Shown here in pieces: positions 1 to 56,517 of a stretch of 56,517 nucleotides of DNA. The notes under the pieces were generated by a model. The model ran no database searches, was not told the origin of the DNA, and saw only the letters and a program-made list of their open reading frames with translations. The stretch is taken from positions 1 to 56,517 of the forward strand of contig WOYS01000109.1 of NCBI GenBank assembly GCA_011620645.1. Direction: 5' to 3'. The position numbers and the translations under genes were made by a program. This DNA is from Mycobacterium sp. Its GTDB lineage: Bacteria > Actinomycetota > Actinomycetes > Mycobacteriales > Mycobacteriaceae. How positions within the stretch are numbered: position 1 is the stretch's first letter; each line of letters begins with the position of its first letter.

Positions 1-2715
1 GTCTTCGTGAGTCGGTTGAATTGAACCCGATTCGCGTGGTCGGCGCAGCCACTTATCGATGCCGACGACGACGCTGGCCGCGACCGCGATGGCGAAGATG
101 CGCAACCAGGCGCCGATACCGATCGGTGCGGTACCGAACAACGTGTTCATCGCGGGTAGGTAGGTGATCGCGAGTTGAGCGACGGCTTGTGCGGTGACGC
201 CGAGGGTGATCCAGCGGTTGGAGAACACTCCGATGCGCCAGGCCGAGTGGGTCAGCGATCGGCAGCTGAACAGATAGAACGCCTCGACGACAACGAAGAC
301 GTTCAGTGCCGTCGTCCTGGCTTCCGGGAGGCTGGCACCATTGCTGAGTTCCCATTCGAACAGCCACCATGCGCTGGCGACGAGCAGTGTCGAGACCAGC
401 AGAATCCGCGTGACGAGCGCGCGGGTGAGCAGCGGCTGGTCGGGATCGCGCGGCGGCCGGGTCATGATGCCGGGTTCCTTGGGTTCGAACGCGAGCATGA
501 GCCCCAGTGCGACGGCGGTGGTCATGTTGATCCACAGAATCTGGCTGGGCAGGATCGGCAGCGCAACGCCAAACGCAATGGCCGCCAGGATGACCAATCC
601 CTCACCGATATTCGTGGGCAAGGTCCAGGTGATGAACTTGGTGAGATTGTCGAACACGCCGCGGCCCTCTTCGACCGCGGCTTCGACGGTGGCGAAGTCA
701 TCGTCGGTCAGCACCATATCGGCGGCATCCTTGGCGACCTCGGTGCCACCCTTACCCATCGCAACGCCAATGCTGGCCTGCCGCAACGCCGGCGCGTCGT
801 TGACACCATCACCGGTCATCGCCACCACGTGCCCCTTGGACTGCAGGGCCTCCACCAGGCGCAATTTCTGCTCGGGCGACACCCTGGCGAACACGCTCGC
901 CCCGTCCACGGCGTCGGGATACTCCTCGGACCTCAGCGTGGCGAGGTCGGCACCAGTGAGAACCGCACCCGGCGCTGGTTCACCCCCCGCGAGCAATCCC
1001 ACCTTGGTGGCAATCGAGATGGCGGTCCCGGCGTGGTCGCCGGTGATCATCTTGACCGCAATGCCCGCAGCGTGGCAGGCAGCCACCGCAGACGCCGCCG
1101 CCGCGCGGGGCGGATCGAGCATCGCCTGCAATCCAGTCAACGTCAGCGAACCCGCGAGCGCGCCCTCCTGAAAGTCTTGAGGGTCGGTCGCGGCGCGCAC
1201 ACCGGTGGCCAGCACCCGCAGCCCCTGGGCGGACAGCATCTCGGCCGCCCTCATCACTTCGGCGCGGTCCAACCACCGTGGCGCACCGTCGGTGCCCATC
1301 TGGGTGCTGCACAGCTCGAGCATCCGCTCCACCGAACCCTTGACCAGCACGACGTGGTCGCTGCCACCGTCGCCGTGCAGCGTGGCCATGAACTGACGTT
1401 CGGAGCTAAACGGAATCGCAGCCTGCCGGGGCAGTGTCGCGGCGAGCCGATCCCGGTCGAGGCCGGCCTTGGTGGCGGCCACGAGCATCGCACCCTCGGT
1501 GGGGTCACCCACGACGTCCCATCGCCCGTCGTCGTCACGAGCTAGTGCGGCGTCGTTGCAGCACATCCCGGCCAGCAGCGACCAGCACAGCGCCACATTG
1601 GCATCCACTGACACCGGCGCATCACCGCGGTCCCGCAGGACACCGTCGGGGACGTAGCCGGTTCCGGTCACCTCAACCAGGCCGCCGGCAGTCCAGATCA
1701 CCTGCACAGTCATCTGGTTTTCGGTCAGCGTGCCCGTCTTGTCCGCGCAGATCACGGTGGTGCTTCCCAGCGTCTCCACCGCAGGAAGACGCCGAATGAC
1801 CGCGCGGCGCTTGGCCATTCGAGACACACCGATGGCCAGAGTGATCGTGACGGCGGCGGGCAGGCCTTCGGGGATCGCCCCGACCGCCAGCGCGATCGCC
1901 GCAGTGAACGTTTCGACGGCATCCTGCCCCCGTAGCAACCCGACACCGAAGGTGACTGCGGCCAATCCCAAGATGGCGATGGTCAGAACCTTGCTGAACC
2001 ACGCGAGCTTCGCCGTCAGCGGCGTGGCGAGAACGTCGGCGGCACCCACCAGGCGATGTATTTCGCCGAGCTCGGTTTCGGCGCCTGTAGCGACCACGAC
2101 GCCGGCGCCGTTTCCCGCCGTCACCAACGTGCCCGAGTAGGCCATATTGCGGCGATCCGCCACCGGCGTCACCGGCGGCAGCACTACCTCGTTTTTGTGC
2201 ACCGGCGCCGATTCCCCGGTGAGCGCCGATTCGTTCACCCTCAGCTCGGTCTCGCGCACCACCCGCACATCGGCCGGGACCTTGTCCCCGGCCTCCAACA
2301 ACACCAGATCACCAGGGACAAGCCCTTCGGACGGCATCGTGTGTTCGTGGCCCTCGCGCACCACTTTGGCCTGGGTCTGCACCATGGAGCGCAGGCTCTC
2401 CAGTGCGGCCTCGGCCTTGGACTCCTGAATGAAACCCACGATCGCGTTGATCACCACGACGCCGAAGATCACCGCGGCGTCGACGAATTCCTGCAGCCCG
2501 GCGGTGATGGCTCCGGCGACGAGCAGAACATAGATCAACGGGTGATGAAACTGGCACAGTATGCGCACCAGCAAACCGGCACCCGCGACGGCCGGCAACG
2601 TGTTGGGCCCGAAGCGCTCAAGCCGCTCGGCCGCCTCAGCGTCGGAGAGACCGCGGTGCGGATCGGTCTCCAACAACAGCACCACTTCATGCGCTGGCAG
2701 ACCATGATGAGCCAT
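1..2715 (-). CDS. ctpF: Cation-transporting P-type ATPase, CtpF-like (C-terminal end cut by window edge)
   Basis: P2-type (Ca/Mg/Mn-type) P-ATPase of the plasma membrane that couples ATP hydrolysis to cation efflux. The sequence begins MAHHGLPAHEVV and shows the actuator motif TGES, the phosphorylation loop DKTGT with Asp325, and the hinge motif TGDGVND, with paired hydrophobic segments before and after the catalytic loop. Residue-by-residue it resembles mycobacterial CtpF, which in M. tuberculosis belongs to the DosR hypoxia regulon. About 905 residues are visible and the frame is still open at base 1, so only the last few codons are missing. In-frame GTG codons at 2727 and 2748 are alternative starts. 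It is the last gene of a minus-strand run after the glutaredoxin, MerR and SulP genes. Family assignment is confident; the transported ion is not shown by the sequence. Confidence 0.95.
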   Translation of the reverse strand, partial: MAHHGLPAHEVVLLLETDPHRGLSDAEAAERLERFGPNTLPAVAGAGLLVRILCQFHHPLIYVLLVAGAITAGLQEFVDAAVIFGVVVINAIVGFIQESKAEAALESLRSMVQTQAKVVREGHEHTMPSEGLVPGDLVLLEAGDKVPADVRVVRETELRVNESALTGESAPVHKNEVVLPPVTPVADRRNMAYSGTLVTAGNGAGVVVATGAETELGEIHRLVGAADVLATPLTAKLAWFSKVLTIAILGLAAVTFGVGLLRGQDAVETFTAAIALAVGAIPEGLPAAVTITLAIGVSRMAKRRAVIRRLPAVETLGSTTVICADKTGTLTENQMTVQVIWTAGGLVEVTGTGYVPDGVLRDRGDAPVSVDANVALCWSLLAGMCCNDAALARDDDGRWDVVGDPTEGAMLVAATKAGLDRDRLAATLPRQAAIPFSSERQFMATLHGDGGSDHVVLVKGSVERMLELCSTQMGTDGAPRWLDRAEVMRAAEMLSAQGLRVLATGVRAATDPQDFQEGALAGSLTLTGLQAMLDPPRAAAASAVAACHAAGIAVKMITGDHAGTAISIATKVGLLAGGEPAPGAVLTGADLATLRSEEYPDAVDGASVFARVSPEQKLRLVEALQSKGHVVAMTGDGVNDAPALRQASIGVAMGKGGTEVAKDAADMVLTDDDFATVEAAVEEGRGVFDNLTKFITWTLPTNIGEGLVILAAIAFGVALPILPSQILWINMTTAVALGLMLAFEPKEPGIMTRPPRDPDQPLLTRALVTRILLVSTLLVASAWWLFEWELSNGASLPEARTTALNVFVVVEAFYLFSCRSLTHSAWRIGVFSNRWITLGVTAQAVAQLAITYLPAMNTLFGTAPIGIGAWLRIFAIAVAASVVVGIDKWLRRPRESGSIQPTHED

Positions 2716-2822
2716 CGAAGGCGACACCGATTCGAGCAAAAGCCTCACCTCGCAAGTGGTGACCAGACCAATCCCTTGGTTCCCTTGGTTTCCACACTGC
2801 CCCACGCAGGCTGGTGTCGACT

Positions 2823-2837
2823 AGTGCCGTAAGTCAC
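2823..2837 (-). promoter_or_regulatory. Candidate DosR-type box upstream of ctpF
   Basis: Read on the minus strand the sequence is GTGACTTACGGCACT. Against the remembered DosR consensus GGGACTTNNGNCCCT it matches 10 of 12 specified bases. It lies about 108 nt upstream of the ctpF start. In M. tuberculosis ctpF is a DosR target, which makes the site plausible, but a match of this quality can occur by chance. Confidence 0.4.
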
Positions 2838-2983
2838 CCGCCGCGTGGACCTGCGGCAATGTCCGGTCCGGTGGAATATGCGCCAGATTCGGACCGATGA
2901 CGATCAGTCTGTTTCTGTTCGCGTCGTCGGGGCGTGACAAGCAGCGCTGAACCCGCAACGCGTTGACCCGAGCGCCCTGGGTG

Positions 2984-3331
2984 TCAACCCGATGCGCGTC
3001 CGAACATCCGCGACCACCATGGCCGTCGAACCGATTCCGTGTGGCTCCCCAGTAGTTCCGTTGCACGCAAACCGAATTCGGCCTTGACGGTGTCGACCAC
3101 CTCTCGCACGCTGGGATTGACCAACGCTGCGGTCCCCACGAACACCGTGGGGACTGTCTCGTCACCGCCGGTGACGGCGCGTACGCGCTCCGCGGCGCCG
3201 CGATCGTCCCAGATGTTGATCTCGGTCGTCGCTATCGCGCGTCGCCGTAGTCCTCTGCGCAGACTGCTGCAGAACGGGCAGCCCGGCCGCCACAACACCT
3301 CGATACCATCGACATAGCCCGTGGCATTCAT
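2984..3331 (-). CDS. Glutaredoxin-like thiol oxidoreductase
   Basis: A 115-residue thioredoxin-fold protein with the N-terminal motif RPGCPFC, a CxxC redox site typical of glutaredoxin/mycoredoxin proteins, and the TVPTVFVG stretch containing the conserved cis-proline. A positively charged tail follows (RRPWWSRMF). Mycobacteria lack glutathione, so a mycothiol- or thioredoxin-reductase-linked disulfide reductase role is the likely inference. The ATG start has a clean GGAGG Shine-Dalgarno sequence 7 nt upstream. It lies between a small membrane protein and ctpF on the same strand. The partner protein cannot be read from sequence. Confidence 0.85.
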   Translation of the reverse strand: MNATGYVDGIEVLWRPGCPFCSSLRRGLRRRAIATTEINIWDDRGAAERVRAVTGGDETVPTVFVGTAALVNPSVREVVDTVKAEFGLRATELLGSHTESVRRPWWSRMFGRASG

Positions 3332-3361
3332 GCGTCATCCTCCTTCACCGATATGCACACC

Positions 3362-3381
3362 CAGCTCAGCTCAGCTCAGCT
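3362..3381. repeat. (CAGCT)4 pentanucleotide tandem repeat
   Basis: Four exact copies of CAGCT, overlapping the stop codon of the small membrane protein gene and lying just upstream of the glutaredoxin gene. Pentanucleotide tracts are prone to slippage; because the stop codon is near the start of the tract, copy changes would mostly alter the intergenic spacing. Confidence 0.9.
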
Positions 3382-3561
3382 CTGGTCGGCGTCGGCCGTG
3401 CGCCGACTGACCATCCGTGGCCACCCGAAAACTGCGGCGGCGCCGACGATGCCAATGAGAATCGCCACGATCGGCAGGATGCCGACCGCGCCGACCGCTG
3501 AGGAAAGTGCCACCACGACCGACACGCCGGGCCACCCAGGCGGCATGCCTGATCTGAGCAT
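3376..3561 (-). CDS. Small single-pass membrane protein, unknown function
   Basis: A 61-residue protein with a glycine-rich N-terminus (MLRSGMPPGWPG), one or two hydrophobic segments (about residues 14-46, including ILPIVAILIGIVGAAAVFGW) and a charged tail. The ATG at 3561 sits 2 nt after the merR stop and has GGAG 8 nt upstream inside the end of merR; a GTG at 3576 is an alternative start. Its stop codon lies inside a (CAGCT)4 tandem repeat. I do not recognise a family. Co-orientation with merR suggests co-transcription. Confidence 0.6.
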   Translation of the reverse strand: MLRSGMPPGWPGVSVVVALSSAVGAVGILPIVAILIGIVGAAAVFGWPRMVSRRTADADQS

Positions 3562-3563
3562 CC

Positions 3564-3992
3564 TCAGGGCTCCCACCGCCCGGCGGCGCCGGGGTCGCGG
3601 TACTGGGCCAGTTGATCGGTGAGTTCATGGGCGTAGGCGAGTTGCTGCGCGAGTTTGGCGCACGCCTGCAGCGTACGTTGGTGACAGTCGGCGAGGTAGC
3701 GCATGGCTTGTGCGCTCTGCGTTTTCGTTGATGCGTCATTGTCAAGAGTGTCGAGCGCCTCGAGCAGCCCGCGCATTTCGTCGAGGGTGAAACCGAGAGG
3801 TTTCATCCGGCGGATGGACAGCAGTCGTGCGACGTCACCACTGGTGTAAAGGCGAAAGCCGCCGGATGACCGCACTGAGGGAGTGACCAGTCCGACGTCG
3901 TCGTAGTGACGGATGGTTTTGATCGACAGGCCGGTGCGAGTGGCGACGTCGCCGATCTGCAGCAGTTCTGGATCGGCGTCGCGGCTATCCAC
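3564..3992 (-). CDS. MerR-family transcriptional regulator
   Basis: A 142-residue regulator with an N-terminal winged helix (LLQIGDVATRTGLSIKTIRHYDDVGLVTPS, about residues 10-40), the second MerR helix-turn-helix around GFRLYTSGDVARLLSIRRMK, and a C-terminal dimerisation helix with a run of ADCHQRT and ACAKL. Only isolated cysteines are present, with no obvious metal-binding pair at the C-terminus, so a metal sensor is not implied. It starts at a GTG with GGAGG about 10 nt upstream. It is 23 nt downstream of the SulP transporter and 2 nt upstream of the small membrane protein gene, so it may control this transporter group. Confidence 0.88.
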   Translation of the reverse strand: MDSRDADPELLQIGDVATRTGLSIKTIRHYDDVGLVTPSVRSSGGFRLYTSGDVARLLSIRRMKPLGFTLDEMRGLLEALDTLDNDASTKTQSAQAMRYLADCHQRTLQACAKLAQQLAYAHELTDQLAQYRDPGAAGRWEP

Positions 3993-4015
3993 TCTGGCAG
4001 TCCCTCCGGATCGGT

Positions 4016-5521
4016 CTAGGGTGCCGCGTCCAGTCGACCGCTGAGGCGGGCGTGGCGCTCGGCGCTGTTGTCGTTCATCCCGACGATGGTGACATTCTTA
4101 CCTTTGGCCGCGTATTTGGTGGTGATCGCGTCCAGGGTGGCGACCGTGGAGGCATCCCAGATGTGGGCCTGACTCATGTCGATGACGATATTGATGGGGT
4201 CGCCCACATAGTCGAACTGGTAGACCAGGTCATTGCTCGATGCGAAGAACAACTCGCCTCTGACCGCATAGACGCGGGTGTCGTCGTCGGGGTGGGCGAT
4301 GTCGACGACCTCGGTGAGGTGGGCGACCCGGCGGGCGAACAGCACCATGGCGGTAAGCGTGCCGAGCGCCACGCCGTACGCGAGGTTGTCGGTGGCCACG
4401 GTTACTGCGACGGTGGCGAGCATGACAGTGGTTTCGCTTCTCGGCATGCGGCGCAACGTCTTTGGGTGGATGCTGCGCCAGTCCAGGGTGGCCACCGACA
4501 CCATGATCATGACTGCGACCAGGGCGGCCATCGGGACCTGCGCGACCAAATCGCCGAGACCGACGACGAGGCCGAGCAGAAACGCCCCGGCCAGGAACGT
4601 GGAGATGCGGGTGCGGGCACCGGACACCTTGACGTTGATCATGGTCTGGCCGATCATCGCGCAGCCGCCCATACCGCCGAAGAAGCCGGTGACGACGTTG
4701 GCCACACCCTGTCCCATGGCCTCCCGCGACTTGTGGGAATGGGTGTCGGTGATGTCATCGACGAGCTTGGCCGTCATCAGAGATTCCAGCAGACCGACCA
4801 CGGCCATCGTCAGCGCATACGGCGCGATGACACCCAGCGCCCGCAGGGTGAAGGGCACATCGGGGATCAGCAGGGTGGGCAGGCTCGACGGAAGCTGACC
4901 CTCGTCTCCGACATTGGGCACTGCCCATCCCAATCCGATGGTGGCAGCGGTCAATAGGAGGATCGCGACGAGCGGAGCGGGGATCACGGTGGTGATTCTG
5001 GGCAGCGCCACCATCAGCAGGATGCCGACGGCAACCATCGGGTACACCAGCCACGGCACCCCCAGTAGATGCGGCACCTGGGACACGAAAATCAGAATGG
5101 CCAGCGCGTTGACGAAGCCGACCATCACGCTGCGCGGCACGAACCGCATCAGCCGGGCAACGCCCAGACCCCCGAGGATCAGTTGAAGGACACCGGCCAA
5201 GATCACCGCCGCGATCAGATAGTCCAGGCCATGGCTGCGCACCAGCGGGGCGACCACCAGCGCGACGGCACCAGTGGCCGCAGAGATCATGGCCGGCCTG
5301 CCGCCGACGATGGCGATGGTGACGGCCATGGTGAACGAGGCGAACAGTCCGATGCGTGGGTCGACGCCGGCAATGATGGAGAACGAGATGGCCTCCGGGA
5401 TCAACGCCAGCGCCACCACCAGACCGGCGAGCACCTCGGTGCGCAGCCGTTTCGGTGAGCGCAGCGTGGCCAGTACCGATTGCTCCTGTTGCGGGGTGAG
5501 CCTATTCGGCAGTGTTTCCAT
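4016..5521 (-). CDS. SulP-family anion transporter with C-terminal STAS domain
   Basis: A 501-residue inner-membrane SulP (SLC26-type) permease for sulfate, bicarbonate or related anions. The N-terminal half shows the SulP signature (LVVALALIPEAISFSIIAGVDPRIGL in the first two helices), about 11-14 hydrophobic segments follow, and the last about 110 residues form a STAS domain (VIDMSQAHIWDASTVATLD). The chosen ATG (METLPNR) has GGAG 6 nt upstream. ATGs at 5533 and 5611 give longer products with weaker ribosome sites. It heads the sulP-merR-small ORF-grx-ctpF run and is divergent from the SDR remnant. Substrate is not determinable from sequence. Confidence 0.9.
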   Translation of the reverse strand: METLPNRLTPQQEQSVLATLRSPKRLRTEVLAGLVVALALIPEAISFSIIAGVDPRIGLFASFTMAVTIAIVGGRPAMISAATGAVALVVAPLVRSHGLDYLIAAVILAGVLQLILGGLGVARLMRFVPRSVMVGFVNALAILIFVSQVPHLLGVPWLVYPMVAVGILLMVALPRITTVIPAPLVAILLLTAATIGLGWAVPNVGDEGQLPSSLPTLLIPDVPFTLRALGVIAPYALTMAVVGLLESLMTAKLVDDITDTHSHKSREAMGQGVANVVTGFFGGMGGCAMIGQTMINVKVSGARTRISTFLAGAFLLGLVVGLGDLVAQVPMAALVAVMIMVSVATLDWRSIHPKTLRRMPRSETTVMLATVAVTVATDNLAYGVALGTLTAMVLFARRVAHLTEVVDIAHPDDDTRVYAVRGELFFASSNDLVYQFDYVGDPINIVIDMSQAHIWDASTVATLDAITTKYAAKGKNVTIVGMNDNSAERHARLSGRLDAAP

Positions 5522-5767
5522 CCACAGCTCCATTTCGATGGGCGCGGCGACGTCGCGCGACCGTCGTCGGTTACGCGTATTCACACGAAAAGTGTTGGTT
5601 GAAACTGGCATTCGGCGTCGCGCGCCGACGTGCGGAGTGAGAATCGGCCACGAGGGCTGATTCAGGAACGACGCCAACTCTACCCTGACTGGAGGGTTGG
5701 AGAACAAATGGCGGATCGTCGGTGTGGGCAAGCGCACGTCCCTTGACGCAACGGGACAATCAATTCC
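5522..5767. other. Divergent intergenic region between sulP and the SDR remnant
   Basis: This 246-base stretch must hold the promoter of the minus-strand sulP run and whatever promoter served the decayed plus-strand SDR/hyi pair. I see no strong inverted repeat or clear operator in it. Confidence 0.5.
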
Positions 5768-6223
5768 ATGCACAAGGTTGTGGTCATCACCGGCGCCGGT
5801 AGCGGTATCGGCCGCGCGACGGCCCGGGTTCTGCTCGACGCCGGACATCAGGTCGTGCTGGCAGGCCGGCGGCCGGAGCCGCTGGCCGGGCAGCTGCCGC
5901 GCGGCGGCCGGATCATCAACAACGGGTCATTGGCCGCACACCGACCGCGCCCGAGCAGCCTGGCCTACGTGGTCACCAAACATGCGATCAGCGGGCTGAC
6001 GGCATCGCTGGTGCTCGATCTGCGCGACCTCGACATCTGCGTGACGCAGATCGACATCGGCAACGCGGCCACCGAGATGACCAGCGGCTTCACCGCCGAG
6101 CCGACCTTCGACGTCAAGCATGTGGCGCAGACCATCGCCGATATCGTGGACCTCCCGCTGGAGGTGTCCGTCCCGACCCTGACCGTGATGGCGCGGGCCA
6201 TGCCCTACTCCGGCCGCGGCTGA
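5768..6223 (+). pseudogene. Short-chain dehydrogenase/reductase with internal deletion
   Basis: The 151-codon frame is open, but it holds only the two ends of a normal SDR of about 230-250 residues. It begins with the Rossmann NAD(P) motif ([10 protein letters not shown]) and the strand-2 region ([11 protein letters not shown]). It then jumps at about residue 45 straight to GRIINNGS, with the catalytic serine region, followed by YVVTK, the YxxxK catalytic pair, and a normal C-terminus. About 85-95 residues carrying the cofactor-binding NNAG strand and central helices are absent. The loss is in frame, so a short protein could be made but is unlikely to fold. Its stop is 1 nt before the hyi start, indicating a former operon. 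Confidence 0.82.
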
Positions 6224-6224
6224 T

Positions 6225-6781
6225 ATGGCATTCGTCGTCAACTGCTCGATGCTGTTGACCGATGTGCCGCTGCTGCAGCGTCCGCAGGCGGCTCGTGACG
6301 CGGGCTTTGACGCGGTCGAGTTCTGGTGGCCCTTCGACGACGCGATCCCCGGAGACACCGAAGTCGATGCCTTCATCGCGGCAGTCGAAGATGCCGGAGT
6401 CCGGCTCACCGCGCTCAATTTCGTCGGCGGCGACATGGCCGCAGGGGAGCGCGGGTTGCTGTCGGATCCCGGCCGGCGACAGGAGTTCCGGGACAACGCC
6501 GAGGTCGCGTTCGGCATCGGGGACCGGCTGGGCACCAAGGCGTTCAACGCGCTTTACGGCAACCGGCTCACCGGCCTGGACCCGCAGGCACAGGACGATG
6601 TGGCGACCGAGAACCTCGAGCACGTCGGTCAGCTGGCCGAACGCAGCGGCGTGATCATCCTGATCGAGCCGCTCAGCGGTGTCGACGCCTATCCGTTGCG
6701 GACGGCCGCGGAGTGATCTCCGTGATCGACCGGGTGGGGGCGACGTCGCTGCGTCTGCTGGCCAGTGTCGCTGCGGGGTGA
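6225..6781 (+). pseudogene. hyi: Hydroxypyruvate isomerase-like TIM-barrel gene, frameshifted and truncated
   Basis: The first 163 codons match a hydroxypyruvate isomerase/xylose-isomerase-like TIM barrel: NCSMLLTDVPLLQRP at the start, GFDAVEFWWPF, LTALNFVGGDMAAGERG and IEPLSGVDAYPLRTAAE. At about 6715 the frame hits TGA. Moving one frame over restores the family sequence VISVIDRVGA...LRLLA, so one base has been lost. That second frame stops at 6779-6781 after LLASVAAG, where the family normally continues (LYHL...) for about 80-90 residues. The gene is therefore dead twice over. Such isomerases accompany SDR/tartronate-semialdehyde reductase genes in glyoxylate pathways, consistent with its SDR neighbour. 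Confidence 0.85.
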
Positions 6782-6837
6782 CGGTGAGAAGGTCTGCAGC
6801 GCAGCAGGACCCGGGGCGGTCGTACTGAAAATCAGGA

Positions 6838-6864
6838 CTAGCACTCTCGTGTCTCGAGTGCTAA
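6838..6864. promoter_or_regulatory. CIRCE operator (HrcA-binding) upstream of hsp20
   Basis: The left arm CTAGCACTC and right arm GAGTGCTAA are separated by exactly 9 bases (TCGTGTCTC). This is the CIRCE arrangement TTAGCACTC-N9-GAGTGCTAA with a single base difference, in the first position. CIRCE is bound by the heat-shock repressor HrcA. The site is about 72 nt upstream of the hsp20 start codon. Confidence 0.93.
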
Positions 6865-6936
6865 ATTTCTGGTTGCACAGTGAATGAGCGGCCCGCCAAG
6901 AGACGGGCTCCGTGAGTGACGAGGAGGTGGATTGCT

Positions 6937-7380
6937 GTGCTTCGTTTTGATCCTTTTGGTGATGCGTTGACTCGGGATGTGCTGGCGAGCCAGGTCGGCT
7001 CCGGTCGCGTGCCGCGATTCATGCCGATGGACCTGTACAAGGTCGACGATCATTACGTTCTGACTGCTGACCTGCCCGGTGTCGATCCCGGATCAGTGGA
7101 CGTCAGTGTCGACAACGGGACGATGACCTTGACCGCGCATCGCAGTGCACGGTCCGGAGATGCCGTCCAGTGGCTGTCCAACGAGCGATTCTCCGGAACG
7201 TACCGCCGTCAGTTGTCCCTGGGCGAAGGCGTCGACTGCTCTCGCATTTCGGCCACCTACGAGAATGGCGTCCTCACCGTGAGCATCCCGCTCGCCGAGC
7301 GCGCCAAACCGCGCCGCATCGACGTCGCGCACGCGGGCGCCGCCCGCACCATCGAATCGACCACGGTCGACTCGAGCTAA
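6937..7380 (+). CDS. hsp20: Hsp20/alpha-crystallin family small heat-shock protein
   Basis: A 147-residue small heat-shock protein, an ATP-independent holdase in the cytoplasm. The alpha-crystallin domain spans about residues 30-125 (MPMDLYKVDDHYVLTADLPGV, then SVDNGTMTLTAHR), with the GVLTVSIPLAERAKPRRI ending typical of actinobacterial Hsp18. The GTG start (VLRFDPFG) was chosen because AGGAGG lies about 8-9 nt upstream; an upstream in-frame codon at 6916 lacks such a site. A CIRCE operator precedes it and a strong hairpin follows it, so it is a monocistronic HrcA-regulated unit. It is intact although genes on both sides are decayed. Confidence 0.93.
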   Translation: MLRFDPFGDALTRDVLASQVGSGRVPRFMPMDLYKVDDHYVLTADLPGVDPGSVDVSVDNGTMTLTAHRSARSGDAVQWLSNERFSGTYRRQLSLGEGVDCSRISATYENGVLTVSIPLAERAKPRRIDVAHAGAARTIESTTVDSS

Positions 7381-7471
7381 CTCCTTCGCGTGGTGCACGG
7401 CTGCAGTCCATGGCTGCAGCCGTGCAGCACAAATCGCTGGCAGCCCACGGCACACGAGGTGGGGCACGGCA
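7381..7471. other. Gap between hsp20 and the PAS-ANTAR remnant
   Basis: Apart from the hsp20 hairpin, this stretch contains GAGGTGG before the remnant's ATG, the probable former ribosome site of the lost regulator. Confidence 0.5.
7395..7425 (+). terminator. Hairpin terminator after hsp20
   Basis: A perfect 12-bp stem (GCACGGCTGCAG / CTGCAGCCGTGC) with a 7-nt loop starts 15 nt after the hsp20 stop codon. There is no clear U-run, as is common for mycobacterial terminators. Confidence 0.75.
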
Positions 7472-7747
7472 ATGTCGACATGTGAGGAAATCAGAAGCTT
7501 TGCCAGTGGCACTCGCCGCCGGTATGCCCCGGCGAGTGGGGTGGTATAGGTACTACTTCGATGACGAACGTTGGGAATGGTCACCTGACGAATCATCACC
7601 GTTCAGAACGGGATTCGCGAAATTCTGGTCATCGGTGAGTGCTTACAAAACGGTGGGAGTGCAGTCGTAGGCGCGCATGGCTTCCACATCGACGTCACAC
7701 CGGACAACAAGGCCCGGGACGCGGCGATCACCGCAGACCGGCGCCTC
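7472..7747 (+). pseudogene. PAS-ANTAR RNA-binding regulator remnant
   Basis: Three short stretches in two frames assemble into the start and middle of a mycobacterial PAS-ANTAR protein. From the ATG at 7472 the frame reads MSTCEEIRSFASGTRRR. After a frame change 7536-7586 reads VGWYRYYFDDERWEWSP, the usual PAS start. From 7607, back in the first frame, it reads IREILVIGECLQNGG then AVVGAHGFHIDVTP, the end of the PAS domain. About 60-70 middle residues and the whole C-terminal ANTAR domain are missing. Neither frame yields a functional protein. The rest of the 390-base gap between hsp20 and the next gene holds only the hsp20 terminator. Confidence 0.8.
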
Positions 7748-7770
7748 GCCGGAATGTGCATCTTCGTCCA

Positions 7771-9510
7771 TCAGTACACATCGCGCACGTACCGCTTCTC
7801 CCGCTTCAGCGAGTTGACGTATTCCACCGCCCCGTCCGCGTCCAGCCCGCCGTGGGCGGCGACGATATCGTGCAACGCCTTGTCGACATCCTTGGCCATC
7901 CGGGTCGCGTCACCGCACACGTAGAAGTGGCCGCCCTCCTGCAGCCAGCCGAACAGCTCCTTGCCGTGTTCCAGCATCCGCGTCTGCACGTAGATCTTCT
8001 CGGCCTGATCGCGAGAGAACGCCAGCTCCAGGCGATTCAGCAGCCCGGAGTTCTGCCATGCCGTGATCTCCTCGGAGTAGACGAAGTCGTGCTCGCGGTG
8101 CTGATCACCGAAGAACAACCAGTTGGGCCCCTTGGCCTCCCGATGCGAACGTTCCTGCAGGAACGCACGAAACGGTGCCACCCCGGTGCCGGGGCCGATC
8201 ATGATCATCGGCGCGCTGTCGTCGGCAGGCACCCGGAACGATTTGTTGGGCTGCAGGAAGATCTTCGCCGTGGTGCCCCGGTCGGCCAGGAATGTCGAGC
8301 ACACCCCACCGCGCAGGCGACCGCTCTTGCGGTACCGCACGCTGGCCACGGTCAGGTGGATCCGGTCCGGATGTGCCAAGGGGCTCGACGATATCGAATA
8401 TGCCCGGTGTGCAAGCGGTCTGAGCAAGCTGACGAACTCCTCGACGCTCAGGCCATCACCCGCGATCCGCAGGATATCCAGGATGTCCTTGCCGTACAGC
8501 CAGCGCTCCAGCGTCTCCTTCACGCCCCCGCGCAGCACATGGGAGAACTCCTCGTTCTCCGCGCGCTTTTCCACCTCACCGAGCAGATCCTTGGACGGTG
8601 CGCTGATCTCGTAGCGATGTGACAGCAACTCGCCGAGCGGTTCGCCGTCGACCAGCGTGTCGGGGGACACCCGGAAGTGCTCGGCGATCGCCTCGACCAC
8701 CTCCGGGTTGTTCTCCGGGATGACGGCCAGCGCGTCGCCCGCGTCGTACTCGATGCCGCTGTCGGCCAACGCGAACTCGTAGTGCCGGATCTCCTTGTCC
8801 GAGCCGGGGCCGGAAAGCAGTTTGTTGACCACCAATTCGGCGAGGAACGGGTTCTTGCGCGTCCATCCCGAGCGGGCGACGGCACTCGGTGGTGGTGTGC
8901 TGGGGACGCCACTGGCGCCCGACGTCGGCACCAGCGCGGAGAGTGCGCCCTGGATCCACTCGGCCGCTTCGGACTCGTAGTCGACATCGCAGTCGGTGCG
9001 GGCCAACACCCGCGATGCCCCGAGTTGCTCGAGGCGGGTGTCGAACAGCTTGCCGGCCTGGCAGAACCCGTCGTAGCTGGTGTCGCCCAGTGCCAGTACC
9101 CCGAAGGAGACGCCTTCCATCCGCGGTGCGACCGAGGATGACAGGGCCTCCCAGAACAATTCGGCGTTGTCGGGCATCTCGCCCTCGCCGTAGGTGGAGG
9201 TGACGATCAGGACGTACTTGAGGCCGGCGAACTCCTCGAGCTCGATCTCGTCGAGTCCACTGACCGTGACGTCGAAGCCTTGGCCCTTGGCTGCGGCGGC
9301 GGCGTCGTTGGCGACACCCTCGGCATTACCGGTCTGCGTGCCGTAGAGGATGCGCAACGACGGGCGCGGCGCCGACTGGTCGGCGGCGACCGGGGGCGGC
9401 GGGGCGACATTCATCGCCAGTCGCGAGTGCAATCCGGCGAGGAAGCCGGAAAGCCAGGCGCGCTGGTCCTCGTTGAACGGGGCGTCCTGGGGGATGTAGG
9501 CGATTTTCAT
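7771..9510 (-). CDS. CysJ-type NADPH diflavin reductase (FMN/FAD)
   Basis: A 579-residue diflavin reductase that carries NADPH electrons through FAD to FMN. After an N-terminal helix (PFNEDQRAWLSGFLAGL) the flavodoxin domain spans about residues 52-200 (LRILYGTQTGNAEG, TSTYGEGEMPDN, LALGDTSYDGFC). The FAD domain spans about 215-430 (RAYSISSSP; GRLRGGVCSTFL) and the NADPH domain about 435-579 (MIGPGTGVAPFRAF, YVCGDATRMAKDV), ending in the aromatic YVRDVY tail. Length matches the CysJ alpha subunit of sulfite reductase. No CysI hemoprotein gene is in the window. Instead its ATG overlaps the stop of the glutamate-synthase-like gene (ATGA), so an electron-donor role to that protein is the natural inference. 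Confidence 0.92.
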   Translation of the reverse strand: MKIAYIPQDAPFNEDQRAWLSGFLAGLHSRLAMNVAPPPPVAADQSAPRPSLRILYGTQTGNAEGVANDAAAAAKGQGFDVTVSGLDEIELEEFAGLKYVLIVTSTYGEGEMPDNAELFWEALSSSVAPRMEGVSFGVLALGDTSYDGFCQAGKLFDTRLEQLGASRVLARTDCDVDYESEAAEWIQGALSALVPTSGASGVPSTPPPSAVARSGWTRKNPFLAELVVNKLLSGPGSDKEIRHYEFALADSGIEYDAGDALAVIPENNPEVVEAIAEHFRVSPDTLVDGEPLGELLSHRYEISAPSKDLLGEVEKRAENEEFSHVLRGGVKETLERWLYGKDILDILRIAGDGLSVEEFVSLLRPLAHRAYSISSSPLAHPDRIHLTVASVRYRKSGRLRGGVCSTFLADRGTTAKIFLQPNKSFRVPADDSAPMIMIGPGTGVAPFRAFLQERSHREAKGPNWLFFGDQHREHDFVYSEEITAWQNSGLLNRLELAFSRDQAEKIYVQTRMLEHGKELFGWLQEGGHFYVCGDATRMAKDVDKALHDIVAAHGGLDADGAVEYVNSLKREKRYVRDVY

Positions 9511-12500
9511 GGCGTGGTCTCCAGGGCGGTGAGCGATGCGACGACGTCCGGAACCGACTGCGCGGCAAAGAGTTCTTCGAATGAGGGCAGGCGACCGATG
9601 CGCTCGACGTTCTTGGCGCTCTGGTACAGGATCCAGCCGTACGTGCCGGGGCTGTCCATCGACAGCACATTGCGCTGGGTCAGCGCGTCCTTGTAGTCGG
9701 TGATTCGTTTGTTGGCGATGAACACCGCCAAGTCTTCGTCGCTGAACCCGTCGACGGCCGCGCGGGCATATTTCTGCAGCTTCTGGATGAGGAAGAAGTC
9801 CTCGGTGAGCACCAGATTGCGCACCGTCTTGCCGACCTGCGGGTCGGCGACATCGGCGACCCCCTTGAGCCGCGAGAGCGCAAGTTGCTGAGCGAGATTG
9901 AGCACTGTGTAGGTGTTGAGCAGCGTATACATCTCTTCGGTGTCGGTATCGCCGTAGCCGGGCACCGCGCCGCCGAGCACCGTCACGTTGTCGCGGTAGG
10001 ACTGCTTGAATTTATGCACCTGATATCCGGCGAGCGCGGCGGTGAGCTCGTCGAGCAATTCTTTGCGAGTCTTCGCCGCCAGGATCGCGTCGGCATCCTG
10101 GTATTGCAACAGCGCCCGAGGCATCACGTAGGTGACGTGCAGGCGGGTCTGCTCCCAGGCTTCCAGCAGAGCAGCCGCTTTGGCGGAACCGGTCGCCTCG
10201 GCGTGCCATTCCAGCAGGGTGCGCGCTGCCACCTCGTGGAACGGCGACTCGGCCAAGGGTGCGATGACCACCGAGTCGGCACTGACCTTCGATGCCAGTT
10301 CGCCTGCCGGGTCGTACTGATAGAGGAAGCCGCCGCTCATCCCGTTGGCAACACCCTTGCCGAACCCGCCGATGTTGAACACCGCACCGTTCGTCATGTA
10401 CTCGCAGAGGAAGTCGCCGACACCCTCGACCACGGCGGTGGAGCCCGAGTTGCGCACCGCGAACCGGTCTCCGGCCTCGCCGGCAACGAACAGCCGACCG
10501 CCGGATGCGCCGAACAGCGCGAAGTTGCCGATCAGTACGTTCCCGCCGGGCTGGTCGGAGCCGCCGCCGGGGGTGCACACGGCGATGGAGCCGCCGCAGG
10601 CACTCTTGCCGACACCGTCATTGCAGGTTCCGGTGTGTGTCAGTGTCATTCCGTCGTTGCAGAACGCGCCATAACTCTGCCCCGCGGAGCCGGTGGTGTT
10701 GATGAGGACGCTGTCCGGCTTCAGGTAACGACGCCCGCGGTGATCGGTCGCCACGGCCGCACCGTCGGCGGGCCCGTCTGTTGCGGGGTGGTTGAGCATC
10801 CGTTCGATGTCGATGGCCAGCTGACCGCCGACGCTCTTGTTGCCGTTGCTCAACTCGACCGGCGCCATCGTGACACCGTCGAGGTCGAGCTGGGTCAGGA
10901 ACGCGTCGTCGACGGCGTAGTCCTTCTCCATGTAGATCGGATCGTCGGGCACGAACCCTTCCGCGGGGGCCAGCATGGCGCGCAGATCGAGTCGGCCGAT
11001 GCTCGACGGGTGATCCAACAGGTGCAGCAGATCGCTGCGTCCGCGGGCGTGCCGCAGGGACGGCAGTCCCAGCGTCGCCAGGATCTCGCGGACCTCGTGG
11101 GAGATGTTCAACAGATACTGGGCCAGTGCGCGTGGATCGCCCTCGAAGGCTTCGGCGTTGGTGGTCAGGCCGGCCGGGCATTTGATATTGCAGTTCTTGG
11201 CCATGACGCACTTGAGCATCATCAGCGCGGTGGTGCCGAATTCGAAGCTGTCGGCGCCCAGCAGCGCGGACTTGATCACGTCGCTGGCGGTCTGGTGCGC
11301 ACCCGAACATCGCAACACGACCTTCTGGCGGATGCCGTTGTCCACCAACGCCTGATGTACCTCGGCGACGCCGATCTCGGCCGAGCGGCCCGCGTACTTG
11401 AGGCTGGTGACCGCGGCGGCGCCCGTGCCGCCGGTGTTGCCCGCGACGTTGATGACGTCGGCGCCTGCTTTGGCCACGCCCGCGGCGATGATGCCGATGC
11501 CCTCCGAGGACACCAGTTTGACGATCACCCGGACCCGCGCGGCCTTGCAGTCGTGGATCAGCTGAGCCAGATCCTCGATCGAGTAGGTGTCGTGGTGTGG
11601 CGGAGGTGACACCAGCTCGACTCCCGGCGTGCCGCCGCGGGCCGCGGCGATCTGCACTGTGACCTTCGGCGCCGGAAGCTGGCCACCTTCACCGGGTTTC
11701 GCGCCCTGGCCGATCTTGATCTCCAGCTCACGCAGCATCGGGTCGGCCAGGTAGCCCGCCCACACACCGAACCGGCCCGAGGCGAACTGCTTGATCCGCG
11801 AGCCACGGATGGTCCCGTAGCGCGTGATGTGCTCACCGCCCTCACCGCAGTTCGACAGGCCGCCCACCATGTTGGTGCCGTGCGCGACAGCCTCGTGGGC
11901 CGGCGCCACCAGCGCGCCGTGGCTCATCGCGCCCGACGTCAGCGTCGCGGCGATCTCGTCGGCCTGCTGCACCGATCCCAGCGGAATCGAAGCGGGCGCG
12001 GCCCGCACCATGGTCAGGTAGTCCAGCGCCGCACCGCAGGCGCGCACCCACAGCCGGTCGCCGATGACGTCGGAGTCGATGATGTCGGTGCCGAAGCGGA
12101 GGACCAGTGACTCGGCGAGCGCGTCCAGTCGCTGTGCGCTGTGCGCCAGCCTCAGCGTGAACTCGTCACCCACCTGATCGCACGTCAACCCGCGCACCAC
12201 ATAACTGTTGTTGCCGAACGCCGCGAATTGGCTCATCTGGGAAGTGAACTCGTCGGCGGTGTGCACGAAGTTGACATCGGCGGGCAACGCGAGCACGTCG
12301 CGCAGTGCCGCCGGCCGGCGGGTGCGCTCGGCGTTCATGGCGAACACGAAGTTGCGGTATCCAGGCGTGATGTCGAAGCTGTTGATGGCCCGCGGTGTCA
12401 TCTCGTCGAAGCTGTTGTGCCGGTAGGCCTCATCATTGAGCCCGAACGCACCTTCCAGCTGGTGCAGGGGCAGCACTTTCAGGAACTCTGGGTCGGCCAT

Positions 12501-14960
12501 GTCCGGGTTGTCCGGTCGCGCCTCGTCACCGAAGGAGATGGATTCCTCGGTCATGTCCACGAATCCGCGCACGGCCGTTGTTCCGTATGAGTGCCCGGCG
12601 CCCTCGGCGCGCTCCTTGAACAGACCGAGCAGCGGCACATCCTTCTCGCCGCTGATCGCCAAGGCACGGTTGTGCCACTCGGCGACGGTGTCGGCGAGTG
12701 TGGTGAACCCGACGCCGCCTACCGGGGACGCGACGTTGGGGAAGTAGCGGCGCAACACCGGCTCACCGGTGTCGAGGTAGCTGGGTTCGAAGAACTCACC
12801 GCTGATATAACTCTCGACGGTGCACAGCCCGACCCGGCCCATCGTCTTCATCAACGACTTCTCGGCCGCCTTAGCGAAACGTTTGAAGGCAGTGGAGATC
12901 TGATCGTCACCTGGGCCGAACTTCTCCTCGGCGCGCATCTGCACACCCAGCGGATAGACCGCGGACGCGCCGAAGCCGAGTACGGTCGCAATGTGGTGCG
13001 AGGACACCAGCTGCCCACTCTCGGCGATCACCGAAACCCGTCGGCGCAGTCCCTCCTCGATGAGGCGCTGGTTGATCGCCGACATGACAATGGTGAGAGG
13101 CATTGCCGCCAGCTCACTTTCGACGTGGCGGTCGGAGATGACGGCGATGCCGCCCGACTCCCGCGCATAGGCCTCGACCTCGTCGCACAGGGCATCGATG
13201 CCGCGCACCAGGGCCTCGGCATTGGCCTGACGATCGGTCAGGTCGATCCGGTAGCGCATCCCGAAGCGTCGGACCGGCGTCATCTGCTGATCGCGGATCT
13301 TCAGCATGTCCAGGTGGGTCAGGATCGGTGAGGGCACCACGATCTGCGGGGCCGGCGTTGCGCCACTGTTCGGTTTGGCGCCGAGCGCGACGCGCAACGT
13401 CATGCCGTCGGCCTCCCGGATGCTGTCCAGCGGGGGGTTGGTGACCTGGGCGAAGCGCTGCGAGAAGTACCGCGCAATACCGCCCTCGTGGTTGGACAGT
13501 GCGTTGATCGCCGCGCCGTACCCCATCGCCGAGATCTTCTCCTGCCCGGTGGCCAGCATCGGATCCATCAGGAACTTGAAGGTCTCCTGGTTCATCGAGT
13601 ACGCGACATAGCGCTGGTAACGGTTCAGATCGCCGTTGTAGCGGGCGGGGGACAGCTGGCTTTCCGGTGGCACCGCGGGGAGATCGGCGAGGTTGACCCG
13701 CGCCTCGTCGAGCATCGCCAGGTAATCATGTTTGGCGGCAAGCTTTTCCAGTGCCTCGGTGGTGCTGTAGGACCGCTGTTCGCGGTGGTCGTAGTAGAGC
13801 ATGCCGCCGGCCTTGATGCGGCCGCGCTTGGTCACCTCCTCGGGTGGGAAGTAGACCTGGCCGGCCTCGGACATCACGCCGAGGTACTCGGCGGTCTCGA
13901 CGGTGCGCAGCGGTCGCAGCCCGAGGCGGTCCAGGCGGGCACCGATGTAGGTGCCGTCGCCGAAGATCAGTGCGGCGGGACCGTCGTTCTTCTCCTCGTA
14001 GAGGCTGAAGAACTCCAGCATCGCCCGGACCTGGGGCGAGAGCGTCGCGTCGTTCTCCCAGGCCGGTGGCATCATCGCGACGACGGCGGTGACCAGGTCC
14101 AGTTCGTCTTCCAGCACCCGGTTCTGCAGCGTCTGGTCCAGCCGGCAGCTGTCGGACTGGCCCTTCGGCCGCACGATGTCGCGGTTGCGGGCGCGGGCGA
14201 TCGCGTTGTCGGACAGGCGGTTCTTCTTGTCGGTGTTGAGTTCGCCGTTGTGTGCCATCAACCGGAACGGTTGCGCCATGGTGGCATTGGGCGCGGTGTT
14301 GGTGGAGAACCGGGTGTGGAAGAACATCGAGTGCACTTCCATCCGCGGGTCGGACAGATCGCTGAAGTAGGGGACGACCTCGTTCGAGTTGAGTCGCCCC
14401 TTCAACACCTGGGTGCGGGCGCTGACCGACAGCGGGTACAGGCCGGCCAGCTGGGGGTTGGTGTACGCGACGGCCTCGATGGCCATCAGCGCGTCGTGAA
14501 TCCCACGATCGGAGAGGATGCCCGATTCGGCCGAGAACACCCATTGGCGGATCGGCAGCTGATATTTGACGGCCGCCGGGCGGATCGTTGTATTGTCCAC
14601 CGGGACGTCACGTTTGACGAGGATGTTGAGGCCGTGCGCACGCAGGGTGTTCTCGATCACATCTTCGGCGTCGGCGTGGAATGCGGGGTCGTTGGGCAGG
14701 AAGAAGTTGCCCACTCCGAACTGGCCGAGCGCAAGATCGGGGCGCCCGGTGAGCTCGCGGAAGAACCGCAGGGACAGGTCAAGGTTGACGCCCGCGCCGT
14801 CGCCGACGCCTTCGGAGGACATGCCGCCGCGGTGCGGGACCGCGCACAGCGCCTCGTGGAGCTTGCGGATCACCTCATGGGTCTGGAGGCCATCCTTGCG
14901 GGTCAGGAGGCCGACGCCGCAGCTGCTCTTCTCCTGGTCCGGATCATGAAGTCCCGACAA
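9507..14960 (-). CDS. gltB: Glutamate synthase large-subunit-like protein with long C-terminal extension
   Basis: A 1817-residue GltB-like protein, longer than the usual 1480-1530. The class-II amidotransferase domain (about residues 14-420) has the nucleophile Cys14 (SSCGVGLL), HTRFSTNT and AHNGELNT. The central domain follows. The FMN synthase domain carries KPGEGGQLP, SPPPHHDTYSIEDL and GNTGGTGAAAVTSLKYAG, then an iron-sulfur motif Cys1251-x5-Cys1257-x3-Cys1261. A GxGxG beta-helix lies at about 1450-1550 (NIGGFGKGVANGMSGG). About 200 or more extra residues end the protein. The TTG start has GAGGAG 8 nt upstream. There is no gltD; a diflavin reductase overlaps the 3' end. It should make glutamate from glutamine and 2-oxoglutarate, but specificity is inferred. 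Confidence 0.9.
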   Translation of the reverse strand: MSGLHDPDQEKSSCGVGLLTRKDGLQTHEVIRKLHEALCAVPHRGGMSSEGVGDGAGVNLDLSLRFFRELTGRPDLALGQFGVGNFFLPNDPAFHADAEDVIENTLRAHGLNILVKRDVPVDNTTIRPAAVKYQLPIRQWVFSAESGILSDRGIHDALMAIEAVAYTNPQLAGLYPLSVSARTQVLKGRLNSNEVVPYFSDLSDPRMEVHSMFFHTRFSTNTAPNATMAQPFRLMAHNGELNTDKKNRLSDNAIARARNRDIVRPKGQSDSCRLDQTLQNRVLEDELDLVTAVVAMMPPAWENDATLSPQVRAMLEFFSLYEEKNDGPAALIFGDGTYIGARLDRLGLRPLRTVETAEYLGVMSEAGQVYFPPEEVTKRGRIKAGGMLYYDHREQRSYSTTEALEKLAAKHDYLAMLDEARVNLADLPAVPPESQLSPARYNGDLNRYQRYVAYSMNQETFKFLMDPMLATGQEKISAMGYGAAINALSNHEGGIARYFSQRFAQVTNPPLDSIREADGMTLRVALGAKPNSGATPAPQIVVPSPILTHLDMLKIRDQQMTPVRRFGMRYRIDLTDRQANAEALVRGIDALCDEVEAYARESGGIAVISDRHVESELAAMPLTIVMSAINQRLIEEGLRRRVSVIAESGQLVSSHHIATVLGFGASAVYPLGVQMRAEEKFGPGDDQISTAFKRFAKAAEKSLMKTMGRVGLCTVESYISGEFFEPSYLDTGEPVLRRYFPNVASPVGGVGFTTLADTVAEWHNRALAISGEKDVPLLGLFKERAEGAGHSYGTTAVRGFVDMTEESISFGDEARPDNPDMADPEFLKVLPLHQLEGAFGLNDEAYRHNSFDEMTPRAINSFDITPGYRNFVFAMNAERTRRPAALRDVLALPADVNFVHTADEFTSQMSQFAAFGNNSYVVRGLTCDQVGDEFTLRLAHSAQRLDALAESLVLRFGTDIIDSDVIGDRLWVRACGAALDYLTMVRAAPASIPLGSVQQADEIAATLTSGAMSHGALVAPAHEAVAHGTNMVGGLSNCGEGGEHITRYGTIRGSRIKQFASGRFGVWAGYLADPMLRELEIKIGQGAKPGEGGQLPAPKVTVQIAAARGGTPGVELVSPPPHHDTYSIEDLAQLIHDCKAARVRVIVKLVSSEGIGIIAAGVAKAGADVINVAGNTGGTGAAAVTSLKYAGRSAEIGVAEVHQALVDNGIRQKVVLRCSGAHQTASDVIKSALLGADSFEFGTTALMMLKCVMAKNCNIKCPAGLTTNAEAFEGDPRALAQYLLNISHEVREILATLGLPSLRHARGRSDLLHLLDHPSSIGRLDLRAMLAPAEGFVPDDPIYMEKDYAVDDAFLTQLDLDGVTMAPVELSNGNKSVGGQLAIDIERMLNHPATDGPADGAAVATDHRGRRYLKPDSVLINTTGSAGQSYGAFCNDGMTLTHTGTCNDGVGKSACGGSIAVCTPGGGSDQPGGNVLIGNFALFGASGGRLFVAGEAGDRFAVRNSGSTAVVEGVGDFLCEYMTNGAVFNIGGFGKGVANGMSGGFLYQYDPAGELASKVSADSVVIAPLAESPFHEVAARTLLEWHAEATGSAKAAALLEAWEQTRLHVTYVMPRALLQYQDADAILAAKTRKELLDELTAALAGYQVHKFKQSYRDNVTVLGGAVPGYGDTDTEEMYTLLNTYTVLNLAQQLALSRLKGVADVADPQVGKTVRNLVLTEDFFLIQKLQKYARAAVDGFSDEDLAVFIANKRITDYKDALTQRNVLSMDSPGTYGWILYQSAKNVERIGRLPSFEELFAAQSVPDVVASLTALETTP

Positions 14961-15226
14961 CGGGCGATCTCCTCAACGCTGCAGTGCACACATCGCACCG
15001 CATGGTCTCTCGACTCTGAGTGATCCCGCTCGGCCCATGCGGATACCGCAGGCTCCGGTGCTCACCAGCAGCCTAGCCGAGCCTAGCCTATAGCCCAACG
15101 ATGGTGGGTGCGGCCTGCGCGCCGAGGGCGATCGGCACCCTTGGGGTCAGGGCGTCAGCGAGAGCGCCTCGCTGTTGAACCCGTCGGTGAGCCCGGCGAC
15201 GGCCGGGCACATGGTGATGGCGTGAC
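14961..15226. other. Intergenic region upstream of the gltB-like gene
   Basis: The gap between kup and the gltB-like gene must contain the gltB promoter (minus strand). It includes an imperfect direct repeat of GAGCCTAGCC around 15069-15092. Short peptides can be read in it on both strands, but I recognise no gene. No terminator hairpin was identified. Confidence 0.5.
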
Positions 15227-17161
15227 TCAAACCTCCATCCGGGAGCCGACGAGGATCGTCCGATCCTGGGGCAGGTTGAAATAGCCGGCCGCATCGGCGG
15301 TGAGAAATGACGTCGCCACGAAAAGTCTCTTGCGCCAGCCCATCATGTCGGTGCTGTCACCGGGCACCAACTCCAGATGGGACAGGAAGAAGGACGCGCG
15401 AGCGAGATCGATGGCGCCCTCGGTGGCCTCGGTGGGCAGCATCCGCAGCGCGGCCGGAACGTCCGGGCGTTCCATGTATCCGGCGTGGACCGTGACGTGC
15501 ACGATGCCGTCGTCGCGGTACCCCAGCGCGTCCACCGCGATGCGTTGATCGTCGGCAAGCCGCGGTACGGGAAGTGTCTCGACCGACACGATGACCACGT
15601 GTTCGTGTAGGACGTGGTTGTGCTCGACGTTGGCCCGCATGGCCAGCGGGGTGGTGTCATCACTGCGGTTGAGGAAGATCGACGTCCCGGGCACTCGCGC
15701 CAGTGCGGGCCGCCGATCCGCGAGTTCGTCGATGAACGGACGAAGCGGACCCTCGATCTCCCGCCTCGCATCGGTCACCAGGTGTCTGCCACGCTGCCAG
15801 GTTGTCATCACGGTGAATGCGAAGATGGCGATGGCCAGCGGAAGCCACGCACCGTGCACCAACTTCGTGAGGTTCGCCGCGAAGAACATCAGATCGACGG
15901 CCAGCAACGCCCCCCCGCCGATCACCAGCAACCACAGCGGCCACTTCCATTGCTGCCGTGCGTAATACAGGAAAAGCATGGTGGTGATGGTGATGGTTCC
16001 GGTCACCGCCATGCCGAACGCGTATGCCAACGCAGCGGAGGTCTCGAAGGCGAAGACCAGCGTGAGCACCGACACCATCAACACCCAGTTGATCCACGGG
16101 ACGTAGATCTGGCCGATGGCCGTCGCCGAGGTGTGCGTGATCCGCAGTCGCGGCAGATAGCCCAGCTGCACAGCCTGCGACACCACCGAGAATGCGCCGG
16201 TGATGACCGCCTGCGAGGCGATCACGGTGGCCGCCGTGGCCAGCAGCACCAACGGCAGGCGGGCCCACTCCGGCGCGAGTAGGAAGAACGGCGCGCTGTG
16301 CACGCTGTCATCGGCGAGCAGCAGCGCACCCTGGCCGAAATAGTTGAGGGTGCAGGCCGGCAGCACAAGGCTCAGCCAGCCGAAGACGATGGCGCGGCGC
16401 CCGAAATGACCCATATCGGCATACAGTGCCTCGGCCCCGGTGACCGCCAGCACGATCGCTGCCAGCGCGAAGAAGGCGATGTGGAACTGACCGCTGATGA
16501 AGGCGATGGCATGGATCGGTGACAGCGCGGCGAGGATGCCCGGATTGACGACGATGCCGACCACCCCGCAGGCGCCGATCGCGACGAACCACACGATCAT
16601 CACGGGTCCGAAGAACCGGCCGACGACGGCTGTTCCCTGCCGCTGAACGCTGAACAGCGCGACGATGATCACCGCGGTGATGGGCACCACCCAGTCTGTG
16701 AGATCGGGCTCGATGGTCTTGAGCCCTTCCACCGCGGACAGCACCGAGATCGCGGGCGTGATCATGGAATCGCCGAAGAACAGCGCCGCCCCGAAGAGCC
16801 CGAGGAAACCCAGGACGATGGCGCTCCGGTGACCCCGAGTGCTCGCACCGCGTTGCAACAGGGTGATCAGCGCCATGATGCCGCCCTCGCCGTGGTTGTC
16901 GGCACGCATCACCAGCGTGACGTAGGTGAAGGTGACGATCAGCATGACCGACCAGAAGATCAGCGAGACAACGCCGTACACATTGGCTTGGCTGAGCGGT
17001 ACCGGGTGCGGATCGTCCGGGTTGAACACCGTCTGGAGGGTGTAGATGGGACTGGTGCCGATATCGCCGAATACCACCCCCAGCGCACCGACGATGATCG
17101 CCAGGCGCAGCGGGCGGACGTCTCGCGGTGGCTCTATCTGTACGGGTTGGTCTTCCATCAT
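15227..17161 (-). CDS. kup: Kup-type potassium uptake permease
   Basis: A 644-residue K+:H+ symporter of the inner membrane. It shows the Kup N-terminal signature (LGVVFGDIGTSPIYTLQTVF, about residues 25-45), about 12 hydrophobic helices through residue about 450, and a cytoplasmic C-terminal domain (ALARVPGTSIFLNRS, NHVLHEHVVIVSVE). The start MMEDQ lies 2 nt after the modC stop codon, so kup appears to be the last gene of the tetR-mod run. That pairing is unusual and may just reflect shared transcription. The reading frame is open far upstream into modC, but that part has no Kup resemblance. Confidence 0.95.
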   Translation of the reverse strand: MMEDQPVQIEPPRDVRPLRLAIIVGALGVVFGDIGTSPIYTLQTVFNPDDPHPVPLSQANVYGVVSLIFWSVMLIVTFTYVTLVMRADNHGEGGIMALITLLQRGASTRGHRSAIVLGFLGLFGAALFFGDSMITPAISVLSAVEGLKTIEPDLTDWVVPITAVIIVALFSVQRQGTAVVGRFFGPVMIVWFVAIGACGVVGIVVNPGILAALSPIHAIAFISGQFHIAFFALAAIVLAVTGAEALYADMGHFGRRAIVFGWLSLVLPACTLNYFGQGALLLADDSVHSAPFFLLAPEWARLPLVLLATAATVIASQAVITGAFSVVSQAVQLGYLPRLRITHTSATAIGQIYVPWINWVLMVSVLTLVFAFETSAALAYAFGMAVTGTITITTMLFLYYARQQWKWPLWLLVIGGGALLAVDLMFFAANLTKLVHGAWLPLAIAIFAFTVMTTWQRGRHLVTDARREIEGPLRPFIDELADRRPALARVPGTSIFLNRSDDTTPLAMRANVEHNHVLHEHVVIVSVETLPVPRLADDQRIAVDALGYRDDGIVHVTVHAGYMERPDVPAALRMLPTEATEGAIDLARASFFLSHLELVPGDSTDMMGWRKRLFVATSFLTADAAGYFNLPQDRTILVGSRMEV

Positions 17162-17163
17162 CC

Positions 17164-18249
17164 CTACATCATTGGTGACAGGGCCGGATGAAGCTGCACT
17201 TCCTGCGTTTTCACCACGAAGTACACCGTCTGCCCGAGCGCCAGATCGAGATCGGCCGCGGCGGCGGCGGTGATATCGGCCGCCAGCCCGGTGCTGCCGT
17301 CGGACTGCTCGCCGCCGCGGATCCGGACCGTGGTGCCGTGCAGGTCCATTTCGGCGATCGTCACCCCGATGACGTTGCGTGGACTGGCCTGCGGGGGCGC
17401 CAGATGGACCGCCACGGCCGCCGGCCGGAACAGGGCGACCGCCGCGGTGCCGGGTTCCAGGTCGCCGATACCGGAAACGTCGGCGCCCCAAGAGGTCTGG
17501 AGTGTGCCCGGTGAGGTGATCACTCCCGGGATCAGGTTGATGCCGGCGATTCTGGCGGCGAAGTCGCTGCGCGGGGCGGTCAGCACCTCGCGGACCGGGC
17601 CGGCCTCCACCACCTGCCCGTTGTCGACGACGATCGCCCTGTCGGCCACGGCCAGGGCGTCGAGCAGGTCATGGGTGACGATGATCGCGGTGCGGCTCTT
17701 GTCGCGGAGGATGTCGCGCAGCAGGCGGCGCATCGCGGGGGCGGCGGTGACATCGAGGGCGGCCATCGGTTCGTCGAGCAGCAGCAGTCGTGGCTCGGCG
17801 GCCAGCGCGCGAGCCAGGGCGATGCGTTGTGCCTGCCCGCCCGAGAGCTGCGCGGGTTTGCGGTCGGCCAGCTCACCGGCGTCGACGGCGGCGAGCCAAT
17901 GCCGCGCGGCTGCCCGGGCCGCAGCACGCGACAGGCCGCGGCAGCGCGGGGCGTAACCGACGTTGGCGGCGGCACTCATGTGCGGGAAGAGCATGGCCCG
18001 CTGTGACAGCATCGCGACACCGCGGGCGTGCGGGGGCACAAACGTTCCGGCGTCCGTGTCGGTGAGGACCGTGCCGCCGAGTTCGATCCGGCCGGCGTCG
18101 GGCCGCAGCAGCCCGGCGATCATCTGCAGCAGCGTCGACTTTCCGGCGCCGTTGGGTCCCAGCACCGCGAGCACCTCACCGTCGCCCAACGCCACATCGA
18201 ACTCGACGTTGCGTTGTCGCAGGACGGCCTGCACCGTGACCCCACTCAT
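17164..18249 (-). CDS. modC: Molybdate ABC transporter ATP-binding protein ModC
   Basis: A 361-residue ABC ATPase that powers molybdate (or tungstate) import on the cytoplasmic face. It has Walker A (GPNGAGKST), the ABC signature (LSGGQAQR), Walker B ([12 protein letters not shown]) and the H-loop (IIVTHD). The C-terminal about 130 residues form a TOBE/MOP-type domain ([19 protein letters not shown]) that binds oxyanion in ModC proteins. The ATG overlaps the modB stop by ATGA. Kup follows after 2 nt. The companion binding protein modA is destroyed, so function depends on a ModA from elsewhere or on substrate-independent activity. Confidence 0.93.
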
Positions 18250-19055
18250 GAGGGCCCGGCCAACCGCTTGCTAGCCGAAGCGATCACGATCGCGGCGGCG
18301 ACCACGATGAGTAGCAGTGACAGCGCGACCGCGGCATCGGCATCGGTCTCGCGCTGCAGGTAGATCTCTAACGGCAGCGTCCTGGTGACGCCCTGCAGCG
18401 AACCGGCGAACGTCAGGGTCGCGCCGAACTCGCCGAGTGCACGGGCGAACGCCAGCACCGCACCCGAGATCACCCCGGGCAGTACCAGCGGCAGCGTCAC
18501 GGTGCGCAGCACCGTGGTGGGGCGGGCGCCGAGGGTTGCGGCGATGTGTTCATAACCGGAGCCTGCCGAGCGCAGTGCCCCTTCGAGGCTGACGACCAGG
18601 AACGGCAGCGACACGAAGGACTGGGCCAGCACCACCGCGGTGGTGGAGAACGCGATCCGGATACCCCACAGGTCGAGCTGCGCACCGAGCAGACCCTGCC
18701 TGCCGAACGTGTACAACAGCGCGATGCCGCCGACCACCGGCGGTAACACCAGAGGCAGCAACACCAGCGCGCGCAGCACCCGCTGGCCGGGAAACCGGCC
18801 ACGCGCCAGCGCGAGCGCCATCGGCACGCCGAGCAGGACACACACCACCGTGCTGGCGGTGGCGGTCCGCAGGCTCAGAAGTAATGCAGCTCTGGAGGAT
18901 TCGGAGGTGATCAGCGGGATGAAATTCGCCCAGTCGACCTTGAGCAGGATCGCGATCAGCGGCAGAATCACGAACAGCGCACCGCAGGCGGCCGGCAGAT
19001 AGACCCAGGCCGGCAGCCCGACCTGGATCACCCCACCGGCGCGCCGCGACATCAT
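18246..19055 (-). CDS. modB: Molybdate ABC transporter permease ModB
   Basis: A 269-residue permease with six predicted transmembrane segments and the EAA cytoplasmic loop around [26 protein letters not shown]. The family-typical [14 protein letters not shown] and [11 protein letters not shown] motifs identify ModB/CysT-type permeases. The chosen start ([11 protein letters not shown] at 19055) overlaps the stop of the modA remnant by ATGA; the next codon is also ATG. It is intact and followed by modC. Confidence 0.92.
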
Positions 19056-19219
19056 GGGGCGGCGAAACCCGCTGCCGCCAGAACTTCTTGGCCCGCCGGG
19101 CCGGTCACCAGGTCGACGAACTGCTGCGCCGCCTCGGTGGGCGACGGCTCGGTCGATGATGCCGAGCAACCGGCAACGAGCACCGCAATGCCGAAGATGG
19201 CCGCGGCAAGGGTTTTCAC
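19052..19219 (-). pseudogene. modA: modA remnant: lipoprotein signal fused to the ModA C-terminus
   Basis: An open 55-codon frame starts at GTG (GGGAGG 6 nt upstream) and overlaps the tetR stop. It encodes a lipoprotein signal peptide with lipobox (AVLVAGC) and then immediately the final about 30 residues of a ModA molybdate-binding protein ([26 protein letters not shown]). A normal ModA is about 250 residues, so about 190-200 residues comprising both lobes and the oxyanion site are missing, with the frame kept. It could still produce a small lipoprotein, but not a binding protein. ModB and ModC downstream are intact, and retained ATGA coupling means their translation would be preserved. Confidence 0.85.
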
Positions 19220-19938
19220 GAGGTGCCTCCCGGGGTTTCGACGATGACGTTGGTGGCCTCGATCACCGCGACCGCGAGCGCGACAGCCCGTGATGCGGAG
19301 CGCAGTGCCTCCCAGTCGCCGCGCCAGCCGAGCAGGTGCACCGCGAGGTCGGCCGTGCGCTCCGGCTGATTGGGCACGCCCAGCCCGTCCACCCGCAGGT
19401 TGGGCAGCGTCTCCACCAATCGGAACACGACGTCCCCGTCGACACCGACATCCAGGGCGTCCGGGTCTGGCGGATCCAGATCGGCGAGCACGCGGCGGGA
19501 CAGGTCGTGGTAGGCGTTGCGCAGTTCGGTGCGCTGCCGGTGGAACTCGTCGAACTGCGGGTCGCGGACTTCGGGCAGCAGGTACAGGATGCCCAGATTC
19601 CACGGGCTGTCCCATAACAGGCGGCAGTCCAGGTAGCTTAGCGCGTGCAGTAGCACCACCGCAGGCTCGGAGCGGTCCCGCAGCTGGTGTGCGGCCGTCA
19701 GGGAGGACACCACCGTCCCGCTGAGCAGCGACGCCAGGATGTCGTTCTTGGTACGGAAGTGGTGATATAGCGAGGCCTGGCGGATCCCGACCGCCTCGGC
19801 GATCTGCCGCGTCGAAGTGGCCGCGACACCGAGCGTGGTGAACAATTCGGCCGCCGCGTCCAGCACTTCATCGCGGGCGGTCTTGCCCGGCCGTTTACGT
19901 CCCTCCAATCGGGGTCGGCCACTCGCGGGGGTACGCAT
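19216..19938 (-). CDS. TetR-family regulator, AmtR-like
   Basis: A 240-residue TetR regulator. The N-terminal helix-turn-helix is clear ([33 protein letters not shown] then ASLYHHF, about residues 24-66). The ligand domain contains [15 protein letters not shown]. From memory this resembles AmtR of mycobacteria, a nitrogen/urea regulator. Start MRTPASGR at 19938 was chosen because a long inverted repeat lies immediately upstream; an ATG at 19971 would add 11 residues and place the repeat inside the gene. Its stop overlaps the modA start (GTGA). It lies directly downstream of the urea/guanidine cluster, a likely target along with the mod genes. Confidence 0.88.
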
Positions 19939-19939
19939 G

Positions 19940-19970
19940 TGTCGATCCTGCCAGGCGGGCAGGACCGACA
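19940..19970. promoter_or_regulatory. Near-perfect inverted repeat before the tetR start
   Basis: Arms TGTCGATCCTGCC and GGCAGGACCGACA (12 of 13 complementary) flank a 5-base spacer. It ends 1 nt before the tetR ATG. It could be the autoregulatory operator of the TetR protein or, since it lies 24 nt after the SSS permease stop, a transcription terminator/attenuator. A shorter site TGTC-N3-GACA abuts it at 19971-19981. Confidence 0.7.
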
Positions 19971-19994
19971 TGTCCGTGACATTCTCCGAGGGGC

Positions 19995-21488
19995 TCAGGG
20001 CTGCGCCGATGTCAGAACGACCGGTGCGGGCGCAACTTCCGGTTCGGCCGCCTCGACAGGTGCGGCGGGCCGCGAGGTGAGCGCGGCGAGCACCACATAG
20101 GCGATCAGAGACGCGGCACCGGCCAGCAGCGTGCTCCAGCCGTCGGCCGCGGTCGTCACCCAGTCGTTCGGCACGTACAGCAGGGTGTTGTCCACGCCGT
20201 AGATGGTCGGGGTGAGCACGAAGAACGTCATGCGCACCCCGATGCCGACCACGATGGCGGCCCCGGCCGCGGCAGCGCCACCGCGCGACCAGTACAGCCC
20301 GAGGATGAACGGCACCACCAGGCTGGCCAGCAGCAGGTCGAAGGACAGGGTCAGCAGGATGCCGGTCTGCGGAACCCGCAGTGCGACCACGCCCGCCAGC
20401 AACGCCATCGGCAGCGTCGCCCACCGGGTGGCGCGCAGCACCCGCGGTGTCATCACCGGTGCGTCCGCATCGATGCGTAACACGTTGCGCACCAGCACCG
20501 CCGCAGTGGCGAGCAGGATGCCGCTGACGGTGGTGAGGGTCGCCGCGAGCAGGCCCGAGATGACGATGATGGCCAACCACACGGGGGCGTACTGAGCGAG
20601 CAGGGTGTAGAGGATCGGTCCGTCGGCTGCGGCGTCCCCGACGATGCTCACCGCGGCCAGCGCGACGAACGACAGCGGGATGCACAGCATCAGGATGCCG
20701 GCTGCGGCGGCGAAGCAGGCGTTCTGGGCCCCGCGGGCAGTCCGGGCGGAGAACACCCGCTGCATCAGGTCGATGGCGACCAGGTTGCCCAGGCCCAGCG
20801 CAATGATGGTGGCCCAGTTGATGACCGCGCCGGATTCACTGGAGGTGAGCTGCGCCAGATCGCCGGCGCCCATGCCTTCGGGCGCGCTGAAACCGTGCGT
20901 GGCGGCAACCCAGATCACCAGGGAGACAACACCGATGATGTTGACGATCACACACGTGACACCGGTGTAGACGCTGGCGAACATGCCGCCGGTGATGGTG
21001 TACAGCAGCGCCAACGGCAGGGTCAGCAGGATCCCGTAGGCGTAGGAGACACCGACGAAACGCTCGAGCAGGAAGCCGATCGCGACCAGGTTGCCGGCCA
21101 GCAGGATGATGAAGCTGGCGATGGTCAGATACGACGAGGCGACCTCGGTGGCACGGCCGAACCTGTTACGGAAGTACTCCGGCAGTGTGACGACGTCGGC
21201 CGTCCGCATGCGTTCGGCGAAGAAGAGCCCCATCAGTAGCAGGCACAGGGCCAACCCGATGGGCAGCGCCGCACCCGCCCAGAAGCCGAAAGCCGCTGAC
21301 AGGTCGGCATTGCCGATGGTGGCGTTGGAGTCGACGGGTTGGGCGATGAGGACCGCGGCGACCAGTGCGGCGGGTAGGGCGCGCCCCGCGACCAGATAGT
21401 TCGAACAGTCTCCACGCACTCGTCGCGCAGAGACCACACCGCTGACGGTGAGAATGAGGAGGAATACGGCAACGCCGGTGATGATCAT
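19995..21488 (-). CDS. Sodium:solute symporter (SSS family)
   Basis: A 497-residue permease with about 13 hydrophobic segments and SSS-family features: the N-terminal NYLVAGRALP region, SNATIGNADLSAAFGFWAGA, PEYFRNRFGRAT and WATIIALGLGNLVAIDLMQRVFSARTARGAQ. The start MIITGVAVF has GGAG 7 nt upstream. It closes the urea/guanidine cluster, 90 nt downstream of the oxygenase gene. SSS members transport urea, amino acids, proline and other solutes; here the context suggests urea, guanidine or a guanidino compound, which is inference only. Confidence 0.9.
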   Translation of the reverse strand: MIITGVAVFLLILTVSGVVSARRVRGDCSNYLVAGRALPAALVAAVLIAQPVDSNATIGNADLSAAFGFWAGAALPIGLALCLLLMGLFFAERMRTADVVTLPEYFRNRFGRATEVASSYLTIASFIILLAGNLVAIGFLLERFVGVSYAYGILLTLPLALLYTITGGMFASVYTGVTCVIVNIIGVVSLVIWVAATHGFSAPEGMGAGDLAQLTSSESGAVINWATIIALGLGNLVAIDLMQRVFSARTARGAQNACFAAAAGILMLCIPLSFVALAAVSIVGDAAADGPILYTLLAQYAPVWLAIIVISGLLAATLTTVSGILLATAAVLVRNVLRIDADAPVMTPRVLRATRWATLPMALLAGVVALRVPQTGILLTLSFDLLLASLVVPFILGLYWSRGGAAAAGAAIVVGIGVRMTFFVLTPTIYGVDNTLLYVPNDWVTTAADGWSTLLAGAASLIAYVVLAALTSRPAAPVEAAEPEVAPAPVVLTSAQP

Positions 21489-21577
21489 GGCGGAACTCCA
21501 AAGGGGAGTGCGGGTGGGAGAGTTCGGCATCTTTGCCGGAGGGGCGAGAGACTGCAGCCGCATCGCTGCGGTGGAGA

Positions 21578-22606
21578 TCAGTTATTTGCGAGGACCTTTC
21601 GGCCGAATGTCGCGAGCGGATGGGCGCCCTCGGGCAGAGTCACCTCCCCACGGGCGAGGCGGCCCTGCAGATAACGGAAGCTCTGCGCGGTCTTCGCGAA
21701 GAGGTGCTCACCCGCGACCACCGGTGATCTGACCGGACCGCCATTGCCGGCGAACGCGGGCAGTGGAGCGACCTCGGTGTCGTGGTCGACATTGACGAAC
21801 AGCGGAAACGAATAGCGCTCCTGGGCCACCTTGCGCACCCGATGAGTGGTGGCCACGAACTCACCATTGGTCCAGATCTCCAGCAGATCACCGATGTTCA
21901 ACACGAACGCATCATCGATGAGCGGCACGTCGACCCATGTTCCGGCGGCGTTGAGCACCTCCAGGCCGGGTGCGGTCGGCCGCAGCAGGGTGAAGCACTC
22001 GTAATCGGTGTGCGCGCCGATACCGGGCCGGTTCGCGGCGGCCGGATCGTAGGGGTAGTGAATCAGCCGCAGCTGAGATGGCGGGGCGCTGACATGACGG
22101 TCGAAGCGGTCCGCCGGCTCGCCGAGCGCCACCGCGAACGCCCGAAGCAGGGTGCGGGACAACGCGAAAACCGATTCGTACCAGTCCGTGACGGTGTCCC
22201 GGAACCCCGGCAGTGCCGGCCACTGATTGGGGCCGAGCAGCGGGTGCCCGGCCAGGTAGCGAGGGTCGTCGGCGGGCAGATCGATGGCCAGGTCGAAGGC
22301 CTCTTTGGCATCGACGGTCCCGGCGGAGAAGATCTCCTCCCCGGGTGGCACGTAACCGCGGTGATTGGTGGAGTTGGCGATGTGTACCCGTAGCTTGTCC
22401 TCGTCGGGCAGGGCGAAGAACGCCTTGGTGCGCTCCAGCAGGGCGTCGAAAAGTGTGGGATCCACACCGTGGCCGATGATCTGGGCGAAGCCCACCTGCC
22501 GGGCAGCCTCGCCCAGTGCGCGTACGGCGTCGGGATAGCGTGGCCCGGAGTCGTCGAGCAGAGCCGAGATGTCCAGCACCGGAACGTCGGTGAAGTCGGT
22601 CGTCAT
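21578..22606 (-). CDS. 2-oxoglutarate/Fe(II) dioxygenase, isopenicillin-N-synthase-like
   Basis: A 342-residue member of the isopenicillin N synthase-like 2-oxoglutarate oxygenases. The N-terminal DIOX_N region (VPVLDISALLDD, GFAQIIGHGV) precedes a jelly-roll core with the iron triad His199-x-Asp201 (GAHTDYE) and His255 (ATTHRV). The 2-oxoglutarate contact Arg264-x-Ser266 (ERYSFPLF) is present. All catalytic residues are present. It sits 8 nt after the allophanate hydrolase gene. Some relatives hydroxylate guanidino substrates such as homoarginine or arginine and release guanidine; given the downstream guanidine/urea enzymes that is an attractive but unproven role. Confidence 0.9.
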   Translation of the reverse strand: MTTDFTDVPVLDISALLDDSGPRYPDAVRALGEAARQVGFAQIIGHGVDPTLFDALLERTKAFFALPDEDKLRVHIANSTNHRGYVPPGEEIFSAGTVDAKEAFDLAIDLPADDPRYLAGHPLLGPNQWPALPGFRDTVTDWYESVFALSRTLLRAFAVALGEPADRFDRHVSAPPSQLRLIHYPYDPAAANRPGIGAHTDYECFTLLRPTAPGLEVLNAAGTWVDVPLIDDAFVLNIGDLLEIWTNGEFVATTHRVRKVAQERYSFPLFVNVDHDTEVAPLPAFAGNGGPVRSPVVAGEHLFAKTAQSFRYLQGRLARGEVTLPEGAHPLATFGRKVLANN

Positions 22607-22614
22607 CAGCAGTC

Positions 22615-25088
22615 CTAAAGGGCCAGTAGGTGATCGGAGCGATCCCGGGCGACCGTCCAGCGCCGTCGGGTGGGTTCACCCGCCGGGGACCGTTCGGCGA
22701 CGGTGATCTCACCGTTGCCCAGGTCGGGTGCCAGGTCGTCACCGGTCCGGAACGGCAGCGTGGAGCGGGTGATCAGCCAGCGGTCGCCGTCGATGGCACC
22801 CAGGGAGATCTCCAGGTCCACCAGCGCACGTGCCGCCGCCAGATCCGCTCCTGCCACCGCATCGCGCAATGCGGTGCCCGGTGCGGGTGCAACGCCGGCG
22901 GCCCGGCCACGGACATACCCGAAGCGGTCCCCGACCCGCAGCAGCATGCCGAAGCGCCCGGTGCCGTCGCGCAGCGTGAGTTCGGTCGCTTCGGCGGCGC
23001 CGGGGCCGGCGACCCAGTCCTCGTAATAGTCGCGCCCGACGCCGTTTTCGATGAGGATGCCGTCGGCCAGGTGTAGCCGGCCCCGATCGGGAAGCGGTTG
23101 CGCGGGATGCAGATCCACGTCGCGCCACCATGTCCATTGGTCACCAGCGGCGGCCAGCCGTCCGGCGAAGCCCTGCTGCGCGCACAGCGCGACCAGGTCA
23201 TCGCGGGTGAGCTCGTCCAGCGAGGTACCCGTGATCGGCGGCATGTCGGCGGGCGTCCGCAGATCGATGTAGAGCTCGCCGGCCTGCAACCATTCGACCT
23301 CGGTCGTGTTGTCCACGCAGGTGCCGGGCACGGCCAGGGCGACCCGGTGCCAGCTGCGATGGCTGAGATCGGCCCGGGCGGCAGCGGTCCCGCCGCCCAC
23401 CCGGCGCAGATAGCCCGGCCAGTCGCCGTGGTGGGTGATGTCCTGCCCGGACTCCCATGCCTCGGTGGTGCACCCGAACCCGACCACCTCGGTGCCGTCG
23501 GCGAGGGTGGCCCGGCCCAGCGACATCGGGGCCGGCAGGGCGGCCAGGAAATCGCCGAGCATCGCGGTACCGATCAGCCACAGCTCGCCGTAGATGGCCG
23601 CGCCGTCGCCGGGGGCGACGCGTGCCAGGCCGGGTTTCGGGGGGTCGGTGTCCAGCCGGGCCAGCCGGTACTGCGGTGCGGTGTGCACCGGTCCACACCA
23701 CCGGGCGCCACGGTCGTCGAGCTGCCAGGCCAGCGGCTGACCGCGCAGATGCGCGCCGACCACCAGCAGCGTGGTGGTGTCGAGACCGGCTCGCGCGGGC
23801 CAGGGCGCTGCTTCTGCCGGGGACTCCGTGACCAGCCGCGCGATGTCCAGCGCCAGGGCGTCCGCGCCGGCGCGGGCCAGCACGCTGACACCGAATTGTG
23901 CACCGTGGGAACCGGTTCCGCTTGGCACCGCGACCGCACACAGGTCCATCAGGTTGCAGAAGTTGGTGTAGGTGCCCAGGCGGGAGTTGACCCCGACCGG
24001 ATCGGCGGCGACCTCGGCGAGCGTCGGGTGCTCGGTGGTGGTGGGCACCAGCAGGGCATGGCAGTCGGCGAGTGTGTTCATCGCCGCGGCCGTCAGCTCC
24101 GACAGCCGGGCCCGGTCGGCCAGCAGCCGGGTCGCCGGTACCACACCGGCGGCAGCGATGATCGCCGCCACGGTGGGGTCCAGATCCTCCGCGCCCCGAT
24201 GAGCGTCGACGAAGGCGCCGGCCGCCTCGTGCCGTTCGGCGACCAGCCCGCCGTCGTAGAGCAGCCGGGCGGCCTCCAGGAACGGGTCCAGGTCGATCTC
24301 GACCAGTTCGATGTCGACGCCGAAGGTGTTGGAAACCAGGCGTTCAGCGGCGACGCGAAAAGCTTGTGCCCATTCCGGTGACAGCCCGGGCAGGGTGCGG
24401 GGCACCGCGACCCTGGTCTTGGGTGGCGCGGCCAGCGGCGCGTCGGGCGGGAAGGTGCGCGCGCCACCGGCGATGACACCCATGGCGGCGTCGGCGCTGT
24501 CCAGGTCGCGGGCGAAGACCGCCACGCAGTCGTAGGACCGGCAGGCCGGCACCACCCCGTCGACGGGCACCACCCCGAGGGTCGGCTTGATCCCGACGAT
24601 GCCCTGCAGGGCGGCAGGCACCCGGCCCGAGCCCGCGGTGTCGGTGCCCAGGGCGATGTCGACCAGACCCAGAGCGACGGCCACCGCCGAGCCGGAACTG
24701 GAACCCCCCGAGATGTATTCGGGCCGGTGGGCGTCGCGCACCGCGCCGTGCGGGCTGCGGGTGCCGACCAGTCCGGTGGCGAACTGGTCGAGGTTGGTCA
24801 CCCCGATGATGACCGCGCCCGCGGCCCGCAACCGGGCTACCACGGGTGCATCGGCGTCCGCCGGGCCCTCGGCGAAGCTGGGGCAGCCCGCGGTGGTGGC
24901 GATCCCGGCGACGTCGATGTTGTTCTTCACCGCCGCGACCATGCCGGCCAGCGGCAGCGGCGGATCGTGGCGGTCGACATGCTCGGCATCGGACAGCGCA
25001 TCGGCCAACGGCCGCAACATGATCCAGATCTCCGGACGGTCGGCCGCCTCGATGGCGGCATACGCGGCGCGGACGCGCTCGACTGCCT

Positions 25089-25092
<4 letters not shown>
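22615..25092 (-). CDS. Allophanate hydrolase with extra C-terminal domain
   Basis: An 825-residue enzyme that splits allophanate to ammonia and CO2. The amidase-signature domain (residues 1 to about 450) has Lys56 (VKNNID), Ser131 (SGGSSSGS) and Ser155 (DTAGSGR) of the Ser-cisSer-Lys triad. The allophanate-hydrolase C-terminal domain follows at about 460-600 (LLVVGAHLRGQPLAWQL, AIYGELWLI). A further about 220 residues (HRSWHRVALAVPG, WLQAGELYIDLRTP, GVGRDYYEDWVAGP) are not part of the usual enzyme of about 600 residues and look like a beta-rich lipocalin-like domain. The ATG overlaps the stop of the carboxylase gene (ATGA). Confidence 0.9.
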
Positions 25093-28699
<3,607 letters not shown>

Positions 28700-28703
<4 letters not shown>

Positions 28704-29383
28704 GTGGCAACCTCCGTGCCATTTCCCGTCGCTTCGCTCGCCCCGTTCCGGGTGACGATCATCCGGACCGGGGTGGGGTCGAATGCGTTGCAGGGGTTGT
28801 TGATCTGTGGGCAGTTCGACACCAGGACCAGCGTGCCGATGTCGGCGCGCAACGCGACGCGCTTGCCGGGGGCGGACAGTCCGTCGACGATGCCGAGCGC
28901 ACCGTCGGGGTCCACCGGCACGTTCATGAACCAGTTGATATTGCTCGCGAGATCTCGGGCGCCGAGGCCGTGCCGGGATCCCTCGAGCAGGAAGTTCTCC
29001 AGGCAGCCGTGCTGGGCGCGGGTGTGCTGGCCGTAACGCAGCGTGTTGGATTCCTTGGAGCAGGCGCCGCCCAGGGTGTCGTGCACGCCGACCTCGTCGG
29101 CGACGACGGTCATCAGCGCGTCTCCGGTGTCGGCCCGCAGCACCGAACCGGTGGTCAGCGTGATGCGGCCCTGGCGGCGAATCGTCTCCGGCGCCGAATA
29201 CCGCACACCGGTGTCGGCGGCGGCGTACAGCAGGCAGTCGACGGCCTGATTGCCGGCGAGGTCGACGATGGTCAGCACATCGCCGGCGGCCACGACGGCC
29301 GACCAGGCGGCGCGTGCCTCGACGAACTCGTCGAGCACGACCGCGCCCTCGATCAGGGCGGGCACAACCGAACTGGTGATCAC
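28700..29383 (-). CDS. Urea-carboxylase-associated protein 1 (DUF1989; carboxyguanidine deiminase subunit)
   Basis: A 227-residue DUF1989 protein. Family-typical stretches are LAGNQAVDCLLYAAAD, GACSKESNTLRYG and NINWFMNVPVDPDG, together with NCPQINNPCNAFDPTP near the C-terminus, which supplies conserved cysteines. In characterised systems the pair of DUF1989 proteins forms carboxyguanidine deiminase, converting carboxyguanidine to allophanate and ammonia. The last about 12 residues (ASEATGNGTEVAT) are encoded partly by a short dispersed repeat also found in nuoL. Start and stop overlap the neighbouring genes by ATGA. Confidence 0.88.
28721..28742. repeat. Dispersed 22-bp repeat, copy inside the UAAP1 gene
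   Basis: On the minus strand the copy reads GGCGAGCGAAGCGAC then GGGAAAT and encodes ASEATGN near the C-terminus of UAAP1. The nuoL copy differs at one base. Partial relatives are in nuoF and at the nuoG-nuoH junction. Confidence 0.75.
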
Positions 29384-30243
29384 AGCTGTCCCCTTGCGGT
29401 GAGATCGGCATCGGTGTTGGCGACGGCTTGGCGGTGTTCGGGTCCCAACGGCCCCAACAGGTCTCCGTTCACGAGCCGGTCGAGGTCGTGGGATGCGGGC
29501 CAGGCGTGCAACAGCAGCGGGGAGCAGGTGTACTCCGGCCGCGGGTCCAGGGGGTGGGCCGTGTTGGCGATCAGCACGATGGCGTCGACGTGCAGCAGCA
29601 GATCCACATGCGTTGCGGGACCGGCCGACCCGCGCCAGGTGAAGGTGCCGTCATCCTCGACGCGCACACCCTGGAAGAACGACACCGAAGGCGGCAGGTC
29701 GCGGCGGTCGAGTCCGTGCTTGAGGGCGGCCAGGGTGAACAGTTCGCGCCCTGCGGGGGAGGGCGATTCGGGTGCTGCCGCGCCATACCGTTCCAGATTG
29801 CCTGCGCGAGTGGAGGTTCCCGTCAGTGCATCGTGTGCGCCGGAGGTGTCCGAGACGATGGTGGCCAGGGCCCGGCCGAAGCCGCTGAGCAGCGGATGGC
29901 CGTTGCCGAGGTAGGCCTGCCATGGGACTTTGACGGTGTCGGCGACATTGAGTCGCTCGTGGGGGGCGTCGGCGCGGTGCAGCAGCAGGTGTGCGCACGC
30001 GTCACCGATCGGGTCGGTCAACCTCAACCGGGTCCCTCGGGCCAATACGGCGCTGGAATAGCCGCCCGGCGCAACGGTTTCGGACCACGTCAGCTTTTCG
30101 GCGGCGAGCGCCGAGGGCGCTGTCGGGGATGTCGACGCCGGGATGTGGCGCATGAATTCCGCGGTGCGCCCGTGCTGGGCGCGAGCGTGCGCCTTGGCCC
30201 CTGCCGTGGTGGCGGTGTCGGATTCGGTGCCGGTGTTGCTCAC
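29380..30243 (-). CDS. Urea-carboxylase-associated protein 2 (DUF1989; carboxyguanidine deiminase subunit)
   Basis: A 287-residue DUF1989 protein, first gene of the cluster. Diagnostic stretches are ETVAPGGYSSAVLARGTRLRL, GDACAHLLLHRADAP, ERLNVADTVKVPWQAYLGNG, LSGFGRALATIVSDTSG and the RDLPPSVSFFQGVRV motif. It is the partner of the downstream UAAP1 in carboxyguanidine deiminase. The GTG start has GAGGG about 6 nt upstream. The 5' leader contains two AmtR-type boxes and a 20-bp palindrome, so control of the whole cluster is likely exerted here. Confidence 0.88.
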   Translation of the reverse strand: MSNTGTESDTATTAGAKAHARAQHGRTAEFMRHIPASTSPTAPSALAAEKLTWSETVAPGGYSSAVLARGTRLRLTDPIGDACAHLLLHRADAPHERLNVADTVKVPWQAYLGNGHPLLSGFGRALATIVSDTSGAHDALTGTSTRAGNLERYGAAAPESPSPAGRELFTLAALKHGLDRRDLPPSVSFFQGVRVEDDGTFTWRGSAGPATHVDLLLHVDAIVLIANTAHPLDPRPEYTCSPLLLHAWPASHDLDRLVNGDLLGPLGPEHRQAVANTDADLTARGQL

Positions 30244-30265
30244 TGCCCACCCTCGTGAAGTCGGG

Positions 30266-30285
30266 AGCCCGCCGGCCGGCGGGCT
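30266..30285. promoter_or_regulatory. 20-bp perfect palindrome in the leader of the urea/guanidine cluster
   Basis: AGCCCGCCGGCCGGCGGGCT is fully self-complementary and lies between the proximal operator and the ribosome-binding site of the first gene. On the plus strand it is followed by TTTCT, like a terminator; on the minus strand it would form a stem in the leader RNA close to the start codon. Either an antisense-direction terminator or an attenuator is possible. Confidence 0.55.
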
Positions 30286-30287
30286 TT

Positions 30288-30301
30288 CTGTCGACTGACA
30301 G
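30288..30301. promoter_or_regulatory. Proximal AmtR-type box CTGTC-N4-GACAG
   Basis: The 14-mer CTGTCGACTGACAG has perfect 5-bp arms and a 4-base spacer. It is 44 nt upstream of the first gene of the cluster. As I recall, the same CTGTC-N4-GACAG motif is bound by AmtR at the urea operon of M. smegmatis. Confidence 0.75.
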
Positions 30302-30382
30302 TTTTCGCGTTGCGCGGGCGGTGGTGGTTGCCGCGATGTAACCGATGATTCGGATGCTGTTAACAGCGTGCTGCCATTGTTT

Positions 30383-30396
30383 CTGTCAGGTGACAG
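30383..30396. promoter_or_regulatory. Distal AmtR-type box CTGTC-N4-GACAG
   Basis: The 14-mer CTGTCAGGTGACAG is the second copy, with centre-to-centre distance of 95 bp from the proximal box, close to nine helical turns. The arms extend to CTGTCA/TGACAG. The phasing would suit a repression loop or cooperative binding. Confidence 0.75.
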
Positions 30397-30562
30397 GTAT
30401 CAGCCCTCGGCGGTCTCCATGCGCTATTCCTCAAGGAGGAACTGGTGTTCGAGCCGGCCCGCTGATCGGGTCTCTCGGGTGGCGCGGAGCTGGGCAAACG
30501 CCGATGCAGCGTGGTGTAGCGGAGCGCCGGTCGAGGCACCGCTCGTTGCTAGGATTGCCGGC

Positions 30563-31192
30563 GTGCCCGACGAAACCACGCCCGAGGACGACGATGTCCG
30601 CGCGGATGATGCCCCAGCGGCAACCGGCAAACACTGGGCCGGGGATGACACCGATGATGCCGAGGCCGCATCAGAGGAGCAGCCCAGGTCGTCGCGCAGT
30701 CCGGTGGTGATCGCCGTCGTCGCCGTATTGGTGGCCATCGCCACGCTCGGTGCATCGGCCTATATGTGGCGCCACCCGCTGACCCCCATAGATGCGCCGT
30801 CGGCGCCTGCCGCACCGGCGGAGGTCACCTTCACCGATGCCCAGCGCGACGAGGCCAAGGTCAAGGTGTGCGACGCGTTTCTCCTGGTCAGCGCGGGAGT
30901 TACGAACAGCAGCTCCCTGAAGTCCGAGGATGGCGGCGCCATCGGCGCCATCGCGATCGCCACGAATGCCCGCCTCGCCCTCTACGGCGGCGGGCAGTAC
31001 ATGCTCAACCGGGTCGACCCCGCGACCGAGACCGAGCTTGCCGAGACCGCTCGCGCATTCGGTAACGCGCTCATGGACGTCGGCGCCGCGGCCGTCGCAC
31101 AGATCCCGAGTGACGATCCGGCGCAGCAGGAACGCGTCAAGGATGCCGACACGCAGAACGCCAAGCTTCAGGGCATCTGCGACCCGCAGTAG
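30563..31192 (+). CDS. Single-pass membrane-anchored protein, unknown function (Mce-associated-like)
   Basis: A 209-residue protein with an acidic N-terminal cytoplasmic segment (PDETTPEDDD, DDTDDAEAASEEQ), one transmembrane helix at about residues 50-72 (VVIAVVAVLVAIATLG), an Ala/Pro linker and an extracytoplasmic helical domain (TDAQRDEAKVKVCDAF, YMLNRVDPATETELAETARAFGNAL). This layout is common to mycobacterial Mce-associated-like proteins, but I recognise no specific family. The GTG start at 30563 begins where acidic, protein-like sequence starts; the frame is open upstream without resemblance. It is divergent from the urea/guanidine cluster. Confidence 0.75.
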   Translation: MPDETTPEDDDVRADDAPAATGKHWAGDDTDDAEAASEEQPRSSRSPVVIAVVAVLVAIATLGASAYMWRHPLTPIDAPSAPAAPAEVTFTDAQRDEAKVKVCDAFLLVSAGVTNSSSLKSEDGGAIGAIAIATNARLALYGGGQYMLNRVDPATETELAETARAFGNALMDVGAAAVAQIPSDDPAQQERVKDADTQNAKLQGICDPQ

Positions 31193-31317
31193 CGGACGTC
31201 CGGACCGGCGTCGGAGGCGGGACCGGAGGCGATACTCACCTGTTCACCCTATGGGTCCGGTCAGCACGCCCGGCCTGCACGCCGCCGATGACCACTACGC
31301 TGTCCACAGGTTGGCCG

Positions 31318-33084
31318 CTACTGCGAGACGGTGTCGCGCGCGTCGGCGAGTGCCTGGAGCGCGAGGATACCGACGGGCTCGACCGGCAGCAGAGGCACCA
31401 CGGCGATGCGGTCGGCGTAGTCGTCTCGCACGGTGGCGATCTGGGCAATTTCAGCGGCGGCGCGGCGGCGCAGCAGCGGTGTGGTGGGTTCGGCGGCGGC
31501 CAGGGAGTTGTTGATGACCCAGGCCCAGGGATGGATCTGTGCGCGCCGCAGTTCGGAGTCCAGGCCGGCCGCCTCGAGCACCGGGGTGGTTTCAGCGAGG
31601 GCGACGATGATGACCTTGGTCAACTCCGGATCCTGCAGCCGCATGAGCGGGGTGGTGAAGTGCCGGTCGCCCAACTGGCGGGCGACTTCGCGGTGATATG
31701 AGCCGGTGGCGTCGAGCAGCAGAAGGGTGTGCCCGGTGGGGGCGGTATCGACGACCACGAACTGGCGGCGCGATTCGGCGATGACTCTCGAAAAGGCTTG
31801 GAAGACAGCGACTTCCTCCGTACACGGGGAACGCAGGTCCTCGGCGAGCATCAGCCGGCCCTGCTCGTCGAGGTTCGCGCCTTTGGTGGCCAGCACGTGC
31901 TCGCGGTAGACCCGCGTGGCCTCGACGGGGTCGATGCTGGACACGGTCAGGTTCGCAAGCGTCCCGTGCAACGTCTCGGTGAGATGGCCTGCCGGGTCGG
32001 TGGTGGTCAGGTGAACCGGGTGGCCGCGCTGCGCCAGTGCCACGGCGATCGCGGCGGCCACGGTGGTCTTGCCGACCCCACCCTTGCCCATGCACATGAT
32101 CAACCCTTTGTCCCCGGTGGCGATCTGGTCGATCAGCGCGGCCAGGGGCGCATCAGGCACCTCGACCGCAGGCACCTCGACCTGGCCGTTGGAGGTGTCG
32201 GGGGTGAACAGTGTTGCCAGGGCGTCGATTCCAACGATGTTGGTGGCCTTCAGTTCCACCTGATCCAGCGGCAGACCCCGCAGTTCGTCCGGCAGGGCGG
32301 CGATCGCGGCCTGTTCGCGGCGGTAGATCGCCGAGGCCAGCGGGTCGCTGTCGTCAGCGGGGGTGGGCAGGACACCGTTGATCACCACGTACTGATGCGT
32401 CAGTCCGATGGCCGCCAGTTCTCGATGGGTTCGGGTGATCTCGGCCACCGTCGAGGTCTGCGCGCGGGCCACCAGGACCAGGCGGGTACGGGTCGGATCC
32501 GCGAGCGCATCGACGGCTGCGGCATAGACGGCGCGCTGCTTCTCCAGGCCGGCCAGCGGGCCCAGACAGGAGGCGTCGCCCTTGCCTTCGTTGAGGAACT
32601 CCGTCCAGGAGCCGGGCAGCTGCAGCAGTCGGATGGTGTGGCCGGTGGGGGCGGTGTCGAACAGGACGTGGTCGAACTGTCCGATGCGGCCCTCGGAGTC
32701 GGTGAGCAGTTCGGTGAACTCGTTGAACGAGGCGATCTCGGTGGTGCACGACCCGGAGAGCTGTTCGGTGATCGAGGCCAGCTCGGCCTCGGGCAGCAGG
32801 CCGCGTACCGGTCCGACGATGCGTTCCCGATAGGCCTCAGCGGCCTGGTCGGGGTCGATCTCCAACGCCGACAGCCCGGGCACCGCGGGGATGGCGGTGA
32901 TGGTGTTGCCGATCGTCAGCCCGAAGACCTGGCCGACGTTGGAGGCGGGGTCGGTGCTGACCAGAAGCACCGACCTGCCCTGCTGGGCGAGGGTGATCGC
33001 GGTGGCACAGGCGATGGAGGTCTTGCCTACCCCGCCCTTGCCGGTGAAGAACAGAAAGCGCGGCGGATGGTCAAGGAACTTCAT
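31318..33084 (-). CDS. arsA: ArsA arsenical pump-driving ATPase
   Basis: A 588-residue soluble ATPase made of two homologous halves. Each half has a deviant Walker A (FFTGKGGVGKTS near residue 15; MGKGGVGKTT near 330) and the DTAPTGHT switch (about residues 150 and 460). ArsA binds arsenite and energises ArsB/Acr3 efflux. It is downstream of arsD by 86 nt. No arsB or acr3 gene lies in the window, and arsC and arsR just upstream are broken, so the ATPase may have no local pump. GGAGG lies 11 nt before the ATG. Confidence 0.94.
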   Translation of the reverse strand: MKFLDHPPRFLFFTGKGGVGKTSIACATAITLAQQGRSVLLVSTDPASNVGQVFGLTIGNTITAIPAVPGLSALEIDPDQAAEAYRERIVGPVRGLLPEAELASITEQLSGSCTTEIASFNEFTELLTDSEGRIGQFDHVLFDTAPTGHTIRLLQLPGSWTEFLNEGKGDASCLGPLAGLEKQRAVYAAAVDALADPTRTRLVLVARAQTSTVAEITRTHRELAAIGLTHQYVVINGVLPTPADDSDPLASAIYRREQAAIAALPDELRGLPLDQVELKATNIVGIDALATLFTPDTSNGQVEVPAVEVPDAPLAALIDQIATGDKGLIMCMGKGGVGKTTVAAAIAVALAQRGHPVHLTTTDPAGHLTETLHGTLANLTVSSIDPVEATRVYREHVLATKGANLDEQGRLMLAEDLRSPCTEEVAVFQAFSRVIAESRRQFVVVDTAPTGHTLLLLDATGSYHREVARQLGDRHFTTPLMRLQDPELTKVIIVALAETTPVLEAAGLDSELRRAQIHPWAWVINNSLAAAEPTTPLLRRRAAAEIAQIATVRDDYADRIAVVPLLPVEPVGILALQALADARDTVSQ

Positions 33085-33170
33085 CAGGTGCAGGTCCTCC
33101 GGGTGGTGACGTCGTGCACAGATTGGGGTTCATAACGGTCTTTCTGTGGGTGTGCGTGAACGGTGTCGGG

Positions 33171-33566
33171 TCAGCAGCAGCTCGAGGCCGCGCCGCCGCA
33201 GCAGCCGCCCTCCGGTGCCGCGGCGACGGTGAGGCCCAGCCCATTGCCCCCCGCGGGGGCGGCGTCCACACCTGCCCAGGTGGCCAGTTGGGTGCGGTCG
33301 GGGTAGCGACCGGTCATCGCGGTGACCCCGTCCACCAGAACCAGGGGAAGCCCGGCCGATCCGGACACGTGCAGAAACGCGGTGACGGCCTCGTTGGTGG
33401 CGAAGGCCTGCGGTTCACTCGCCAGGTTGTAACGGGCGATGTCACCGCCGCTGCTGCGGATGAAATCCATGTCGGCGGAGAAGGTGACCAAAGCCTGGTC
33501 GATGTCCTCACCGCACACACCGGTGGCGCAACACAGGGCCGGCTCGAATACCTCGATCTTACTCAT
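33171..33566 (-). CDS. arsD: ArsD arsenite metallochaperone
   Basis: A 131-residue ArsD that delivers As(III)/Sb(III) to ArsA. The N-terminal cysteines of the chaperone site are present (PALCCATGVCG, equivalent to Cys12, Cys13 and Cys18), as are two vicinal pairs at the very end (GGCCGGAASSCC). The fold region VFEPALCC and HVSGSAGLPLVLVDG are typical. The ATG overlaps the arsC remnant's stop (ATGA), showing the gene once formed an arsR-arsC-arsD-arsA operon. Confidence 0.93.
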   Translation of the reverse strand: MSKIEVFEPALCCATGVCGEDIDQALVTFSADMDFIRSSGGDIARYNLASEPQAFATNEAVTAFLHVSGSAGLPLVLVDGVTAMTGRYPDRTQLATWAGVDAAPAGGNGLGLTVAAAPEGGCCGGAASSCC

Positions 33567-33782
33567 CGGATCTCCTTCTCGGGTTGGGGCACAGTCTGAT
33601 TCAGATGTTCAGCCAGGGCCTGCACGCGGGTCTTGATCTCATCGCGGATCGGGCGCACGGCGTCGATGCCCTTGCCTGCCGGGTCTTCGAGTTCCCAGTC
33701 ACGGTAGCTGATGCCGGGGAACACCGGCCAGCTCGCGCAGGAAGCCCGCGGCCATCTGAGAGCGGCCCGCGTTGTGCACACA
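33563..33782 (-). pseudogene. arsC: arsC (LMW-phosphatase-type arsenate reductase) remnant
   Basis: Two pieces in different frames remain. The first encodes CVHNAGRSQMAAGFLRELAG, the active-site P-loop region. It is joined directly to PVFPG then YRDWELEDPAGKGIDAVRPI and RDEIKTRVQALAEHL, the C-terminal helix region, ending at the arsD overlap. The central roughly 70 residues are gone and the junction shifts the frame (the N-terminal piece stops at a TGA just past 33710). The true N-terminus is missing because the sequence is fused to the arsR remnant. In mycobacteria the reductase can be fused behind an Acr3 pump, so the pump may have been lost in the same deletion. Confidence 0.83.
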
Positions 33783-33963
33783 GATGTCACACGCACGCCT
33801 GTCCACCGGCATGGCGGGCCACCTAACTGAGCAGTTGCAGACGCACCGGATCCGCCAGGGCCTTGAACTTCGCAGCCGTCTCCACCGCAGAGGCCATGCT
33901 CAATGGCTCAGCCACCAGCGGAGCCACTGGACAGGCCTCCCCGCCCGACCATTGATTCGACAT
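33783..33963 (-). pseudogene. arsR: arsR remnant with nonsense codon, fused to arsC remnant
   Basis: From the ATG at 33963 the frame reads MSNQWSGGEACPVAPLVAEPL and then FKALADPVRLQLLS, matching the start of mycobacterial ArsR. A TAG at 33823-33825 interrupts it. In the same frame the family sequence resumes as VARHAGGQACV, corresponding to the VAS-AGGEACVCDI metal-loop segment. It then runs into arsC at CDI/CVHN. The DNA-recognition helix and everything after are absent. It therefore shows at least one nonsense mutation plus a deletion. Confidence 0.82.
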
Positions 33964-33972
33964 ACGTCGATA

Positions 33973-33986
33973 TTGACAAGTATCAA
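33973..33986. promoter_or_regulatory. Candidate ArsR operator of the ars operon
   Basis: TTGA-N6-TCAA (TTGACAAGTATCAA on the plus strand) lies 10 nt upstream of the arsR remnant's start. ArsR/SmtB operators in actinobacteria are AT-rich imperfect repeats of this kind, and the position fits a promoter-overlapping operator. With arsR destroyed it may be unbound or bound by a paralogue. Confidence 0.5.
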
Positions 33987-34070
33987 ATTCGAGGTCAAGC
34001 GAACGGTCGGTGAACTTTCACACCCCACCGCTAAACCGGCCTCCGTGTGAGCCTTGTGGTCGAACCTGAT

Positions 34071-34104
34071 CGGTAACGAAGTCCGATATCGGATAGCGTT
34101 ACCG
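34071..34104. promoter_or_regulatory. Nested palindromic operator upstream of the APC permease
   Basis: CGGTAACG-N4-CCGATATCGG-N4-CGTTACCG: an 8-bp inverted repeat surrounds a perfect 10-bp palindrome, 43 nt before the permease ATG. The same elements (CCGATATCGG and CGGTAA/TTACCG) recur upstream of the padR gene, pointing to PadR as the binder. Confidence 0.75.
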
Positions 34105-34146
34105 GTGTCCGGTGTCCTGTGTCCGGTGAGTGCGAGGTGGAGGGCG

Positions 34147-35424
34147 ATGAGCACGAAGTCAGAGGGCAGCGATCCGCAGTTGCAGCGTCGGCTGGGTGTC
34201 TTCGATGCGGTGGTGATCGGCCTGGGGTCGATGATCGGGGCGGGCATTTTCGCCGCGCTGGGACCGGCCGCCGCGGCAGCGGGCTCGGGCCTACTGGCGG
34301 GGTTGGCGGTGGCCGCGGTGGTGGCGTACTGCAACGCGACGTCCTCGGCCCGGTTGGCGGCCCAGTATCCGCAGTCCGGTGGGACTTACGTGTACGGCCG
34401 TGAACGGCTGGGAGATTTCTGGGGCTATCTGGCGGGGTGGGCGTTCGTGGTCGGCAAGACCGCGTCGTGCGCGGCGATGGCATTGACCGTCGGGGCCTAC
34501 ACGTGGCCCACGCACGCGCGCGCGGTCGCGGTAGCGGCGGTGGTGGCGTTGACCGCGGTGAATTATCGGGGCGTGCAGAAGTCCGCGCTGCTGACCAGGG
34601 TCATAGTCGCGATCGTGCTGGCGGTGCTGGCGCTGGTGGTGGTGATCAGCCTGTCCTCGGGTCACGCCGAGGTCGGCCGGTTGGATATCGGTGCCGACAT
34701 CACCGTGGGTGGGGTGTTACAGGCCGGCGGGTTGTTGTTCTTCGCCTTCGCCGGGTATGCCCGAATCGCCACCCTGGGCGAGGAGGTTCGCGACCCGGCC
34801 CGCACGATTCCCCGAGCGATCCCGCTGGCGCTGGGCATCACGTTGGTCGTGTATGCGACGGTGGCGGTCGCGGTGCTGTCGGTGCTGGGTACCGAGCGGC
34901 TGGGGTCCTCGACCGCCCCGCTGGTCGACGCCGCGCGGGCCGCCGGCGCGGCTTGGCTGGTGCCGGTCGTGCAGGTCGGCGCTGCGATCGCCGCGCTGGG
35001 GTCGCTGCTTGCCCTAGTGTTGGGGGTCTCGCGCACCACGCTGGCGATGGCCCGCGATCACCACCTTCCCCACGTGCTGGCCGCGGTACACCCCCGGTTC
35101 AAGATCCCCCATCGCTGCGAACTGGCCGTCGCCGCTGTCGTCGTCGTGGTCACGGCGACCGTCGACGTGCGCGGCGCGATCGGCTTCTCGTCGTTCGGGG
35201 TCCTGATCTATTACGGGATCGCCAACGCCGCAGCCTGGACACTTACCCGAGATATGGGCCGCCCGGCACGGGTCGTGCCCGTCGTCGGACTGGCGGGGTG
35301 TGTGGTGCTCGCGTTCGCGCTGCCGCTGGTGTCGGTGGTCACCGGTGCCGGGGTCATCGCGGTCGGGGCGCTGATCTACGTCCTGCGGCAAGCGCTCACG
35401 AGCAGGTCAACGCGGGCGCACTGA
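34147..35424 (+). CDS. APC-superfamily amino acid/polyamine permease
   Basis: A 425-residue permease with about 12 transmembrane helices. The N-terminal GVFDAVVIGLGSMIGAGIFAALGP is the classical APC helix-1 signature, and SGGTYVYGRERLGDFWGYLAGW and RDPARTIPRAIPLAL fit the same family. The ATG (MSTKSEGS) has GGAGG just upstream (spacing short, 3 nt; GAGGTGG is slightly further). A nested palindrome precedes it and padR converges on its 3' end, so PadR probably controls it. Substrate is unknown. Confidence 0.9.
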   Translation: MSTKSEGSDPQLQRRLGVFDAVVIGLGSMIGAGIFAALGPAAAAAGSGLLAGLAVAAVVAYCNATSSARLAAQYPQSGGTYVYGRERLGDFWGYLAGWAFVVGKTASCAAMALTVGAYTWPTHARAVAVAAVVALTAVNYRGVQKSALLTRVIVAIVLAVLALVVVISLSSGHAEVGRLDIGADITVGGVLQAGGLLFFAFAGYARIATLGEEVRDPARTIPRAIPLALGITLVVYATVAVAVLSVLGTERLGSSTAPLVDAARAAGAAWLVPVVQVGAAIAALGSLLALVLGVSRTTLAMARDHHLPHVLAAVHPRFKIPHRCELAVAAVVVVVTATVDVRGAIGFSSFGVLIYYGIANAAAWTLTRDMGRPARVVPVVGLAGCVVLAFALPLVSVVTGAGVIAVGALIYVLRQALTSRSTRAH

Positions 35425-35439
35425 TTGTTGCCACACCTC

Positions 35440-35748
35440 TCACCCGTACTGATCGCCCAGGACTTCGCGGGCCAACTCCGTCAACGCTTTCCGATCCTCG
35501 GCCAGGGCCTGCTTACCCGCCTTGGTGGCGCGGTAGACCCGCCGGGTGCGGCCGTCCACGACCTGCTGCTGGGAGGTGAGCAGTCCGTTGGCTTCCAAGC
35601 GGTGCAACGTCGGGTATAGCGTGCCGGGACTGATGTCGTAGCCGTGGTGCGACAGTTCCTCGGTGAGCCAGGCGCCGTGCACTTCTTCGACGGCGGCGTG
35701 ATGCAGAATGTGCAGCCGCACCGCACCGCGCTGAAACTCCCGCACCAT
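35440..35748 (-). CDS. PadR-family transcriptional regulator
   Basis: A 102-residue PadR winged-helix protein: MVREFQRGAVRLHILHHA, then GAWLTEELSHHGYDISPGTLYPTLHRLEANGLL, the conserved recognition helix (SPGTLYPTLHRLE), and GRTRRVYRATKAG for the wing. The C-terminal helix (LAEDRKALTELAREVL) serves dimerisation. ATG at 35748 has GAGAGG 4 nt upstream; a TTG at 35763 is an alternative. Its gene converges with the APC permease, leaving 15 bp between stops, and its own promoter carries the palindrome also found at the permease promoter. Confidence 0.92.
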   Translation of the reverse strand: MVREFQRGAVRLHILHHAAVEEVHGAWLTEELSHHGYDISPGTLYPTLHRLEANGLLTSQQQVVDGRTRRVYRATKAGKQALAEDRKALTELAREVLGDQYG

Positions 35749-35776
35749 CCCACCTCTCAGCAATGGAGTGACGAAC

Positions 35777-35801
35777 CCGATATCGGTAAACGATCTTACC
35801 G
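35777..35801. promoter_or_regulatory. Palindromic operator upstream of padR
   Basis: CCGATATCGG at 35777-35786 is followed by CGGTAA-N6-TTACCG at 35784-35801. Both half-sites also occur at 34071-34104 before the permease. It lies 29 nt upstream of the padR start and would suit autoregulation. Confidence 0.75.
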
Positions 35802-35802
35802 G

Positions 35803-35910
35803 TCAGAACCAGCTCCGAAGGGTGAAGCCGATCGGTTTGGCCCAGGTGACCAGGTCGGTGGCGGCCAGGCCGCCGGACAGACTGCTGTGCATGACACGAA
35901 GGTAGGTCAT
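35803..35910 (-). CDS. Possible 35-residue ORF, unknown
   Basis: An open frame from ATG at 35910 encodes MTYLRVMHSSLSGGLAATDL and ends in a hydrophobic/aromatic stretch (WAKPIGFTLRSWF). No ribosome-binding site is evident and I recognise no family. It may be a real small ORF, a fragment of a lost gene, or chance. It occupies the gap between padR and the CocE-type hydrolase gene. Confidence 0.25.
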   Translation of the reverse strand: MTYLRVMHSSLSGGLAATDLVTWAKPIGFTLRSWF

Positions 35911-35987
35911 GGGCGAGGCTCTGAGTCGCACATCCCTGCTTTCGTGGCTCTTCCGGAACAATCGGCAAGAATCAAGAATGGAGTGCG

Positions 35988-37610
35988 ATGGCGACCACTC
36001 GTGACACCCGACCCGGCTCGATCGTCCGGCTGGCCACCCGTGCGGCCCGCAGGCGGCTGGGATTGTCCGGACCCCCGGGAACCTACCGGGTGACCCGTGA
36101 TCTGGCCGTGCCGACTCGCGACGGCATCCAGCTGCTCACCGATCTGTACACACCCGCGACGGAGCCGGCAGGCACGGTGTTGATCCGCACCCCCTACGGA
36201 CGCACCAATCTGGCGGCGACGATGACCGCCGGCATGTATGCCGAATGTGGTTACCGTGTCGTGATGCAAAGCGTGCGAGGAACTTTCGGCTCGGGCGGTC
36301 ATTTCGAACCGGGGACGGCCGAGGCTCCCGACGCCGCCGACGCGGTGGCCTGGATGCGTGAGCAACCATGGTTCGACGGTGAGTTCGCCACCGTCGGCTC
36401 CTCCTACCTCGGCTTCACCCAGTGGGCGCTGCTGGCCGATCCGCCTGCCGAACTCACCACGTCGGTGATCGCCATGGCGCCGCATGATCTCGCGGAAACT
36501 GGTTGGAGCACCGGAACATTCGCCCTCGCCGACTCACTGACCTGGAGTTATCAGCTGGCCCGCCAAGAAGACGGCGGCACGCTGCGCACCCTTCTGCGGC
36601 TGACGACGTTGCCGAGGCGGTTGCGAGGTCCACTGCGGACGGTGCCGCTGAGCGACGCCGGTGCCAAGATGTTCAAGGGGCGTGCCCCGTGGCACGAGGC
36701 CTGGTTGCGCACCCCCGACTCCGCGGATCCGTACTGGCGCCCCAGTCGGCTCGGTCTTGCGCTGCAGCGGGTCAACACGCCGGTGCTGTTGGTGACCGGC
36801 TGGCAGGACGTCTTCCTGACGCAGACCCTCGAGCAGTACCGGCAGTTGCAGGACCGGCAGTTGCAGGATCATGGTGCGCAGCAGGCGCTCATCGTCGGGC
36901 CGTGGAGCCACGGCGATGGCGGCTACGACGTGCTGCGGGAGACGTTGCGCTGGCTGGACGGGGAGCGCATGGGCGGGGTGCGGGTGCACGTCACCGGGGG
37001 CGGTGGCTGGCGCCAGTTGCAGGCCTGGCCGCCGCAGTCCGGGCACCGGGTGCTTCATCTGCAGCCGCGGGCGAAGCTGAGCGAAGAACCCGCGCCGTCC
37101 GGTGACCCGTTGGCCAGGTTCGTGTTCGACCCCGCCGACCCCACCCCGACTCTGGGCGGGCGGCTGCTGTACGCCCCGCGCGGCTATCAGGACGACACCG
37201 CACTGGCCGCCCGCGCCGACGTCGTCACCTTCACCGGGCCCGTCCTCGACGACGCGCTCGAGGTGATCGGTGTGCCGCGAATAGAGTTGGCGCACAGCGC
37301 CGATACCGGGTGGGCCGATGTGTGGGTGCGCCTCAGCGAACTCGACGCCGACGGCCGTTCCCGCAACGTCAGCGACGGGTATGTCAGTCGGGCGCCCGGG
37401 GAAGCCGGTCTGCTGCGGCTGGACCTCGATCCGATAGCGCACCGGTTCCGTGCCGGGTCTAGGATCCGGGTGGCGATCGCCGGTGGTTCCCATCCGCGGT
37501 ACGCGCGTAACCCGGGTACCGGGCAGCCGGTGTGGTCGGCGTCGCGGCTGTTGCGCTCCACCCACGAGATCGGCACCGGTTCGCGGCTGCTGCTTCCCGT
37601 CCCCGAGTGA
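35988..37610 (+). CDS. CocE/NonD-family alpha/beta hydrolase (S15 peptidase-like)
   Basis: A 540-residue hydrolase of the cocaine-esterase / X-Pro dipeptidyl-peptidase type. The core has DLAVPTRDGIQLLTDLYTP, RTPYGRT, MQSVRGTFGSGG and the nucleophile motif GSSYLG (Ser139). The acid and base regions are around VTGWQDVF and IVGPWSHGDGGYD. The C-terminal jelly-roll domain (from about 350) is present (GYVSRAPGE, IRVAIAGGSHPRYARNP). An exact-type 15-bp tandem duplication repeats RQLQD in the middle (36840-36869). Natural substrate unknown. It is followed 2 nt later by the stop of a convergent oxidoreductase gene. Confidence 0.9.
   Translation: MATTRDTRPGSIVRLATRAARRRLGLSGPPGTYRVTRDLAVPTRDGIQLLTDLYTPATEPAGTVLIRTPYGRTNLAATMTAGMYAECGYRVVMQSVRGTFGSGGHFEPGTAEAPDAADAVAWMREQPWFDGEFATVGSSYLGFTQWALLADPPAELTTSVIAMAPHDLAETGWSTGTFALADSLTWSYQLARQEDGGTLRTLLRLTTLPRRLRGPLRTVPLSDAGAKMFKGRAPWHEAWLRTPDSADPYWRPSRLGLALQRVNTPVLLVTGWQDVFLTQTLEQYRQLQDRQLQDHGAQQALIVGPWSHGDGGYDVLRETLRWLDGERMGGVRVHVTGGGGWRQLQAWPPQSGHRVLHLQPRAKLSEEPAPSGDPLARFVFDPADPTPTLGGRLLYAPRGYQDDTALAARADVVTFTGPVLDDALEVIGVPRIELAHSADTGWADVWVRLSELDADGRSRNVSDGYVSRAPGEAGLLRLDLDPIAHRFRAGSRIRVAIAGGSHPRYARNPGTGQPVWSASRLLRSTHEIGTGSRLLLPVPE
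36840..36869 (+). repeat. 15-bp in-frame tandem duplication within the CocE-type gene
   Basis: The unit CGGCAGTTGCAGGAC occurs twice in succession (last base C/T). It duplicates the residues RQLQD without disturbing the frame, consistent with replication slippage. Confidence 0.9.
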
Positions 37611-37612
37611 TT

Positions 37613-38581
37613 TCAGCGGAGTTTGAGGACGACCTTGCCTTTGGCGGTCCGATTCTCCAGGGATGCGATGGCCTCACCGGCGCGCTCCAGCGGATACACG
37701 ATGGGCTCGGGGGCGCTGACCGCGCCGGACGCGAGCAGCGGTGCCAGTTCGGCCCACTGCTCGGCCAGGTAACCCGGATGCGTTCCGGACCAGGAGCCCC
37801 ACCCGACACCGATCACGTCGACATTGTTGAGCAGCAGCCGGTTCACCTTCACCGTCGGGATCTCACCGCCGGTGAAGCCGACCACCAGTAGCCGGCCCGC
37901 CGGGGCCAGCGAGCGTAGCGAATCGGTGAAGCGGTCACCGCCGACCGGATCCAGCACGATGTCCACGCCTCGCCCGCCGGTGAGCTTCCTGACCGCCTCG
38001 CGGAACCCGTCGGCCAGAATCACATCGGATGCCCCTGCGGCCCTGGCAATCTCGCCCTTCTCCTCGGTGCTCACCACTGCGATGGTCCGCGCCGCGCCGA
38101 ATGCCGGGGCCAGCCGCAACGTCGAGGTGCCGATTCCGCCCGCAGCGCCGTGCACCAGCACCGTCTCGCCCTCGGCCAGCCTGCCCCGGGTGCGCAGCGC
38201 GCAGTGCACCGTCAGATCGTTGAACAGCACCCCGGCGCCCGCCTCGAACGACACATTGTCCGGCAGTGCGAACACCCGCTCCGGCGGCAGCGTCACCACC
38301 TCCGCCATCCCGCCGGTGAGCATGGTCAGCCCGGCGACCCGGTCTCCGGCGGCCACCGCGGCGCCGGCCGGGGCACTGCGCACCACACCGGCGATCTCCG
38401 CGCCCGGGATGTACGGCAGCGGTGCCTTGTACTGGTAGAGACCGCGCGTCTGCAGCACATCCGGGAACGCCACACCGGCCGCATGCACATCGATGACCAC
38501 ACCGTCGGCGACGGGTTCGTCGATGTTCACCAGCTCCGCGGCGTCGGGACCGTCCAACCGGGGTATCTGAATAGCGCGCAT
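37613..38581 (-). CDS. Zinc-independent NADPH:quinone oxidoreductase (MDR superfamily)
   Basis: A 322-residue medium-chain reductase. The GroES-like N-terminal domain (VIDVHAAGVAFPDVLQTRGLY, PYIPGAEIAGVV) lacks the zinc ligands of alcohol dehydrogenases. The Rossmann domain has the nucleotide motif VLVHGAAGGIGTS (about residues 140-152) and VDIVLDPVGGDRF, typical of quinone reductase/enoyl reductase-type members. It is convergent with the CocE-type gene and divergent from hpx. Substrate could be a quinone or an activated alkene; sequence does not decide. Confidence 0.9.
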   Translation of the reverse strand: MRAIQIPRLDGPDAAELVNIDEPVADGVVIDVHAAGVAFPDVLQTRGLYQYKAPLPYIPGAEIAGVVRSAPAGAAVAAGDRVAGLTMLTGGMAEVVTLPPERVFALPDNVSFEAGAGVLFNDLTVHCALRTRGRLAEGETVLVHGAAGGIGTSTLRLAPAFGAARTIAVVSTEEKGEIARAAGASDVILADGFREAVRKLTGGRGVDIVLDPVGGDRFTDSLRSLAPAGRLLVVGFTGGEIPTVKVNRLLLNNVDVIGVGWGSWSGTHPGYLAEQWAELAPLLASGAVSAPEPIVYPLERAGEAIASLENRTAKGKVVLKLR

Positions 38582-38699
38582 GACTGACTATTTAACATCG
38601 ATGATCAAGGCGCGTGCCGCGGCGCCGGCCAGGTGATCAAACCGGCCCTGCTCACGGGGCGTTGAGTTAGGATCCAGTTCCAGGCAACGACGCGACGAC

Positions 38700-38728
38700 G
38701 GGAGCAGGGACGATGGGAGCAGGGACGA
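38700..38728 (+). repeat. 15-bp tandem duplication over the hpx ribosome site and start
   Basis: GGGAGCAGGGACGA occurs twice with a period of 15 bases, the first copy providing the Shine-Dalgarno sequence and A of the ATG, the second encoding the first residues of the protein (GAGT). It is a recent-looking slippage event that may have added a second potential ribosome site. Confidence 0.85.
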
Positions 38729-39648
38729 CGCGGCCAGTGCTACCCCCGGGCAACACCCTGCTGGTGCGCTCCTTCGACGGGACCCAGCTGCACACGCGGG
38801 TGTTCGGCCCCGATGATGGCTATCCGATCGTGCTGGCGCACGGCATCACCTGCGCCATCGAGGTCTGGGCCCACGAGATCGCCGATCTGGCCCGTGACCA
38901 CAAGGTGATCGCCTTTGACCACCGCGGGCATGGCCTCAGCGAGGCACCGCGCGGTCGCGAGGGTTACAGCCTCAATCATCTGGCGGCGGATCTGGACGCG
39001 GTGCTCGACGCGACGCTGGCGCCCGGGCAGCGGGCGGTGATCGCCGGGCACTCGATGGGTGGCATCGCCATCAGCGCATGGTCGGAACGCTACCCGCACC
39101 GCGTCGCCCAGTGCGCCGACGCCGTCGCGCTGATCAACACCACCACCGGGGACCTGGTCCGCGATATACAGTTGGCCAAGGTACCGCCGGCATTGGCGGC
39201 CACCCGCATCCGTGGTGCGGGCACCCTGCTCAAGACGATAGGCGCGGCGCCGGTGCCCAAGCTCGCCGGCCGCGCGAACAAGCGCCTGGTCGCCCACCTC
39301 GCCGTCGGCCATGACGCCGACCCGTCGGTCGCCGAGCTGGTGTACCAGTTGTTCGCCGCCACCCCGCCGGCGGCCCGTGCCGGTTGGGCCAGGGTTCTGG
39401 TGGACGGTCTTGGCGCGCAGCATATTTCGCTACGTAACCTGACGGTGCCGACGATGGTCATCGGCAGTCGCGAGGATCGGCTGCTGCCCATCAATGCGTC
39501 CCGGCATATCGCCGAGCATGCCCCCAACCTGGCCGAGTTCGTCGAACTGTCCGGCGGGCACTGCTCCATCCTGGAACGCCCGGATGAGGTGAACAGCAAG
39601 CTGCGCTGGTTGGCCGAATCGGTTGGCCGGCAGCGCCTCAGCTCCTGA
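38713..39648 (+). CDS. hpx: Alpha/beta hydrolase, Hpx-like (non-heme haloperoxidase annotation)
   Basis: A 311-residue alpha/beta hydrolase with oxyanion region [12 protein letters not shown], nucleophile elbow GHSMGG (Ser114), acid in SREDRLLP and catalytic histidine in [11 protein letters not shown]. Position beside aofH mirrors Rv3171c (hpx) beside Rv3170 (aofH) in M. tuberculosis, supporting the symbol. Halogenating activity of such proteins is usually a side reaction of an esterase-like fold. The ATG has GGAG about 9 nt upstream within a tandem duplication. Its 3' end overlaps aofH by 11 bp on the opposite strand. Confidence 0.85.
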
Positions 39649-40972
39649 GGAACGCGGCCACCTCGAGGGCTGCCCGCTGCCCGGAACGCACCGCGCCGTC
39701 CAGGAAGCCGGTCCATTGATCGGCGGTTTCGGTCCCGGCCCAGAAGATTCCGTCCACCGGCGCCCGCAGGTGCCTGCCGTGGTCGACCCACGCCCCCGGG
39801 GGAACGGCAGCGGTCGGTCCGCCGGGGGCGAATGTGTCGGTGCCCCAGCAGTGATCCAGATAGTCGGTGGGATGTGCCGCTGCGTCGCCGAAGAGGGTGG
39901 TGAAGCAGCCCAGCGCGCGCTCGCGACGCACCTCCGGCGCCAAACCGTCGAAGTTGCGGGCGTCGGCGAACCCCAGCAGAACTCCGGGACCGTCATCGCT
40001 GGGGCTGACGTCGAAGGTGATGAAGACGGGACCCTCGTCGGACAATGCCTCACCCGAGAACCCTGCGGCCCGCCAGAACGGTTTCTCGTAGGCGGCGTAG
40101 GCTTTGCTGAGATTGCCCTGCGGCCACTGTGACACCAGGTTGTCGTAACCGTCGGGCAGTGCCGGCTCGAACGTGATGGCCGCGCGGTGCGCCGGTGCGA
40201 TGGCCAGCACGACGGCAGGCGCCGAGTGCTGACCCTTCTCCGATTCCACGATGAACCCGGAGCCGTCGCGGGTGATGCGCCGCACGGGATCTGCGATGCG
40301 CACCCGGTCGCCGAGATCGGCGGCGATGCGCTGGGCGATCTGCTGAGTGCCGGCCCGGAACCGATCCTGCTGTGCGCCGCCCTTCACATCGAGCATCCGG
40401 GCCAGCCCGCCGGCGGCCTTGACGTAGCGCACCGCATGCAACATCGACACATCGTCGGATTCGCACCCCCACGTCACCCGCGCCATGACCGCCATCAGGT
40501 TGCGGGTCGAGGCGCTGGCGTGCACCGCCCGCAGCCAGCCCTCCAGACTCTTCTGGTCCAGGCGCTGCGCGGCGGGTACCGTCCACGGATCGGTCACCGG
40601 GATCAGGCGGCTGAGCCGTTCGAAGCGCCACTGTATGCGTGACACATCGAGCAGCTCGATCAGCGACAGCTTGGGGATGGTGCTGCGGTAGGACCGCACC
40701 CGGCCCTGCCAGTGGATGAGATTCTTGCCGCGACTGTAGGTCGGCACGGTGTCGCAACCCAGTTCGGCGGCCAGCGCGATGACGGCGTCCTGAGTGGGGC
40801 CGACGAATGTCGCGCCGAGGTCGACCGGCACCCCGGCCACCGTTGCCGTGTACGCACGACCCCCCACCCGGTCCCGGCCCTCCAGCACCATCACTTCGTG
40901 ACCACGTTTGGTCAGCGCCCTCGCCGCGGACAGTCCCGCGAAGCCTGCCCCCACCACGATCACATCGGTCAC
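39638..40972 (-). CDS. aofH: Flavin-containing monoamine oxidase AofH
   Basis: A 444-residue FAD amine oxidase. The dinucleotide motif [17 protein letters not shown] is at residues 4-20, followed by [12 protein letters not shown]. The C-terminal FAD/substrate region shows [24 protein letters not shown]. The cysteine that covalently holds FAD in mammalian MAO is not evident, so the flavin is probably non-covalent. It would oxidise primary amines to aldehydes, ammonia and H2O2. Synteny with hpx matches the Rv3170-Rv3171c pair. Confidence 0.93.
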
Positions 40973-41157
40973 ACCCCCAGTCTCCCGCGATTTGTCGAGC
41001 GCGAGCCCTCATCAACGCGGGTTTCGCTACACCAATCGCACTGGCAATGTCCAACCAGGGCCGCTGGGCCGAGATGGGCGGCTCAGATCGTTGACGAGCG
41101 GCGCACCTGGCGGCCTATAGTGGTCGGCAACGAGCCAGGACCACAAGGAGGTTGTCG

Positions 41158-42750
41158 ATGGCCAATGAGCAGGACGTGCCACATGCCGCTGCCGAGCCGG
41201 AGTTCAGCGATGTGCTCATCATCGGCGCCGGCATCTCGGGGATCAACGCCGCCTACCGCATCCATCAGCGCAATCCCGGGCTGAGCTACACCATCCTGGA
41301 GCGGCGACAGCATATCGGCGGCACCTGGGATCTTTTCCGCTATCCGGGAATTCGTTCAGACAGCGATATCTTCACGCTGAGCTACCCCTATGAGCCGTGG
41401 ACGCGGCGCGAACATGTCGCCGACGGTGCCGATATCCGTGAGTACCTCACCACCACCGCCCGCAAGCACGGCATCGACCGCCATATCCGCTTCGACACCC
41501 GGGTGTCCTCGGTGAACTGGGATTCCAGCACCGATACCTGGACGGTGCACGCCGAGCGTGACGGGGTGGCCGCCACTCACCGGGCCCGGTTCGTGTTCTT
41601 CGGGACCGGCTACTACAACTACGACCAGGCATACACCCCGGAGTTCCCCGGTATCGAGTCCTTCGCCGGCACCGTCGTGCATCCGCAGTTCTGGCCCGAG
41701 GACCTCGACTACACCGGTAAGCGGGTGGTGGTGATCGGCAGCGGTGCGACCGCCGTCAGCCTGGTCCCCGCGCTGGCCGAGAAGGCCGCTCACGTCACCA
41801 TGCTGCAACGCTCGCCGACGTACATGCTGTCCATGGCCGCGGTTCCGAAGATGATGCAGGCCGTCCGGAAGAGTATGCCGCGCAGAATATCCCATCAGGT
41901 GCTGCGAATCCGCAACGCCTGGATGCAGTTTCTCTCCTACGCGTTCTTCCGCAAGGCGCCCCGACTCGGACGCAACATGATCCGCCGGGCCAACGCCGCG
42001 GCGCTGCCCGCCGGCTACGCCGTCGACGTCCATTTCAAGCCGCGCTACAACCCGTGGGACCAGCGGATGTGTCTGGTACTCGACGGTGATCTGTTCGAGG
42101 ACATCAGTGCGGGCCGGGCCGAGATCGTGACCGACCATATCGAACGCATCGACGCCGACGGCATCGTGCTGAAGTCCGGCGGCCGGATCGACGCTGACAT
42201 CATCGTCACCGCCACCGGCCTGCAACTGCAGGCCCTCGGCGGGATCGAGGTGAATGTGGACGGCGAGCGGGTCGACCCCACCGACCGCTTCGTCTACAAG
42301 GAGCACCTGCTCGAAGATGTGCCCAACATGGCCTGGTGCATCGGCTACACCAACGCATCGTGGACCTTGCGCGCCGACATGACTGCCCGAGCGGTGGCCA
42401 AACTGTTGGCGTACATGGATTCTCACGGATACACCCGCGCCTATCCACACCTCGGATCGAAGTCCATGCCGGAGAAGCCGGCCTGGGATATCGACGCGGG
42501 ATATGTCAGGCGGGCGCTGCACGTGCTGCCCAAATCGGGAACCAAACGTCCGTGGAATGTCCGGCACAACTATGCGCTGGACGTCGTCGAGCACCGCTTC
42601 GACCGGATCGAGGAGTCGATGGTGTTCGGCAGGGTGCAGGCCGGCTCGCCCACACCCTCTCCCGTCCCTCCCGCGGCGAGCCCGCGAGCGTGCGTGTCTG
42701 AGGCCGACACGCCGCCCGCTGATCAGAGTCTGCGCACCGTCGCGGGTTGA
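41158..42750 (+). CDS. Baeyer-Villiger-type flavin monooxygenase
   Basis: A 530-residue class-B flavoprotein monooxygenase using FAD and NADPH. It has the first Rossmann motif (IIGAGISGINAAYRI), ERRQHIGGTWD, the Baeyer-Villiger fingerprint FxGxxxHxxxWP seen as FAGTVVHPQFWP, and the second nucleotide motif VVIGSGATAVSL. It is of the EthA-like subgroup common in mycobacteria. The ATG at 41158 (MANEQD) has AAGGAGG 6 nt upstream. The last about 35 residues (Pro/Ala/Arg-rich) do not resemble the enzyme and are encoded by a repeat-like sequence. Confidence 0.9.
   Translation: MANEQDVPHAAAEPEFSDVLIIGAGISGINAAYRIHQRNPGLSYTILERRQHIGGTWDLFRYPGIRSDSDIFTLSYPYEPWTRREHVADGADIREYLTTTARKHGIDRHIRFDTRVSSVNWDSSTDTWTVHAERDGVAATHRARFVFFGTGYYNYDQAYTPEFPGIESFAGTVVHPQFWPEDLDYTGKRVVVIGSGATAVSLVPALAEKAAHVTMLQRSPTYMLSMAAVPKMMQAVRKSMPRRISHQVLRIRNAWMQFLSYAFFRKAPRLGRNMIRRANAAALPAGYAVDVHFKPRYNPWDQRMCLVLDGDLFEDISAGRAEIVTDHIERIDADGIVLKSGGRIDADIIVTATGLQLQALGGIEVNVDGERVDPTDRFVYKEHLLEDVPNMAWCIGYTNASWTLRADMTARAVAKLLAYMDSHGYTRAYPHLGSKSMPEKPAWDIDAGYVRRALHVLPKSGTKRPWNVRHNYALDVVEHRFDRIEESMVFGRVQAGSPTPSPVPPAASPRACVSEADTPPADQSLRTVAG
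42674..42745. repeat. Repeat-like tail sequence at the 3' end of the monooxygenase gene
   Basis: The end of the gene contains GAGCGTGCGTGTC, then GTGTC-N7-GACAC as an inverted repeat, then GATCAGAG and CTGCGCACC. From memory, similar sequences are scattered between genes in several mycobacterial genomes. Here the repeat would extend the reading frame by about 24 residues. Only one copy is in this window, so the repeat nature cannot be shown internally. Confidence 0.35.
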
Positions 42751-42822
42751 AAAATCAGGGCGTCCGGACCGGCACGCGCACAGCGCCGTGGTCGGCGGTG
42801 AGAACTTCGCTCACCGGCGAAA

Positions 42823-44385
42823 TTAGCGGGCGAATTGTTGGGCCTGGTTCACCAGATCCAGCAGCGGCTGCGGCAGCGCGCCGAGCGCGAAGGTGACCGC
42901 GGCGGTGATCGTGACGGCGCTCAGCGTCAGCGCGCTCGGCACCACCACCTGCGGTGCGTCCTCGGGCGGGTCGGTGAAGAACATCAGCACGATCACCCGT
43001 ACGTAGAAGTAGGCGGCCACCGCGCTGGCGATGACGCCGATCACCACCAGCGGAGCCGCCCCACCCTCGGCCGCGGCTTTGAACACCGCGAACTTGCTGA
43101 CGAAGCCACTGGTCAGCGGGATGCCGGCGAAGGCCAGCAGGAACAACGAAAACACGACGCCCGCCACCGGATAGCGGCGGCCCAGACCCGCCCACTGGGT
43201 CAGCGTGGTCTCCTCCTCGCCATCGGCGCGGCGCACCAGACCCGCCAGCGCGAACGCCCCCAGCGTGCTGAACCCGTAGGCGAACAGGTAGAACAACGTC
43301 GCCGCGATGCCGGCACCGTTCAGGGCGATCACGCCGGTGAGGATGAAACCGGTGTGTGCGACCGACGAATACGCCAGCATCCGTTTGACATCGCTCTGCG
43401 ACACCGCTGTCACGGTGCCGACCACCATGGTGACGATGGCGATGATCCACAGCATCGGCTGCCAGTCATCGGCCAATCCGGGCAGCGCCACATGGAAGAT
43501 ACGCAGCATGGCCCCGAACGCGGCGATCTTGGTGGCGGCTGCCATGAACGCGGTGACCGGTGTGGGGGCACCCTGATAGACATCGGGAATCCAGGAATGG
43601 AACGGCACCGCACCGACTTTGAACAGGACGCCGACGGCCACGAGCCCGACGCCGACCAGCGCCAGTGCGGTGTCGCCCGCGTCGGCCTCGACGGCCGCGG
43701 CGATCTGCTCGAGGGCGAAGCCGCCGGAATAGCCGTAAAGCAGGGCGGTTCCGTACAGAAAGAAGGCCGAGGAGAATGCGCCGAGCATGAAGTACTTGAG
43801 CGCCGCCTCCTGTGACACCAGGCGGCGCCGCCTGGCCAGTCCGCACATCAGATAGAGCGGAAGGGACAGCACTTCCAGTGCGACGAACATGGTCAGCAGG
43901 TCATCGGCGGCGGGAAACAGCATCATGCCGCCGAGAGCGAACATCGTCAGCGGGAAGATCTCGGTCTGGGCCACAACCGCCTTCGTCGCAACCTTCTCGG
44001 CGAGACTGCCGGGCACCGCGGCGGCCTGCGGGGTGAAGGCATCCAGTCCCGGCGCGCTTTCTGCGGAGATGCGCCGTTCGGCGATGAGCAGGACTCCGAG
44101 GATACCGATCAGCAGGAGCAGTCCCTGCAGGAACAGGGCGGGCCGGTCGACTGCCAGCGAGCCCACCGCGGCGGTGTTGCCGGGCGAGTCGCCGAGGTCG
44201 GTGTGTACCCAGGCGACAGCAGCGAGCGCTGCGACCTGCCCACCGAGCGCCAGCGCGAGCTGGATGCCGTAACGGGCCCGGCGCGGTAGAAAGGCCTCCA
44301 CCAGGACGCCGGAGACGGCGACACCCAGCACGATGAGAAGTGGTGAGAGCTGGCCGTACTCGATGGATGGCGCCTGGATGGTCAT
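42823..44385 (-). CDS. nuoN: NADH-quinone oxidoreductase subunit N
   Basis: A 520-residue antiporter-like proton-pumping subunit of complex I with 14 predicted transmembrane helices. Family stretches include FALGGMMLFPAADDLLTMFVALEVLSL, SYSSVAHTGFILTG and the conserved FHSWIPDVYQGAPTPVTAFM around the broken helix. It is last in the operon; its start overlaps the nuoM stop (ATGA). 72 bp separate its end from the convergent monooxygenase gene. Confidence 0.97.
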   Translation of the reverse strand: MTIQAPSIEYGQLSPLLIVLGVAVSGVLVEAFLPRRARYGIQLALALGGQVAALAAVAWVHTDLGDSPGNTAAVGSLAVDRPALFLQGLLLLIGILGVLLIAERRISAESAPGLDAFTPQAAAVPGSLAEKVATKAVVAQTEIFPLTMFALGGMMLFPAADDLLTMFVALEVLSLPLYLMCGLARRRRLVSQEAALKYFMLGAFSSAFFLYGTALLYGYSGGFALEQIAAAVEADAGDTALALVGVGLVAVGVLFKVGAVPFHSWIPDVYQGAPTPVTAFMAAATKIAAFGAMLRIFHVALPGLADDWQPMLWIIAIVTMVVGTVTAVSQSDVKRMLAYSSVAHTGFILTGVIALNGAGIAATLFYLFAYGFSTLGAFALAGLVRRADGEEETTLTQWAGLGRRYPVAGVVFSLFLLAFAGIPLTSGFVSKFAVFKAAAEGGAAPLVVIGVIASAVAAYFYVRVIVLMFFTDPPEDAPQVVVPSALTLSAVTITAAVTFALGALPQPLLDLVNQAQQFAR

Positions 44386-45935
44386 TTCGCCGGACCTTCC
44401 GCCGTGGCGGGCACCGGGTCCTGCACGTCGATGGTGGTCATCGTGTGTGTGACGGCGGGATTGATCACATCCAGCGCCGGCTTCGGGTATACCCCGAGTA
44501 CCAGCAGCAGGGCGATCAACGGGGCCACCACGACGAGTTCGCGGGGGATCAGGTCCCGCACGGACTCATTGCCCGCGGTGACGGGTCCGGTCATCATGCG
44601 CTGGTAGGCCCACAGGATGTAGATGGCCGACAGCACCAGCGCGCTCGCGGCGATCACCGCCAGCACCGGGAACCGGGTGAATGTGCCGATGAGGACCAGG
44701 AATTCGCTGATGAACGGCGCCAGGCCGGGCAGTGACAGGGTCGCCAGACCGGCCACCAGGAAGGTGCCGGAGAGCACCGGTGCCACCCGCTGAACACCGC
44801 CGTAGTCGGAGATGAGACGGGTTCCCCTGCGTGACACCAGGAATCCGGCGATCAGGAACAGGGCGGCGGTGGAGATGCCGTGGTTGACCATGTACAGCGT
44901 GGAGCCCGCCTGACCCTGGCTGGTCATCGCGAAGATGCCCAGGATGATGAAACCGAAATGCGATATCGATGTGTAGGCGATCAACCGCATCACATCGGTC
45001 TGCCCGATCGCGACGATCGCGCCGTAGACGATGCCGATGACCGCCAGCGTGATGATCAACGGCTGGAAGGTTTTCGCGGCGTCGGGAAACAGTTGCAGGC
45101 AGTAACGCAGCATGCCGAAGGTGCCGACCTTGTCGACGACGGCCATCATCAGCACCGCGGTCGCCGGGGTGGATTCGACGGCTGCGTCGGGCAGCCAGCG
45201 GTGGAACGGCCACAGCGGCGCCTTGACCGCGAAGGCGAACATGAACCCGAGGAACAATGCGTTCAGCTGTGCCGGGTCGACGTTCAGGTCGCCGTCGGCG
45301 ACCGCGGCCGCGACGGCCCGGAAGTCGAACGTGCCGCCGAGATCGCTTCCTGCGGTCACCACGTAGAGGCCGATGACGGCGGCGAGCATGATGAGCCCGC
45401 CGAACAGGTTGTACAACAGGAACTTCACGGCTGCTTTGGACCGACCGGCGCCGCCGAACCCGCCGATGAGGAAGTACATCGGGATGAGCATCGCCTCGAA
45501 GAACACGTAGAACAGCAGCACGTCCAGCGCCATCAGGGAGATCAGCACCATGGCTTCGACCGCCAGCGTCAACGCCAGATAGCTCTGTGCCGAGCGGTTG
45601 CCGAAGCGGCCATCATCCTGACCGTCATTCCAGCCGGCCACGATCAGCAGCGGCACCAGTACCGCCGTCAGCACCACCAGTGCCAGCGCAATCCCGTCGA
45701 GGCCCAGGATGTAACCGGTGCCGAACGTGGGAATCCACGGATAATCCTCGACGAACTGGAACTGCGGCCCGGCCGGATCGAATTGGACCGCCAACGCGGC
45801 GGCCAGCAGGAGCACCACCAACGACACCGCGAGTGCGGTGTACTTGGCGAAAGCCTTCGACGGCAGCAGGATCACCACCACGGCGCCCAGCATCGGCACA
45901 ACCCACAGTGCGGTCAGCAAGCCGATCCCGTTCAC
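44382..45935 (-). CDS. nuoM: NADH-quinone oxidoreductase subunit M
   Basis: A 517-residue antiporter-like membrane subunit of complex I. It has [17 protein letters not shown] with the conserved glutamate, the proton-path lysine region [23 protein letters not shown] and [14 protein letters not shown]. The GTG start (VNGIGLLT) overlaps the nuoL stop by GTGA and has GAGGG 4 nt upstream; longer in-frame extension upstream lacks resemblance. Confidence 0.97.
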
Positions 45936-47845
45936 CAGACCCTCACCACCAGAATCGCGCCGATGACCAGGACCGTGCCGGCCAGCATGGACAACGCGTA
46001 GGACCGGGCGAATCCGTTCTGCCACTGCCGCATCCGCTGTGATGCCCCGGCGATACCCGCTGCCAGCCCGCGGGTCACCCCGTCGACCGCCTCGTCGTCG
46101 ATCTCGACCAGTCCCGCGGTCAGCTGCGCACCAGGTCGCATCAACACCCGCTCGTTGAACGCATCGCCGTACAGGTCATGGCGGGCAGCCATCGTCAGCG
46201 CGGATCCGGCAGGCGCGATCTCGGGGACCGGCCGGGTGGCGTACATGCGGTAGGCGATGCCGATTCCGATCGCGACCACCGACAGGGTGATGGTGGTCAT
46301 CACCCACACCGGGACGACGTGGTGCGCCTCATGGGCACCGACCACCGGCTCCAGCCAGTGCGCCAGCGTGCCGCCGATGGCCAGCAGCGCGCCGGCGCCC
46401 ACGGAGCCGATGGCCAGCACGATCATCGGCGCGGTCATGATCGACGGGGACTCGTGCGGATGCGTGCTGTGTTGATTTCCCGTCGCATCGCTCGCCTCAC
46501 CAACCGCCCAGCGCTTCTCACCGAAGAACGTCAGCAACATGACCCGCGTCATGTAGAACGCGGTGATACCCGCACCCAGCAGGGTCGCGCCGCCGAGCAG
46601 CAGGCCCTTGACTCCGCCTGCGGCGAAAGCGGTTTCGATGATGGCGTCCTTGGAGAAGAAGCCGGATAACGGCGGCACCCCGATGATCGCGAGGTAGCCG
46701 AGGCCGAAGGTCACGAAGGTTATGGGCATGACGGTGCGCAGCCCGCCGTAGCGGCGCATATCGGTTTCGTCGTTCATCCCGTGCATCACCGAGCCTGCGC
46801 CCAGGAACAGACCGGCCTTGAAGAATCCGTGGGTGAGCAGATGCATGATCGCGATGGCGTACCCGGCCGGCCCCAGCCCGGCGGCGAGCACCATGTACCC
46901 GATCTGGCTCATCGTCGACGCGGCGAGGGCCTTCTTGATGTCGTCCTTCGCGCAACCGATGATCGCGCCGAACAGCAGGGTGACGGCGCCGACGACGGCC
47001 ACCGCGGTCTGGGCTTCTGGCGCCAGGTTGAACACCGGGCCGGACCGCACGATGAGGTACACGCCGGCGGTGACCATGGTGGCGGCATGGATCAGCGCGG
47101 AGACCGGCGTCGGGCCCTCCATCGCGTCACCCAGCCAGGACTGTAGCGGTACCTGTGCGGACTTACCGCACGCTGCCAACAGCAGCAGTAGCCCGATGGC
47201 GTTCAGCGTCCCGCCGGACAGCTGCGGAGCGGCGGCGAAAACACCGTCGTAGGAGACGGTTCCGGTGGCGGCGAACATCGCCATCAACGCGACCGCCAGC
47301 CCGATATCGCCGACCCGGTTCACGATGAACGCCTTCTTGGCCGCGGTGGCAGCACTGGGCTTGTGCGACCAGAAACCGATCAGCAGATAGGAGGCCAGGC
47401 CGACACCCTCCCAGCCCATGTACAGGCCCAGGTAGTTGTCGGCCAGCACCAGCAGCAGCATCGCCGCGAGGAACAGATTCAGATACGCGAAAAACCTTCT
47501 GCGATCAGGGTCATGAGACATATAGCCGATCGAGTACAGGTGGATCAGCGATCCGACCCCGGTGATCAGCAACACGAAACAAATGGACAACTGGTCGACC
47601 TGTAACCCGAAATCGACACGCAGCTCGCCGACCGGCACCCAGGAGAACAGTGTCTGATGCAGCGTCCGGTCATCTTCGGGGCGACCGAGCAGCCGGGTGA
47701 ACAGCACCAGCCCGACCATGAACGCCGATGCGGCGGCGGCGAGGCCCAGCAGGTGTCCCCAGGCGTCCGTCGCCCGGCCGCCGAGCAGCAGTACCACCGC
47801 GCCGGCCAGCGGCAGGGCGATCAGCAGCCAGGTCATCGAGCCCAC
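45932..47845 (-). CDS. nuoL: NADH-quinone oxidoreductase subunit L
   Basis: A 637-residue antiporter-like subunit of complex I, with the long lateral helix at its C-terminus. Landmarks are [53 protein letters not shown] and [23 protein letters not shown] at 47845 is chosen for its GAGG 5 nt upstream; the ATG at 47836 ([12 protein letters not shown]) is the alternative. Within the loop [10 protein letters not shown] about 8 residues are encoded by a short dispersed repeat also seen in the UAAP1 gene. Confidence 0.97.
46475..46496. repeat. Dispersed 22-bp repeat, copy inside nuoL
   Basis: On the minus strand the copy reads GGCGAGCGATGCGAC then GGGAAAT, differing at one base from the copy in the UAAP1 gene (28721-28742). 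It encodes in-frame ASDATGN in a surface loop of NuoL. Confidence 0.75.
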
Positions 47846-48144
47846 TAGTGCCTCAACAGACTGGCGCCGTCCACCGACGCCGAACGACGCGCCCGGAAGA
47901 TGGCCATGATGATGGCCAGCCCGACCACCACCTCGCAGGCGGCGACCACCATGGTGAAGAAGGCGACCACCTGACCGTCGAGGTGACCGTGCAGGCGGGA
48001 GAACGTGACGAAGGACAGGTTGGCGGCGTTGAGCATGAGCTCGACGCACATGAACATGATGATGGCGTTGCGGCGTAGCAGGACTCCGGCGGCACCGATG
48101 GTGAACAGCAGGGCCGACAGGTACAGGTAGTTCGCCGGGTTCAT
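47845..48144 (-). CDS. nuoK: NADH-quinone oxidoreductase subunit K
   Basis: A 99-residue subunit with three transmembrane helices and the two conserved membrane glutamates ([13 protein letters not shown] and [12 protein letters not shown]). Length is that of the family. ATG at 48144 overlaps the nuoJ stop (ATGA) and has GGGAG about 8 nt upstream. Confidence 0.97.
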
Positions 48145-48920
48145 TCTGGGTCTCCCGCCAAGCGGACATCGGGATCCACCCGGCCACGCGGCACCAGCAC
48201 CGAGCTGACGGAGGTGCGCGCGCCGGTCCCGTCGGGCAGTCGCGCCGGTATGTCGACGGCGTTGTGGCGGGCGTACACACCGGGATTGGGCATCGGCGTC
48301 GGATGCCCGCCGGGGGCGAAGCGCGCCGCAGCCATCTCGCGTTGCGTCTTGCGGCGGTCGAACCGTTCCCGGTGGGCCAGCACCATCGCGCCCAGTGTCG
48401 CGGTGATCAGCAGCGCGCTGGTCAGCTCGAACGCCCACACGTAGCGGGTGAAGATCAGTATCGCCAGGCCCTCGACGTTGCCGGCACCATTGGCCTGCTC
48501 GAGCCCGGCGAAGCCGCTGACCGAGGCGTTGCCGATGGCGCCGATCAGCAGGATGCCGAACCCGACACCCACGCCGATCGCCGAAATGCGCTGTCCGCGG
48601 ATCGTTTCCACCAGTGACTCCGAGGAGTCGACGCCGATGAGCATCAGCACGAACAGGAACAGCATCATCACCGCGCCCGTGTAGACGACCACCTGCACCA
48701 CGCCGAGGAACACCGCGTCCTGAGCGACATAGAGCACCGCGAGGCTGATCATCGTGAGGGCCAGGAAGATCGCCGAGTACACCGCCTTGGTGGCTGCGAC
48801 GACCCCGAGCGCGCTGCCCACGATCACCGCGCCCAGGATCCAGAACAACACCGCCTCGGTGGTCGAGGTGCGCGTCAGCACCTCGCCATCGATGTTGGCC
48901 GCCACCAGATCCAGAGTCAT
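48141..48920 (-). CDS. nuoJ: NADH-quinone oxidoreductase subunit J
   Basis: A 259-residue subunit with five transmembrane helices: [31 protein letters not shown] and [22 protein letters not shown] are family-diagnostic. The C-terminal about 65 residues form the longer tail typical of actinobacterial NuoJ. The ATG overlaps the nuoI stop by one base. Confidence 0.97.
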
Positions 48921-49456
48921 CAGGCCGTCTCCGGCTGCTGGATCAGTCCGATGGCGTTGATATTGCCGCGGTAGTAGTCCTCATCGGTGCTGCCCGGAGC
49001 CATCGCATGCGGGGGCGGGATCATATCGGTGGCCAGCGGGGCGAGCAACGTGTCCTTGCCATAGATCAGATCCGAGCGGTTGTCATCGGCCATCTCGTAG
49101 TCGTTGGTCATGGTGAGCGCCCGCGTCGGGCACGCCTCGATGCACAACCCGCAGCCGATGCACCGCAGATAGTTGATCTGATACACCCGACCGTAGCGCT
49201 CGCCCGGTGAGAACCGTTGCTGCTCGGTGTTGTCCGCACCCTCGACGAAGATGGCGTCCGCGGGGCAGGCCCAGGCGCACAACTCGCAGCCGATGCATTT
49301 CTCCAGCCCGTCGGCATACCGGTTCAGCTGATGTCTGCCGTGGTAGCGCGCCGAGACCGGTCCAGGCTCCTCGGGGTACTGCTCGGTGATCGGCTTCTTG
49401 AACATCGCCTTGAATGTGACGCCGAACCCAGCCAGCGCATCACCGACTTTAGACAT
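48920..49456 (-). CDS. nuoI: NADH-quinone oxidoreductase subunit I (8Fe ferredoxin-like)
   Basis: A 178-residue peripheral-arm subunit carrying two [4Fe-4S] clusters, N6a and N6b: [12 protein letters not shown] and [12 protein letters not shown]. All eight cysteines are present. The start overlaps the nuoH 3' end by 8 bp. Confidence 0.97.
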
Positions 49457-50693
49457 CCGAGTGCTCCCTTGATACTCGCGGTGGACTGGGGATCGGTGGG
49501 ATCGGGTAGACGCTCACCGCGCCCGGATCCATGGGCAGGCTGAACTCCGGGATCGCTTTGCGCCGCAACGAAAGGCGGATCATCAGAATCAGGGCCACCG
49601 TGATCACCGCGCCGATGCTGATCACCACGGCGACCCAGGTCGGTGAGCCCTGCCCGCGCAGCGTCTGGGTGATGGCGACGATGACGATCCAGCCCAGCGA
49701 GACCGGGATGAGCAGCTTCCAGCCCAGCGCCATGAACTGGTCGTAGCGCAGCCGGGGCAGCGTGGCGCGCAGCCAGATGAACAGGAAGAGGAAGGCCCAC
49801 ACCTTCCCGACGAACCACAGCAGCGGCCACCATCCCGAGTTGGCGCCGTCGATCATGTTGAACGGGAACGGTGCCTGCCATCCGCCGAGGAACATCGTGG
49901 TGGCCAGCGCCGACACCGTCGTCATGTTGATGTACTCGGCGAGCATGAACATCGCGAACTTCAGCGACGAGTATTCGGTGTGGAATCCGCCGACCAGTTC
50001 ACCTTCGGCTTCCGGCAGATCGAACGGCGCCCGGTTGGTTTCGCCGACCATGGAGGTCACGTACACCAGGAACGACGGCAGCAGCAGGAATACGAACCAG
50101 GTGCCGTTCTGGGCGGCGACGATGCCGGAAGTGGACATGGTGCCTGCGTAGAGGAACACGGCGACGAAGGACAGCGCCATCGCGATCTCGTAGGAGACCA
50201 CCTGTGCGCTGGAACGCAGACCACCCAGCAGCGGATACGTCGATCCGGATGCCCACCCCGCCAAAACGATTCCATACACCCCGACCGAGGTCACCGCCAG
50301 CACATAGAGCACCGCCACCGGCAGGTCGGTGAGTTGCAGTGCGGTGGTGTACCCGAAGACCGACACCAGCCCGCCCATCGGGATGACGGCAAACGCCATG
50401 ATCGCCGGGACGACGGCGATCACCGGCGCCATCAGATAGATCGGTTTGTCGACACCTGCCGGGATGAGGCCCTCTTTGAGCGCGAGTTTGACGCCGTCGG
50501 CCAGGCTCTGCAGCAGCCCGAACGGTCCGACGCGGTTGGGACCGAACCGCATCTGCATGCGGCCCAATATCTTCCGCTCGGCGAGGATGGCCACCAGCAC
50601 GGTGAGCATCAGGAACGCGAAGATCGCCAGGCACTTGACGAGCATCAGCCACCACGGGTCGTGGCCGAATGAGTCCAGGTCGGGCATATTCAT
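49449..50693 (-). CDS. nuoH: NADH-quinone oxidoreductase subunit H
   Basis: A 414-residue membrane subunit contributing to the quinone cavity; conserved [38 protein letters not shown] and [26 protein letters not shown] are present. The C-terminal tail is longer than in E. coli, as in other mycobacteria. ATG at 50693 (MNMPDL) overlaps the stop of a 22-codon micro-ORF (ATGA). The frame is open further upstream only because of the tandem repeat there. Confidence 0.96.
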
Positions 50694-50758
50694 GGGCGAT
50701 CCCGCTTCGCTTCTCGCCGGTTCATGCCCAGATCCCGCTTCGCTTCTCGCCGGTTCAT
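50690..50758 (-). CDS. 22-codon micro-ORF between nuoG and nuoH built from a tandem repeat
   Basis: The ATG at 50758 overlaps the nuoG stop as ATGA and its TGA overlaps the nuoH ATG as ATGA, so ribosomes could pass nuoG - micro-ORF - nuoH without leaving. The peptide is [11 protein letters not shown] followed by [11 protein letters not shown], two copies of one 11-residue unit, strongly basic. The 33-bp repeat period preserves frame. It may act as a translational bridge and not as a functional peptide. Confidence 0.5.
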
Positions 50759-50761
50759 GCC
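50698..50761. repeat. 33-bp-period tandem repeat between nuoG and nuoH
   Basis: A 31-base unit starting GATCCCGCTTCGCTTC and ending GGTTCATGCC occurs at 50698-50728 and again at 50731-50761, separated by 2 bases. It resembles in part (GGCGAG, GCGAAGCG on the minus strand) the dispersed repeat in UAAP1, nuoL and nuoF. It fills the whole nuoG-nuoH junction. Confidence 0.92.
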
Positions 50762-53124
50762 GGCTCGATCCGGACCGTGGTGCCAACCGCACCGAGGACC
50801 TTGTGCACCGATCCGGCGGAGTTCAGCGGCACCCACACCACCCGGTCGGGCATCTCCGTGACCTCCACCGGCAGCCTCAACTCACCGCGATCTGTGCTGA
50901 TCCGCACCGGATCACCCTCTTGGCAACCGATCTCGGACGCCGTCGTCGCGGACAGTCTGGCCACCGCGGGGCGGGCGGTGCCGGCCAGATGTGGTTCCCC
51001 GTCCTGCAACCGGCCCTCGTCGAGCAGCATCCGCCAGCCCGCCAGCACAGCGTCACCTGGTCCCGGCTGCGCCACCTCAGCAGGCGGCACAGTTGGGGCG
51101 GCGGCACGCGCACCCTGCCAACTGCCCAGGCGTTCCAGGTCGGCCTGCACGGTGGCCGCGTCGGTCAGCCGGAGGTCGACACCGACCTCATCGGCCAGGG
51201 CGGCCAGCACCCGCATATCAGCGGTAGCGGCCGCCGGCAGCGCCGCCCCGAACGGCCGATGCCGGCCTTCCCAATTCACGAAGGTGCCGGACTTCTCGGC
51301 GACGGGCGCCACCGGGAACACCACATCGGCGCGGTCGGTGACGGCGCTGCGCCGCAATTCCAGGCTGACGACGAACGGTGTGAGGTCCAGGGCGGCGACG
51401 GCCGCCTCCGGGTCGGGCAGATCGTCGACCTCCACGCCGCCGATGAGAAGTGCCTGGATGTCGCCGGCGGCGGCCGCGGCCAGGATCCCGGCGGTGTCGC
51501 GGCCGGGCCGGGCGGGTAGTTGCGCGACGTTCCAGGCGGTCGCCACCTCGGCGCGGGCGGCGGCGTCCTCAATGGGACGGCCGCCGGGCAGCAGATGCGG
51601 TGTGGCACCGGCTTCCAGCGCGCCGCGATCACCGGCCCGGCGCGGCACCCAGCCCAGCCGGGCACCCGTCGCGGCGGCCAGCCGGATCGCCGCGGAGTAG
51701 GCACCGGGGGAGCCCGCCAGGCGTTCACCGACCAAAATGAGAGCGTCGGGCGGCAGTTCGTCTTTCAGGCCGTCCAGCGCTGCGGCTTCACCGCCCGGCG
51801 CGGCCGGGATGAGACGGCCACCCATTTTGTGCAGCCCGCGGGTCGCGAACGGACCCACCGACACCACCGGCAGGCCGCGCTTGCGGAATGCCTTGCGCAG
51901 CCGCAGGAAGACGATCGGAGATTCCTCTTCGGGTTCGAACCCGGCCAGCAGCACCGCGGGTGCGGACTCGATATCGGCGTAGCTGACCGACTGGGGCAGT
52001 CCGGCGACCGCATGGGCCAGGAACTGGGCCTCCTCTGCCGAGTGGGCCCTGCTGCGGAAATCGATATCATTGGTGTCCAACATGATCCGGGCGAACTTGG
52101 AATAGCCGTAGGCATCCTCCACGGTCGCGCGCCCGCCGACGAGGACCCCGGCCCGGCCGGCTGCGGCGGTCAGACCGCGTACCGCGATCGCCACCGCTTC
52201 CGACCACGACGCCGGGCGCTGGCTGCCGTCGGGGTCGCGGACCAGGGGAGTGGTGACGCGGTCACGTGCTCGGGCATAGGCGAATGCCCAGCGGCCCTTG
52301 TCGCAATTCCATTCCTCGTTGACCTCCGGGTCGTCGCCGGCCAGTCGCCGCAACACCTGTCCGCGCCGATGGTCGGTGCGTTGCGCGCATCCCGAGGCGC
52401 AGTGTTCGCAGACACTCGGCGAGGACACCAGGTCGAAAGGCCGCGCCCGGAACCGGTAGGCGGTACCGGTGAGGGCGCCGACCGGGCAGATCTGCACGGT
52501 GTTGCCGGAGAAGTAGGAGTCGAATGCTTCCCCGGGCGCGATACCGACCTGTTGCAGCGCACCGCGTTCCAGCAGGTCGATGAACGGGTCACCGGCGATC
52601 TGGTTGGAGAACCGGGTGCACCGGGCGCACAACACACAGCGCTCCCGGTCCAGCAGCACCTGGGCGGACAGGTTGATCGGCTTGGGGAAGGTGCGCTTGA
52701 CATCGGTGAAGCGGGAATCGGTACGGCCGTTGGACATCGCCTGGTTCTGTAGCGGGCACTCACCACCCTTGTCGCATACCGGGCAGTCCAGCGGATGGTT
52801 GATCAGCAGGAGTTCCATCACCCCGTGCTGGGCCTTGTCGGCGATCTCGGAGGTCAGCTGGGTGCGCACCACCATGTCCGGAGTGACCGCCGCGGTGCAC
52901 GAGGCCAGCGGTTTGCGCTGACCGTCGACCTCGACCAGGCACTGACGGCAGGCCCCGACCGGCTCCAGCAGCGGGTGATCGCAGAACCGGGGGATCTGGA
53001 TGCCCATCAGCTCTGCGGCCCGGATCAGCAGGGTGCCCTTCGGGACGCTGATCTCGTGGCCGTCGATGGACAGCGTCACCATCTCGACGGGGATGGTTTC
53101 CTTGGCGGGTGGGGCAATCGTCAT
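50755..53124 (-). CDS. nuoG: NADH-quinone oxidoreductase subunit G
   Basis: A 789-residue peripheral-arm iron-sulfur subunit. The N-terminal ferredoxin domain has the [2Fe-2S] set including [34 protein letters not shown] and CEHCASGC mark the further clusters N5, N4 and the extra N7-type site. The rest is a molybdopterin-oxidoreductase-like domain lacking a cofactor role here ([24 protein letters not shown]). ATG at 53124 overlaps the nuoF stop (ATGA). Confidence 0.97.
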
Positions 53125-54479
53125 GCGCCCGCTCCTTCGACGGCGAACAGTGTCGACGGGTACGGGTCGAACGGACACCCACCACCCAGGTGGGCCAGGT
53201 ATTCGTCGCGGAAGTACTTGATGGAAGAGATGATCGGGCTGGCCGCACCGTCGCCGAGCGCGCAGAACGACTTGCCGAGGATCGCATCGGAGATGTCGAG
53301 CAGTGTGTCGATGTCCTCGGGTGTCCCGAACCGATTCCCCTGTTCGCTGCGTTCCTGCCCGCCGGAGCCCTCTTCCAGACGCTGGTAGATCTGGGCCAGC
53401 CAGTAGGTGCCCTCCCGGCACGGGGTGCACTTGCCGCAGGACTCGTGGGCGTAGAACTGCGTCCACCGCCGAACCGCGCGCACCACGCAGGTGGTTTCAT
53501 CGAAGATCTGCAGCGCCTTGGTGCCCAGCATCGATCCCACGCCGGTCACCCCTTCGTAATCCAGTGGCACGTCGAGGTGTTCGGGGGTCAGCAGCGGGGT
53601 CGACGAGCCACCGGGGGTCCAGAACTTCAGTTGGTGTCCGGCCCGCACCCCGCCGGCGTAGTCGAGTAGCTCTCGCAGCGTGATGCCGAGTGGTGCTTCG
53701 TACTGGCCGGGGCGGGTGACGTGACCGGACAGCGAGTAGAGCGTGAAGCCTGGCGATTTGTCCGACCCCATCGACTTGAACCAGTCCACGCCGCGGGCGA
53801 CGATGGCAGGCACGCTGGCAATGGATTCGACATTGTTCACCACGGTCGGGCAGGCGTAGAGGCCCGCGACGGCCGGGAACGGCGGACGCAACCGGGGCTG
53901 GCCGCGGCGTCCCTCCAGGGAGTCCAGCAGTGCGGTCTCCTCACCGCAGATGTAAGCGCCTGCGCCGGCGTGCACGACGAGGTCCACGCCACTGGGGCGA
54001 GCGGAGCGACGGGGTAAGTCACTGCCGAGATAACCCGCGTCGTATGCCTCGGCGACCGCGGCCTGCAGGCGCCGCAGCACCGGCACCACCTCGCCCCGCA
54101 CGTAGATGAACGCGTGTCGTGCCCGGATCGCGTACGCGGCGATGATCGCGCCCTCGATGAGCGCATGCGGCGACGCCATCATCAGCGGGATGTCCTTGCA
54201 CGTACCGGGTTCCGATTCGTCGGCATTGATCACCAGGTAGTGCGGTTTGGCGCCGGCGCCCTCGGTGCCCTGCGGGATGAACGACCACTTCTGTCCCGTC
54301 GGGAACCCCGCCCCGCCCCGGCCGCGCAGCCCGGACTCCTTGACCAGTGCGATGAGGTCGTCGGGCGCCATGTCGAGCGCCTTCGTCAAGGCCTGGTAGC
54401 CGCCCTGGCTTCGGTAGGCGTCCAGCGTCCAGGACGACGGCTGGTCCCAGTGCTCGCTCAGGACGGGCGCGAGCGTCAC
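53121..54479 (-). CDS. nuoF: NADH-quinone oxidoreductase subunit F (NADH/FMN-binding)
   Basis: A 452-residue subunit binding NADH and FMN and cluster N3. It has [43 protein letters not shown] and [12 protein letters not shown]. Between GYLGSDL and [10 protein letters not shown] the residues PRRSARPSG are unusual and are encoded by a copy of a short repeat. The GTG start (VTLAPVLS) overlaps the nuoE stop (GTGA). Confidence 0.97.
53996..54014. repeat. Dispersed short repeat, copy inside nuoF (inverted orientation)
   Basis: On the plus strand GGCGAGCGGAGCGACGGGG resembles the core of the copies in UAAP1 and nuoL but is inverted relative to the gene. It encodes PRRSARPSG in NuoF in frame, near the FMN domain surface. 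Confidence 0.6.
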
Positions 54480-55237
54480 GGTCGGTCCCCGTTCTTCGGC
54501 GGCAGGTCGGCCGACGGCGCGGGTGCGGTCATGCCCCGTTCGTGGGCCACCCGCAGGCCCGCGAGTGTGGCATGACCGGGTCCCGCGTCGTTCGCGCCGG
54601 GTCGTTGATCGGGGAAGCCGGCGAGGATGCGGGCCGTCTGCTTGAAGGTGCACATCGGGGCCCCGCGTGTCGGCGTGACGGGTGCGCCCGACCGGAGGTC
54701 GTCCACGAGATCCCTTGCCGTTGAGGGGGTCTGGTTGTCGAAGAACTCCCAGTTGACCATGACTACCGGGGCGTAATCACACGCCGCGTTGCATTCGATG
54801 TGTTCCAGCGTGATCGAGCCGTCCGCGGTGCTCTGTCCGGCGTGGATGCCCAGATGATCCTGCAGCACCTCGAGGATGGCGTCGCCGCCCATCACCGCGC
54901 ACAGGGTGTTGGTGCAGACCCCGACGAGGAAGTCACCGGTGGGGGTGCGCCGGTACATCGAGTAGAACGTGGCGACGGCGGTGACCTCGGCGGCGGTCAG
55001 GCCGAGTTGAGCGGCGCAGAAACCGACTCCGGCCGATGTCAGGTAACCGTCTTGGGCCTGCACCAGATGCAGCAGCGGCAACAGTGCCGACCGCGCCACC
55101 GGGTAGCGGGCGATGATCTGCTCGGCGTCGGCGGACAGGCCTGCCGTCACCTCGTCCGAATAGAGCTGTGGCCCAGCGCTGATCGGTGGACCCGATTCGT
55201 CGGGGCGTTGTCCCAGCTGCAGTTCGACCAGAGTCAC
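54476..55237 (-). CDS. nuoE: NADH-quinone oxidoreductase subunit E ([2Fe-2S])
   Basis: A 253-residue thioredoxin-like [2Fe-2S] subunit (cluster N1a): [14 protein letters not shown] and [17 protein letters not shown] give the four cysteines. The C-terminal extension past residue about 200 is normal for mycobacterial NuoE. The GTG start (VTLVELQLG) overlaps the nuoD stop (GTGA). Confidence 0.97.
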
Positions 55238-56517
55238 CTGTCCACTCCTCCCATCACCGGGTCGATCGATGCCACCGCGGATATCGCGTCGGCGACCATG
55301 CCGCCCTCGCACATGGCGGCCACCGCCTGCAGATTGGTGAACGAGGGATCGCGGTAGTGCACGCGGTACGGACGGGTGCCGCCGTCGCTGACCATGTGCA
55401 CGCCGAGTTCGCCGCGCGGTGATTCGACGGCGACGTACACCTGACCGGCCGGCACCCGGATGCCCTCGGTGACCAGCTTGAAGTGATGGATCAGAGCCTC
55501 CATGGAGGATCCCATGATCTTCGCGATGTGCTCGGTGGAGTTGCCCAGCCCGTCCGGGCCGATCTTCAGATCGGCCGGCCAGGCCAGCTTCTTGTCGGTC
55601 AGCATCACCGGCCCGGGCTTCAACCGGGCGACGCACTGTTCGACGATCTTCAGCGATTCCTTCATCTCGTCGACGCGAATCAAGTAGCGGCCGTACGCAT
55701 CACAGCCGTTGTCGGTGCACACGTCGAAGTCGTAGGTCTCATACCCGCAGTACGGCTGGGCCCGGCGCAGGTCGTGCGGTAGACCGGTGGCCCGCAGCAC
55801 CGGTCCGGTGATGCCGAGCGCCATGCATCCGGTCAGGTCCAGGTACCCGATTCCCTCGGTGCGGGCCTTCCAGATGTAGTTCTCCCGCAGCAGTTTCTCC
55901 AGGTCCCGCAGCTGTTCCGGAAGGATCTTGAGCAGTTCACGCAGTTGCGGCATCGCCTCATCGGGAAGGTCGGAGGCCAGGCCGCCGGGCCGGATGTAGG
56001 CGTGATTCATCCGCAGTCCGGTGATGGTCTCGAACAGCGCGAGAATCTCTTCGCGGCCCCGGAATCCGAAGAACATGGCCGACATCGCGCCGAGTTCCAT
56101 ACCGCCGGTGCCCAGTGCGACCAGGTGGCTGGAGATCCGGTTGAGCTCCATCAGCAGCACCCGGATGACGCTGGCGCGTTCGGGAATATCGTCGGTGACG
56201 CCGAGCAGCTTCTCCACGCCCAGGCAGTAGGCGGCCTCGTTGAAGAGCGGGGACAGGTAGTCCATCCGGGTCACGAAGGTGACGCCCTGGGTCCAGGTGC
56301 GGTATTCGAGATTCTTCTCGATCCCGGTGTGCAGGTAGCCGATTCCGCACCGCGCCTCGGTGATGGTCTCGCCTTCGATCTCCAGGATCAGCCGCAGCAC
56401 GCCGTGCGTGGACGGGTGCTGTGGGCCCATGTTGACGACGATGCGTTCGCCGGCGTGTTCGCGCGCGGCGGCTACCACGGCATCCCAGTCCTGGCCGCCG
56501 ACCATGACGACGGGCGG
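55234..56517 (-). CDS. nuoD: NADH-quinone oxidoreductase subunit D (5' end beyond the window)
   Basis: The 49-kDa-type subunit forming the quinone site with NuoB. It shows [43 protein letters not shown] and [14 protein letters not shown]. From ATG at 56505 423 residues are visible, but the frame stays open to the window edge (PPVV before MVGGQDW) and mycobacterial homologues have about 15-20 more N-terminal residues. The true start is probably outside the window. Confidence 0.96.

Follow-up and report, generated by a model that had tools for sequence, protein, structure and literature searches.

Which protein supplies the electrons for a glutamate synthase (GOGAT) large subunit that is encoded next to a sulfite reductase-type flavoprotein and not next to GltD? 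The question is raised by two genes on a 56,517-bp stretch of DNA from Mycobacterium sp. (contig WOYS01000109.1), analysed over its whole length and called the window in the following. GOGAT is one half of a main bacterial ammonia-fixing route. The first-pass annotation of the window had proposed a two-protein enzyme, either a GOGAT of undescribed type or an amidotransferase with another product. Adjacency and co-occurrence of the two genes and their exchange with gltBD support a two-protein GOGAT run by a diflavin reductase, and we regard it as highly probable that the pair encodes an NADPH-dependent glutamate synthase in which this reductase takes the place of GltD.

The open reading frame list of the window places both genes on the minus strand at the positions given here, and all features of the pair lie on that strand. 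The first gene (9507..14960; ORF and Pfam) codes for a GltB-like glutamate synthase large subunit of 1817 aa with a TTG start; a probable ribosome-binding site, GAGGAG (14969..14974), was read from the sequence 8 bases before the TTG. Pfam assigned the domains in the order of GltB: a class II glutamine amidotransferase domain (GATase_2, residues 14-413; 13722..14921), the glutamate synthase central domain (Glu_syn_central, residues 450-725; 12786..13613), the FMN / 2-oxoglutarate synthase domain (Glu_synthase, residues 988-1298; 11067..11999, also supported by alignments) and the GXGXG beta-helix domain (residues 1405-1570; 10251..10748). Cys14 would be expected to act as nucleophile once a propeptide of 13 residues has been cleaved off. 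Alignment revealed an iron-sulfur motif C-x5-C-x3-C (Cys1251, Cys1257 and Cys1261; 11178..11210) and two family-specific parts, a stretch of 188 residues between the central and FMN domains (residues 794-981; 12018..12581) and a C-terminal extension absent from E. coli GltB (about residues 1617-1817; 9510..10112); a Pfam family was found in neither part. The stop codon TGA of the first gene and the start codon ATG of the second share the four bases ATGA (9507..9510). The second gene (7771..9510; ORF, Pfam, NCBIfam and PDB) codes for a CysJ-type diflavin reductase of 579 aa with an ATG start, the proposed dedicated NADPH donor. Pfam recognized its flavodoxin (FMN) domain (Flavodoxin_1, residues 54-181; 8968..9351), FAD-binding domain (FAD_binding_1, residues 218-407; 8290..8859) and NADPH-binding domain (NAD_binding_1, residues 437-543; 7882..8202). 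The complete GltB-like protein with Cys14, FMN domain and cluster cysteines, the overlapping stop and start codons and the three reductase domains were thus present as the first-pass annotation had described them.

A pattern scan of the contigs of 84,980 species yielded 335 stretches encoding some relative, of which the best 80 were kept. Over nearly the whole length, the large subunits of these best 80 of 335 shared 63-89 % identity with that of the window; together with five plasmid loci and the window they formed a set of 86 members for the residue comparison. The window protein itself is a distant relative of E. coli GltB, with 36 % identity over the aligned residues, and scored 1026.7 bits with the NCBIfam GltB equivalog NF008730, just below the cut-off of 1047. 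The nearest solved structures were GltB proteins (7mfm, 6s6s, 1llw, 1ea0 and 2vdc). Between the two matched stretches lie 188 residues in the window protein versus 36 in 6s6s, and about 200 residues are extra at the C terminus compared with E. coli GltB; the pair's large subunit, including both additions, is about 330 aa longer than the E. coli protein. The cysteine nucleophile and the glutaminase Arg, Asn and Asp were kept in 86/86 members of the alignment, as were the three cluster cysteines and the counterparts of Synechocystis Q969, K972, Q978, R992, S1011, E903 and E1013, located through the 1EA0 and 1llw alignments. We take the first six of these to be 2-oxoglutarate-site residues and E1013 to be the coupling glutamate. 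The spacing of the cluster cysteines departs from the canonical motif: all 86 members have C-x5-C-x3-C, whereas E. coli GltB and 1EA0 have C-x5-C-x4-C. Also in all 86, a serine replaces an aspartate of E. coli GltB in one loop of the FMN domain, presumably the FMN-binding loop, and GEGGEH stands in place of the E. coli GEGGED (His for Asp). Given these three fixed differences, the chemistry could differ in detail. Judged by architecture and residues, the large subunit would be a GOGAT, without a GltD partner and with a changed cluster motif.

The carriers of the best 80 loci belonged to the Mycobacteriales, Rhizobiales, Rhodobacterales, Methylobacillus, Lampropedia, SAR92/Porticoccaceae and Erwiniaceae. 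Loci at 81-89 % identity bore the names Mycolicibacterium, Mycobacterium, Mycobacteroides and Nocardia, plus one actinobacterial metagenome bin, and the window's genome resembles that of a Mycolicibacterium; one of the 80, in a record named Enterobacter ludwigii, falls in the Pantoea agglomerans genus (G274). In 80/80 of these loci (best 80 of 335) the large-subunit gene was immediately followed by the reductase gene in the same orientation. The adjacency of gltB-like and cysJ-like genes, which the first-pass annotation had wanted examined across genomes, therefore extends far beyond close relatives, and chance neighbourhood was ruled out by the same count. Large overlaps of the two genes in some loci were an effect of choosing the most upstream start. 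A fused form was likewise sought among the 80 loci, and all had separate reading frames. The distance matrices of GltB and reductase were strongly correlated over 81 pairs (r = 0.945); none of 2000 permutations reached this value, the maximum being 0.099. The pair was also present on plasmids of Shinella, Ketogulonicigenium, Tsukamurella and Neorhizobium. There the large subunit bears the label 'glutamate synthase-related protein' or gltB, and the reductase that of a sulfite reductase alpha subunit or cysJ. Nine plasmid records had a large subunit of at least 60 % identity, and the same nine headed the list for the reductase. Membership of the pair in a larger conserved cluster was considered and rejected: six of ten neighbours in the window matched the flanks of one relative (L043), with few matches elsewhere, namely one of the six also weakly in L058 and L064 and none in the others (80 loci, flanks up to 10 kb).

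The reductase has CysJ as its nearest relative in NCBIfam and PDB, the nearest solved structure being the CysJ chain 6efv. Its score with TIGR01931 (CysJ) was 613.5 bits, below the cut-off of 668, while that with PRK06214 ('sulfite reductase subunit alpha') was 458.8 bits, above the cut-off of 432. In a tree with ten other diflavin sequences, including CysJ and molybdopterin-fused modules, 81 GltB-linked reductases were monophyletic (support 0.954). Enterobacterial carriers possess a separate true CysJ scoring 889-924 bits versus 605-633 bits for the GltB-linked reductase; it was found beside the linked reductase in 20 of 21 of them, and in the 21st CysJ is in two split pieces. A service to sulfite reductase only, considered in the first-pass annotation as an objection to its proposal, does not agree with this coexistence. 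The possibility of an ordinary CysJ was discarded on account of the coexisting true CysJ, the separate clade and the absence of the linked reductase from genomes without a pair-type GltB. The GltB-linked reductase of one Agrobacterium genome (G051) was the only CysJ-type match there and could thus serve a second acceptor. In three mycobacterial loci the opposite strand encodes another diflavin reductase (about 49 % identity), some 3 kb upstream of the pair (L047:5143-6759, L048:5192-6808 and L054:5143-6759); two of these three additional reductases fall outside the GltB-linked clade. A further relative (49.8 % identity) is encoded on plasmid p2 of Paracoccus sp. TOH (L149:6914-8617), with no GltB annotated within 7 kb and with glutamine synthetase-like and aldehyde dehydrogenase genes nearby.

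In the window, gltD and cysI had been noted as absent. No match to Fer4_20 (GltD-type) was obtained on the window's contig (C22), and Pfam detected no sulfite-reductase domain in ten neighbouring proteins. The absence of gltD holds for the window and not for the genome, an assembly listed at 5.2 % contamination: three ordinary GltBs are encoded on other contigs (C31, C69 and C66), and on C31 and C69 a GltD-type protein is encoded downstream. The GltB on C66 (L136:3166-7755; 1529 aa) is on a contig without a GltD-type match; the two scanned reading frames adjoining it code for a hydrogenase-like small subunit and an AraC-type regulator. In the window's organism the pair may be an accessory, horizontally acquired GOGAT for some conditions, e.g., iron shortage, as flavins replace two 4Fe-4S clusters. 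This explanation is compatible with a diflavin-driven GOGAT and concerns its role; we consider it somewhat favoured. It is consistent with the three canonical GltBs, with the occurrence of members on plasmids, with neighbours that recur essentially in the 10-kb flanks of one relative, and with the lack of a full-length pair-type GltB in 24 other genomes of the genus (0/24; three of the 24 are only 70-84 % complete). Upstream of the pair the window holds, in a row (19995-30243), genes for a sodium:solute symporter, a 2OG-Fe(II) oxygenase, an allophanate hydrolase, a urea carboxylase and a DUF1989 protein, which looks like a nitrogen-salvage group. Nothing ties the urea carboxylase and allophanate hydrolase to the pair, and they had no match in the related loci (best 80 of 335, flanks up to 10 kb). 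Two short reading frames (5768-6223 and 6225-6716) were taken by eye to resemble a cut short-chain dehydrogenase and a cut hydroxypyruvate isomerase.

Of the 80 source genomes, 76 (all but L067, L077, L105 and L114) were examined for an ordinary GltB. It was present in 51/76, where the pair could consequently serve another end, and absent from 25/76. The latter were all 17 Erwiniaceae and eight metagenome-assembled genomes, for which the absence is weak evidence because of the mode of assembly. Two genus sets were studied, 61 genomes around P. agglomerans (L088) and 37 around Erwinia phyllosphaerae (L101). In the Pantoea set 51 genomes had the pair-type GltB only, nine the canonical GltB only, none both, and one, of 1.4 Mb, neither; in the Erwinia set the numbers were 26, 10, none and one. 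Over the 98 genomes the mutual exclusion has a p value of 2e-18 (Fisher's exact test, without correction for relatedness, the relatives not being independent). In the wider family of P. agglomerans, six of 198 genomes had the pair type, one of these (G158) both types, and 76 had no match at the threshold. The linked reductase (56-58 % identity) was present in the same 51 Pantoea-set genomes and in none of the other ten, always downstream of the pair-type GltB on the same strand (51/51). Three of the 51 GltB frames were short (1494, 1592 and 1752 aa), and one reductase (G336) matched only to residue 506. A GltD of the E. coli family, in a 475-aa frame, was found in 9/9 canonical Pantoea-set genomes, a stand-alone GltD in 0/51 pair-type genomes among the candidates scored, at most 21 per genome. 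In six of the 51 a GltD domain occurred only in a frame of 656-701 aa elsewhere in the genome, which we take to be AegA-like.

These gene contents support the reductase as partner of the large subunit. They bear on the proposal that the GltB-like protein is a GOGAT that receives its electrons from a ferredoxin, a flavodoxin or a GltD encoded elsewhere, while the reductase serves another acceptor, e.g., sulfite reductase. Such a division of labour would fit the closeness of the reductase to CysJ in PDB and NCBIfam, the GltD-type proteins on other contigs of the window's genome, the single CysJ-type match in Agrobacterium G051 and the use of ferredoxin electrons by Fd-GOGAT, as stated in an excerpt of PMC8097209. 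We consider it improbable, however, since the reductase follows the pair-type GltB in the 80 loci (best 80 of 335) and the 51 genomes, is missing from the ten Pantoea-set genomes without a pair-type GltB and stands beside a true CysJ in 20 of 21 enterobacterial carriers, with a split one in the other. The same set answers the objection, anticipated in the first-pass annotation, that a GltD elsewhere partners this GltB: among the candidates scored, at most 21 per genome, a stand-alone GltD was lacking in 51 of 51 genomes.

Exchange of the diflavin-linked pair with gltBD was also visible at the chromosomal site. In E. coli, gltBD follows arcB-yhcC, and sspBA lies further on. The left flank of the Erwiniaceae pair was rpoN-hpf-ptsN-rapZ-npr-mtgA-arcB in 17/17 loci and the right flank sspB-sspA-rpsI-rplM-zapE-yhcB-degQ-degS in 15/17; L096 and L097 are the two in which no right flank like that of E. 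coli was detected, and yhcC was not found beside the pair in the 17 loci. The same arcB immediately precedes gltBD in six canonical genomes, four from the Pantoea set and two from the Erwinia set. Five of them have sspBA next, in one case across a gap of some 5 kb; the contig of the sixth stops roughly 4 kb later. At the gltBD site G135 carries the pair. The simplest reading is that the pair replaced gltBD in place, within a genus, the direction of the exchange being inferred. In G158, the only genome of the 198 with both types, the pair is on a 20-kb stretch (L147) without neighbours of the gltBD site, perhaps an acquisition without displacement.

Physiological evidence comes from P. ananatis. 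According to excerpts of PMC12364357, strain AJ13355 has no close homologue of the E. coli GOGAT or GDH, its gltB (PAJ_RS19710) is 64 % identical to an Agrobacterium protein, and a knockout of gltB caused glutamate auxotrophy, which is credited to Hara et al. 2012; in these excerpts the reductase goes unmentioned. A second article, PMC9231021, does not mention gltB, gltD, GOGAT, glutamate synthase or glutamate dehydrogenase. At E <= 1e-90 only one GltB was detected in P. ananatis LMG 2665 (L092/G063); it is of the pair type and shares 68 % identity with five Agrobacterium members in a gap-free count, so that the inactivated PAJ_RS19710 very probably belongs to the pair-type GltB family. Glutamate dehydrogenase of the family PF00208, which does not cover the large GDH type, was absent from three of 20 pair-only enterobacterial genomes (G135, G184 and G273) and present in 17. 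The auxotrophy of the knockout and the pair-only genomes lacking PF00208 make glutamate synthesis by the pair very likely. On the question of another product, left undecided in the first-pass annotation, the exchange with gltBD at one site and the knockout auxotrophy reported in the excerpts favour a GOGAT. An amidotransferase with a different 2-oxoacid as acceptor in place of 2-oxoglutarate might be suspected from the low identity of 36 % to E. coli GltB, the fixed differences in the FMN domain and cluster loop and the ordinary GltB in 51 of 76 carriers, yet this is very improbable in view of the presumed 2-oxoglutarate-site residues and coupling glutamate in all 86 members, the swapping of pair and gltBD at one site and the reported glutamate requirement of the P. 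ananatis mutant.

A glutamate synthase of this composition resembles several known systems. With GltB-GltD it shares the four domains, the nucleophilic cysteine, the 2-oxoglutarate-site residues and the three cluster cysteines of the large subunit as well as the chromosomal site in Erwiniaceae, but the partner gene codes for a CysJ-type diflavin reductase and not for GltD, and the last cluster spacing is x3 and not x4 as in E. coli GltB. The Fd-GOGAT of Synechocystis and plants has a large subunit that is likewise fed by a separate low-potential redox protein; the proposed donor of the pair, in contrast, is an NADPH-linked diflavin protein of the same operon, and the extra Synechocystis residues between 914 and 933 have no counterpart in the window protein. 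Flavodoxin can replace ferredoxin as low-potential donor, according to an excerpt of PMC8097209. The diflavin reductase contains a flavodoxin domain and could therefore pass electrons from NADPH to the cluster in the way ferredoxin passes its own. The same logic of a diflavin protein feeding an iron-sulfur enzyme is known from CysJ-CysI, and the reductase is a CysJ homologue with the same domains; its score, however, stays under the CysJ equivalog cut-off, it has a clade to itself, and the proposed terminal enzyme is GltB and not the sirohaem protein CysI. The window's genome also encodes, on C120 (L131:1450-5649), a single reading frame in which molybdopterin oxidoreductase domains are combined with a flavodoxin-FAD-NADPH module and which may be a nitrate reductase with a built-in diflavin donor; one plasmid record with a diflavin module is annotated as bifunctional nitrate reductase/sulfite reductase flavoprotein. 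The diflavin unit is of the same kind in such fusions, but is joined to another enzyme in one frame and feeds a molybdenum enzyme, whereas the pair consists of separate proteins. The GOGAT forms named in the excerpt of PMC8097209 are the GltD type, the ferredoxin type, the fused eukaryotic and the archaeal split form, with no diflavin-driven one. We found no description of a diflavin-driven GOGAT in the literature searched, which left most subscription papers, patents and preprints outside.

For the proposed reaction, the large subunit would hydrolyse glutamine at Cys14, and the ammonia would pass to 2-oxoglutarate in the FMN domain, where reduced FMN would turn the imine into glutamate. The electrons would run from NADPH over FAD and the flavodoxin-type FMN of the reductase to the iron-sulfur cluster and on to the FMN of the large subunit; the path from FAD over FMN to the cluster, like the substrates and the docking, is inferred. 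A dedicated diflavin reductase, and not GltD with its FAD and two 4Fe-4S clusters, would thereby be the electron source. The two family-specific parts, one ahead of the FMN domain and one at the C terminus, are candidates for docking.

It is likely that the pair represents a further GOGAT class, next to those that depend on GltD or ferredoxin. It would combine a GltB variant, enlarged by two parts and with a changed cluster loop, with a CysJ-type reductase of its own; this two-gene unit would travel between phyla, would have displaced gltBD in place in much of Pantoea and Erwinia and would lower the number of iron-sulfur clusters from three to one. If this is true, genes now labelled 'glutamate synthase-related protein' and 'sulfite reductase subunit alpha' would together encode one core metabolic enzyme, and many Pantoea, among them an industrial host, would depend on the pair for assimilating ammonia. 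Iron cost and oxygen sensitivity of GOGAT could then differ between sister species, for which the exchange of gltBD and the pair at one site would offer a ready natural comparison.
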